From the NCBI GenBank assembly GCA_000310025.1, contig FN649744.1:1-64000 (forward strand): a stretch of 64,000 nt of DNA, read 5' to 3'. How positions within the stretch are numbered: position 1 is the stretch's first letter; each line of letters starts with the position of its first letter. Shown piece by piece: positions 1-64,000 of the stretch. The position numbers and the translations under genes are program-made. The notes beneath the pieces were generated by a model. It searched no databases. It was not told the DNA's origin and saw only the letters and a list, made by a program, of their open reading frames with translations. The DNA comes from Ectocarpus siliculosus. Its lineage: Eukaryota > Sar > Phaeophyceae > Ectocarpales > Ectocarpaceae.

Positions 1-866
1 TGTTAAAATGGTCAAGCATCCTCGAGGCAGTTACACAGTGCTTATAACTGTTTCTGGAAGTGAAAGCACCAGAAAATAAACGAAGTCATACGCAGCTGTT
101 ATCCGTACGCAAGGAAGTAAGCACAAGACGCCGAACACCCTTAGCAGGATGCAGCGCACCCTTCATGCGACCCGCCGAATACCTCACGGCGCTTCGCGCT
201 TGGTGATGTGAGAGCCTGGTCCGGTGAGAACCCGGCATCCTCCGTCCCGGCTTTGTGGGGATGCGAGGTCAATGGTCTAACGACTACGGCATGCACGACT
301 ATGAGTACACCCCCCCACCCCCCCACCCCCACCCAACCCCCTCGGCGTTTGCCATCGGGGTTGGGTTTTCGTCGCTTGGCAGCGATGTTGTACAACAAGC
401 CGATCACTTCGTGAGCTCGGCAACCAGGTTACCGCTTTTTTTTTTGCGGTAACCATGAATCGTGGTCGAGTAGATCATGTTGTGCAGGGTCGAGAACATT
501 CACTCCGCGCAAGGGGATGATCGCACCACGGTGTGCTTAATTGGTCAAGCATCCTCGAGGCAGCTAAACAATGCTCATAACCGTCTCTGGAAGTGAAAGC
601 ACCAGAAAATAAATTAAGTCATTCGCAGCGCAGCTGTCATCCGTACGCAAGGAAGTAAGCACAAGATGCCGAACACCCATAGCAGGATGCAGCGCACCCT
701 TCATGCGACTCGCCGAATACCCCACGGCACTTCGCGCTTGGTGATGTGAGAGCCTGGTCCGGTGAGAACCCGGCGTGCTCCATCCCGGCTTTGTGGGGAT
801 ACGGGGTCAATGATGTAACGACTACGCGCGGCATGCACGACTATGAGTACACGTCTCCCCCACCCC
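1..866. repeat. R1 dispersed repeat, two head-to-tail copies
   Basis: The stretch 1-534 is repeated from about 535 to 866, where the second copy stops in a C-rich tract. Both share the opening TGGTCAAGCATCCTCGAGGC, a block reading CACCAGAAAATAAA, and the segment GACTACGGCATGCACGACTA followed by poly-C. The same family recurs at 58574-59170, with short pieces at 42351-42410, 54401-54438 and 54472-54528. No long conserved reading frame is visible. The first copy is probably cut by the window edge. Whether it is a satellite unit or the end of a mobile element cannot be told here. Confidence 0.85.
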
Positions 867-1828
867 CTAGATGCTGCGGAACCCCCTCTGTTGACCATAT
901 CTCTGAGGGAACATATCGGATGTGAGTGCCCGATAGCTTAGAAGAACAACATGGACCGTGCGGACACGATGCCAAAAGGGGTGAGGCCAATTGGAGGTGT
1001 GTGGACGGAGTTTCGAGGCGATTACTGCTTCTTGACATGCTGCGGAACCCCCCTTTTCAGCATATCTCTGCGGCCACTGGTCGGAATTAGCTTTTAAGTA
1101 GCATTTCAGATAGCTGTACAGTAGTACACACGTACACGATGCAATTGGTTTGAGGTCAACTCGAGCTCTGTGGGTGGAGATCTGCCTGGTGGAGCAAATA
1201 AGAGGTTAATCCACCGGTAGAGCAAATAGCACTGCCGTTGTTGATACCGTAAGAGTTGAAGCATCGTTGTTGCAAAACTGAGGACTGGTTTTACGTAGAT
1301 TAGATTTGGCGTGCCTCCCCCAAAAAAAACTCTGGACACCACAGGAACAAACACGTGCACCGGTGTCGTAGGTCGTAGCGCTTGTGAGCACGAGAGAGGA
1401 CCATCGAAGTACGCCGGCACGCCGAAGGATTGCGGAACTGGCCAACTTACAACAGGTGGCGAAGAAAGTAGTGTGTTTCTTCTTCAGGCTGGAGGCTAGG
1501 CGCCAGGCGTGTAGCACGAGTGGGCAAGGCGAGGAACACAACATCCGTGGGCGGAAGAGGCTACCCCCAGGTGGGTGCAGAGCACATGAACGCGAACACG
1601 ACGCGCCGAGCGCGACACGATTGGCGTTGCCTCATACATTCCTTCTCTTTTCCCCGCGTCATTCGGTTTGAGGCGCGTGGCAGCAGCGGGGTCGCTTCGG
1701 TGGCCATCGCGGCTGCAGCACGGAAATAGCCAACTGAAAAACGAAAAATTAGCCAATCCGACAAAAAACAAACAGGGTCGCGGCTGATGATGGATGATGC
1801 CACCCCCCATATCTCCTTTGCAACGCAA
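867..1828. other. no gene recognised
   Basis: Only short overlapping reading frames with no recognisable domain occur here. A ~45-base segment beginning ATGCTGCGGAACCCCC near 870 recurs near 1037, which suggests a small local duplication. Confidence 0.5.
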
Positions 1829-2245
1829 CACGAAATAATGTTGCTCGAATGATGCCCTGTTACCGAGTTGGCGGCTGGCTCCGGCCATCGCCGCCAACTC
1901 AGTAGGCTTGTCGGATCCGAAGCGCAAATACAACGTCGCTCGAACGGTGCCCTGTTATTGAGTTAGTGGCTGGCTTTGGACATCGCCTATAGAATAGTAG
2001 GCTAGTTAGACGCGGAGTGCAAATACAACGTCGCTCGAACGGTGCCCTGTTGTGAGTTGGTGGCTGGCTTTGGCCGACGCTGAAAATTCAATAGGTAGTC
2101 GGATCCGAAGGGCAACCACGATAAAGACGTAACAATGTCAAACAAAAAGAAATTGTCGCTCGAACGGTGCCCTGTTGCTGGGCTTGGGGCTTGCTTCGGC
2201 CATCGCCCCCTCCTCGGTAGGTAGTCGGATCCGGAGTGCAATGCA
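1829..2245 (+). repeat. ~98-bp tandem repeat, four diverged copies
   Basis: Four copies start near 1829, 1934, 2031 and 2155. Each carries CGCTCGAACGGTGCCCTGTT or a close variant, then a GAGTTGGTGGCTGGCTT-like block, and most end near GGATCCGAAG or GGAGTGCAA. The fourth is separated from the third by ~40 bases of unrelated sequence. The array ends about 50 bases before the Gag-like reading frame of the tyrosine-recombinase element, so it may be that element's left repeat or promoter region. I found no matching array downstream of the recombinase. Confidence 0.8.
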
Positions 2246-2293
2246 AGTCGATCGAACGTCGATTGTCGATGAAATCTGAGGCTATGCCTTGAA

Positions 2294-3856
2294 GTGTCTT
2301 CGTCGCCCAAACGTTTTCAACATGACCAGACACGCGCGAGATCGAGGGCGCGGGTCACCCGGTCGTCGTCTCGTACGAACGCGCACGGTGCGGAGGCAGC
2401 TGGTTCTACGCCGGCACGATCGTCAGCACGGTCGTCAGCTAGGTCGGGGACAGGGCGGGCGACTGCCCGTTCTAGCCCTCGCGCGAACGGCCGGGGGACC
2501 GCGACGCGGCGCGTGGCCACCGCCACGCGCTCTCAGTCTGAGGGGCCGTCACCAATATCCGCTCTGCAGAAGCACCTGCAAGAACTCGCCTAGACATTCG
2601 CGCAGAAGGCTGGGGAGCACCGGGGGGTGGTCGATCAGATGCAAGCGCAAATCGATGACCTCTCCATTAGTCAGCTTCGTGGCGCTGCCGGGGGTCTGCG
2701 GGGGAGGTTGAGCGGCTCGGGACGCCGGGGCCGCCACCGGCCGCGGCTACGCCGGCGACACTGCGGCCGTCCAGAAGATGGCCCTGAAGGAATCAATGGC
2801 CAAGTGGAAGAACCTCCACACACGCATGGCCTGGCTGGTTCTTGCTCAGCCCCCCCTAATGAGCACTCCACGGCCTCCCAGTGGCAAGCATCCTACCCAG
2901 AAGTCCACATCAACCCGCAGATCGCGTCGACGCTAAACACCTTCACACGATTCTGCGTCTCGGACTGGCGTATGTCGTCCGACAGAGCATCGGCAACGGT
3001 AAACATCGACGAGTTCTTCGATACCACGATCGAGGTATCCAGCGATGCCTTGCGTCGCGGCACGGCATCATCGTCAGCGAGAGTGTCGCTCGACTGCGTC
3101 TTCTCGAAGACGCCCTCCGCGAGGGGCTTCGCGACGTACGCAATCACCTCCGCAAGCACCGCGAAGAGGCACGGACTGACGCCAGTCGGCGCCTTCTCCT
3201 GTCCTTCCTTGACGCGGATTTCACGACGTTCGCCAACGACTGGTTCTGTCGCGCTCCCCATCACAGGGGGTTACCCCGCTCCTCCGGTCGGCGTCGAGCA
3301 CTATCCCCCGGTGCCCACGCCCAAGTTCACCACCACGAGGAACTTCATCGCGTACGGGGGGCTGGGAAATGCCGCCTATTTTCGGCCGCCCCCTTCGTCA
3401 GACGTCATGTCGCCGACGAAGCGTATGCGCCAAGAAGGACCGGCGCCCAACGAGAGGGCATCCTGGACGAGTTCAGGGTACCACCGCCGCGAGACGTGCA
3501 TCTGCTTTGCGCACGTCAAGGGAGGCTGCGAGAACGCCAACTGCCGATTGCTGCACCCCAAGGATTCCGTTTCGGGCGGCACATCATCGGGGGCTCGCGG
3601 GGGCTCCAGGGGGGGCGCCCGAGGCTATCAGGACCGGGCTAGCGGCGGCACCGGCGACGGAGGCGGAAGTGGGGCAGTTGGCGCTGTCGGGGGGAGCAGC
3701 GATAGGCCTCAAGCATCTTTCTTCTTCCGAAACGGACAAAGCTGGAAAAAAAAATGGTGGCGTGGGCCTTCTCGTGCAGCGCGGGGACTACCTCAGTGGC
3801 AGGCGCAAGAACTGGGGCAGGCAGGACGGGACCTGGTCTCCGACATCTTGGCGTGA
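2294..3856 (+). pseudogene. Gag-like protein of a tyrosine-recombinase mobile element, interrupted
   Basis: One frame runs 2294-3856 (about 520 codons) but is cut by a single in-frame TAG at 2591-2593. The first ~99 codons are Ser/Arg/Thr-rich. After the stop the frame continues into a short coiled-coil-like stretch (QAQIDDLSISQL). A proline-rich zone follows (GYPAPPVGVEHYPPVPTPKF). Near 3500-3555 is a zinc-knuckle-like motif CFAHVKGGCENANCRLLH, spaced C-x7-C-x4-C-x3-H. The tail is Gly/Arg/Ser-rich. Its position just upstream of a tyrosine recombinase, with the zinc motif, suggests a nucleic-acid-binding Gag-like product; that is inference. The middle part (2700-3250) also reads open in other frames, so extra frameshifts are likely. 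A non-Gag accessory protein of a DNA transposon is the alternative. Confidence 0.5.
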
Positions 3857-4912
3857 AGCTCGTCGGGTTGTCAATTGCGCCTTCGTCTAGACGCACGTAC
3901 GCGTCGGGTTTCAGATCTTGGTGCGCACGTTTCGAGAGGTGATAGGCAAACCGCGTTTTTTCCACACTGGCATCTCCAACAACCGCAGGGTATGGGAGCT
4001 GATTGACGTATCTGCATGGTGCTTTGAGGTAGGGAGCTACTCCGCTAGTACGATTTAAGGGACTGTCGCAGCGGTGCAGTTCCACCACAGGGCGGACGCG
4101 CGTCTGTTGAGTTGGACACCTCGTCGCCGTTGCTATAGCGCATTTCGGGGGATCGCAAGGAATCATGCAGCTCTAGGCAACCCCCGTCGTGTGCGCCTAC
4201 CATTATCCTGGTGCATGCTGCGTGACGCGGAATGCATGGTCCCGAGTTGGGGACGGGTCCTGTGTGGTTGTGTCTTGGTCTCAGCTTCGTCTTCATTACC
4301 TGGTCTGACGAGGTTTCTCGTCAACGACGCTGGTGCAGCACACGCATCTCATTGTCTCACACGGGGGGATGTAGCTCATTTTTTTGGCAACGAGCTATTA
4401 GTAGACTTCCGCAATTACCACAAGGCCGATCGGATAGAGTTGCGTTTGCGTGGTCACAAGGGTGATCAGGATGAGAGAGGGAACATTCGTGTGCGGACGC
4501 GGGGTTACGTTAGGGGACCGTGCAGTCGGGGGTAAGAGCGAGTGGCGGGGAAGTCCCTCTTGTTGTGGAGCTGTTATCGTGTACTGCGACGTTGCCCGAC
4601 TCCGCATCACTATCGTCTTTCCACGAGAAGGGGCGGGCGGTACGAGTGGTGAAGCACAGTAGAGCGCTGAGGGCGCTCCGAGACGTCGTTGCCGAATCCG
4701 GGCGAGACCCCCAACACTATGCATTACATTCGCTACGTACCGGGGGCGCTGCGGCGTTGGCATCGGCCGGACACATTCCTGAGCGGGAAAAAAAGAGAGA
4801 AGGAAAAAAGCAGAAAAAGTCGTCGGATGTATACAAGCATTATGCTCAGAACAATGTCTGTCCAGGACTCGCGTCGGGTGTCACGAAAACTGACGAACGG
4901 GACGAGGTCTGA
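3842..4912 (+). pseudogene. Tyrosine recombinase of a DIRS/Ngaro/Crypton-like element, frameshifted
   Basis: The product would cut and rejoin element DNA during integration. An N-terminal core-binding block is seen near 3860-3940 (APSSRRTYASGFRSWCARFE). After a frameshift, blocks resembling the catalytic-domain start appear (AFRGIARNHAALGNPRRVRL near 4140-4200, then CLGLSFVFITWSDEVS near 4275 in another frame). The catalytic box HSLRTGGAAALASAG lies near 4727-4770, followed by PERE..REG and SSDVYKHYAQNN near 4820-4855, where the nucleophilic tyrosine is expected. The coding sequence jumps between all three frames and has at least one internal stop (4048-4050), so it is dead. The box II region is intact in one frame, which points to fairly recent decay. 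No reverse transcriptase is visible on either side, so the exact class is open. Confidence 0.8.
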
Positions 4913-7670
4913 CGTGGAAGGTACGATATGGGGAACGAGGGGCTGACTGCGCGTGGGCAGTGGTATGGCCGGCTGCATGCGGTCAGTAGTCTTGAGTAGC
5001 CCTCGGCTTTGGTGGGGTTGAATGGTCAAGTACCATTCGGGGACTTGGTTACTCCAGACCCCTGCGTACAGTAGCAGTAGTAGCCGTTTTTATCCCCGGC
5101 TGGATGTACCTGACTTGCGTGCGGAGAGGGCGAAAGAGAGAGTTTTGTGAGGGGGAGTCAGGCGCGAGGATTGTGTGTATTTTCAGCGCCGGTTCCTACC
5201 CCTCCTCTCTATCTATCCTAGGTGATCTAGAAACCGATACGATGAAGCAACTCGAATGAAATCAACAGGCAGTTGTCCTTGCGGGTAGTGCGACATATTT
5301 CGGATAACAAGAGGTTGGTGTTGAGGCCGATCTGCGCCCAACCCCCAACGGAAACAACCAGACAGAGCAAAGCGTGTGTAAATTTCCAACCGAGGGACGG
5401 ACGTGGAACACCACCGACTTGTTCCCCTTAATGCGGTTGAAATATAGCGCATTACTGCTGTGGGATGTGTGTAGTAGAATAGAAGCAGCTGTATTAGGTA
5501 TGATAAGTGACGTTTGGTAGAACGTAGCATGTAACGACGAGTTCGAGCGAGTTCATGAATGAATTGATGGCTGATCAGAGGATTGTAATTGTAGCGAGAG
5601 ATCACGAGGTATGCGGAAGAAGAGAAAGAACAAGTCCCAGAAGCGGCATTTAGAAACAACATCGACTTCGGTCACTGCCTCAACAGACTTCGGTCTGCAC
5701 AGACTTCGGTCTGGACATCACACAGACTTCTGTCTGGAACTGCACTAAGGCTTGACCGCCTGCAGACAACCCTTGGGTACAGGGCACCTCGACACTTCAC
5801 ATTTCTATACGTGGATGGCATCCTGACTGGTGTCTGAAGAATCGACGAGGCCTGACCATCACAGCTGCGACGCAAGATCTGCAGACCAGCCAGGACTGAA
5901 GACCGGCGACACAACAGCAGCAGAGGAGAGAGAAGATAGTAGGGCCAGTGGCTGCCGGATAAACTACCCTGCTGCGCTCAACAAGAACCCCCGGGAGTGG
6001 GCTGAGACTGCTCGGCGGAATTCGAGTTTATCAACTGTTCCACGCCAAAACGAAGACCTGAAGCAGCGGGCACCGGCCGGGCATTGAGTGCACTCGCCCC
6101 GTGACCGGTTGGTCGTAGGCCAGCGGGAGCGTGATCTACTTCACCCCGAATACGACGGACGTCAGGAAAGTCCTGCGGTGAATATCGACTCTGTGTAGCG
6201 GCAACCCTCTCCCGGACAAAATTCAAATTTTTGCGCTGAGGCAGGTACAGCAATAAGTCGACAACTGCGATCGGTACATGCATAGGTTCATTTCGCTGGC
6301 TGCGTGTCCCGCGGTGTGGAATTTCATGTACTGCAACTTTCGTCGTCCCAGAATGGCCCTCCTGTTCATCAGCATAGTCTAGACCTTGCACATTATTGCG
6401 GGGGTTGGGTGTTGTTGCCCAAGCTCGTCATCGTAGATGTCTAGGGTTGACCGTCACTGACAAACCCCTAGACCATTAGATGCGCCGGTAGCGTCCACTA
6501 TCGGAAGAGGTGACTCCGATGTGTTCCTCTGCAGACTCGGTTGGTTCGTTTGCCAATAAAATGTTCAACCGAAGCAGGAAACGCTAGCAATGCCTGTGGT
6601 CGCCACTCTGACATCGTGTACCACCCATGTCAGGTTCCATTTCACTACACACACCGAGTGTCCCCCCCCCCAAAAAAAAAGAATACCCCGGTTTTCGATT
6701 AGTAGGCCTAACTTTCTGCCGTAAGGGTCTTGAATTTTTGTTCACGACACTCCCCTGAACAAGGGCTTCGAAGCGCACCTGCTGACCTACCTCAGCGGAA
6801 ACTCCTTCCAATAATATAAATGCCGACCTTCGTCCACTTGATAGATCATACAAGCGCCGTAACAACTTGTGCTTGGCAGTGACGACGAAATCACAAACGG
6901 AAACTGGGCCCGCGACCCACTTTTTAATTCCGCCTTTCTTTTCATACCCTGGCCGGCAAAATGCTACACAGTGTAATATCGGGTGAATCCATCCGTGGAC
7001 AAAAGGTGCGGGGCAACATACATGTGGCAGAGTGCACCAGACGAGGGAAAACGATAAGCCAAACCCTGCCATATTAATGAGAGGGAGAGGGAGAGAGGGA
7101 GAAGTTATCGCAGACACGGAAGGGAAGAAGGGAAGCACTCGAACCCAATAAATCTGGGTGTCAAAAATGCTGCCCTACAGTCGTCCGTCCTCCTGTCCTA
7201 CTTCCTTACCGTAACGGTAGTTACCCCTCACAGGTAGTGAATGTCATACCCCGTGTGTTTTCTCCGTCGTCCTGTGGTTTAATTGCCAATAATCCGTTTC
7301 CCCCCATAGGCTTATCATAAACTACACGGGAAATATCCACAGAAAGACTACCCGTTCGAGATACGCACATGTAACCATCACTTGTTCCCGAGGCGGCAAT
7401 GGCTAGATACCGGTTGGAAACCTTGCCCTTTCGCCTTCCTGCGCCCCTACATTCTTCGACGGTTCACTAGATGGGGCCTGTGATGGGACACCCATTCATT
7501 ACTGAACGCGACGAGCTGGCGGTGGAGGCCGTCGACGGGGTTGTTGTGTCCGGCCGTCAGGTTTCTCCCGCGGCTCTGCCGATGGGCAGAGGGTGGCGTC
7601 AACCACTTTTTTTTCGGCTTGGAGCAGGAGCGCCCTTGAGCCCGCCTTATAATAGTAGTTGTTACTCATT
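4913..7670. other. no gene recognised; small palindromic repeats
   Basis: Reading frames of up to ~180 codons exist on the minus strand (5213-5662, 5978-6391, 6584-7138), but none shows a domain I recognise. Decayed mobile-element sequence is possible. A GAGAGG-type microsatellite lies at about 7079-7112. A palindromic short repeat at 5672-5735 is listed separately. Confidence 0.45.
5672..5735. repeat. short palindromic tandem repeat
   Basis: The self-complementary word CAGACTTCGGTCTG occurs twice in tandem and once more as CAGACTTCTGTCTG, with a half copy (GACTTCGGTC) at the left. Each unit can form a small hairpin. Confidence 0.75.
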
Positions 7671-7675
7671 AAACT

Positions 7676-8372
7676 TTTCATGGAATTCCATGGAACATTT
7701 CACGGAATTCCAATGTACTATGGAAATTTTCATGGACTTCCGTGGAAATTTCACGGAGCTCCATGGACTTCCACGTTGGACTTCGATGAAACTTTTCATG
7801 GCATTTGATGGAAGTCCACGGATTCCCATAAGAATTTCAATGGAGCTCCTTGGACTTCCATGAAATGTTTCCATGAAATGTTTCATGGAAGTCTAAGGAT
7901 TTCCATGAAAAACTTCATGTAAGTCCAAGGAGTTCCATGAAAATTTTCATGGAAGTCCAAGGATTTCCATGAAAAGTTTCATGGAAGTCCATGGAGTTCC
8001 GTGGAAACGAGTGAAATTTTCTTGAAAGCCCGTGGAAGCCCCATGCACACATTTCATGGACATCGATGTCCAACACAGCCAAGGCTCATTGTCGGCATTT
8101 GTCCACCAAGTTGGGGTCAGTGGAATACTTCTCGAACGCCCATGAAATGTTTCATAGACTTCCATAATGAAATATTTCATGGACTTCCACGGACTTCCAT
8201 GGAGGACATGGTGTCATGGAGTTCCATGGAGTTCCATGAAAATTTTCATTTTTTCCATGGATTTCCATGGAGCTCCATGGAAAAAATGAAAATTTTCATG
8301 GAAGTCCATGGAAGTCCATGGAAGTCCATGGAAGCCCATGGAAGCCAACATGGAAGTCCATGAAATATTTCA
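7676..8372. repeat. palindromic CCATGG / CATGAAA minisatellite array
   Basis: About 700 bases consist of variations on a ~15-base, largely self-complementary unit such as TCCATGGAAGTCCATGGA, alternating with blocks like TTTCCATGAAATGTTTCATG. Purity is highest at 8291-8345. Reading frames through it (Met-Glu-Val-His-Gly-Ser-Pro-Trp-like repeats) are by-products of the repeat. The array is interrupted at about 8040-8140 by ~100 bases of non-repeat DNA. Confidence 0.9.
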
Positions 8373-8811
8373 CAAAAAAATACTCCCAGTATAATGTAGA
8401 TGACTGTCGCATCCCGACGCATGACATGTATGTTTGATTCTCTCAACAGACAGGCACCTATCTATGTTCTTGGAACAAGATTGATTGTTGCCTATGGATC
8501 TTGGACTTTCGCTCATTTTTGTGGTGATGCTCAGTCAGTTGGAACGTTTGTTGATTTGTAGTGGGTGAAAGTTCGACGTATGCGGTGTGACAGCATTTCA
8601 AGACATATCAACAGCATCTATTCGGCTACTTTGATAGCTTGATAACTCATCGCGGGGAGCTCATGTACAGCTTTGATTCACCCTAACATCGCATTTCTGA
8701 CACTACGTGGCTTATGGCTGTCTTAAAGGGGTGCAGAAAAGGGTTTTCGACGCTGGCTCTTCCCATACTTTAATCCTATATTGTACAAAGAAAGAAAACA
8801 ACTTTCCCTTA
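8373..8811. other. no gene recognised
   Basis: AT-richer spacer between the palindromic array and the first fold-back element. I see no coding signal or known site. Confidence 0.5.
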
Positions 8812-9288
8812 AGGGTTATAGGGTAGGCGTTCTATTGTCATCAGTAGAGGACACCATGAAGAGGCGTCGTGCGTGCTGGCACGTTCAAGTTTGCTACTGA
8901 AGCCGAAATATCGAACGTCGCAGCAACTTCTAAAAACTGTCCGAAATCTGCGGCAGAGCCAAGCGGCATCCAACATTTGTCACAGCCGCGATCACCGCCA
9001 CGGACCACAAACCCCTGAACCACGGGTCGTCAGCAGTAGCTAGTGTCATCAGCTACTGCTGTAAACCCGCAGTTCAGGAGATTGGGGTCAGTGGCGGCGA
9101 GCACGGCTGTGACAAATGTTGGATGCCGCTTGGTTCCGGCGCAGATTTCGGACTGTTTTCAGAGGCTGCTGCGACCTTCGATATTTCAGCTCCAGTAGCA
9201 AACCTACACGTGTCAGCACACACTACACGACGCATCTTCATGATGTCCTCTACTCTACTAATGACAATAGAATGTGACACCTAACCCT
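8812..9288. mobile_element. fold-back element 1 (MITE-like long inverted repeat)
   Basis: The two halves are imperfect reverse complements over nearly the full length: ATTGTCATCAGTAGAGGACA at 8834 pairs with TACTCTACTAATGACAATAG near 9252-9271, and CCGCTTGGTTCCGGCGCAG pairs with the left-arm counterpart. The centre lies near 9046, at a small CAGCAGTAGC/GCTACTGCTG palindrome. The outermost ends read AGGGTTA and TAACCCT. Short reading frames on each arm are mirror images and not genes. Fold-back element 3 (44192-44710) shares its AGTAGAGGACATCATG core, so the two appear to be one non-autonomous family. Confidence 0.85.
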
Positions 9289-12200
9289 CTAAATTGACCT
9301 TGTTTGAGCGCCTTCCGTTTTGGCTCTTTTGACTAGAATTTAGAATGGTGTGAATTTTTGTCTTGATTTCAAAGGGGGTGTGTGGAGGAAGACGCGTGAA
9401 AGGTATGTTTTGAGCAGCCTCTACTGCCGCCCTGTGCGAGAATCAACGATTGCTGTTTTTCGCGGTGCATTCCTACTGGTCTTGTATGTCTGTTGTGCAA
9501 TTTCTGGTGCTCTCGCGTTTGATTTCAAAAGTAGTCAACATCAATATCCATTCGTCTTCTGCACCTCCTTAACACTGGGGCGACTAGAAACGGTGAGGGC
9601 CGGCCTGACTTGCAATAAACGAATATGTCCCGCTGTCTCTTATGCACCTGGGAACAAAACAACTACGTAGATCGCTGCTCTAACCGTAGAAAGACACATC
9701 ACGTCGAGAGGTGATGACAACCATGCACATCTCTACTCCATCATTTAACATTCTACTACTGTTGGGTGCGGTCATCTACACTCACTCGATGGTCTCTTGC
9801 AAATGGGCCGATCGATGTGGATTGGTGCAATCAAGAGCTACACGTACGCCAGCAATTGGATTTTTCCAGACGCTAAATATCGCTCTTCTAGCTTGTTGCT
9901 TTGCAAAAGAAGAGAGCACTTTAGCACCGTTCGTGATACAAACGACGCGTGATCCTCTGAACCAAGCTACATTATTTTATGATATTTCATATCGGATGAT
10001 GAGAGATACGGCTTCACACGATTGCCTTAAAATTTTTCACGGGTGTTTTCCGCTTTCGGCTCCGACGCTACTCTGCTGCTGTTATTGAAGAGTAGCATGT
10101 CGCACGTTTCTCTCGTCGTCGCCATTTCCAGCGCCTGTGGAGCCAACAACCCTCTACTATGTACCTATGTATGTAGTGTGCCACGGGTCGCACGTATATA
10201 TATATGTAGACTACAGTCCTTGATTCTCTCTCTAGTCTGCAGGGTTCTACATATAGTGCTCTCGCCGCTCGCAACCAGATTTTAGGTGGAGTGGGCGATC
10301 CTCCTCGGATACTACTTCTTTACTTCTACCATGTTAGAAAAGGTAGAGGTGAATTCCGTTGTGCTTGCCAAAAAACCTCGGCTGTTTTAATCTGTAGACC
10401 TTGCGCTAAGGTTTGGTCAAGAAAGATGCAGCGTTCTGGCCCTTTGAACATTTAAACTACATTATTGCATGTATTTGTTGTCCACACGGCAGCAGTATTT
10501 TACAAGAGTCCAATGGATGCCTTCATTCTACATTTAATCTGGTTGGGCAAGTGGGCTATATGCAGATCAAGACTTATGGACAACATGCCGTCCCCAGAAA
10601 CATGGATATGAGCCGGACCGCTGCGATGTAGTGTACGCCCATATTCTGCCGCGTCGGTCTCTGCAAGTTGCACCGCCGAATGGAGACTACTGCTGTACGT
10701 TGTTGATAAAAGAGTTGTGGCGGGGTCTATCGATTGTGCAATCGCAATCGCCCCCACTGACAACGGCTAAGTCATACGGCTCATCTGTTCTCTACGTGTA
10801 AAAAGCATTGCGTTTGGATCATGAGCCAACACCGTCCGTACACCAATCCGTGCGCTTTCGCTCTATTTTGCGAAGGTTGGCGGATCCACGTGCGTGTGTA
10901 GTGTACAAGTCCGCACAATAAACCAAAATATCAAACCTAAGATAGGCAATACAAGAGTGTGAACGCATATGGGCAACCTATGCATCTACATCGCAACACC
11001 TACAGCATAAGACTACTGTTGTACGTCTACTGGTGTTGTAGCAAATAGTCTCATGCGCCGTGCCTTGAGGATCTTAGACAAGCCTTTGCCTCGTGCCGTC
11101 GGCCTCCGGTCTTCAACATGATCAATCTTCACTGGCTCAACTGTCGCAACTCCTCGCCTCCTTAGCTGCACCGTCATGTTCGCTGGAGAGCGTCTTCCGA
11201 CCAAGACCTAAACCGAGACGCACACACGTGGTAGCTCGGTTAGGACGACATGGCGGCATGAAACATAAAGAAGCGGCCCATTGGAGGAGGCGGTCGAATA
11301 GGTTTCGCTTCGGGACAAAACGGCGGTCCTTGTTTGAACCAATGATGTGTGCCGACAGTAGCCGACACATGTATACCGGATGTAGCTCGCCCTCTTCTTT
11401 CGACATACGCATGCAGCATAAGAACACAGTCTCTCTGGGCACCCCATTTCGCACGCCTGTTAGTTTTTATATTGCTGCCGCTGCGGTTGCAGCCTCTGCG
11501 AAATGGTAACCGTTCCAGCGTCGCGACAATCGCCTGAAGCTGGCACTCCCGTTAGTCGCGCTACTCGCAACAAGCCCTCTCGTGTTTTGCATGAGCCCTT
11601 CGTATCTCCTGAGTTCGGGGCAAGCCGTGCCACCGGGCCTTCACGACTTGGTGGTGGGCCTGACAGCAGTGATCTTGGGGAAATATCTCCGGCAGAATGC
11701 CGTGGGGATGGCGATGCAATCGATCGACGCTCTTGGCAGGGGCAGCAGGCTCTGCTGCCTCAGACGGCTCCGCTTTACACCGTGAGTGCAACAAGCGTGG
11801 CCGGCAGCGGTGGTGGCGTAGTCTTATCTCCTCCTTCCGCCCTCTCAAATTCGCTGCTACCCGGAAAGACGCTGGAAGCTGTGGCCACGGGCTACACGTC
11901 AGTTGTTGGGCCACCTTCGGCACGCCGTTCAGCCCCTGCAGCGGGGTCGAAGGACGTGCAGTTTCAAACCAAGTCCGACAAAACACCATCACCATACCCT
12001 TCTACATGTAGCAGGGGAATCGAGGTTGAGGAGACCCCAAATATGTCACTGGATCCACCTCAAGATCTATCACCATTTGTCACGGAGGCCACCTGTACTT
12101 GGGGACAGGAGCTAGGAGCGATAGTGGGACAGGCTGTGAGTGATTCTTCCCACATGGCCAATCGTCGGTTGGGAATATCATCTTCAGGTGGCCAACCGAC

Positions 12201-14356
12201 CCTAACAACAACCGGGCTTTTCCCGCAGATGATGACCCTTAGGTAAGATACAAAACTACTTTGCGAGGTTCGCAAAGTTAGACGGATAACCAAAATATCA
12301 AAGCTAAACACGGCACGGGTACTTTGTGGCAGTTCTAAGCTCGTAACACTTTCTGTTGAAAAAATGACAACACTTTTTCTGTGACTTTCAGTTGAACATG
12401 GAAAGATCTTCCACGCCATGGTAGGGACATACAAGTCTATCGTCACCATACACAAGGAAATCATGTGCAGAAACAAGCGATTGTCGTTTGAAAGCTATGG
12501 ATTTGAGATCTGAACTTCTCTCGCGTTATATCACCAGGTTCTCGAGCTCCGTTCGTGTATCATCAGTACACTTGAGGGCGAGCTCGGTGCTAAGCCTTGT
12601 TGTACACTCGAGCAAAGGCCTGCTCGGCTCCGCGCACGCCGACTGCAAGGCGGTGACACTACCGGCCGATGGTCAGCACAAGTGGTCAAGAGAGGAGGTA
12701 TCAGGACGAGACATCGATGTGGACGTGCGGGGCGTCAAGAGGTGTGCTGCCCGTTACTTCTGAAACGTGCACGTAAAGGCAGTTGGGATGGTCGATTCAG
12801 TCATTGTTTCGTTTACGACATAGCGATGAACGACCATGCATGAATTGTGCAAGTGCGTTTATCTTTTAGCCTCGGTGTGTGAGCTGTGTGTCTGTATATT
12901 CATCACAATGTGTTCGTGGAAAACAACAGAGCACTACGTAGCGAACTCGGTCTACCCTCCCCGCACAATGACTATCACATCACCCTCGATTACCTTCCGT
13001 TCGTGGTGTTCTCTTCAATGCTTTGCATACCGTTGTCTCACTCAAGAATGAACCATGTCGACATCAAGAACAGTTTGTACTGATGGATTGATAAAAGTCG
13101 TTCGCACACTTAAAGCCCCAACAACGCCTGTTGCCGCCAATTTACCATCGCTGTCACCCCTTCGCTGATCGTGGTTCACCCCCCCCCCTCCGTGAACAGC
13201 TTTGAAAACACCCGGAGCATCACCGTGGTCATAACTGCCGGTAGTGGGACCTTTTGTTCCATCCACCGAATCTATGCCCGGGGTGTTCGGGCGTAGAGGG
13301 AGCAATCAAGCATGGTCGGACAAGCATGGTCACAGCAAGCGAGGCAGCAACCTGGTTGATTTCCGCATGGGGGGGATCAAACGAGGGGGCGTGTCGTTTC
13401 CCTCTTGCAAGAAGTAATTGTTCTGAAATGTATGTCGCTGTCACTGGGACCTGGATTAAGGCACTCGTGTGCTACTTGTGCCAGCAGAAAGACACCCTGG
13501 CATCGTCTTCTTGGTAGGTGCACAACACATACCGCTAAAGGAAAAACAACTTGGACAGTAATGCTCGGCCACACACCCGTGGCTGAGCGCTTGGATAGGT
13601 AACCTCGCAAATGGCTGACGTTTGGACATGGTTTCGAATCTCAGTGCAGTCACACGAACTCGGATTTGTCTCACAATTAATTCATAACAACGTGGAAAGC
13701 GATAAATCGTGTGTACGCAAGAGTTCGACGTTACGGTCGACGATGTAAAGGAACCGCTGAGCCCTTCGCGCGATCAAAATCAAGGCAAGCAACACAGGAG
13801 GAAGGCGGAGAAAACCGCTCCTGTGTGGCCTCCTTCCGTGTGACCCCGACTGGTGTGTCCAGTGTTGTACCGAAAGGTGTAAGGACCGACGTCCACATCC
13901 AGAATAAAGTGGACGGCAAACCTAAAAAGTAACAAACGACGACCCAAATGAACGAGGGATTGTTTGGTCGGCAAAAACCCGCCTTGGCAAGGGGCAAAGA
14001 TTGGGTTCGTAGCGCTTAGCTAGCGCACTAACATGGGATTCGTATCTCACCGCCAAGTGGGTAGTCTCGTCCCGCATACGGCGGTGAGCGGTACATGCAC
14101 ATGCGGACGGGCACCTGTGTGCCGCAGTATCACATGCAAGTCTGTCACCTCCACTGTTCGATTATCTGTTTCCGTCAGGACCTCGAGCGATACCCTGCCC
14201 CTCCTTGAAACTTTCAAAGTGAAAAGAAGCGCCAATTCTTCTCTTCCTCGATGGCACTATTGCAACAGATGACAGACTGCCCTGAGTACAGGACAAGCAA
14301 AGAAATGTTCTTCGTACCTTCGCGCAGACTCGAACTCGAAACTAGGCATTAGACTA
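9289..14356. other. no gene supported; one unassigned reading frame
   Basis: Five kilobases without a recognisable domain. The longest frame, 11503-12246 on the plus strand (247 codons), is Ser/Pro/Gly-rich and has no motif I know. It could be an exon or chance. A TA microsatellite lies at 10195-10206. I saw no tRNA or rRNA. Confidence 0.45.
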
Positions 14357-14359
14357 TTA

Positions 14360-15064
14360 GGGCGCGGTGGGGATCGCAGTTAGTTTTCCTCTTCAAAAAT
14401 CCAGGAAACGCCTGCATAAAATCTCACTCCAGTACGAAGCTTCAATCGCAAATTAACCTTCCGCTGACCCCCTCTCGTGTACAATGTTAGTATCTGAGAT
14501 TGTAGCCCTTGCGATACACTGCAGACTAGCGGTCCGCGATTTTCCAAACGACCCTTCTATAATCGAGATCGGTGAGCTACAAGCAGGATTTTTACAGCTG
14601 CTGTGCGGTCCGATTTTGAAACGCTTCAAGCATACATCAGCAACCAACGGCGAATCAGCGCCTATGTGAGCCTGTGGGGCCGCGAACTTCAGCGCAGCTC
14701 TTCCTTCATATGTTCTTCTCGTCGCCACAGTCGATCTTACTGTCTGCGGTGATTTTTATGTAGGTCTAGCTAGAAGCAAAGGTGCTTGAAGCGTTTCAAA
14801 ATCGGACTGCACAGCAGCTGCAAGAATCCTGCTTGTAGCTCACCGATCTCGATGATGGAAGGGTCGTTTGGAAAATCGCGGACCGCTAGTCTGCAGTGTA
14901 TCGCAAGGGCTACAATCTCAGATACTAACATTGTACACGAGAGGGGGTCAGCGGACGGTTAATTTGCGATTGAAGCTTCGTACTGGAGTTAGACTTTGGA
15001 AAACTGAGATATGCAGGTGTTTCCTGGGTTTTTGAAGAGGAAAACTGCGATCCCCACCGCGCCC
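14360..15064. mobile_element. fold-back element 2 with TTA target duplication (PIF/Harbinger-like MITE)
   Basis: Arms 14360-14636 and 14783-15064 are reverse complements with few differences; the loop is about 146 bases. The ends read GGGCGCGGTGGGGATCGCAG on the left and the exact complement on the right. Both sides are flanked by TTA (14357-14359 and 15065-15067). A 3-bp TTA/TAA duplication is typical of PIF/Harbinger transposons, hence the tentative class. There is no transposase, so it would depend on an element elsewhere. The right arm has a small difference near 14990-15030. Confidence 0.88.
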
Positions 15065-15067
15065 TTA

Positions 15068-18000
15068 AGGTTACGGGGTAGATCTGCCCGTTCTTAGTCG
15101 GGAATATCTTAGTTTGTTGGGGGAATCTATCTACGCAATAAAGCATGCCTGAAATCAGTCCACGAGGCGACGGAAAGCTACCACAGCATACCAACGCGGG
15201 TGAATGCGCACGGACATTGCGAAAATACGTCAACTATTGCAACACAATATTTCCAGTTGCTCAGTCGTTCACCTGTCCCCTGTCCCCTGACAAATTCGAG
15301 ACAACAGGCACCAACAAATCAGCCAGAGAGAAGAGCACACCGTGGTGCCATTCAACGGCCATCGCGGACCGTTTTCAGAGGCACGCTTCCTTGTGTTCAT
15401 CATCGCAGCACGTACTCTCTACACCCGAGCAAGACGTACGAATGCGAGCTCCCGCGACTGATGTGGTTGCTAGAGCGCAAATATCAGAATGTGCATGTCC
15501 CACCAGACAAAGCCGCCGGGACCTGCACTGCCTCTCTTTCTCGTTTGTGTTTAGATGTTTCCAGTTGTAGCACAAAGAGGAAATGGAACAAACACACGCT
15601 GCGCAACCAGTCTTGTGCTATTATCCAAACCGCATGAGCAATATCCCCGTTCTGTCAGAGCGCTGTACATCAGTCCTCTTCTGTTTATCGCTCCTTCCGG
15701 ACTGCGCCTTGCATGCCCCGAATGCTCACGTAAACCGTGACCCGGTTAACAGGCATCCCAACGCTCTGCGGATGATGCAGCGACCAGGGTGCTCATTGCC
15801 TCGTTTTTCTTCACGGGAGGGCTGTGGGAGGTGTAGAGAATCCTAGAGCGGGTTGAGGCCTCGATTGCTGTGCGTCGTTTGCCTCGCCTTTGCCTCCCTC
15901 GACCATCCCGGCAGCAGCAAGCAGGGCATCCAGTTCCGCATATTTCCTCGTGGGAAAGACAACACCATCGGGGGTTTGATGGGGATGGAGAAAGATGTCC
16001 TCCTCCTCCTCCTCCTCCTCCTCCTCCTCCTCCTCCCCGTACTCCTCATCCGTAGTCCACCCAACGGGGTCCCATGCTGTTTGTAAGCACCATACACCAC
16101 ACGGTTACAGCGTTCGGATAAACAAACGCGCGGCGGAGCGGTGCCAACATGTCGGGTGAGCTGACAACGAGACTCGCTTGTTTCTATCAACCATCCATGG
16201 CAGTGAGAAAAGTGGATCGAACCGAAAGCTGGTTGAAAGTAAAGTCATTCTTTATTAACCTTCTACTCTGGGTGAGCGAAGAGTCCGGAGTGTGGGGCTA
16301 TGATCTGCCACCGGAGGTTGGCTATTTCCTTTGGTGTGATGTGGGGAGGAATACCAAGCGTGACCGAGCGAACTCAGTCCAGCTAGGGTTGGTGCGGAGT
16401 GTGGTGAGCCTTCGTGGACTCATTTGCCCATCCTCGTAAAGATTCATCAACTATTCGCAGCTGTTGGGAATCGCAAGAGCCATGGACCGTCGGGAAGAAC
16501 AGTGATGATCTATTTTCACATATTCCCTCAGATCCTACTCTTTATGTACGTGTGTCTATGCTCCCTGAATCTCCATATCCTGACCTCCACATATTGCAAG
16601 GTAAAATCATTCACCAACCGACAAGACTGACTCGAATTTGACACAAACGATAGTACTCCTGTGTGTGGTACGTCGGATGAACGTTTGTCTGCATGGGCCA
16701 CGTGCGAAAAGCGATCAGTGGACTCTTTCGCTCCCGAAGTCTCGAGAGAACACAAAACGGTATTGAAACCTTGACACCATCCTACCGCGCAACTACGTGT
16801 CACTCGGTGCTATTGTACAATCACGTGAAGGCTCCCTCCGGCACTGAGAGAGCGTTCAGCGCTGGTGCGGGAGTTTCCTGTTGGCGAGAGGTCCTCCGGC
16901 CATGACAGGAGGCCTCACCAAAAACAACCCATTCATGAGCTGATCTTCGCCGAGGAAGACAGCAGTACATTGGGCAAAACAATTCACGCAGTTGCGCCGA
17001 CGGGGCATTGTAGAAATACCAAACATCGTTTGTCAGAACACACGCAGTCGTAGAGAGCTCCAACATGTTGAACTATGATGCAAGCCTCCTCGATTGGACG
17101 ACCCCTCCGAGTTCTCGTCCTGGGAATCTGTAAGGTAGTGGCCGCGTATATCCTCTCCCTCCTCCTCCTCGTCCTCGTCCTCCTCCTCCTCCACCACCAC
17201 CTCCACCACCACCNNNNNNNNNNNNNNNNNNNNNNNNNNNNNNNNNNNNNNNNNNNNNNNNNNNNNNNNNNNNNNNNNNNNNNNNNNNNNNNNNNNNNNN
17301 NNNNNNNNNNNNNNNNNNNNNNNNNNNNNNNNNNNNNNNNNNNNNNNNNNNNNNNNNNNNNNNNNNNNNNNNNNNNNNNNNNNNNNNNNNNNNNNNNNNN
17401 NNNNNNNNNNNNNNNNNNNNNNNNNNNNNNNNNNNNNNNNCTCCTCCTCCTCCTCCTTCGTTCTTCTGCCTACCAAGATTGCATATCGACGAGGGTCGTA
17501 CTTGCCTTTTCGACCTGAAAAAGATCTTGAAAGCGGCGAGCAACGTCGTGTGATGAAGGTGCCCGAAGACAACGACGTGTGTACCCCGTACGTACGCCTT
17601 GTTTTCGCGACGTGTTTGCACCTGAGGGCGGTAATGGCCCGGCAGAGGCTTCACCCGCATGTTCCCCGCCGACGTTTGCTGGTGTCCCCCTCCCCCTCCC
17701 GGATCGTTGCATGGCCTTGGCCGCACCAGACTGTCAACTCCCTACCTCGACATCGTTGTCTTCACCGTGTTGATTGACGTGCTGCGGCTCTCGTCGGTTT
17801 ACCTTCGACAATATGATGTAGCTCTCATCTCCCAAGGCCTTCTTTCCAGCAGGACAGCGCGTGTGTTGTCTTCTGATATGTGCATATGCGCGTATGCATA
17901 CAGTAAGGAGCGCGGATGTCCGTTGTCCGTTTTTTTGTCCGTTTTTTTCTGAAAAAAACGTGTAACTGCTTCTGTGGGGGGGGTATGTTTTGGGGGGTAT

Positions 18001-20273
18001 CAATATTATCTGTGGGCCCCCCCCTTGGGAGCAAGCAAACGGGGTGTCTCCGGGGCGTTGTTGGTGGGTTTGTTTCCTTGCCACGAATCCTGGTGTCCTC
18101 ATCGTGCCAGGCTCTCGAGGGTGTGCGGCACCTCTTGGATCATCACACTAGGGGTAGAGCAAGAAGGGCAGAGCGGCGAGAACAGACCGAACTGGCTTTC
18201 TCCTCGCCGAGAGTAGTGTGAAGCGGAGGGAGCATCGCGCCTTAGAGAGAGGATCGGGAACACGAGACACACAAGTGAGGAAAACTCTGTCGCGATCGTG
18301 TTACACGTGCCCGTGCGTGATACGAAACTACGTAGGGATATCGCCTCTATGGTTACGTTATGGCACAAGCAATGCACGGGTTGGACATGGTATAGTTTAC
18401 GTGAAAGGCTGAGCTTTACTTTCGGACCCGTTTCCTTTGGCAGCACTCCTGTCCCATTCGAAGTAACAGCGTGTCTACCACTGCTGCAGCCAGCAGTAGA
18501 TCGGACAGACTTTGACCGACACGGCAGCAGCAGCAGCAGCGTCCAACCCAACACCAGTTTTAATCAGACCAACGCACATCCACAGCGCGTATTCACCGCG
18601 TACGTATGCAAACGCGCAAGGTCATTGTCGGCCTAGGCCACCGAAAAGGGGACGTATTACAACAACTTTACGGGAAGGCGCACAGGGTCTGCCCTGTTGA
18701 ACCAACCCCCCTTCGGCATTTACGGTGTATGTATGTATACAACAGCAGTACAGCAGTACCACAGCATACAGGCGTTCGTTCTTGGTCCGGTCCAGGATTG
18801 TAGAAGAGGAACAAAACAGAACGTACCGCAGGTACAAACGAGCGACGGTTTAGAGTCAATGATTAGCATAGTCTGCGCTAGTGAAAAATGGTAGTTGCTC
18901 GCACAGCTCCCCCCTGCAGCTCCGTTGTGCATCCCTCCGTGTACTGCTGTGCGACGTGCAATCGTCCAATCCTCGTCATAAGGCGGGATGTGATGTCTGG
19001 GTAGCGGGAATGGAAAGTTTGGAGACATTACCAGAACTGTTACCCATCCCGACGTATGTACTGGGCGTCTAGACGAAAGAAGTTTGCCGTGCGAATGTAG
19101 AGAGAATCAGAGATAGGATAGGATTACTGCATCACGTCGTTTTCGGCGCCTTTCAACCTACTACTTTGCACTTGTCTTCAACACATGATTGAACCGACCT
19201 ATGCACACTATGGTATTCTACCAACAGCAGGGCGATTGATTGCAATTGCATGGCCGGGATTTCTTTCTCTCTCGCATCACCTGTGTACAAATAGCTAAAC
19301 CGCGCATGACTGCTGTGTGTTTTCTTGGCACAATGAAGATTGTATCATCCCCACGGTAGCCAGCCAGCCCACCAACAGTGTAGTAAGATGGTATTCTACA
19401 ACTGTACCGCAGTTCTGTGCTCGACTAAACGCTTCACAGCTAACGCAAATCGCATGTACCGGTACCGCCCTACTCGAAAATATGGCGACCATGGCGATGG
19501 TACGCATTTGTATCCGCAATAGTCCTTATTTGTTCGACGGATTGGTTTGTGCCATTGGATACGGTTGTCTCCGAGTGGCGCCTCAGCGGTACAGCAGTAC
19601 CTCGCGCATGAAGGCCACCATAGATAGGTGTGTTGGGTGGGTGCCCGGGGTTGTACAGCAGCAGTGGTACAGTGGCCGGTGACATGCGGTTCCAACTGGG
19701 GGGTCATGACTCTCCTCGTTAACCCATTTTCAACAATCTAGCCAGACAACGTTGTTTCCTGCAGCCGCTACAGAAGTTTCACGGAGGCGTGGCTTGATGG
19801 GCGCGTTGCAACGCAGCAGTAGCGGTGGAATTCCTTCGCGCGAGAAGTAATGGGCATGTTTCCTCTGTCGCGTGTGGACAAGAGTTGGGGGGGCAAGTTT
19901 GTCGGTCCAGGGGGGAGTCACGTGGAGTGGAACACGTTTTACCTGTCGAGAATGCGTCTGATCTCTGCTGCCCAATTTTGTGGTTGTATCGTCTGTGCCC
20001 GCATCTATATAGCATGGGCCACGGTAACCGACTGACCACTGAGCAGACTGCATTCTCTCCATCTTCTTCGTAGAAAAAAGTGCCCTCGCCTCCCAACGTT
20101 TTGGCGGGGATGTCACAACACCAACACTGCTGCTGCTGCTGCTGCTCCTGCTCCTGCTGCTGTGTGTATCGTCCTCCTCGTCTACACAGGAAGCGGTCGA
20201 CCGGGCGCCGCTTTTTTCCATCCAGTCGGGTGACTCCCACTCCCACACACACTTGAGGGGTAAGAGGCTGACG
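15068..20273. other. no gene supported; microsatellites and assembly gap
   Basis: This holds a pure CTC tract at 15995-16036, a CTC/CAC tract running into the gap at 17155-17213 and resuming at 17441-17457, a CAG run near 18522-18540, and a CTG run at 20126-20162. Reading frames of 60-220 codons are mostly microsatellite or antisense shadows. Several CAGCAGTAC-type words occur at 18740-18765 and 19587-19600. Confidence 0.5.
17214..17440. other. assembly gap, 227 N
   Basis: The run of N is bordered on both sides by CTC/CAC trinucleotide repeat, so the missing DNA is probably more of the same repeat. Its non-round length suggests an estimated size. Confidence 0.98.
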
Positions 20274-21105
20274 ATGAGCGAGGTGGTCAAGGCCGGCGTG
20301 TTGGAGGTAACGGTGGTGCAGGCTACCGGGGTCGACCTTCTTGTGGCAACGTCCACCCTGTCTCGAACGTGAGTTACGACTGCTGTGTCCGAGGCAGCAG
20401 AAGGGCCCCACTCCCCCCGCCGCTAACGCGCGAGGGTCCACCTGTGTTGTGCAGCATGGCCACGTTTACTCGGCGTTTCCTTCGCCCTTGTAGTACAGTA
20501 TTCGGAGTCACACATCTGTAGTATTCGAAAGTAACGCACCTTTGTGGTGCTCGGCACAGCAATTTTCAACGAACAGGTTCGATCCCCCACTTGTACAGGC
20601 GACTACCCATGTGTCAATCCTCCTTACCCCTGCTCTTTCTGCATCTCCGTCTATCCCCTTTGCCTTCCTTCCCCGTTCTGGTACCCCCGACAACGCATTA
20701 CAAATATTTAGCGCCCGTCGAAAACCCGCACTCGTGGCACGCGTCACCGTGGATGGCACAACAAAATCCGGGCAGCCGGCCCAGCGGAGCCATCATCCGG
20801 TGTGGTTCCCGGCGCAGCCGCTCAACCTCGGCGACATGAACGCGTCATCGTCGACCTCCCGCGCTAGGGGGGGCACCAGCGTCGCGCGCAATGGCGGCGG
20901 CAGAGGCAGCAGCAGCAGCAGCAGCGTTAACCACAGCGCCCGCTTGTTTGGGCGCGCCTTCAGCAACGGCACCGCACACACCCCAGAGAGGGAGGCAGTG
21001 AACGGCCCGCTCGGTCTGGCGAGGGATCGTTACGGTGGTGGTGCAGGCGATGGTAGCGGCGACGGCGGAGAGGGTTATGAATCCGGCAACCCGGGCCATG
21101 GTGGC

Positions 21106-21143
<38 letters not shown>

Positions 21144-24100
21144 CAGCAGTGGCGGCGGCGGCGGCGGCAGCGGCGGCGGCGTTGCGCGCGGGCTGCTGTT
21201 CGAGGTGCGCGAGTTCTACGGCCCGACCCGTATCGTCGTAGAGTTGGTATCCGGAGGAAGCGGCGGCGGCGGCGGCGGCGCGGGAAGTGGTACCGTGCTC
21301 GGCGTGTGTGAGGCTAGGCTTGCGGAGGCCTTGGTCGGAAGGGGCGGAGGGTCAGGGGCGTCCTGCAGACAAGAAAGGGCCTCCTCTTCGTCTGGGTTGA
21401 AGGGTGAGACCCGTTTCTTGTCCCTGCGTAGTGTGAGCGGCAAAGTAGTGAGTCTTGAAGACTAGCTGGTGTCTTTTTTTGGTGCACTCTCACAAGACGG
21501 ACGAAAGAAGGCTAAGACTACACATGCTGAACACCCAGGGATGACAGCCAGGTGCGGTACGTGACACGTTTTTCGTGTTGTGCCTCGTCGGTTGCGGTTC
21601 CTCTTAGCACCGAGTGGCATGCATCGAGTATTGCCCCGGCGATACCCTTGTTTCAAACGCCGTGCTGCGAAGGATGCCAAACAACTCGACATGCCCGGAG
21701 TCCGGCGCAAAGCAGCAGTTTTACGGCGTACAAAGCACCAACTTTTTGCGGTGGGCGTCTGAAAACCTAGCTGCTACTGTTGTGTATGTGGACTTTTGAT
21801 TGAAGTCTCCCCGCCCTCCCCCCCTCTTTGCACGTACAACCATTGACGAACCCACCTCAAAGGCACGGCAGCCGCGGGCGGACGTCCCAAGCAAGCGGCT
21901 GCCGTTCTTTTTCCGAAAGAGGAGAAGAACCAATCTCCAACACTGCCTCCAGAGAGGCATGAGGACAACAGCAGCGTGCTAGATGAGGGCGATGCCGATG
22001 CCGATGCCGCTGGCCGGCCGCGGCTCGACGTCGCCCCCTCTCACTCGGCCACCGGCGATGAAGGGGCTATTATCTCGGCACAAGAAGCTAGCGCCGACGC
22101 GGGTACCGGTGCTGATGCCGCCGACGCGGTCCCCGGCCCGAGCTCTACCGCCGGTGCTACCACCGGTACCCCTGAAGAAAGCGCGGGGTGCTTGCCGGGC
22201 GGAGGCGTGTTTGGGAGCTGGCGGCGACGCCGCCGAGGCAGCAGGCAGCGGCGTTCATCCGACGGCGGGCTTGCTAGCACCGGTGGCAGCCCCGGGGCTG
22301 GTGGGGGTGGGGTAGGTGGCGGCAGCGGGCCCGACAAGATGAGCAACAACAGCTCCGGAAGCAAGTCTTGGCGCAGCGGCGGCGGCGGCGGCAGCAGCGG
22401 CGGGTTGGCAGGAAGGAACCGGAGCACGAGGGAGGGGGGCGGCGGGGTCTCGTCGTTGGCCGGGAAGGCGGTGGCGGCGGCGGCAGGAAAGAAGGCGAAC
22501 AAACCGGCCGCGACAGCGTTGACCCTGGAAGAGGTCGAGATGCTCGCCACCAACGATTGGGGTGAGGGGTACGCGAACGGTTCGGCGAGAGATATCTGGA
22601 AAGAGTTGACCCATGTCGGGGGCGGTGGCGGCGGCGGGAATGGGGGGAAGGGCAAGGGCACTGGGGCCGGCGGGAGCAGGCTTGGGCCGGCGGTGCGCCT
22701 GCGCCTACGGTTTATCCCGCTCTGGGACTGCCTGGCGGTAAGCGGGAAACGAGTTAGTTTGTGTTTGCCAGACATGCTTTGGCTGCTGTGTGTCGTTGCC
22801 AGTTTGAGTTGGTGTGTTTGCGCGTGTGGGTTAAGCCGGAACGTCAAGCGTCCATGATCAGCACGTTTGCGTCGGTGCGTGAGAGCATAGGCGGAATTCC
22901 CGGTGCCTCGTGTGCGGGGGTATAACGTCATCGCGCAAGTCCAGGCTTTGTCCTCGTTTTTGTCGTAGTCAAGGTCTTGTGTCCCTCGTCACATGATGCA
23001 TGTGATCTGAACATCTAAACGCCTCTACATGTTTCACTTACGCTTGGCCTGCCGGTTGTTGCTCCTCGCGATACATGATATCTGTTTGGTGTGCGCTTCT
23101 TCGCTTTGTGGTCGCTGGGTTTCAGGATGGGGCAGGCATGAACGGTCTGGGGGCTCTGCACGCGGCTGCCAGAGACGGAGACGCCAGGCTGGTGAGCTAA
23201 TCTCGGCAAAAGTATAGACGGGAGATTTGCTGCTTACGTCTGTCCAACAACCATTGTGAAGCAGAATGGGGAGCACGCGCGTGTGGAGTAGCTCCACCCG
23301 CACTAATGTTGCAGTATCCAACAGACGAGGACCCCGATTGGGCGCTTCCGCGCTTGTCGGATGGGGCTACTACTGCTGTATCGTCGTCGTGCTGTTGGCA
23401 TCTTCGAGATAGGAGAGTTTCCCAGTCGCCCTTTACATTTCCTTGCCAAATGTGTTCGGATCGTGGTAGTGTCGAAAGACTGCTCTTGTGGTCGCACCGT
23501 CCGTCCCTCTGTTGGTACGGCATGCGAAGAGGATAGGCTTCAATTCAAGTAGATGTTGTCGGCCGCACCAATGGCAAACTGTAGCCTCGGAGAAGGTGCT
23601 GAGTAGCTGCCGTCCACCTCGACTGCACCAAACGAAATCACGGCACCCCCCCCTTCAAACCATGATGTGCTCCGAGTCGCGTCACCCCCTCCTTGAAAAC
23701 ATGCCAATTCATCGCCCCCCCCCTCCCCCAACTCACGGCGAACCCTAACCCCCCACCACACTCACGCAGGTGGCTTCCCTGGCACGCCTGTGGCAGAAGC
23801 TGAGCCCCGGGTCGCAAGTGTTGTCCCTGCCCTGCCGACGGGGGCTGACTCCAATCCAGCACTGCATCGAAGCCGGGAAGGAGAATGCGCTCAGGGAGCT
23901 CTTGCGGGGGATAGCGAGGGATTCCGTTCGGGGCGGAGGGCCGGAGGTGGGTAGGCCGCCGCAGGGGATCAGGGCGTAGTGATGATGGCAGTGGCGCGGG
24001 GTTTTATACCAGTACACCGCTGGTTAGGAGCGGCACCGGCTTGCCTGGTTGGGGATGGTTCGTCAAGGAGGCAGTGTAGTGTATCCCAGGAAACGAGTGT

Positions 24101-27100
24101 TGAGGCGGAGGACTGCCGATTATTTTTTTTTGGATATTGCTTTCTTCTAAGTCATGACTACCCCAGAGGGTGGAAATATGATGTAACGGCACGCATGGCC
24201 GGCTGTGTTTCGCCCCAGGCTGCAATCTCCATGCTGTCGTCTTCGATGCTGCAAAACCAACCCCTTGCGTGCTCGCATATGTATGTGATTGCTTTGTGTT
24301 TGTCCCTTGTCGCCGACCTCGTGGTTTTTTGTCTTTGACCCTTCCGCGGGCGGGTGTCGCAGGGGAAGGACAGTCCGCTTCACACCGCTGTCAAGGCTGG
24401 CGAGGAGGGAATGTTGAAGATGCTGCTTGCGCAATCGAGAAGGTTACACCCGTCACAGACCGTGCTGCGCTGTGCTGTGCAAGCCCAGGTTCAGGGCTCA
24501 GGCCGTTCGTTCCCTGTGGAAACCTAGAAGTCGCCCAAACGTAACCACAGCAACCCGTTCTTATTGAATGAACGTTTCTCTAGGATCAAGACTGTCGTTT
24601 CGCGTTTCCTTTTCCCGACCGATTTTTTTTTCCGGCAAAGGGCGAACCATGCCATTCTTCAATCTTGAAACTTGTAAAAAGTGAAAAAAATGAAGGCCAC
24701 TCGGTCGAAATCCTAGACGAGGAAAGCGTGTGACCGCATGGACGTTCTCAACCCCCCACCCCCCCGTGATGCCTTCGAATGACGACCTCAGGAACGAGAT
24801 CCCCTCGAGGGTATTGAACGCTCTGAGGTTTGGCCTGGCTACCCCGCCGAATACCATGGTGGACTCGCTTGGGAGTGACGGCCTTACCCCGCTGGCGCTG
24901 GCGGCTATATACGGTGAGTTGGACGATTTTTTTTACCCGATCGCTCAGAGTTGGGCGCGCTCTCAACCCTACACCACGGGCCCCACCGTTTGGTATTACT
25001 TTCGTACATGTACCTGGTACATGTGATCCGAGGTGTGGTCTTGACGGTTGTCTACCACCAGCGCAAAAGAATCGTGTCTTTTTTTTTTTGCCTGTGGTGT
25101 TGGGGCGGCTGCTGATTCTGTTTCAGGGAACGAGTCGATGGTGAGATGCCTGCTGGAAGAGGGGGCCAATGCTGCTTTGGTTGATGCAAGGGGCATGACC
25201 CCAATCGCTCACGCCTCTAGGGGGGGACACCTCCTGGCCGTCAGGGCTCTGCTCAAGGCCAAATCCACCGGCGGCACCGGAAGGTGAGAAGAAGAGAAGA
25301 AGAGAGACGGAAAACATGTTGAGGCGTGCATGTAACTCACTGGTGTCATGGTCCGTTCTACGATTACGATTACACTCGTGTTGGTTTTGGTTGCCTTGGA
25401 AGGGAAGCATGTACCGGGGGGATGGTGGGATATGGTGCAGTGCTCTGAGGTGAGAGGGAAGCTATCTGCCTGTTCGTTGGCGATCCAGTTAGCCTCGTCG
25501 CATCCGTGCATCCCGTCACCAAATCCAACCAACACATGTTGGGGGAGCGTCAGGGCCTAAGGACGGTTGCGTGTATAATAGTTGTTTGCGGCTTGCCTCC
25601 GGTACGCATGCCGCCATGAGCTGCAGTGTACCGAAGTTCTGGCTGCCAACGACGTCCCGTGGGTACATACACCCTCTCTCTCGCTGAACGCCTTCTGCTG
25701 GACACGCCCTCTGGTCTCTCTCCGCTACTAGTGACTGCTGCCCGCTGTCGTTATGTCTGCTGCGTCTGTTGCTGTTTTTTCCTTTGGCGCTGTGCTTGTT
25801 AGTGGTGTGGCGGGTTTAAGTCGGAGCCGTCTGGCCCGGATGGCGTGCGCTCCGTGCAAGACTAACGAAGACGGCATGGTGAGATAGAGACCACAGCACT
25901 AGATAGACTACAGCAGTACTGTCGATATGAACTACAACCACCTTTTTTGTGTGATGTAGAAAGAAATAACTGCTGTTCAACACAACGTAAACCGGTCGTG
26001 TGTAAGCCTTGCTTTGGGTGGTCGATCAGCGAGACCATGCCTGAAGCGATACATATTCTGTAATTCCATGTAGAACGGTAGCACTGTGGCGTAGGTCATG
26101 CTGCTCACCTGGAGGCCTGACCATGCCTGAACCCACAAACACGAACCTTATAACAGTAGTAAGATGTATCACGCGCTTCTCTCGGAGGAAGAAATGTCGA
26201 CAACCATGGGACCGCTGACGGCGCACCGACAGCCACAGTCGCAATGACCTGGACACCACCTCCACCGCCTTCGAAACAACACCGCCGCCACTGGTACAGT
26301 ATCGCCTGTCACCTATGCTGTTTCCGTGCGTTTTTTTGTTGGTCTTCGATGACGGGTGTTTGCTTCGGCAGGGGCCAATCGCTCTAGCGGCGGCTAGCGG
26401 GTCGGCCCAGGTGGTCTCGGAACTCGTACGGGCAGACATCCCGTACCGTACCAGGGACCGGGATGGAAGGACGCCGTTGCACCTCGCCGCGATGTCCGGG
26501 CACGTCCCGGTGCTGCGCGTTCTGGTGGAGGAGATGCGCAAGGATAACAACAAGGGTGGGACCGCCGGAGGAGGCGGCGGGAGGGGCGGGGATGGCAAGG
26601 ACGTGCTGCCGCCGGGAGATAACACCCTCATGATGGACGGAGGGCCATTCAAGTGAGAAGGAGACACGGCGCCATTTTTTGGGAGGAGGAATTGGAGACA
26701 CCCCGGTCCACGGCGATGTACATATTGTGGTCTTGTAATGTTTTTTTTTGTTTTGAGTATATCCCGTTCACGAATGATTGCTCGCAGCTTCGATACGGGG
26801 TCATTCGGAAGAGTGAGAGGGCAAGAGTTATTTCGACGTTACGTCAGTCAGGGAAATTAGCTCTTGACTTCTCCATGTGACGTCCTCAAGCGGGTGACGA
26901 GTCAAGAGTGTCGCCTCTGCCCTCGCCTCTGTTGCACCAGCTACCTTTCACCTCACTCTGCGTGGCATCCAGTGGTGTATCCTTCAACCCCCCCCCCCCC
27001 TCCTCGTGCCGCTTATGGGCTCCCAAGATGTCCCAAACGAACCCCCAACGTTTTGTCCTGTCCCGCTCTCCATCTCTTTCTCTCTCCCGACGGGCACCGA

Positions 27101-27476
27101 CGAAATAAAATCCAGACTGCGCAACCTCGACCTCTACGGTCGGACAGCCCACGCAACGGCGCTTCTCCACAACCACCCCCAAGCCGCCGCGTTCTTGGAA
27201 GCCGCGGAAGCGGAACTTGAGCCCCACAAACGGCTCGGCAACAGCATGCGGAGGGGATCGGGCGCCAGCGTCCCCGCGGGGAAGGGCGGGCACCCCCCCC
27301 GGGCATTTGCCGCCTCTCCGATATTGAGGCTGACGCACGGGTCCGGCTCTGGCTCGGCGCCAGAGTCGGGGGCGTCGGGGAGACCTTCTCCCATATCGTC
27401 GGGGGGGTTGGAGTCCGGGGGCTCCGTGCTTGATTCTTGCAACTCGTACGAGTACATCGAGAGCGATCAGGAGTAA
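20274..27476 (+). CDS. C2-domain and ankyrin-repeat protein
   Basis: Eleven exons with matching phases: 20274-20368, 20712-21447, 21955-22737, 23126-23191, 23770-23946, 24363-24442, 24792-24913, 25127-25283, 25821-25878, 26372-26652, 27116-27476 (about 971 residues). The start ATG opens MSEVVKAGVLEVTVVQATGV, a typical first C2 strand. RVTVDGTTK, HHPVWFPA, RGLLFEVREFYG and LRLRFIPLWDCLA continue the C2 fold, but Ser/Gly-rich inserts stretch it over residues 1-538. Ankyrin repeats run from ~541 to ~890, e.g. GLGALHAAARDGDARL, DGLTPLALAAIYGNESMVRC, DGRTPLHLAAMSGHVPVLRV. The tail is Ser/Gly-rich and acidic. C2 domains usually bind membranes, often with calcium, and ankyrin repeats bind proteins, so a membrane-linked scaffold is inferred; the calcium-binding aspartates are not clear. 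Weak points are the exon 6 donor (GTTACA) and the exon 3 acceptor. Confidence 0.85.
25433..25556 (+). repeat. duplicated fragment of the helicase first exon and intron
   Basis: This stretch in intron 8 of the C2-ankyrin gene matches 34693-34807 almost base for base. It begins at TGCAGTGCTCTGAGGTGAGA and includes ATCCGTGCATCCCGTCACCA and CCAACCAACACATGTTGGGG. In both places the match covers the last codons of a small exon (reading ..QCSE), its GTGAG donor, and about 100 bases of intron. It looks like a segmental copy or the remnant of a related gene. Confidence 0.8.
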
Positions 27477-29236
27477 CCCGGGTGTTGATTGAATCGGTCG
27501 GAGGGGGCGACTGCAGTAGTAGTGGGGGGTTGTCGTCGTCGAGAATTTGTGGTCGGTGATAATATGTTGCGGGCACCTGTGTAGATGTAGATGTAGATGG
27601 ATGTGGGTGGGTGAATGTGTTTCGGAGATGCGTGTCCTACAAAAGTGTGTGTGATGTAAACTTTTGATTTAATTACCGCGCTAGCCCAATCGATTGGCTA
27701 TTTAGTCATTGGACGTCAGCTGTGGTACATATGTGGAATATAGGGGAAGAAACATCGCGCGTGGTGCTGTGTTTTTTTGTGTAGTTGTTTGATTGCCATC
27801 GACCGCGCGGAGCGACTGAAAACGAATCGCAGGAAGAGGCAAGTCCGTATAAGCGGGGAAATAATATTTTATGTGTGTGTGCGTGTTTGTTCGTTTGTAT
27901 CGAACACGCCAAGCGTCTGACCCAAACGACCCCGGTCTTGTTTGGGTTTTGTATTTTCGTCTTGTCGATCATTGTTGGCCAGGGGTGGCATAAGAGGACT
28001 AATTGCATGTACCTCATCAAGGAAGAGGCTGGTTTTGAAACGTATTGTTGTTCGGGTAGATCAAGTCCGTGTCTGCACGGCATTCGCTGGAGTCGTCGGA
28101 TGATGTAGCGTCCCGATTCTGGCTCTTTGGTTGTTTTCTTGTGCTCTCTCTCTCTCTGTGTCTGTGTCGAGGATGTTTTTTTTGGCTGTCTCTTCCTGTG
28201 ATGGGGGGGATGAGCGTCACTGCTGTCGTCAGCTGCTTGGCCAGATGTGTCCCTGACAAACGTTAAACTATTCGGTCAAACCTTGGAGTCTATTTACTTG
28301 TAGTCCTCTTGGCTTCAGGTCCGAAAAGAGAAGGTTTCAAACCTAGGGTATGTTCTACGGATGAAGACAATTTGTTGCTCCTCGTATCATCTACAACTGT
28401 AAAAAACCCTTGCGAGAAATTGGGACTGCGGAACTGCACTGCAGAGGCTGTCACCCAATCAAGCGCTTATCCTCGTGCTGTCCGAGCTCCGCCTTCCGTG
28501 TCCCGCATAACCTCCCAACGCAGATTTACAGCTGTAGTGCACTCTTCCCGCAAGCGCCGGAAAAGCAGATGAACCGCAAGAGAAGCTAACTCCTCGCCGG
28601 TCATTGATGATGAAAGGACTAGGGCCCTGTTCTAAGATTTAAACTGAAGCTGCCGATGAGCGTGGAGTCAAAACTACAAGAACGCCACGTTACCGGGACC
28701 GCTCGGTCTAAAACAACTTTCGCCTAGCCGACGATGGCAATATGCCACAGCTCTACAGGTGGTATCGTTTTTGCTCCACCCCCCTCCTTTTCCTCCCCTG
28801 TACCGGCCACCTACTTGCAGGAAGGGCGCTTACATATGCATGCTACGGCGCGTCACTCGCGTTGGCGCGTGGACACAATCCAGCGCCCCAAACTCTGCAC
28901 CCTGTCTAAGGAAAAATCTCTAACGTAATTTACAAGATTCGCGTATTTTTTGGCCAGACCTTCGAGCAGCTTCCGTCACACTTGTACCCTAGCTTGCTCA
29001 AAGGCAAAGACTGTGCCCGTGTCAGGTCGCCGCGCCCCGACAGTAGTTCATCATCCTTGCACCAAGGACCGCCTTTGCGAGGATTTCAGAGTCAAACTAG
29101 TGTATGAAGCAGAGAGGGATTCTTCGTATCCCTATCCTTACCCTTAGCCCCCAACTCCGCCTATTAAAACCAAGGTTAAGTTCCCAGCGAAGGCCACCGT
29201 TTTCGAAGCAGCACGGGGCTGGCTCAACAAACCGCC
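27477..29236. other. intergenic, 3' regions of the C2-ankyrin and PLGG1-like genes
   Basis: The two flanking genes converge here. The TGTAGATGTAGATGTAGATG repeat at 27581-27600 probably lies in the 3' UTR of the C2-ankyrin gene. I see no further coding exon. The frame at 28309-28572 has no recognisable domain. Confidence 0.5.
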
Positions 29237-32200
29237 TCACGGGGCTGCCGGTACACCGGCTGCCGCACCCAGGGCTAACCTCACCAAGGCCGTCCGCACC
29301 GAAGGGATGCTCACGAGGACCGTGCTGGCGGTGGCCGTGAGGGCCATGGACACCGCCGAGAAAGCGAAAGCGGTGGGCTCGTTCACCATGGCCGCGGTGC
29401 CCAGGCCGTGCGCGCTTCCTCCCTGAGCCAGCCCTCGCGCAGCAGGGTCCTTCACTCTATCGGCGGCGGCGGCGGCGGCGGCGGCAGCGCCGGCGGTCGT
29501 GTTGGTTGCGTGCGAGTACACGCACAGGAGGGGGCGGGGGGCGGGGTGAGGTGTTTGAAGCGGACCACCCACAGGGGACCGAGCGACCGTTACACAAGTC
29601 GATACCGAAACATTGGATTAGTCAGCGTTAACTGTCCTAACGGTTTGGTTTCGGCTTCTACAGTATACCGTGGACAAACTTCGAGCGTGGGCAGCGGTCT
29701 GTCTGTGCTCCTCCGACAAGGCCACCCCTGTCCAGCCCCTGTGCGCACGTGCAAATACCGGCCGCGCGTTCGCATGGAGGGGTCCTTTCCCTCATCTGTT
29801 ACCGTCACTCACCCCAAGGCATCTAATGCCGTCGCGCCGAAGTTAGCCCCGATGACACCGGTGAGGACTACGATGGCAATCGCCAACGAAGGATCCGCGC
29901 CAATTAGCGAGCAGATGGCCATGGCCAACGGCGAGGTGATGTTGCGCGATAGCGCCGCAAGCCGCAGCGTGGTGGGAAGACCTAGCAACCTGCACAGCGT
30001 CCGGACAACAAAGATGTAAACGTTTACCGATACACCGTTGTATAGTCAGTAGCCAGGCAAGAAAAGACTGCTCGTAGTCCTCCCCGTCGTTTCGACTGAT
30101 CAATCTTCAACAAGCTTGCGTACCGTTTGGCATCTATGGTAGACACATACATGCGCCTACCTAGCTGTCCGCGAACGCCACCTCCAGAAAAAGAAGAATC
30201 TAATCCGCTCCCGAACGCTACTAAAGACACACACATACACTGGTCTCCCGCCCCTCCCACCACATTAAATGTACTAGAGACTGTTTTTGCCCTGTGACGG
30301 CCCACGGGTCGGCAGTCAAGTTGACGCCCTGGTACAGAGCACCAAAACGACAACGTCAACACCGAACTCCAATGTGGACGGCTGTAAGAGGGCTCAAACT
30401 GCTTGATGAATGCGGCCATGTCGGGTTCCAAGCAAAACGGGATTCGTTTACAGGGCTTGATTTCCTCAACACCGTATGACCTTAACACAGCAGCAGTGAG
30501 GGAGGGGTACTTGAACCCCGTCTGTGTCTGCCCCTGCAGCGCCTACACCCGTACAGTACTACTGTACCTGGACACAAGGGCCGTCCCGAAGAGCCCTGAC
30601 GAAGCACAAAACACTGACCCGGCCGCCACCTGTTTGGCGTCCTCAAAAATCAAATTTCGCCGCCTGCGCACGCGGAATCAAACATGGTAGGGAAGGACAT
30701 GAGGTTGTGGGTATGGTGCTAAATCATGCCACAGAGAGAGAGAGAGAGAGAATGATCGTTCAAGCAAAGTCGAAGGGTTAGGGAACTTCCTTGGCTCGAG
30801 GTCTGCTTTGCCGCAGAGTAACCCGAAGACTCGACGTGATACTGACTGCACGCAAGCAAATACTGCATTATGCCATGGACAACGACCGGCTGTGTGTCTT
30901 CCGGACCGCGAAGTGCGTACCTACACAGACTTGCTGGTGGATCCCCCCCATAATCCCATACCCTATTTCTTCATTTACACAGCAGCAGCACGAGGCCAGC
31001 TTCGGTCAACGAGCCTTCTTAATAGGCGAGCGGACCTCGAAACTTCGCCGACCTTGAGAGACGAAATATGGGTTGTGACTGTCAATCGGTTTTCAACTCA
31101 CCTGTACATCTGCACTGCAAAAGACAGCACCGACGGCCCCAACAGACCCAGCAGAACATCACCCGCGCCAAGGTGAACGGGACATCTGCCGCACAATACG
31201 GTACACCGTGCACACCACGAAGCATCGTCGGTACGCAGTCGTGGGGAACAGGGTAGCAAAGAGCAGTTTTTCATGTTAAGGAGGGGGGGAGGGGGGGTTC
31301 CCAATCAATTGCGTGGTCTTAAACTCAGCTGTGTCGAGGGAGGAATCCAATCCATGGCTCCCCCTGTCGCGGAGCGGCGCGTGAAACGTCACAACGGCCA
31401 CAGACCACAAAATACAACCTGACGGAGGGCGAGCCGCAAGATGTCTGCCAGCTCTTCCATCGTGCCAGATCCCACCTTCGACTAACCTGGACCTAGTAAG
31501 GTAGCTCCTCAGCATGTCGGCAAAGCCCAGCCCGACCCCCTTCCCGATAGCCGCCGCGGTCCCCATCGCGACCGCCGAGCACATCACGACCGGGTGCACC
31601 GCTTTGGAGACCCGCCTGGGCATGCGGGTGCCCGCCGAAAAGCCGAAGAGAGTCGCCAACAGCAGCGACAGCTGGGCGGCGGGCTTGGAGAGCTTCGTAA
31701 GCAGCGCGCCCGGCGCCTGCCCGGACCCGCCGGCCACCGCCAGTACCCCCGACACCACCGCGCCGGCGCCTAGGCCCCTGACAAACGGACCCCGGAAAAC
31801 CGGTGCCAACGTCTTCGGGGGCGCCGCAGAATCAGTGGTTGAGGCATCGGCCGGGGGTGAAAGGGCGCCGACTACGGCCGCGGTGGACGACAGGCTCACG
31901 AACCAGCCGCCGCAGACCAGCAGCAGGAGCTTGAGGGCGTTTACGGAGGAAGGGGGCGGCGACAGCGGGAGGACCACCAAGCTGGGGGCGAAAAACACAG
32001 GCAGCCATCTGGCGATGCGTGGGGGCGTACGGAGAGGCAGCCGGAAGAATTTAGAGGGCGCACCAGTCGGGTGAGCCATGAAGCGCAGAATCACACAGGC
32101 TGTCAAAGAACCCAGCAACTCGGGGGTGAAAGCCGCCAAAACACTGTGTTTCGTCTAGAATGTTCTGGATGGAGCGCTGTAGTGGGGTTCTGGTTCGCTG

Positions 32201-32787
32201 GAAGGCACATCTAACGGCACCCATTGCAAATGCTGCACGATGCAACGACTCTTCACAACTGACCCAACGACTCCCACCTGGCCAAGAGCGCCGCTCCTGG
32301 CTCCAGCGAGCTAACGATATCTTCGGCCGACTTGGGGGCAGCGCGCTCCAAGACGACCAATCCTGAGTTGCGACGACGACAATAACGCGGGGTCAGGAGC
32401 ACGTTCGGTGTTTGTCGACTTTGACCCGTTGCTGGGTTAGTCTGCCGCGGCGACCACAACCCTCCCCCCCCCCGCAAGCAATCCCATCCAAACGGCGTCG
32501 CTCCCGCCGTGCTCCCATCTCCTTTCTTCCTCCCCTTCTCTCCTCTGCCCCCCCCCGTTACCTGCGAACAACACGACCATGCCCGCGAGGCTGGGCGGAA
32601 ATGCTATCCCCGCCCGGACAAACGCCCTCCTGAGGACGAAATCAGCGACCACGATCGCCGTGAAGGATGTGCCAGTGGCCAACAGGGATGGGCCACTGCT
32701 GCTGGAAGCCGTGGCAGGAGTCGGGGCCTGGGGCTGCTGGGGGGCGACGGCCGCGCGGGAGGATATTTCCACCATTGTGTCAGCCAA
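29237..32787 (-). CDS. PLGG1: PLGG1-like plastid glycolate/glycerate carrier (LrgA-LrgB fusion)
   Basis: Seven exons, read from the right, with all phases joining: 32787-32562, 32362-32278, 32008-31493, 31185-31102, 30663-30568, 29989-29813, 29456-29237 (about 465 residues). The LrgA-like half shows AFVRAGIAFPPSLAGMVVLF, LEPGAALLARWLPVFFAPSL and VVLPL. The LrgB-like half shows KAVHPVVMCSAV, LGAGDVLLGLLGPSVLSFAV, VVLTGVIGANFGATALDALG and DPAARGLAQGGSAHGLGTAA. These are the marks of the plant PLGG1 family, which exchanges glycolate and glycerate across the plastid envelope in photorespiration. Bacteria carry the halves as LrgA and LrgB. The hydrophobic content fits about a dozen membrane spans. 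The left end of exon 1 is uncertain: the first ATG in frame is at 32775 and no plastid-targeting leader is visible, so an upstream exon may be missing. The exon 3 donor (GTCCAG) is weak. Confidence 0.92.
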
Positions 32788-34592
32788 GGCCGGGGCATGG
32801 GGTGGGGGGGGGAGTGGAGAGAAATGTGTTTAGGTCTTGTCTCATGCTGTGCAAGCATATCAAGTAAGACCACGCCGTGTCTGCTCTATGCGGTCATCTG
32901 ATTAGCTATGCAGCATCTAATGAGCTACTCCGGAGTATGTAGCTGAATAGATTCTCCGGGTGTGGAATGCGTGCGGGGGTGGGTGTTCCCTGGGGGGGAG
33001 GCAAATGTATTCGTTCATCGTTTGCACAACATTGTACACGGGTTGGGTAAAATTCACGCTTAGGCGTATTGCAATCATCAATTAGCCTTAGCCTTCCACA
33101 AAGATCATAGAGGCGTGCGGTCGTGTCCCGTATGCTATGCTATGTGCAGCGAAGTTCTCGGGCTTGAACGTGTGTGTTGTAGTCGATTGGCAAAGAACAG
33201 CTCGTTCATCGGGACCAAAATCAGCAGCAGCACACCAAAATCGCGCCCCGTGACCAACAACGCGGTGTACATTCATTCAGCTCATGTTGAAGACGAAAAC
33301 CGGCCTTGTGATCCCACGAAACATCATGCCTGCCTCTCTTACCACGTCCGTCGCCTCAGCTGCCGATAGCTCGACGGGCACCGATGACAAGCGGTGTTTG
33401 GCAATCAGGCGTCTCGTCGAGGTCGGTGCAGCCCGTGGTCTGGGCGTTGCACAGAGCGTCCTGTTCCAGCCAACGCCAATATGGTATAAGCGAACAGCAA
33501 CGGAAGGAAGCGGGAAGAGTTAACCGAGTGAAACGGAATGCGAATGCAGGATTCCACCAGAAGAATACGTGTGTGTATTCCCACCCCCGGGTCCGGGGAC
33601 ATCTCCAGAATAGTGCTACACCCTACAAATTTCCAGTTTTCCCGTTTTCCCTTTTGACTCCGCCTTGCGAACGATGTATGCACCGGGCCAGCGGGCCGAT
33701 GTAGCGGGCGGAGTTCTGAAATTCAAATTGGCAGCACTTTTTATACGTCATCATTTCCAGTGGTGCTATCATGTTTCGTGCAGGCTACTGTCAGCCGTCT
33801 ACTCCCTACGTACATCACGGACATGAGCGATGGAGACCTACAGTATATACTGCTGTAGCGACATTGGCAACAACCAGAACCTCCCGTATTGATTGGATAC
33901 AGTAGCAGTGGCAAAGTCTTACCGCTACAACAGCATGAGTGTCCATCGCTCCGGCGGACACATGATACATGCACGCCCAGTTCGACAGACCGACCATCGT
34001 GCAACCAAAAGCACAACACGCGCAAATCCCCCCCCTTTCACAGACTCCATTCTCTACCCTTCAAGCTCTGCAGGGCAGTGGCACAGCTCTTGAGGAGATG
34101 CGGCACACTTTACTTACCGTCTAGCAAACGGTGCGCTTGTCAGACAGCGACGGGCATGGACCGGCCCGCGGAGGGCGAAGCCGGACGTACGGTGGCAAGA
34201 AACAGCGAGAAGCACTATAAGCAAGGATGGTCTCGCCATGATGGTTCAGCTAGTATAACTGGCGGCTTGCCAGTTAATGGGGAGCCACACGCGAGCGCAC
34301 AGCCAGCAGGGAGAGCTAGCTGCCTGCTGCTGTGGTGATCGCTGACAGTGCGGCGGCACCGGGCTGGGTACCTTGTCTTGGTTCCACTCTGCGGAGACCC
34401 CTAAAGCCAGCTCTCCTTGTTGTTGTGTTACCGCACCAGCCGCAGCAGCAGCCCACAGCAGCACCCCGCGGACGAGGTCGGCTAGGTAGATATCGATTTA
34501 AGCGTGTCCTAGGCTCTGGGAGGCTTGTGCATGTTCTCAGCCAAGAATAAACTCATACACCAGCCGGAGGACATCGAGAGAAGCGCTATAAA
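32788..34592. other. intergenic between divergent PLGG1-like and helicase genes
   Basis: No recognisable coding exon. The genes on either side point away from each other, so both promoters and any missing 5' exons of the PLGG1-like gene should lie here. Several ACTGCTGTA-type words occur (for example 33848-33858). Confidence 0.45.
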
Positions 34593-34593
34593 A

Positions 34594-34600
34594 AGGCCGA
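34594..34600 (+). promoter_or_regulatory. possible TATA box of the helicase gene
   Basis: GCGCTATAAAAAGGCC lies about 90 bases before the proposed start ATG at 34687. The spacing suits a short leader. The reading frame is also open upstream to an ATG at 34525, in which case this would be coding; hence low confidence. Confidence 0.3.
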
Positions 34601-34686
34601 GGATCCTAGGCGTCCCGGAACCAGCGGAGGAAGCGGCCGGCGAGTTGGTTCCTTGGGGCAGCGGGGGGCTGCAGGGGCTCCCAGCA

Positions 34687-37600
34687 ATGAGCTTGCAGTG
34701 CTCCGAGGTGAGAGGGAAGCTATCTGCCTGTTCGTTGGCGATCCAGTTCGCCCCGTCGCATCCGTGCATCCCGTCACCAAATCCAACCAACACATGTTGG
34801 GGGGGCGCCTGGGCCCAAAGACGGTTGCATGTACAACAGCAAGTCTGTGTAGACTAGAGCCCAGTGTGGTAAGCAAGTGTGTCTGTCCGCTGGCGGCGGT
34901 GTGTGTGCCTGCAGTAGCGGTGACGGCAATGGAAGCCACCTCTGCATTGAGTGGTAGGTACGTCCAAGCTCTCTCGCCGTCTTCGCCACACCAACATGGC
35001 AGCACTGCATCTCCACGAGTTGTAGCAGTACCCAATTCTCCTGGCTCTCTTTTTGCATGCACCGCAACCAACCTACCGGTTGCAGTCAGCAGTCGTGCCC
35101 AACCTCCCCACCCGCTATATACATCATGAAGCGTTGCAGTGCATCCACCTGCTGATGCCAATGTCCCCTCACTGCAACGGCGTACCAGTGCAAGGGCAAC
35201 ATATGCGACAACAGGGCTGGGGAAAACCTATCCTTCTGCGTCGATGGGACGTCCGTTCACCTGGTGATGGGGGCCAGCAAGGAGGGCCGTGAGGGTATCG
35301 GGTTCGGGATCAAGGAGGTGCCGGCCAACAAGCAGCCCAACGAAAACAACCCCTACAGATCGGTGGCGTACGTCCTCTGCGCGAACAGGCGCCCGGACAA
35401 TGGCCAGCAATGCAACAAGAAGGTGCGTCGTCGCGCTGATATCGCATGTCACTATTACTGCTGTAGTATTTGTCTCGTGTTCATACGGTAAATAAATCAT
35501 GATGAAATTTTGTGTTCCCGTGCAGCTATTGTTTGTGTAGCTATTGATGGAGCGAGGCTGTGGAACGAGTGTACGTACTGCTGTAGATTGTCAACGCTGA
35601 AAAAACGGCTAATGCGTAGTTGTACCGGTGAGGTAGCAAGTTCTGGAGAGACGTCACTGCTGTTGCAGGCAATAGCAGCACACCTTGGTTGCGCCAACAC
35701 TTCATTCGCGTGTGGCGTCGTATGTACCCGAGCATGAGCGAGAGATTACACCTCCTTTGCCAGTGCTCAAGTGTCTTCTATAACGTGGTACGCAGCAATT
35801 CCTCCTGTCGACACCCCTTCGAGACGTCAGTCACGGCTTCTTGTCTCTCTTGTGTGTACCGTATATGACACAAGATAACACACCCCCTGGCCCGATTTTT
35901 AAAGCTCGATTACTCGATGACGAAGAGGATACATAAACGAAATGATACATGTTCGAAAAGCTCCTAACAAGGCGGTTCCAACGCCGCCGTTTTCGGCGCT
36001 GTGAGTCTGCTGTTGAGAAATCGAGCTTTGAAAATCGGTCAAGGGGGTGTGTTATCTTGTGTCATATACGGTATGTGGGTCCTCCAAAGTCTCTCGCTGG
36101 TCGCCTCTGCGTGCGTGCTCACTGTGGGGTGGCAGGTCGGAGGGGTCAAGTGCTACCCTCCCCTGTCGGACAACCAGCTCATCTTCTTCCAGCAGAAGGC
36201 CCTCCTCGTCGACCACCAGCACCCCAAGAGCTGGAAGAACGTCCGCGAGAGCAGCCTCCGCAAGGTTAAGCTCCTCCCCGCAGGCAAGGAAGAGGAGGAA
36301 AGGCAGTTCACGCCTCGCCAGTGGCCGACGTTGAGGAAGAGTCTCGCGGGGGGGAGCAACGATCCTGGCCACGGCGGCGGTGGCATGGACCTGACGAGAA
36401 GCACCCCTCGCGGGTACCAGGAGGAGCTGTTCGACGCCGTGATGGAGTGCGAGCGCAACTCGTTGGTCTACCTGCCGACAGGCCTGGGAAAGACGCTGGT
36501 GGCGGCGATGGTTCTCAAGCAGATGCTGGACTGGAACCCGGAGAGGCAGGCGTACTTCTTGGTGGAGACCACCGCCCTGGCAATGCAACAGGTTTGGGTC
36601 TCGCTGTGCCCTTTTGTTTGTGTCCGTTTTGTTGTAGTTTTACGCGTGTACTGCGGGGCTGCGTAGCGGTATGTGATCCCGCGCGAGAACGCCGTGGGTA
36701 TAGGTAGGTGGGTTACCCCCGCTGCAGAAGCGTGACGTGCTATCACTCGGTGCGGTTGGCTCCCTTGGGTGGATGGTCCTTCGTAAGATCGAGTTATACT
36801 CCACCGAGGCCCACCAGCACCGGCCTCGCGCCGGGGCGCTAATGCTTGTGGTCGGCTTGTTCCTCGTCTGATATCAGTCTTCCCCCCCCCCACGCTTGAC
36901 CAAGGGGGCGAGAGAAGAGTGGAACTCGGGGATAATACACACACCTCTCCCCGTCCACAACACCATCAGCACAAAACATTAACCGCACATCAGGCACTAC
37001 TCTCATGGTTCTTAACCTCTTCCTTCCCTGCACGCCGTTTTCTTTCAGACGACCCGACTGCAAAACGAGCTAGGAGGGACGGTGAAGAAGATCGAGATGC
37101 TCGTGGGCTCGTCGTTGCAGGCTTTCGGCGGGAAACGAGGCAAGATCGACCATGGGCTGGTCAAGCTAGAGTGCGTCCGCGACGCTAACATCGTAGTGGC
37201 TACCGCCGGAGCGTTCGAGCACTGCATGTGCAAGGTGAACCCTTTAAATTCTAAATGGTTTGCTTGAGGTGTTTTTGACTTACTCGCTGTGTGTTGATTT
37301 CCTTTTTTTGTCCTGTTTTTTCCCGCTTCTCGCTACTCCGTCTTTTCCCGTTGATCTTGCTCCTTGAACGTCACCCCTTCTTTTGTTTTTCTCTCCATTC
37401 GTGGGTGTTTTTTTCCTTCCCACTTCCAGCTTTGGTGGGCACCTCTGTCGAGAACGATAGGCTCGTACATTTAGGTGCGGCACTTGTGAATCGTGTTTTG
37501 TTTTGTCATGGGTGCGCATGTTTCCCCTTTGTTTGTCCGTGTTAGATGACGACACTGCTGTTGCTATGGTCATCACTCTCCTCTCATTCCTCTTATGCTC

Positions 37601-40600
37601 ACGACCGATTTGTCGGTATTGCAGCGCTATATCGACCCGGACGCGATCTGCTGCGTGGTGCTAGACGAGGCACACCACTGCGGCAAGGAGCACCCTTTCA
37701 ACAGGGTGGCCAGGTCGTTCCTGACCATGAAGGCCTTCCCGTCAGTGCAGGCGACGCCCGACCGTGCCAAGGAGTTCCCGAAGGTGCACATGTACTGTGG
37801 TGTGTACTGTAGCCCACCCCCCTGGCGATGTCTAGCTACTGTGAAGACCCCTGCAAGCGACCCCACACTCAAGGCTTGTTGACAGCCGACCAACACTCAG
37901 TCAAGGCTTGTTTGCAGTCGACCCATACTCCAGGCTTGTTTACAGCCGACCAACACTCAGTCAAGGCTTGTTTGCAGTCGACCCATACTCCAGGCTTGTT
38001 TACAGCCGACCCACACTCGAGGCTTGTTTTCAGCGTATGGGAGTGAGTGAAAAGTATTCTAGCGTCGTAAGACGTGCGACACTGCTATCGCTCTCTTGGG
38101 GGTCTTCTTGTTCATATCTACCTTGCTGTATGTGTGATCCTCTGCCTGTCGGTACTGTCTGTCCCAGTACACAGCTGTCAGAATAACACAACGTTGCTTG
38201 TGAGGATATTTTTGTATGGGGGGGACGAGGAGAGCCTCATGAGGGAATGTGTACTTTTGTTGAAAATTCCTCAAAGACGTGTACGAGTAGTGTAGGAGAT
38301 GTGGCTGAAAAAATGCTAGAAACAGCAAACGTGTGTCGCTTCCGTCGGAGAACGTGGCCGGTTATGAAGCAAGAAACCTGGGCAAGCCCACTTCCCCATG
38401 CCGGTCGGTTCAACCGGGAACTAGCTTTCAAAATCAAGTCGAATGATCTCATTGCCTCGGAAGACTTAGTAGCTGAAGACCACACGCCGACCCGGCCCCG
38501 CCTACATGCCTCTGCCGACCGTGTCAGTTGGTCGCACTCACAGCGTCTCCTGCGGGCGAGTTGAGCGTGCATGACACCACCGTTAGGATCAACCAGCTGC
38601 TCGATAGGCTCGAGGCGGACCTAGCAGCGCCCGTGCAACATCTTCAGGAGGTGGGTGGTTGAATAGACTGGTGATGTTGATATTGAATTTTGTCGTCGTT
38701 GTTGTTTCTTCTGCTGTCGTTGTTGTTGGTGGTGGTGGTCGTGGTGGTGGTCGTGCTGCTGCTATGGTCGTTGCTGCTGTATTGTTGTTTGTTTTGTACC
38801 TTCGGAATGTGGTGTGTGAGCTTCAACGGCAAGTCATTTTTTTAGTGTCGCAGTCCAAAGCGAGACCGCCGGGGTAGCTTCGCTTTCAACAAGGGGGCTG
38901 GTTTTTCACCTGAGCTTCTTTTGTTTCTGCTATCGTGCCCGCAAACCATGAAGACTCTATTACAAGCGCATGATTTTTTCGTGACTCTACGTGCGCGACT
39001 TGGGCCTGGGTACGTCACATGCTTGGGCTTCAAGTTTTTCGGAAATAGAGATGCAGGCTGACAAAACCACACACGCCACATACTTTCCTGCATGTTTGCA
39101 AGCCCCTCCTTTTTAGCCATCGACTCTGTCACCTTTTCTACTTGCCCGATGTACTCTACACCCCACTCTCCTCTTTGTGTGCGAAATGTTCCTATCACGA
39201 AGACTTGTGGCCGTTGTCTCTACACACACAGTTTCGGTCGTGCACTCTCTTACCTATAGAATGCAATATATGTACGGTCAATGTGAGAACGAGAGATAAA
39301 GTTGATACGGTAGTACCTTGGGGGGGTGTCGTTGCAGTGAACATTCAGGGACGCCTGCCGGAGACTGGACGTGATTGAGCCCCACCCCCCGCGGCTGTTG
39401 TCCCCTGACCCTCTTCTCATGTTCTCACACACAGGTGAAGAGTCTCACGCCCTCCGTGGACCTGGAGCTCCTGAACGTTACCGCCACCGCTTCGGAGACG
39501 ACCCTGCTGGGCTGCCTCGAGAAGCTGGTGCTCTCGCGCTTGGTAGGGCTCGCCCCCGAGGCCTCCGAAGCACACGCTCAGGCGCAGAGCCTCCTCGACA
39601 GCCTGGGCGGTCGGATGAGGGGCGCCGCTGCCGCAGCCACGGCTAGCACCGCCGCCGGAGCCGACGTGCCGCGCAAGGACGACGCGTGGGTGTTCCCGAA
39701 CAAGTTCTTCACGGCGCTGTGCCAGCGCGCGCTGTCTGCGGGCGGCGCGGAGCAGAGAGAGGGCTGGTGGGAGTCCGACGGTACTGTCATGGACGAGGGC
39801 AGCGGCGGCGGCGGCGGGGGGGGGGGCGGTGAGGCCTCCCAGTTGCACAGCCTGATGAACTTGTCGTTCGCGGTGGACGAGATCGGCGGCGAGGCCATTT
39901 GGCAGAGAGCGCTGGAAGAGCTCGACAACGGGTGGACCAGCGGCAGCAGCAGTAGTAGCGGAGAGGGGAACGATTTTAGCGACCCGGAGCTCGAGGAGAC
40001 TATCGGCGTGCTCAAGGAAAACCTCTCGGCCGTAGCGACGGTGTCGGGCTCGGACGGCGGGAGCGCAGCAGCCTCGGGGGGCGATGCGGTCAGGAGGGCC
40101 GGCGGATCCAAGCTCGCGAAGATTGCCTGGCTGTTGGAGGAGCACAAGCGCGCTTGCGACGCGTCGGGCAAGAGATTTTCGGCGCTGGTGTTCGTGTCCA
40201 GGCGAGAGCTGGCGCTGGCTACCCCGGCCATGCTGGAGGAGGCCAAGCCGTTCGTGAAGGCGCAGTCCATCGTCGGGCTGTCGGAGATGACCCTGAACCA
40301 GCAGCGCCGCGCGCTCGCCTCGTTCCAGAACGGTCTGAAGAACGTTCTGGTGTCGACGTCTGTGTGCGGGGAGGGGATCGACGTGCCGGCCTGCGCGCTG
40401 GTGGTGTGCGCAAGCCTCCCCAGCAGCGGGACGGAGCTTGTTCAGCTGCGGGGTCGCATTCGCAGCAAGGAGAATGAGTGCAGGTGAGCGAGCGGCAGCA
40501 GACCAGAGGGGTTGGAGTCGAGGCCCCGGTTGTTGGGAACAAACGCACAATCCGTTGCAGGGGCAAACCTCCGGCCTTCCCCTCACAATAGTGTGGTTCG

Positions 40601-41074
40601 TTTGCTTTTATGGCGCCAAACCGTCATCATACTTGTCTGTAACGTTGTGGTAAGAGATGAACGCAAGCTCTAGTTAAGGCGGTGGTGTCCTTTTTTATCG
40701 AGATATTGTATTCATGTGTGTCGCCTCAACATGATGTAATACACCACGTGGTGCTACTACGGATGGGTTACTGACGTGGCACTGCTGCTGCTCTTCCTGG
40801 TGCTATTTTTGCAACTCCCGATGCTCCCTATTTCGGCCGCCGCCTCTGCTTGCTGGCTAAGGTTCGTCGGTCTCACAAGGACCGCAGGAGCCGCCGACAA
40901 GGCCCACGTCAAGAGCATCTGCTTGCGCGAGCAAAACATGCTGGAGGCCATCCGATCCCTCTCCGGCGGCGGTAGCAGTGGCAGTGACGTCTTCCGTGCC
41001 AAGGCCGGAAGCAAGTTTGAAGGCGGCGATAGCAGCTCAACAACTTCCGGCCGTGGCGACATAGACCGTGATTC

Positions 41075-41110
<36 letters not shown>

Positions 41111-42699
41111 TAGCAAGGCGGCTACCGCACAAACCCCGTCAACCAGTGCAGCCAGCAACAGGGCAAAGAGACACGCCGCACGGGCAGGCACCGGCGGCGG
41201 CGGCAGCACTAATAGAACCAACAGGAGCTCCCCGATATCGCCGAACTCCGACGCGACAGCGGAGACGTCTTTCTCAGAAACGTCCTCCATCGCGACGAGC
41301 GCATCGACCCTCTCCGGAGGGGGCAGCGGAATCGTTCTCGATGGGGCGGCGGCTGCGGCGACGGCGGCGGCGACGGCATCGTTGGCGGGGGCTCCGCGGA
41401 CCGGAGTCCCCGGTGTGTGCCCTCCGGTCAACGTTCCAACGTCTTCGGGCTCCGCGGCATCGCCATCGCAAACGGTGACCCGTGCGCAGGCCAGAGCTGC
41501 CCAGACATCCCCGGGGGCCCCGTCGCCGACGGCCGTAGCTCCCAGTGACCCCCACCCCCCCGGGAAAGAGCTTGCGCCTGCCGACGAGGTTACCGCACCC
41601 ACCGCGAAGGGGAAGGAGGGAAGGGGGGGTGGAGTCGCACCAGAAGCGGCGACGGCGCAGCCGGACGACAACCCGTGGAAGGTCAGCCTGCCGGTGACTC
41701 TGAGCCCGGCGGCAAGGAGATACGCGGCCACGTACCTCGCGACCTGCGTGCGGCAGGCGCTACAGAGGAACCCGGACCAGATGGCCAGGTGAGATTTGTA
41801 GCGTTTTTTTTAGTGCGGCGGCGGCGGCGGCGGCGGCGGATCGAGTACGTTGATCGTTTGAGCAGGCGTAGCCAGCCCCCCGCCCACCCCCCACACCCTT
41901 GGTTTGCTTCTCGAACGCGTCCTCCCGCTGCTGGGGAGGTTTGGTCAGTCTCTTTTTTTTGCTGACACTCGACGAGGGTGGTGGCGCGATGTTTTTTGTT
42001 TTTTGTGTCGTGTGTTGGGCCAGGCGCGCTTCAAATCGACCTAGTCCCGGTCGGGATTCATTGGGCCTTCTATTTCCTAGGCCTTCCTTGGTACATGTTC
42101 TCCCCCACACACCGGTTTTTGGACACCAGCTTGTCGATGTTGGGCTGTATCTGGAGCTCCGCGCATCTGCCACATGCGTCTGCGGAGAACATGAATTGAA
42201 AATACTGTCAATTCTATTTTACCCACGGAAAGTAGATAGATACACAGGCGGGAGAGAGAGAGAACTCGAAACGATTCGTTCTCACGGGAAAGGCTCGCCA
42301 TTGTTCAGACCTGTCGGAAGTTACACCTCACCCCCTCCCCCTCCTCCTCCAATGGTTTAATGACTACGGAATGCACGACTATGAGTACCCCCCCCCCCCC
42401 CCCCCCCCCCCTCCTCCTGCAGGTGCACGCTCAACTCCGCCGCCCAGCTGGCGCAGACGATCAAGCCCGTGTTCGAGTACGACGAGAGGAAGTTGAAAGG
42501 GTCTGGCGTCAACACCTGTTTCTTTGAGGCTCGGTGCATCGTTACCTCCCGCCTTGAAGAGCTCGCCGGCCTCATCCTCGTCAAGGAGGCCAAGGGCAGC
42601 TCCATCAAGGCCGCCAGGGAGGGGGCCGCCGTCAAGGTCAGGCAGTACCTGCTTTCCAAGGACATGTCCAAGGTGCAGCCGCTCGGCTCCGGCCCGTAG
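34687..42699 (+). CDS. Dicer/RIG-I-type superfamily-2 RNA helicase with C-terminal dsRBD-like domain
   Basis: Nine exons, all phases joining: 34687-34707, 35189-35422, 36136-36591, 37049-37234, 37625-37783, 38528-38650, 39435-40483, 40862-41788, 42423-42699 (about 1143 residues). Residues 1-110 hold paired cysteines (LQCSECKGNIC, later VLCANRRPDNGQQC), probably a zinc fold. Helicase motifs follow: RGYQEELFDAV, Walker A PTGLGKT (~199-205), DEAHHCGKEHPFNRV (~313), LTASPAG (~356), STSVCGEGIDVP (~700) and QLRGRIRSKE (~730). An insert rich in Ser, Gly and Ala (~440-590) and a Ser/Pro-rich linker (~780-1020) are present. The last ~75 residues, ending GSSIKAAREGAAVKVRQYLL, look like a dsRNA-binding or Dicer-dimerisation fold. 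The motif set places it with helicases that act on double-stranded RNA. It has no RNase III, PAZ or CARD, so it is not a full Dicer. An upstream ATG at 34525 is a possible alternative start. Confidence 0.88.
35859..36071. mobile_element. 213-bp MITE in helicase intron 2, TA target duplication
   Basis: Inverted repeats of about 53 bases form the ends: CCGTATATGACACAAGATAA at 35859 and its exact complement ending at 36071, continuing through a CACCCCC block and a CGATTTTTAAAGCTCGATT block with few mismatches. TA flanks both sides (35857-35858, 36072-36073), as expected of Tc1/mariner relatives. It ends 64 bases before the exon 3 acceptor and has no coding capacity. Confidence 0.9.
37850..38036. 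repeat. ~30-bp minisatellite in helicase intron 5
   Basis: Six units alternate between AACACTCAGTCAAGGCTTGT-type and CATACTCCAGGCTTGTTTAC-type, giving a ~60-base higher-order repeat. Units end in ACAGCCGACC or GCAGTCGACC. The repeated pyrimidine-ACAG endings resemble splice acceptors. The surrounding helicase exons (ending 37783, starting 38528) join in phase without it. Confidence 0.88.
42351..42422 (+). repeat. R1 fragment and poly-C forming the last helicase 3' splice site
   Basis: The words ATGGTTTAATGACTACGG and ATGCACGACTATGAGTAC match the R1 repeat, followed by ~23 C and then CTCCTCCTGCAG. The final helicase exon begins immediately after (42423). The R1-derived C tract therefore acts as the polypyrimidine tract. 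Confidence 0.8.
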
Positions 42700-44185
42700 A
42701 GGACAGGCGGCAGCGGTGGTGGAGATAATGTTTCGTGGCGTATTGTTAGGGTGTGATGATGAGGGTTAGTTCCTGTGTCATGCTTTGGCGCGGGGAAGGG
42801 ATGAGACGAGCCCCGAAATTTGTGAGGGAACCCCTGCGGTCGAGTTGTGTGTGTGGTATCGTGTTTGTCGGAAAGGGGTTGGGTCTGATTTCCCGGAATC
42901 GCTCGTGTTGAAACAGTTTTTTGCGGTGTGTGGTGAACGGTACGGCAGTAGTAATCCAAGAGCGGATGGTGACCCGGAACAGCGGTGGACGTACTTTCAT
43001 GTAAGACTTTTGCCTTGTTTCTGGGAGTAATTCCTGTTTGGTAAACAGGCGGTGTGATGATGTCGTGACGGTTTTGTTTCTTCGCCAGTAGTATGCGGGG
43101 TGCGCTGATGACGGCAGGTGCGTCGCCACAACGTCAACGCCCGCATGCATGCCCGGACACGTTTTTGATTGAGGCCGAAAGGTGCTGGGCTAACTGGCGT
43201 GAATATTTTTCCAAGAAGGGGACGGAAGGAGCCAGATAGAGTACGTTTTCTTGAAGCATTGAAGAACTTTCGACGGCCGTTTTTCAACCGTTACGGTGTT
43301 CGTGAAAAACGAGACGTGGTTGTGTAGTAGACGCGTGTCACCAGCGAGCTCATGTTTTGCCGAGAAAGCGGCCTGTGGTTTATCGATGGTCGTTCGGTTA
43401 CAGCGGTGCCTAGGGCCGGGGTAGGGTGTGCGAGATGTTGCCCCACGGGTGGAGCGGGGAGCTGCTGCAAGCAGATTCTCCTCCTGTACGGGATCACTTG
43501 GAAGAAACCGTTGGACGTGTTTTCCTTTCGATTTTTGCTCGATTTTTCTGCTGTGGATGTGCTTTGCTGTGCGGGGGGGGTACGAAACGTGTCGTTTGGT
43601 CGTGTGTTGCGGGTGGAGGTGGGGGTCTGCCGCAGCACAAGTGTATACCGCCATTTCGTTTCAGGGGAATGCCTTCGATGTTACAATCACCGTCGTTTCA
43701 ACCTTTTTAGTTCTGGTCTTGGCGCTCTTGTGTGCTGTTTCACCGGTTCGCGGTATCTCTTCTCTTCTCTCGTTGCAGGTGTATATGTGCGCGTGTGAAC
43801 TATAACTATTGGGCGATCATAGGTAACAGTACCATCATGAAGGCCAGTTGTCCTTGAGGGAGCGTGTCGTGGTGAGGTCAAGGTTGGGTGAATTCCGCCG
43901 GACGCTGGACTTGTCCTCGTGGCTTCCTACGCTCTTCTTTTTGTTTTTTGTTTTTTTCTGTTTGTGTGTTCTTGCTTGTTGCCTCTTCTTTTGAGAGTAG
44001 AGCGTGGCCGGGCGGATGGGTCATCCTCCCGCTCCCAGTTGGAGCTAAGACTCTGGGGGCTATACAGTGTTCGATGGCTTTTTCTCGCTCGTGCCAAATG
44101 TGTATTGGCGTTACGGCACCTCGTTCTGTTGCGCTGGTACATGGGTGGACAAAAATTACGGGGGTCTTGCCAACCACGGTAAAAT
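42700..44185. other. helicase 3' region, no further gene seen
   Basis: T- and G-rich sequence after the helicase stop. Frames up to ~150 codons (for example 43352-43798) are Cys/Val/Phe-rich with no domain and read as noise. Confidence 0.5.
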
Positions 44186-44191
44186 ATATTT

Positions 44192-44710
44192 CTAGTCTAA
44201 ATCCAAGATATTAGTAGGACATAATGGATGACGAACTTCCGGCTTGCGGAGTCCCAGTATTGAACATCTATAGTCTTCCAGTAGAGGGCATGTTGGCGCG
44301 ACGGCGACACGCGCGTTGGCACGTCCAGATCTGCTGCTGGGGGCGTGCTGTGGAAGGCGGAAGTTGCGGTCCGAAGAGTCAGCAAACCTGGGCCCTTTTC
44401 TTTTGCAGTCCACCATTCCCGAGCTGCTTGTCTAGTCTAGTTAGACCTAGACTACCGGGGGATTGATTGGTCTGTTGCGGCGCGTACTGCAGTAGGTCGT
44501 GAATGGTATGGAAGCAGATTTACGGGTTTTCCGGACCGCGGCCGCAGCCTTCGACAGCACGGCCCCAGTAACAGACCCGGGCGTACCAACGCGCAAGTCT
44601 CTCTGCTCCATGATGTCCTCTACTGGTTATAGATGTTCATGTTGGGACTCCACAGGCCTTGTTATTTTGGGCACCCGTCGTATCGTCTGCTTTGTCTTTT
44701 TTTAGACTGG
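44192..44710. mobile_element. fold-back element 3 (same family as element 1)
   Basis: The left arm (GGAGTCCCAGTATTGAACAT, CCAGTAGAGGGCATG, GCGCGTTGGCACGTCC) is the reverse complement of the right arm at about 44510-44710, with perhaps 25-30% mismatches. The ends read AGTCTAAA and its complement. A small palindrome GTCTAGTCTAGTTAGACCTAGAC lies near the middle. The AGTAGAGGACATCATG core and the GTTGGCACG word are shared with 8812-9288. Arms are more diverged than in element 1, so it is probably an older copy. Confidence 0.72.
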
Positions 44711-46815
44711 TGGAAGGCAGGTGTGTGGAGGTAGACTACATGTTGGCGCTGTTGGAGACAAGTCTCAACCGCTACTCTGCGTGATAACTTACGGATGTTT
44801 TTTTGCGTAACACTTTCCCGAGGGGTCTCACACGTGTCTCATGTGGCATTGTTGGGTGTTTCCTCGGTCGTTTGCGAAGAAGTCATGATCGAGATCGATT
44901 GGCGACAACCCTTTGATTGGTCGGCGGGTAAAGACGCCATTTACTTACTTCCTTACTGTATTGACTTTCTTACGCGGGCGACGGACACTAGGTCGCCGTG
45001 TGCGATCGACGCCTGTAGCCTAGGAGCACCGACGCAGCATCGTCGATCGATTTGCAGCGGGCTAACCGGCAGCTATGTTTTTACTACGCTTGCTTCCAAA
45101 ACCGGCAAGAGATGAAGAATGAAAGTTTCGTCTTGGGTCAGATTGCCCACCCGGGAGTAGTAGTGAAGAGAGTGGAGAAGCTTACAGCAGTAGTCCGTGA
45201 AAGCTCTCCGATTGCGGGAAATATGTGCAACCGGCACACATGTTGCCTGCATATGGAGAGTACTCTTTCGCTGTAGGACGCGGCGCCGGGAGCGGGAGTG
45301 GTTGTATGAAGAAGGATTGCGGGAGGGACGGACGGACGGACGGACGGACGTGCTTCTTGTGACACTCAACTTGTTCCTGGTAAGTACATGGTGGAGAGGG
45401 GGAACGAGTTCACGTCTTCGAGCCGCTTTGATCGATGGTTTATTATGCATACCAGTTCTTGCTTGGTCTGTGTGAGTGCGATGTTTTACATGTTCACACC
45501 CCATGATCATCTTCTTCGCGAATCGGCGAGGAATTTGCATATTTTGGGATCGTTCACAAGAGTAGTATGGTACCGTCAATGAAGTAAAGACGTTCAGGAT
45601 CCCTCCCCTTCCCCCGCCCCCTTCGTACGTGCACGCGCAATCACGCTGGCACGCACAAGTCGGGGCTCCCTTAGATTTTCTGCGCCGTGACTCATGCAGA
45701 TGATCTATCCGCATCATCCATTGGATCAGAGGTTTAGTTGTAGATTTAATACGGTGCCACGTCGTCTTGCTATGGTGCGAAAATGAGGTACGGTTCATTT
45801 CCAAGTGGATGGATGTTTGTCTCCGCGCTCGTTTCTCATTGGTCTCCCGTCTACGTACAGTAGATACGTAGATAGATACAAAACGGAAGGGACGTGAGGC
45901 GGCCGTTTTGCTGTTGTTCCAGCCAGCCGTAGGCGCGTTGGGCCTGCCGTGTTGCTGCTGGTGTGTATTCGCAGACACTCCTTCACCATAGACTACTGCA
46001 TGCAGTCCACTAAGGCATGCTTGACTACTACTGCTGTAAAAGACCTAATTTTTTCGTCAGGATTGATTTCGCGCAATCAGCGATTCTCCTCCTGTCGGTT
46101 TTTTGTCAAAATGACGAGGTAAAGGGTCTGTGAAGACGGGCCTCCGGGCTTCGGGGGATATCTATATCTTGAACGATAGAAGTACGATGCAACGCCGCAA
46201 GTGCACTCAAGTTCGCCCAAGGGGTGCGGGGGATACCTAGATCTTGAATGGCGATGCTATAATTTTTTGCCATGACTTCAAATCAGCGCCCATACACGGA
46301 AGGGTTCCTTCCTCTCCGTGAGGCCCCATGCCCACCCCTCCTGAGCTGTTTTCCTTCGATTTGTGACGAGAGGGGTTGCCATTTTTGCCATCCCATTTGT
46401 TTCGGACGTCGGCCCCTGTCCTTAGCCTAGTCTACACCTTTCGGTCCTTAGACTGGTGTACACCTTTCGCCCTTATCCTTGAGACTACTGTAGTACACTT
46501 TTCGGTACAATTCTGGACGTCCAGCCGGGGTTGTCTCTGCGGTATTCTCCTTGATTTTTATCGCGACAAGGGTTCAGCCGTTCATTTCCGTCGTCGATCA
46601 CCAAGTTAAATATATATTTGGTTGCGTACCCTACACACGAAATGATCACTTTCCACGTTGTTTGGCATGACTTTGTTGTGAGAAGCAAAAAAATCCCGGT
46701 TCGTTAGACCACAAAGGAACAAGTTGCTCGCACGCGCTACTTACGAGTTCGGGCCTGGTTCGCGAGGACGCGCCTCTATTGTCAACTACGCCACAGCAGC
46801 AACACCATATAAAAT

Positions 46816-46865
<50 letters not shown>

Positions 46866-47129
46866 CTCTGCTGCTTCGCCAAGCCTCGCCACGACCTCTC
46901 ATAGCCATACACAGCAGTGCCGCAGGATGCATACCACGACAGATGGAGCACTTGTTGAACTGCCCCTCCCGACGCGGCGACACGCCAACAACAGGGTACA
47001 GTAGACCTCGACCGACAGATAAGCAAAAACAGAAACCCAGACAAGGTATGAGCAACGACAGCAGTTGGCTCGTACGCGCCACGGCTACGGTAACACCACA
47101 ACGTCGGACCGATTGCGCGGTCTCCGCCT
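44711..47129. other. spacer, no gene supported; CT microsatellite
   Basis: It holds a GGAC tetranucleotide run (45330-45350), a pair of short direct repeats (GGGGGATATCTATATCTTGA near 46155 and GGGGGATACCTAGATCTTGA near 46228), and a pure CT tract at 46815-46862 just after TATAAAA at 46808. No domain is seen in any frame. Confidence 0.5.
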
Positions 47130-50100
47130 TCAGCCTTCCTTGCTCTCCCTCCGCTTCTTCTTCTTCTTCTTGCTGCTGCTGCTCTTGAGCTTGCTCTCGT
47201 CATCGTCGGTCGCCGCCGCCGCCGCCTTCACGGGACTGTCAACTTCGGTGTCGGGGGTAACGTCAACCTCGGCGGCCGCCTTGCGCTTCGGCGACGACTT
47301 GTCCATCTTCCTCTTCTTCTTGCTGCCGCCCTCTTCGGAGACCGTTTCTGCCGCTCCGTTTTCCTCCTTTCCTCCTGCTGCAGCTATCGCGTCCAGCGCT
47401 TGCGCCACCTGTCCGCACTGCAGCTGCATCGCCAGGCTAGCGCTGGCCTCCCCTACCGCGGCGAGCGATGCCTTTAACGACCTCGCCTCGGAGGCCAGGG
47501 CGGAGAGAGCCCCGACACCCTCGTCGGCGCTGACGGCAGCCGAGAGGCAACCCAAGATAGGCTTCAGGCGTTTCGCCTTGAGCATGGCGGAGGAGGATGC
47601 CGCGTTTGCTTTTGCCGGTTTCTTGTCGCCGGTTTCGGCCGCATCCCCTGTTGCTTTCGTGGAGGCGGACAAGGCCGCTTCCTTGGCGGCGATGGACATG
47701 ACGTCACTCAATGCCTTGAAGATCGCGGGACACTGGGCCAGCAGGGTTTCGCGAGAAGCTGGGTTCATCGATCCCCGTCTTCGGGCACAGAGGGGGGGGG
47801 GGGCATACACGGGCGGGAGAAACACAGGAAACGAGGTGTTTGGTTGTCTCGTACAAACTTGACACGAGATACATCTATGTAGGCCAAGAACCGTTCATCA
47901 CGGGGTGAGGGAAGCACTTCCTGGAGTGTATTTCGCGCCACACGCGCCAAGAAACGGACAGCAGTTCTTCTACTATGTATACACGTCATGTTTACCTCCT
48001 CCTCACAAGGGTACGCGCCGACAAAAAAATTGAAAAGTTTCCACGAATCACCGAAAAAGTACCGTACGACGCAGCCAAGACCAGAGCGCTCAATGGTCCC
48101 TCTACAGCAGCACAGCGCTGATTTCTGTGGCCACATCGCATACAACACGCATGAGTGTCTGTTCACCTCTGGAGAACCCCTGCCAGTAGACTAAAGGCCT
48201 CTGTCCTGAGGAAGTCGCTTGCGGCCGCTCCCTGAGCCGCCTTGACCAGCACTGGCGACAGCACGTCAGGGAACCGCTTGACCACCTCCTCGACCTGCCA
48301 AAGCGACATGATTCGAAACCGAACACGTTTGGAATCACCAACAAGAGATGTGAAGGAATGCAGTTTAGACCGTACAGTCGTAGGCCCTCTATAAGGCGGG
48401 TTATATAAGGCTGGAAAAAGTGGCCGGCACAAACGGGATGATCAAGTTGTTTTCTACGCATTGAATAAGGCGGGTGCCCTCTGTAGGGCGGGTGAATCGC
48501 TGCGGCGCATTCCCGCCTTATAGAGGGCCTACGACTGCACACGGCCCTCAGTGGTGCCGGTCGGCCGTTGTACATGCACAGTGCCAGTGATATCGCGTGA
48601 TGCAGAGGAAAAGGAACGGTTCAAGGTTATTTGACCCTCTGGACAGATACGTACTGCCGGGTGTTCGCCATCGTGCCGGTGAAACTGGCTTGTCACATAG
48701 AAGCACCACTTCAGTCCATCCCCAGCGTAAATCTGCGTCAACATGTGTCAAGATTCAACCGCCACAGCCAGTAGCACCTCCGGGAATGGCTTCACCACGC
48801 CTTTTCGAACTAAGGCCGGGGCACGCTCATGACCACAGATGAACTAGGAAACGACAATAACCCGAGCACAAAAATATCAATATTTTCCAAGATATTTCGC
48901 GATATGTGTCTTATCAGCCGAGATTGCACGCAAAATCGGTGAACAGCTGGTTGCGAATCCTGGTTGGTGTTGACGGCTGCGGTGTCCACAAAAGATTCGT
49001 GACTGTCGCGGACCACAAGCACAGGAGCTTGGGTGCTCGTGCCCCCTATACACTACTCAAGTACAACTTTTTTCTGTATGGGCACCCGTAGATGACAGCT
49101 ACTGGTACAGTATCGTAGGCGAAGTGAATCCACAGCTGGCATGCAGCCTTCACACTAACTCATGCACGCATCAACGAAAACACCGACAGAGCGATTAATC
49201 GATCAACATTCCACCATCCATTCTGGCACGGCACAACCTACCCCCGCCCCAATGATAACGCACCTGAACTACCGTGAAGCCACCGCCCCTCTTCTTGCCG
49301 AAGAAGTCTCCCACAGCCGCCGCGAGCGCCTTCAAGGCCCCCTCCAAGGCGTCCCCGCCGCCGCCGCCGCCGCCGCCCTTGCCCTTGCCCTTGGCGGGAG
49401 AGCTCTTGAGGGATCTCAGGCAGCATAGGGCACCCTCGAGGGCTAAGGACGCAAGGGGCGAGTTCTTCTCCCAGGCACGGCAGAGGCCGATCAGCTCCGA
49501 GAACGCCTCCGCGGTCTGGGCGCGGGTGTCGTCGGTGTCGTCCCCAGGTTTTGATCCTCGTTCCTCGGAGGAGGAGGAGGAGGAGGACGAGGCCCGGGGT
49601 TTGCACTTGCACAGGCGGTTCTTGTAGAGACTCTGTGGGGTGGTGGGATGGTGGGTAGGAGGGCAGGCGCGCCCGGCGTGAAGCGGGATCATGATCATCG
49701 TGATGAGCATCTACTGGACGCAGCTACCGTGAAAGACCGGCTTGAGAGCGAAATTGGGGCATGAACGTCGAGGCCGACGATCGTCTCTAACAAGCGGGCC
49801 ATGGACAAGTGTACCCAGGAGAGGTAGCAGCAGCGCAGCTGCGCCATGAACTAACTGTTTATCGTCGAATGAGCTATTTAACTGAGCGGGTTGGGTCGAC
49901 ATGTGAACGATCTTCTCCCTCTTGGTGTTCAATACAAGCTTCGTGCCCCACTATGACTGGGTCCCGATGGGCTAAAACTGTCTGCTGTATCGGTGCCAAC
50001 CTACAGTAGTAGCCAGCCCTTGTGCCAAAGAACAAGAAAGACAGCACCTTGCACAGCACGACACAAACAACAGCTGTGCCTGGCCTTTCAGCAAGCCCAA

Positions 50101-52887
50101 ACATCCCGCGGCAAAGCGTTGCCATTGTTACTACTTCCAAGTACATCAATTAAGCCTTGCCGCAGTGCATGGAGACTACCGACTGATGCAAAGAGTTCTC
50201 GCGAGCTCTTTACGAAGCGCGTGGTCCAACTGCTGTGTGTATGAAGGACAAATCCATCACACACGGAAGAGAGAAGCTCCCCGTATCGTACAACAAAGGC
50301 CGGCCGGGTTTGATCACTCACTCTCGTCAACACATGGTCAACCTGCGCGCAAGACAGACAAACACTTGGCAGCGATAAATGGAGACAACATAACACTCCT
50401 CTAAAAGGCTTTGGCGAAGGAGGAAAGAGATTAAAGACAACTAGAAAGGTTGCGGTTCTAGGGTCCAGCCGTTCACCTGGAGGCGAATGTTGAGGGCTGC
50501 ACCCTCGCCTCCTGCGGCGACTCCGCTTAGCTTCTCGATGCTCTTGAGGACGGGCAACAGGACGGTGAGGAGGTGCTGCGAGTCCGACCGGCGCGAACAC
50601 ACCACCTATAATGGGGAGAGCGGGAGAGATGGGAGAGATTGGTCAGAAGCATGTGGGGGGGGGGTGAAGAGATGGGGACGGCGAGAGAAGCAAAGGATGT
50701 TCACACCAACAAAAAAGAAAACAACTGTAAACGAAGTAGGGCTGTCTTCAACGTGCTAGAGCTTGCAAGGCCGACTAAAGCGAGAAGGATGAGGAGGAGG
50801 AGCAGTAGGAGCAGTAGGAGCAGGAGGAGCAGCAGCAGGTCTAGTCGGTGATACTATGATGCCCCCTCCTGATATATTTTACCCTGCGAGAAGCAACACA
50901 ATCAACTACGGACGTGAACGACTGAAAGCATTGAAATTTGCGGCGGTGGCGCCCCACTGAGAGCTTCAATCATTCAAAGCTACCTTGGAATGCGACAGCA
51001 ACTGCCTAGGCACTCATCTTACCAACGTTGTCTTTAGTCCTCTCTTGAGTACACACCAAAAGGCTACACCAATAGATAACACCCTCGACAGACAGCTCAT
51101 CCGAACGAGATCCCACACAAGCCACCACGTCTCAAACACGCAAAAACACCCCCCAAACACGGCTGAAGTACTTGTTCAAATACATCAACAACGGAGAGAG
51201 AACAACAGAAGACGCTTCTCACCTCCAGGAGATCCAAGGCGCGAAGCCGTATCTGGTACCCCTGTCGCTCTGCCTCCTGAGCTCCCTTCTTCCGCCCCAA
51301 CTTCTTTAGCCCTATGAGAGCTCCCAATGCCTTGTCGGCCCCCGCATGATGCTGGAAACCTTCCTCTCCGCCCTCGTCCTCCTCTTCTCCGGCCAAGAGT
51401 GCTTCCATGTCCGACGGGTCCACCATCACCTACATGTCGCACATCGATTGCACAGCGGTGCAGTCAGTGTAGAAAGGAAAAAAAAGTTGTGGCTGCTAAC
51501 TCTTCTCTTCTTTGTGTGTCAAGGGTAGAGACCGCAGTGCAGTCCGAGTGTCTGTCAGCGTAGAAAGAAAAAGGAAAGCTGTTTCCTGCTTCCTCTCCTC
51601 TTCTCACTTGCTCTTCTGCACTTGTCCAATCCGAAATAAACCAAGTTCGGCGGCCACCGGCCGTGCGTGGCCCAGACAACTCACAGATACCTGCAGCCCA
51701 AAAATCGAAATACGCGGTAGAAAAAAGCGCCGCAACCAGAAAAACAAGCTTTAAAAGTGTCAGAACAGAGATTCATGCACATGCCACGGCGGTGGGTAGT
51801 GTTTGCTAGACGTATGTATGTGACTTTAATTGTGTGTTACCTCATCCTTGTCTCCATCGTTCTCGCCGCTGTCGCTGTCGCTGTCGTCGGAGCTGCTGCT
51901 CTCCTCCTGCTCCCCATCGCTGCTGCCCTTTCCCTCAGACCCAGACTTGCCGTTCTTTGCCATCTCCTCGTCGTCATCGCCATCGCTGTCTTCCTCCTCC
52001 TCCTCTTCTGAGGATGACTCGTTCCCGCCTGTGTTATTTTTATCGGAGCAAATCACGCACACATGAGACTGGCGTCGTAGCATTGATCAGCCACCTAGCG
52101 CGGTCGGTGCTAACCAAAGAAAAACACGCACAAAAATTAACGCATCGGCAGGGGGAGGGAGCCCCCAGACTAGATTGCCGTATTCCCATTGGTCAGTCTG
52201 GTAGGGCGGCCAAGCTCGTTAAAGGAACACACACACCGGAATCCACCGCCAACGTGGGAAAGGATGAGAAGGAAATCGTCCGAACGGACTTTGAGGGGGG
52301 ACCAGCCACTCTGTCCTGCCCTCTTTCAACTTGTTGCTGACGTCGCCTTCACACGAAAAATCGTCCTGATTTCTGATTTCCTGCTCTTCAGTGCAAAGAA
52401 AAGGAATTTCGGTGGATAAAACTACTTGTACAAATGATCGTTGATCACCACATTGTCCGATTGGTGGTCGAGAATCAACTCCGATACGCCCCTTCCTCCG
52501 GGTTGGCACGTTCTAGTTGTTGCTTTAGTTTTGATACGTTACCTAACCAATGACGAGACAGACGCTTCAAGGAAAATTAAACAAACCTCAACGACTGTCG
52601 ACCATCAAAAAGAGCACAACCACAATTAATCCTGCAACCGTCCCTGTGGTTCTGTGACTTGTGCACCTCATCCCCGTGTACCCCGTCAACAAAACACGCC
52701 AGCGAGAGACAGGGAACCCCTTGTACGCTTTGTTTTTCCTTGCTTGAGGCAGCGAGTCAGGCTCTACTCTGTCCTACCTTCATCCTGGTCTCCGCACACG
52801 GCGGCCACTAACGTGTTGAGAGCAGAACGCGTCAAAGGGGTCGAGCCGGACACCATACCCCACACGCGCCTGCAAAACACACACGAG

Positions 52888-52934
<47 letters not shown>

Positions 52935-55900
52935 GGGGGGGGGGGGGGGGGGGGGGGGGGGGNNNNNNNNNNNNNNNNNNNNNNNNNNNNNNNNNNNNNN
53001 NNNNNNNNNNNNNNNNNNNNNNNNNNNNNNNNNNNNNNNNNNNNNNNNNNNNNNNNNNNNNNGACTCGAAGGATATCATCCTGGGCAGCACCATCCACCT
53101 CGGGCAACCTCGCGCCGCCATCGGCCAGCCCAAGAAGGTGGTCGACGACGGCGGGGGCGAGCTTTTCGCTGTTTTGCGTGTCGGGGGACGGAGGGAGGGA
53201 GAGGGAGAGGCCAGTCAAGTCAGGCCAATGTATGCTTGTACCGAAAGGAGGTGGCGTCCGTGTGCAGGTAGATGAAAGACCCAATACGTGTTGGTGTGCA
53301 TGCGTGCGACTGGCAAGGAAAAAGAACTACGAACACGCCCCGTAAAGTCTTCATTGCTATTCTAGCGTCAACCGCGCTAGCCTAACGAGACGACCACTAA
53401 AAAAGACGTCAGTCTTACATCAGATCAGTCAAGCACACCAAGCACGCAAACCATACAGACGTAGCGCACAACAAAGGGTGGAAAAACGCCGCAAACAAAG
53501 AAGCAACAACAACAGCAACAAAATGGCGGTAGCCGCGACATAAGCCCCGAACTCCCCCGCCCCCTTCCCCTCCTAGTCCTCACCTGGCCGTGTCACGGAG
53601 CCCCCGGACGGAGTGAGTCGACGGCTCAGCAACGACGGCCACGAGAACGTCGGCAAGCATGGCCAGAGGGTCCGGCTCTGCACACGCCGGCGGCAAAGGG
53701 GAGAAAGAGTTGAGGCTTAGACGGGGACAGAAAAGGCGGGTTAAAAGAGAGTGAGTGCTCGGAAAGCTGGTTCTGCTGTGTGCTTTCGTGGCTTCATTGA
53801 AAAGAAAACGATGGTCTTGGCTAACTCGTACACCATCGAACCGTTGTCCCCAGCAGCGGCCAGACAACAGCAAGTGCATCTTTCCCCACCGTACACCACG
53901 ATTTGGCCGCGCCATCCCATGCCAGAACCGTTCCACACGGGATTCCAGGCCAACATCGTAGCATCTGTTACCTACAGCCGCAGTCGCATCTCTCCCTTAC
54001 CGTCCCTGTCTTCCTCCTCTTCGTCATCATCGTCATCCTCTTCGTCCTTAGCCGAGCCAGACATGCGGCCGTAGGTCTCGACGAGATCAGTGATGTGCTG
54101 GCTACGCTCCATTTCCCGGCCGCGTGCCTCCTCCTTCGACCCTTCCAGCATGTGCAGCGACACCATCAGCAGGATGCCGGCGAACGCAGAGCCGAGCTTG
54201 TCGTCCCTGTGGCCAGCACCAGCAGCAGCAACAACAACCGTTAGCGATAGTATCTCTACAACCGTAACCTCTCCCGGAGTCTGGTCTCGCCCACCGTTTT
54301 GAGCGTGCCGCTGCAAGAGCGAGGGCAACGGCCTTCCTCGCCACACCAACGCTTCATCCTGCCCACAATACACCTCTATGTGACACCCACCCCTCCCCTA
54401 TGGTTTAACGACTACGGCATGCGTTTACACGAGTACACCCCCTCCCCTGGGCTAGCCTGGGTCCCGACGTCGCTCCGTCCCGGCATCATAGGCATGCGAG
54501 GTCAACGGTCTAACGACTACGGCATGCATTTTTCATTAGTACGACAAGCCCAAAGGACTCCGAAATACCTTGCTGCGCCGGCCCTGATTCGCCCGACAAC
54601 AGCCAGCGCCACCGAGCACGCCTCCCGCTCGTCCACACCCACCGACAGCCCCTTCACCAGCTTCCTCCCCCCTCCCTCCAGACCCTGCCAGGTCTCGTGC
54701 AGACCCCACAGGGCCTCCAGCGCTCCCCATCCTGCGGAGCCCCCCTCATCGGTAGGCTTTTTCTTGGAGGGAGACTTGCTGCTCTTGCTCTTGCTCTCGC
54801 CCTTGTTGGTGCCGGAGTTAGCCTGCCAGAAGAGCGGCTTGGCGGCGATGTCGGCGACGAGGCTGAAGAACTTGGAGCGGCAGAGCTCCAGCGTCTTCGG
54901 GAGCATGGCGGTCGCCGCCGCTGCACGCAAAAAAAAACACACACACACACAGACACACACACAGCAGGGAAGAGGGAGGGAGAGGGAGAGGTGGAGACAG
55001 GGAGAGAGGGACAGACCGAGTGACAGAGGGAGAGAGAGAGACAAGAGAGAAAGGGCGAGAGGAAGAGCGAGAGCAAGAGATGCGGGGAGAGACAAGCAGA
55101 GAGGTAATCGACGTGGGACATTAGATGGATGGTGTTGTATGCACGTGTGTACATGCAAAAGAGCGGGACGGGAGGGAAAAAAAAATAACACAGCAGTGAA
55201 CGCACGTTGACCGATCCGATTCCGCCTTGCCCAACAGCAACAAAAAGCAAACGCTGGCTCGTCAAACCCTGCGTGGAGACATAATATGCATAGTTTGATA
55301 CGTGCGCGAGAGGCTCAACCTTTGTCTTTGACTCCGTCGGAACGAAGTGCAGCCTACAAGTACACAATCCAAAAAAAGCCCGCAAAAAAAACACGATTGC
55401 TCTTTCCCCGGCTGCTTCACCCACCAAAGTAACTACTGAAACGCTTCTACTTGGAAATCGAGAGCACCACCCTTTGCACAATCAAGCAGAACACAGAGTA
55501 GATACCTATCATACCCTACCTCCATCCGCGGGGGCGAAGAAACCGGCCTCCAGGAAAAACTCAGCAGTCTTGGTGAGCCGTTTCCCCTGGATTTCCAAGC
55601 CACCCCCCCCCCCAGCAGCAGCAACAATCGCGGCGCCCCTGGCGTCCCTCTTGCCCCCGCCCCCGTCACCACCCCCGGAACTCCTCGCCAAGGAGTAGAG
55701 GGCTTCCACGGCCTGGAGGCGTTCCGCCGCCGAACCGGCATCGGAACCAGAACCGTCGATGGGTTCTTCGGAGGTTGCAACGCCGTTCGCGACGGGGTCT
55801 GTGGCGGTTTTAGCCGCACCAGGTGCGGCAGAGATCGAGGTTGCCATGTCGTGGTCAGTACAGATCTGCGATGAACAACGGGTGAATTGCAGTGGAAGCC

Positions 55901-58900
55901 CTCCTACGGTAGATAACACCCACGAAAAAGACGTGGGGGTGGTGGTCAAGTGCCGCTCTTGCGGGGACGCGCTCTCCTTGCTGCATCACTGCGGCGACGA
56001 CGGCATCGGCATCGACAGACAAACAGGAAACCTTTCTCACAGCAGTGCCTGTCTCATGACTACGTGTAGGCCAGGTTCCTACGCACCTTCGGAGCCTGTC
56101 CACCCTGGCTTGCCCTGAACCACGCCCTTGAGGAACTCCACGTGGGCGTCCAACGCTTCCTGGAGGTTTTCCAGACGGCACGTGGTGCAGAGTTATGCGT
56201 ATGTATGCCACGAGAGGGGCAAGACAGGCCTGAGGCACGTCGCACGCACACATGGTAGGACGGCGCTCGGCCACAACAGATGCATCATGACGGATGACAA
56301 AACCAAAGGCGTTGCTCCTGGTGCCATGTCAAAATGAGGGACACAAACCGCTGCGCATTTGCAACACGTGTAGACGTAGACGGCCAACAGAAAGTAGGAA
56401 GGTGCATGCCACATGCCGCATGTATCGCAGGCAAGATTGAGAGTGATATTGGCGCATGCCTGGCCTAAATCATGAGAGTGAGAGTGATACTGCAACATAC
56501 CTGTCCCATCCCCTTGACGAGGGAAGACACCACGTTCACCCCGGTCCGGTTGTCGAAGCGGATGGTGCCCCTGCGGAGAAGACACGCCGCAACCTGCGCC
56601 TGAACCTGACAACGAGAAAAAAAAAAAAAAAGGCACAAAAATCGATCCTGAAGTTCAACGAAGGCACTTGCACTGCAAACACATGCAGGAACCGTCTACG
56701 TCAACAAGCAAAAACCATACAGGGAAGGTTAAGGTAACTATTTACCACAAGGGGGGGATGGAGGGGCGGCACGAAGCTCCCTCTGTATTTGAGCTCGAAG
56801 CTGCGGGATGGTATGTACAACAACTGGCGGTGCTGCACTACATTTTGGTCAAGGGGAAAGTAGCCGCTGTTAAGCACTTGACTCATCATCTCACCATATG
56901 CTACGATCTGAAGTCCCCCCCCCCCTCCCTCCGAAGCATGCCTTGTGAGCTGTACACGCATGAAATATACTCATACTTACCTCCTGATCATCCTTGATGA
57001 TCTTCGGCAGCTGCTTGAGCGTCATGTGCACCAAGGAAAACAGGTAGTTTTCTTCTCCCTGCACAACAAAAACAAGAAATCGCCCGGGCTACAGCAGTTC
57101 ATTCAACGCTTAGTTTCACCCACCATCACACCGATAAACAACGTACGTAACGCACAAGCACAGACGCCGCAACATAGCAACAATCAACAGCAGCCTTTTC
57201 CACGCCGATCATCAAACTGCAGGTCGGTACATCGTCAAACAACATGGTTGCAATCGTATACTTGCCTACACAGGCAGAAAAAGCAACCAAAATACTTCGT
57301 GATCAATAAGCAAACAAACCGAACAAGTGTCTACGAGTTCCGCGAAACATCGATAACTCAGAAACGGAGTACGAGTAAACAAAAAATCGACTACATATAA
57401 CACAGAATTTTTTTTAATGAAGTACGATAAGAAAAGACAATGCAAACACAAGAATCGCGCACCTTGGTGTGGTTGAGAATGAGCCGAACGATGCCCGGGG
57501 AGAGCACGTGCCACACACCCGCCGCCGGCACCCGTTGCAATACCTGCGTGCACGAAAAAAGAAGAAAATCAAAATCGGGGGATCGGAGGTGAGCGCGGGT
57601 CGACACCAAGACTATTCCGCATCAACAACAACCAAGAGTTCGAAGTTTTTCTTTCTAGGTCAAACAGCAATTTCGCCATGATTCTCCATTTGTTGCCACA
57701 GTCTTCGACGACGCTCCGTGGTGGTATCACATCACGACAGCAGTGGCCATGTGCTGGTGTCATACTCGACGTGCTGTTGTCGTGTCGACGTCAACGTCCG
57801 TGTCTGTGGCACGCCGTAGCACCAGCATCAGCACTAAAAAGCAGCACAGCTGTAGCAGCAATATCAAGTGACGTATCGTAAACAAGCGCTGATGCGGCAA
57901 GGACAAAGAAAAAAAACTCGCATGTCCGGTCTAGCTTGGCTTGTGAATCATCGTCTTCATACACCCCATCACCAGACCCCTCTCACAGACAAGAGAGAGA
58001 GAAAGAGGGGGGGGGGGGGGGGGAGGGAGAAAGAGAGCGACCAACCTGCTTGAGCAGGAGGACCGCAGTCCCCTTGTTGTTGAGCGACGTGTTCGTAAGG
58101 GCGCCGTCCACCACACAAGACCAAACCTGCTCCACAACCATGACGTCATTTCAACATGACATCATTTCAACATGACGTGAGGGGAGGGGTGGGATAGGGG
58201 TAGGATCGTCAGGCCTGTCACATCGAAACGCAGATTGTGCCGGAGCAGGACAACCAAGGCTTTGTTGGGGGTCTACTTCAAGAACTTTCATACAAAAAAA
58301 TGAGGTCATGTTTTGGTGGAACATTGATGCAGCCTCTGGTGAATCCGCCAACGACGAGTGTTTTCCGGTGTACCCGGAAACGGAGCGCGCTTCCCGGGAA
58401 ACCCGCTCACAGACGGTGCATGCTGATAAAACCCGCCCATAGATGTGATTTCCGGCATGTCCCGCGCAGTGAGGGGCTTTCTTTTCTCGCCGGCCTTCCG
58501 AGGCAACCAACCTTTCCGAACAACTCCATCTGTGTGACGCAGATGCGCCCATACCCCCCCCCCCTCCCCCCCCGGTGTTTGCCATCGGGGTTTGGGTTTT
58601 CGTCGCTTGGCAACGACGTTGTAAAACAAGCCCCCCACTCGGTGTTTGCCATCGGGATTGGGGTTTCGTCGCTTGGCAACGACGTTGTAAAACAAGCCAA
58701 TTCACTTCGTGAACTCGGCAACCAGGTTACCGTTTTTTTTTTTTACCTCGTTTTTTTTGTTGGCGGTAACCATAATGGTGGTCGAGTAGATCATGTTGTG
58801 CGGGGTCGAGAAACCTCACTCCGCGCAATGGGGGATGATCGCACCACGTTGTGTTAAAATGGTCAAGCTTCCTCGAGGCAGTTACACAGTGCTTACAACT

Positions 58901-61900
58901 GTCTCTGGAAGTGAAAGCACCAGAAAATAAATTAAGTCATACGTAGCTGTCATCCGTACGCAAGGAAGTAAGCACAAGATGCCGAACACCCTTAGCAGGA
59001 TGCAGCTCACCCTTCATGCGACTCGCCAAATACCTCACGGCGCTTCGCGCTTGGTGATGTGAGAGCCTGGTCCGGTGAGAACCCGGCGTGCTCCGTCCCG
59101 GCTTTGTAGGGATGCGAGGTCAATGGTCAAACGACTACGGCATGCACAACTATGAGTACACCCCCCCCCCCCCCCCTCCACACACACACCCCTTCTCTTG
59201 CAGGCCCCGGACTCAGCACGAGTCCACAGAAAGCCCTTACCATGGTTGTTGATCATTTTTTAAGAAGAAAACATGGGATGGTTTTTCACCTCTCCGAGCT
59301 TCTTCAAGCGCTTGGCGCTAAGCGGGGCACGAGGCTGACCCGCCGGGGATAGGCCAAGGTCGTCCCACAAACGTCCCCACAGCGAGTGAACCTTCGGGAA
59401 GACGCCTGCCGACTGTTTCAGCGGCGATACCAGGTCCTACACGAGGAGAGGTGCAGAGCACGTGGGGGGGCGGTGGGAGCGGCGGAATTACGCCCTACGG
59501 ATGGATCTCGTCCAGAAGCAACAGATGGACAGCAGCCATGCCGAAAGCACTGCTGGTAAGTGTTGGGTCTATCTTGCAAAGCACAGCATGGACATCCATC
59601 GACCTGGACGTCGCAGGCACCTACAGTAATCTCTCGGTGGACCAATCAACGCTCTCTGATCCACCTGAACCGTTTAGGAGCATCAAGATATCAACCTTCT
59701 TCGATGTCCAGTACAACGACCTTGGCGACACTCACAGACTCTCATGTTTTTCTATCGCGGGGGACACCCCACCCCACCAAGATTCTTCTGATACAAGCTA
59801 CATGGCACCCACCCAATCAACGACCTTGCCGTGCCCATTTGTGTCTCATCTCCGCTACTCATCACTATCCATAAGTGTTTTCATCTCTCCCTACCCATCA
59901 CGAACCATCCAACCCCGTCAAAGCTATTTTGATCTAGACATCCGGACCTTGGCCACACCCACACAAACTGCTGTTTGGATATTTGGTGTAGATATTTGGT
60001 GTAAGAAATTGCTTTAGATTTTTGAAAAGCAATTTTGAGGCCAGCAGATTCTCATTTCCAGAACTGCTTTGAGAGCGAAAGAAAAAAAGATACGCATCTC
60101 TTGGTACACCATCCGTTGTGTTCATCGAGTCAACTCTCTTCGCTTTTGGCAGAGGCCAATCAGCGTCCCTAGCTTCGCCCACCTGTGCCTTCCCGACCCG
60201 CACCACCGAAGCGTGTCTTAAGAAAGCCGGCAGTGCTTGCTTCAGGGCGGCATCTTCCTGCGGATCCAGGCCCCTCTCCCTCATGATGGAGCGCAAGCCC
60301 AGAGATAGCAGCAGCTGGTCTGACGACAGATCCGCCAGCTGCCTCAACAAACAAACAAACAAGACAGGACAAGAGAGGTGCCGGCAAGGAGCCCACCCAA
60401 CAAAATCAGCGTAACAACGGAAGGCACGTGAAACATTACTTCGTGCTTGGCCACAGTGCATACGTGGGATACGATATGATACGTCTGTGGATGAGAACAA
60501 ATTCACCAAACATTTGCATAGCATACGGTGCAACGAAAATTAAAAAAAATGTCAAGAAAACCCAAAATTCGAGAAAAAAACAAACGCCTTGCAAGATTCA
60601 CAAGTCCAGTGCAACGGAATTCAGTTCACACTTCTAGCATCGATAGCGCTGCCTGCCGAAGAATGCTGCTGCGCCCATAAAACACATGACGGTTAGTGCG
60701 AGAGACGCAACCACACTCTGTACAAAAAAAAACAAGGCACTTGAATCGATGAGGTGTGACAACGATATAATAGTGCGGTACATAGTCGTTACGCTTTCAA
60801 ACTGCGCACCGTTAACCAAAAAAAAAAAAAAAAAACACATCAACTGTAACCGCCGCCCCGTCTTTTGAGGAAGACCCATATTTTTGTCTTCCCATGCCAT
60901 CAACTGAACGGTCCGGTTCGCCCACATTTAGAAGCAGAGAGCGATTGTTGTTCCAACCTTTTTTCATCCGGAAACCCACAAAGCAAGGACGACTAAATAA
61001 AGTGAGGATGGACAAGAAGCTCCTTCCTTCTTTCTTTCTTTCTTTCTGACCTGGAGGGTGCTTCCGTCCTTCCCCTTGAGCAGGGGTACCATGAGCGGTA
61101 GGACCACTCGCACGAACTCCCCCTCTCCCTCGAACGCCTTGGAGGTCACCAGGAGGGCCGCCTCCCCCGCCGCCTGCCCGATCCACTTCCTCTTCGTGTA
61201 CAGCTCTGACACCGCCTGTTTTTTGACGTTCGATTCCGACGGAAACAGCAAGTAGGACGTGTTGGTTCCGCTTGCATTTGTTGTCGTTCTTGTCGTGGGC
61301 GGAAGCAAGGTTAAATTTTCATGGTTTTATACCCCCAACAACATGCGGTGGAGGAAATGCTATTATAGGACTAAAGTAGAAACAAAACCGTCTCACGTAC
61401 ACGCAGCATCCAAAAGAAACAAGGAACAGTGCTCAGGCATATCGGACGTGTCTCCTGCACAAAGAAAATGGCTAGTGGTCCACGGTCAAGCGACTAGGAA
61501 CGGAGGTAAGGAACATAATGGATGAGTCCGCCACCCGCTGTCCCGTCGAGTAAGGCGTGCTTCTTGACGAAAACACTCCTCGTTTCTCCTCGAAACTCTC
61601 CACCAGTTGTCAAAAAACAGGTACATAGGGTTTGAAGAAGACCAGGCAAGTCAACTGGCAGCAAGTTGTCGCTACCCTCATCATGCGACAAGGTATTTCT
61701 TGCAATGGATCGCACACATAGGCAGAGTTGGGCAGACGGTACACCTCGGGGTATCTCTGGACCCCTCCTACCGGGGTACTTCTGTGAAAACAGCCAACCA
61801 GGGCCCGCTACTTTTCTTGAAACTGTCGTCCTCACTAAAATACACTACGCGAAACGCTGCAAACACCACTGCGACTCACCGACCACAACAACGACTTCAA

Positions 61901-64000
61901 CACACACTCGCCCTTCTGGGACTGGGACTGTTGCTATCCATTTGCTACAAAACACAACGTTGGTTGCTTGTTTTCTTGGCTGCTATTGTACCGCCGTTCC
62001 TTCCACCGCACCTTCAGCGCCCCCTCCGCGCTCTCCGGTTCCGATCTGAGACGCCCCGACATGGCCAGAGCGGAAACCCCCAGGAGGCGTCCTAGGGCCA
62101 GCTCTCGCTCGTCGGCTCCCTTCATCGCCGCCGTGGTCTGGGTGGTCTTCAAAATTTGTTCCAGCACGGCCGGTGTTGTTGGCTGACAGCAAGCACGTGC
62201 GCGAGGCGGCTTGTGTGAGTATGGAGGCGTGGTGGGAAGGGGTCAGGGGCTATGCTCGCCGTGGAGTTGTGACGATTGGATGGGTACTATCCTCTACTAC
62301 ATACAGAATACAGTGTGTGCATAGGAGTCTGCGTCCTTGTCGCGGGTTTGGTTGTTGCCACCGACTGCGCTCGAAGAGGACGCACGAGGAACCGCCGACA
62401 GAACCGTGAATTCTCTCCTGCTATCTAGCTCTGTAACGGAGGGAACTAACTCGTGTCAGCTGGTCATCGTTGCGGCACAAAGCACGGCACCAAAACACAC
62501 GGTTCTACAAGCACATTCATACGCATCCATCTGCTCGACGTGCAAAATTGATCGAGGTACTGCTGTATCTCCTTGTGCAGGAAACCAATTTCATGACCCC
62601 GCTCTGTGTACTCTCGGGTCACCGTGTAATCCGACATACGTACACCTACAACAAGCAAGAGTCCGAATAAACAAAGTTACATACTTGAAGCACGTTACCC
62701 GCGATGGCCAAAAGTACATGCCAAAGGTAATCGTAAGACTATCTTCGCTTGCTCACCGCGTCCTTGGGTAGCACGGCCAGCACTTGCGCAAGGCACGAGG
62801 CGAAGCCCTGCCTCGCGCACTCGCGGCTGGAGCACATGCCTCGCACCAGCCGCTTGACCGCGTATTCTGCGTCGCCCCCTTCGGGATTGGACACGTGCCT
62901 CACGATCATAGCTGCCGCGCCAACCCTGCCGTGGAATGGAGGCGGTCACAAACGAAAAAGGGGGGGCGGGGGACAACAGCTTTGTGGAGTTGCAGAGCGT
63001 TGGAGTAGCTTGTAGCACTGGGATGTAGGGCTGAATCGTAGGAAAAATGGCGGCGGCAAACCGGTGGCAAACCAATTTTGGCTCCCTGCTACTGATGTTG
63101 GTGGTCATGATGCTGTCGATGCCTTGTCTCTTGCGCAATCCTCCCCGTCTCAGCAGCCCAGCCAATTTCAAATGAAGTAGAAAAGTAAATAACGAACACG
63201 TTTTTTTCGTGTTGTATTCAAAATCAAGTTACAATCCTTGCTGCATACCAACTCTACAACAGCAAGCGAGGGCGGGGGCGGTGCTGGCCGGTGGCGTGGT
63301 GAAGAAATCGCGCAAATCGCGCTCGCTGCTGACGGGGGTGCGCGATAACTTGCCCTACGGCCTAGGGCACCTACTGCGCGGCCTGTGACGTTCTACACCA
63401 AACACCTGAGTTGTCTGTCTGTCTGTGTTGTGTGTGTGCCCTGTCTGCACGTCTGCACGCCCTTTGGTTGGTGGGTGTCAGGTGTGGGTTGTGGTTGTGT
63501 TGGTGTGTTGGTGTGCTGGGTGCTGGGGTGTCTCAAAATTCCTCGCGGGACTGTAAACTTGGCGGGACTGTTAGGTCTCAATCGGTGGGTTGACATTAGA
63601 GCAGACGAGTGGCGCAGGACTCGTGTAAAGACCACTGAGCCTAGCGCCGTCTACCCTAACCTTGAATAGCTCGCCGCAGTGGTAAGGACAACACTAGGAA
63701 CCTCTGTCACGGTGCGTTAATTACCTAGTTCCTAGGGTGGGCATCCCGAGTGAACTGCTGCTCTCGCCGGCAGCACTGGTCCACATACTCATCAGCAAAC
63801 ATGCGATTTTCAAGATACGACAGCGAGACAAAACCACCATGGCATCAAGCCCCACAGCATTACCTGACTGGCACGTCCACGCTAGCCAGATCCCAGAATC
63901 CCTGCATGAACTTGCTGAACTCTGGATTAGCGGCCTTCTCCTCGCCCTCTTCATCAGAGCCCTGCATCTCTTCCTGGCCATCACTCTCCCTCTCCGCCTC
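47130..64000 (-). CDS. POL5: POL5/MYBBP1A-like nucleolar protein, 5' end outside window
   Basis: Twenty-three exons, from the right: 64000-63864 (partial), 62925-62757, 62182-62012, 61215-61051, 60338-60183, 59436-59290, 58126-58046, 57543-57463, 57058-56981, 56605-56501, 56159-56087, 55798-55520, 54920-54569, 54206-54001, 53677-53584, 53168-53063 (runs to gap), 52869-52778, 52028-51841, 51429-51223, 50605-50477, 49632-49264, 48294-48167, 47778-47130. Family marks in order: FMQGFWDLASVDVPVR, EYAVKRLVRGMCSSRECARQ, KGADERELALGRLLGVSALA, VWSCVVDGALTNTSLNNKG, EPDPLAMLADVLVAVVAEPS, a Glu/Asp/Ser-rich block (52028-51841), RLRALDLLE and a lysine-rich C-terminus. MYBBP1A/Pol5 proteins act in the nucleolus in rRNA synthesis and ribosome assembly. 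Despite the name they are not convincing DNA polymerases. About 1,360 residues are visible, close to the family's usual size. Confidence 0.92.
48375..48537. mobile_element. 163-bp MITE in a POL5 intron
   Basis: Perfect 26-base inverted repeats (GTCGTAGGCCCTCTATAAGG inside the left one, 48375-48400; complement at 48512-48537) enclose ~110 bases that include two further GGCGGG words. It lies between the exons at 48294-48167 and 49632-49264. A target duplication is not obvious. Perfect ends imply recent insertion. Confidence 0.87.
52963..53062. other. assembly gap, 100 N
   Basis: Exactly 100 N, the usual placeholder for unknown size. It follows a GA run and ~30 G (52890-52962) on the left and directly touches a POL5 exon on the right, whose donor is therefore hidden. 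Confidence 0.98.
54401..54528 (+). repeat. two R1 fragments in a POL5 intron
   Basis: Two pieces (54401-54438 and 54472-54528) carry TAACGACTACGGCATGC. The second also has GGCATGCGAGGTCAACGGTC and CTCCGTCCCGGC as in full R1 copies. They lie between the exons at 54206-54001 and 54920-54569. Confidence 0.75.
58574..59170 (+). repeat. R1 copy in a POL5 intron, circularly permuted
   Basis: The second part of the R1 unit comes first (GTTTGCCATCGGGGTTTGGG, 58574-58851, its start duplicated in tandem), then the first part (58852-59160) ending in poly-C. This order is what a slice out of a head-to-tail array would show, as at 1-866. It sits between the POL5 exons at 58126-58046 and 59436-59290. Confidence 0.88.

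What the first reader, a model, noticed from the sequence alone, without database searches (positions are those of the whole stretch)
34687..42699. Dicer/RIG-I-type helicase without nuclease, with N-terminal Cys-rich and C-terminal dsRBD-like domains
The sequence shows a full set of helicase motifs (PTGLGKT, DEAH, LTASPA, QLRGRIRS) with a cysteine-rich N-terminus and a dsRBD-like end, and none of the RNase III, PAZ or CARD domains. This order is neither a standard Dicer nor an animal RIG-I-like receptor. It could be a stand-alone dsRNA sensor or a Dicer partner in an algal RNA-silencing or antiviral pathway. The function is inference.
Basis: partly seen in the sequence, partly recalled or inferred. 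Interest (0 to 1): 0.8.

Follow-up and report, generated by a model that had tools for sequence, protein, structure and literature searches.

The report
Brown-algal RIG-I/Dicer-type RNA helicase
A brown seaweed gene encodes an RNA helicase of the same broad kind as the virus sensor RIG-I and the silencing enzyme Dicer, but with an RNA-end-binding type of domain moved to the front and no cutting domain, which suggests a separate, little-known branch of RNA-sensing proteins.

Summary
In Ectocarpus siliculosus a nine-exon gene, 34687-42699 (+), encodes 1143 residues: a Cys-rich N-terminus, a complete RIG-I/Dicer-type helicase, a long linker and a dsRBD-like tail. No RNase III, PAZ, CARD or RdRP domain was found. 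Relatives occur in other brown algae; in this genome the gene is single-copy at the sensitivity used.

New here: the Cys-rich N-terminus looks like a divergent relative of the RIG-I C-terminal (RNA-end-binding) domain. The same domain sits at the same N-terminal place in helicase-RdRP fusion proteins, one of them named (green alga Bryopsis). The helicase groups with those and with zinc-finger helicases, and membership in RIG-I-like receptors is rejected; Dicer or FANCM/Hef placement is not firmly excluded.

Ectocarpus has RdRP and Argonaute genes elsewhere, and a separate Dicer gene that appears to carry its own helicase, so this is not a split Dicer. Best guess: an ATP-driven helicase recognising dsRNA or RNA ends that works in trans with the RdRP/Dicer silencing machinery. 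Binding, ATPase activity and partners are untested. New variant of a known kind.

The parts
34687..34707 (+). exon 1 (MSLQCSE; first Cys of the N-terminal domain)
   Evidence: P0002, P0004, P0005 begin at the same place
35189..35422 (+). exon 2, N-terminal RIG-I-CTD-like domain (residues 8-85)
36136..36591 (+). exon 3: end of the N-terminal domain (to about residue 125), helicase motif I PTGLGKT at 36475-36495
   Evidence: motif position read
37049..37234 (+). exon 4, RecA1
37625..37783 (+). exon 5, motif II DEAH at 37664-37675
38528..38650 (+). exon 6, motif III LTASPA at 38537-38554
39435..40483 (+). exon 7: helical insertion (Hel2i-like) and RecA2; Helicase_C 40164-40460; motif VI QLRGRIRS 40443-40466
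   Evidence: VIA alignment of the Scytosiphon model to the RIG-I helicase
40862..41788 (+). exon 8: pincer-like helices then a long low-complexity linker
   Evidence: helices seen in the Scytosiphon model
42423..42699 (+). exon 9: dsRBD-like tail and stop (dsrm match 42445-42648, sub-threshold)
34531..34686 (+). upstream in-frame extension used by the public model (MFSAKNK...); seen only in Ectocarpus rows here, may be 5' UTR

Best explanation
It is an active-looking dsRNA-type ATPase/helicase of the RIG-I/Dicer superfamily with an RNA-end/dsRNA-binding domain of the RIG-I-CTD kind placed before the helicase, and a second, dsRBD-like domain on a flexible tether. Likely mechanism: the N-terminal domain and dsRBD recognise dsRNA or RNA ends; the helicase clamps the duplex and uses ATP to translocate or proof-read; the protein hands the RNA to the separately encoded RdRP and Dicer/Argonaute machinery. 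It would do in trans what its fused relatives do in cis with RdRP, comparable to C. elegans DRH-3 in the RdRP complex. Shown here: gene structure, domain order, intact motifs, profile-level similarity of the N-terminal domain, one copy at the sensitivity used, Dicer/RdRP/AGO genes elsewhere. Inferred: RNA binding, ATPase activity, RdRP/Dicer partnership, antiviral or transposon role.
Against: No brown-algal N-terminus matches PF11648 directly (0 of 4). Against RLR CTDs alone the score is weak (21.6, P 0.005, shuffle maximum 18.9 of 150); against the first set of 10 RDR N-termini P 0.006, against the 12-row set P 7e-5 by hhalign but only 0.3 by hmmsearch. P0010 does not match (9.1). The RDR N-termini also match Yippee-Mis18 in 6 of 6 (best 1.4e-5), and P0026 as a whole protein matches only that of the two. 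The domain was modelled (pLDDT 62-91) but its fold was not compared with solved structures. No RNA, interaction or expression data. The RdRP link rests on architecture of relatives, all but Bryopsis from unnamed sources. Dicer placement: p-AU 0.0103 with 80 rows but 0.294 with 58 rows; FANCM/Hef side not rejected, p 0.131.
Confidence: 0.45

Rival explanations
1. Stand-alone dsRNA sensor or Dicer partner (DRH-1-like): it feeds viral dsRNA to Dicer, or signals, without any RdRP link.
For: Helicase resembles the RIG-I, LGP2, MDA5, DRH-1 and Dicer-2 helicases. The Ectocarpus survey listed no HYL1, TRBP, Loqs, R2D2 or RDE-4 homologue, and a PACT hit that was not reciprocal (PMC4513859 Table 2, passages), so a dsRBD-bearing partner is not known. 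Fucus has viral small RNAs.
Against: Nearest domain architecture is RdRP-linked; Ectocarpus Dicer seems to have its own helicase.
Confidence: 0.3
2. A derived Dicer that lost PAZ and RNase III and acquired a zinc domain independently.
For: With 58 rows and long branches removed, brown + Dicer as one clade is not rejected (p-AU 0.294).
Against: Rejected with 80 rows (p 0.0103, held together with the Dicers and three unlabelled rows); free trees put it with RDR-helicases (86/86; 94/82); shares the N-terminal domain with RDR-helicases and with no Dicer in the set.
Confidence: 0.12
3. A housekeeping RNA or DNA helicase (FANCM/Hef-like or RNA-processing) without a silencing role.
For: Placement on the FANCM/Hef side is not rejected (p-AU 0.131); FANCM and Hef structures are also among the good matches.
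Against: Best PDB sequence and structure matches are Dicer/RLR helicases; no ERCC4/HhH domains; RIG-I-CTD-like and dsRBD-like flanks point to RNA duplexes.
Confidence: 0.13

Closest known systems
Helicase-RdRP (RDR) fusion proteins (oomycetes, Dictyostelium, Hydra, Nematostella: PMC4791657, passages; here Bryopsis P0145 and unnamed P0012-P0016, P0018-P0021, P0024, P0026, P0142)
   Same: Same order at the N-terminus: RIG-I-CTD-like zinc domain (tested here only for the P rows, not for the organisms of that paper), then Dicer/RIG-I-type helicase; helicases group together (94/82).
   Different: No RdRP domain; long linker and dsRBD-like tail instead. RdRP is encoded elsewhere in Ectocarpus, without a helicase in the 18-23 kb upstream that was searched.
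RIG-I-like receptors / DRH-1, DRH-3
   Same: Helicase with insertion domain; CTD-type zinc domain present.
   Different: CTD-like domain is N- not C-terminal; no CARDs; dsRBD-like tail; joint clade with RLRs rejected (p 0.004; no C. elegans DRH row was chosen for the tree).
Dicer
   Same: Helicase type; dsRBD-like C-terminus.
   Different: No DUF283, PAZ or RNase III match; zinc domain before the helicase; a separate Dicer gene exists in the genome.
C2H2-zinc-finger helicases (P0011, P0017, P0023, P0101; the two named ones are molluscs)
   Same: Sister helicase core in the 80-row tree (99/97); zinc fingers ahead of the helicase.
   Different: Tandem C2H2/U1-like fingers, not a CTD-like domain; no dsrm match in the two scanned, P0011 and P0023.

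Membership tests
RIG-I-like receptor | N-terminal CARDs | tested here: not met
   No CARD family listed, limit E 10
RIG-I-like receptor | Regulatory zinc domain C-terminal to the helicase | tested here: not met
   CTD-like domain lies at residues 1-125, before the helicase; tail is dsRBD-like
RIG-I-like receptor | Helicase core in the RLR clade | tested here: not met
   p-AU 0.004 against brown + RLR
RIG-I-like receptor | SF2 helicase with helical insertion and pincer | tested here: met
Dicer | Two RNase III domains | tested here: not met
   No Pfam RNase III in the protein; no window ORF of 20 aa or more matches a Dicer RNase III profile at E <= 1
Dicer | PAZ/platform and DUF283 | tested here: not met
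   Not among the families listed, limit E 10
Dicer | Helicase core in the Dicer clade | tested here: inconclusive
   Rejected with 80 rows (p 0.0103), not with 58 rows (p 0.294)
Helicase-RdRP fusion (RDR-helicase) | N-terminal RIG-I-CTD-like domain before the helicase | tested here: met
   hhalign P 8e-6 and hmmsearch 6.4e-5 against the merged profile; no direct PF11648 hit. That the domain is a rule for this family was seen only in the rows held here
Helicase-RdRP fusion (RDR-helicase) | RdRP domain in the same protein | tested here: not met
   No PF05183; genomic RdRPs lie on C17 and C474
Helicase-RdRP fusion (RDR-helicase) | Helicase core in the RDR-helicase clade | tested here: inconclusive
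   94/82 together with zinc-finger helicases; brown + RDR-helicase without them p 0.023; 86/86 when they are left out
FANCM/Hef | Helicase core in the FANCM/Hef clade | tested here: inconclusive
   Free tree excludes it, but p-AU 0.131
FANCM/Hef | ERCC4 nuclease/HhH region | tested here: not met
   Not listed; some FANCM proteins lack it, so of limited weight (recalled)
DRH-3-like RdRP-complex helicase (analogy) | Physical association with RdRP | not testable with these tools
   Needs pull-down
dsRBD protein | dsRNA-binding fold | tested here: inconclusive
   dsrm below cut-off; alpha-beta-beta-beta-alpha predicted at pLDDT 35-58

The most novel reading that the evidence does not exclude
There is a third, non-animal branch of RIG-I/Dicer-type helicases whose RIG-I-like RNA-end-sensing domain sits in front of the helicase. 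It is ancient and linked to RdRP-based silencing (fused to RdRP in a green alga and other, unnamed lineages); brown algae freed it from RdRP and added a dsRBD, giving a stand-alone, RIG-I-like RNA sensor that directs RdRP/Dicer silencing. RIG-I's RNA-sensing module would then predate animals and come from RNA silencing.
Probability: 0.35. Interest if true: 0.8.

Novelty: new variant of a known kind. Interest (0 to 1): 0.6.

Why it matters
How RIG-I-type self/non-self RNA sensing arose, and how brown algae (an independent multicellular lineage with miRNAs and viral small RNAs but no known dsRBD partner of Dicer) recognise dsRNA, are both open. A RIG-I-CTD-like domain at the front of RdRP-linked helicases, and of a free helicase in brown algae, would tie the animal virus-sensor module to RdRP-based silencing. 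The gene looks single-copy in a laboratory brown alga, so it can be tested.

Tried and rejected
Helicase substitute for a helicase-less Dicer: first supported when the stretches then held around the RNase III and RdRP loci showed no helicase, then rejected when 20 kb more upstream on C21 showed helicase exons on the same strand in the right order.

RPA-type zinc ribbon for the N-terminus: an idea by eye, without Pfam or PDB support. DUF6108 (0.024 in 1 of 4) is taken as chance.

PAZ search of the genome found nothing, but the controls were silent too, so it says nothing. RIG-I_C-RD searched in the genome exon by exon gave one sub-threshold place elsewhere, E 0.86; the domain is split over three exons here.

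Fold search with the 458-residue model: the 50 listed VIA rows cover residues 181-434, the helicase part, so the N-terminal fold was not compared (Foldseek, gives no ranges).

Ten long ORFs elsewhere in the window, chosen from the 53 listed: no Pfam match at E <= 0.001.

Rows dropped: the tree used 80 of 252 proteins held (I chose 84; P0008, P0010 and P0069 left out by me, P0022 lacked the C part). The 58-row tree left out the zinc-finger helicases, eight long or unplaced rows and ten further FANCM or unlabelled rows. RLR CTD profile: 17 of 29 RLR rows (12 not caught by my pattern). N-terminal brown profile: 4 of the 10 brown rows; P0010 tried in addition (score 34.4). The hmmsearch listing shows only the first domain of each protein, apart from the seven brown rows that I named.

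Full report
What is there. The window is C19 of a 189-Mb assembly. A public Ectocarpus siliculosus protein, 'DEAD box helicase', matches the spliced product (P0001, 100% over the best local alignment, 69% of the query). Nine exons with GT-AG introns give 1143 residues without a stop. The Scytosiphon relative and two listed without organism names (P0004, P0005) start at the same MSLQC; the divergent P0010 does not. Six relatives that carry the tail (P0002, P0003, P0004, P0005, P0007, P0008) continue through K[VTA]xx[YF]LL, against the public Ectocarpus model, which splices away there; P0006, P0009 and P0010 do not have it. Named brown-algal sources: Scytosiphon, Ectocarpus fasciculatus, Hapterophycus, Pylaiella, Discosporangium and Ectocarpus sp. 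12. Besides Ectocarpus itself only P0002, P0004 and P0005 show the whole architecture; the others are partial, divergent or lack the zinc domain (P0007, P0008). The whole-genome search with P0001 lists 12 matches at E <= 0.001: ten in this gene, one exon of the Dicer helicase on C21 (1.1e-5) and a 27%-identity stretch on C14 (1e-3): one copy at this sensitivity.

N-terminal domain. Six cysteines (5, 8, 24, 71, 82, 91) are kept in P0001, P0002, P0004 and P0005; P0010 keeps four of them. Pfam and PDB give nothing for the brown-algal sequences themselves. Helicase-RdRP fusion proteins among the homologues carry an N-terminal CxxC...CxxC domain at the same place. Cut out, those domains match PF11648 RIG-I_C-RD in 6 of 6 (the one shown is above cut-off, 27.7 vs 25.6 bits; best E 3.5e-7) and Yippee-Mis18, a zinc family of the same fold (recalled), also in 6 of 6 (best 1.4e-5). 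As whole proteins PF11648 is at 2.4e-4 in P0020, 0.14 in P0012, and not listed in P0026. Bryopsis is at 0.0018. Their profile finds MDA5 in its CTD at 5.4e-5, then ankyrin (0.023, taken as chance) and DHX58 (0.14). A profile of 12 such N-termini matches 17 RLR CTDs at P 7e-8. Against the merged profile the brown-algal domain scores 35.8 (P 8e-6, probability 84%), compared with at most 20.8 in 200 column shuffles, 13.8 reversed and 12.4 in 15 other segments. In plain hmmsearch over the 252 proteins held, the same profile picks the N-terminus of P0001 at 6.4e-5, P0143 2.1e-6, P0002 4.5e-4, P0005 0.0035, P0004 0.03, P0010 9.1; the only other row outside RLRs and RDR-helicases in the listing is an archaeal-type helicase at 0.28. 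Against RLR CTDs alone, or RDR N-termini alone by hmmsearch, the signal is weak. With RDR-helicases in the alignment, AlphaFold2 gives the Ectocarpus sp. 12 fragment P0143 a mostly-beta domain at pLDDT 62-91 (residues 31-150). I read it as a divergent RIG-I-CTD-like domain; my confidence is about 0.8.

Tail. A low-complexity linker is followed by alpha-beta-beta-beta-alpha at pLDDT 35-58. dsrm is below cut-off and the profile finds no PDB chain at E <= 1. 'dsRBD-like' is fair, 'dsRBD' not proved.

Phylogeny. With 80 helicase cores (503 columns, IQ-TREE LG+C20) the seven brown-algal rows form one clade (100/100), join four zinc-finger helicases (99/97), then nine RDR-helicases (94/82), apart from RLRs and FANCM/Hef. 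AU tests: brown + Dicer (with three unlabelled rows) 0.0103; brown + RLR 0.004 and brown + RDR-helicase without zinc-finger helicases 0.023; brown + FANCM/Hef 0.131, not rejected. With 58 rows, brown + RDR-helicase is 86/86 and brown + Dicer is not rejected (0.294). The brown branch is long (1.3). RLR membership is rejected; the rest is a lean, to which the shared N-terminal domain adds weight.

Genome surroundings. The RNase III family hits C15 and C21. In the 20 kb held, C15 shows one RNase III-type exon. C21 shows one clear RNase III domain over two exons (7.6e-13 and 1.1e-5) and a weak second one (0.0069). From 12 to 23 kb upstream of the weak one, on the same strand, lie helicase C (Pfam 1.5e-9) and DExH (4.2e-5, below cut-off) exons. 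I read this as a Dicer with its own helicase, assuming one gene. RdRP is on C17 and, with the same exon pattern, C474; no helicase was found in 22.7 kb upstream on C17 or 17.9 kb on C474, which does not exclude one further off. Six Piwi exon matches lie within 4.6 kb on C2. Tarver et al. list a Dicer, an Argonaute and two RDRs in Ectocarpus and no HYL1, TRBP, Loqs, R2D2 or RDE-4 homologue (PMC4513859, passages).

Mechanism. See Best explanation. The RdRP partnership is inferred from fused relatives and the DRH-3 precedent (PMC6351104, passages); an antiviral role is made plausible by 21-nt 5'U viral small RNAs in Fucus (PMC6085071, abstract and passages).

Literature. Helicase-RDR fusions and their separation from Dicer helicases are published (PMC4791657, passages; 'RIG-I' does not occur in its text). 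Searches for RIG-I with Ectocarpus and helicase (3 papers), RIG-I with 'brown alga' (46 papers, 15 listed), and other combinations (34 papers, 20 listed; 6; others listed) showed no title or abstract start on this protein or on a RIG-I-type domain in front of RdRP helicases. Only listings, abstract starts and, for a few papers, passages were seen (PMC12768352, PMC10328071 and PMC12876857 also by passages), and the library is open-access only.

Noticed in passing
P0007 (Pylaiella) and P0008 (eukprot, no organism shown): Paralogue-like relatives lack the zinc domain and instead begin with a hydrophobic stretch ending ...TCAFLTH / ...ARGFLVSR, resembling a bipartite plastid presequence (motif recalled, not tested).
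   Followed up: no
P0008, P0010: Helicase motif I degenerate (PTASASRT, PPGTALGRT) and other motifs changed, so some copies may be ATPase-dead.
   Followed up: partly
G000:C17:1194778-1201306 (-) and G000:C474:77892-84393 (+): Two RdRP loci with the same exon pattern and near-equal scores, each with stop codons inside some matched stretches: recent duplicate, alternative haplotype or assembly copy.
   Followed up: no
window 37865-38020: Tandem repeats with a period of about 60 bases (...AAGGCTTGTTTGCAGTCGACCCATACTCC...) inside the intron after exon 5, seen by eye.
   Followed up: no
P0060, P0068 (Batillaria RLRs), P0061 (unnamed RLR): Their CTDs have an enlarged second zinc knuckle (C-x9-C) much like the brown-algal C-x10-C.
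   Followed up: no
P0148 (unnamed metagenome protein, 1162 aa): Another nuclease-less Dicer-type helicase with two dsrm stretches (1.1e-9) and a Cys-rich N-terminus that looks different; falls near Dicers in the tree.
   Followed up: partly
window 42637 to 43779: The public Ectocarpus model splices from the dsRBD exon to 43779 and so truncates the domain; relatives contradict it.
   Followed up: partly
G000:C21:2820000-2851000 (-): Ectocarpus Dicer gene appears to span about 30 kb with helicase and RNase III exons.
   Followed up: partly
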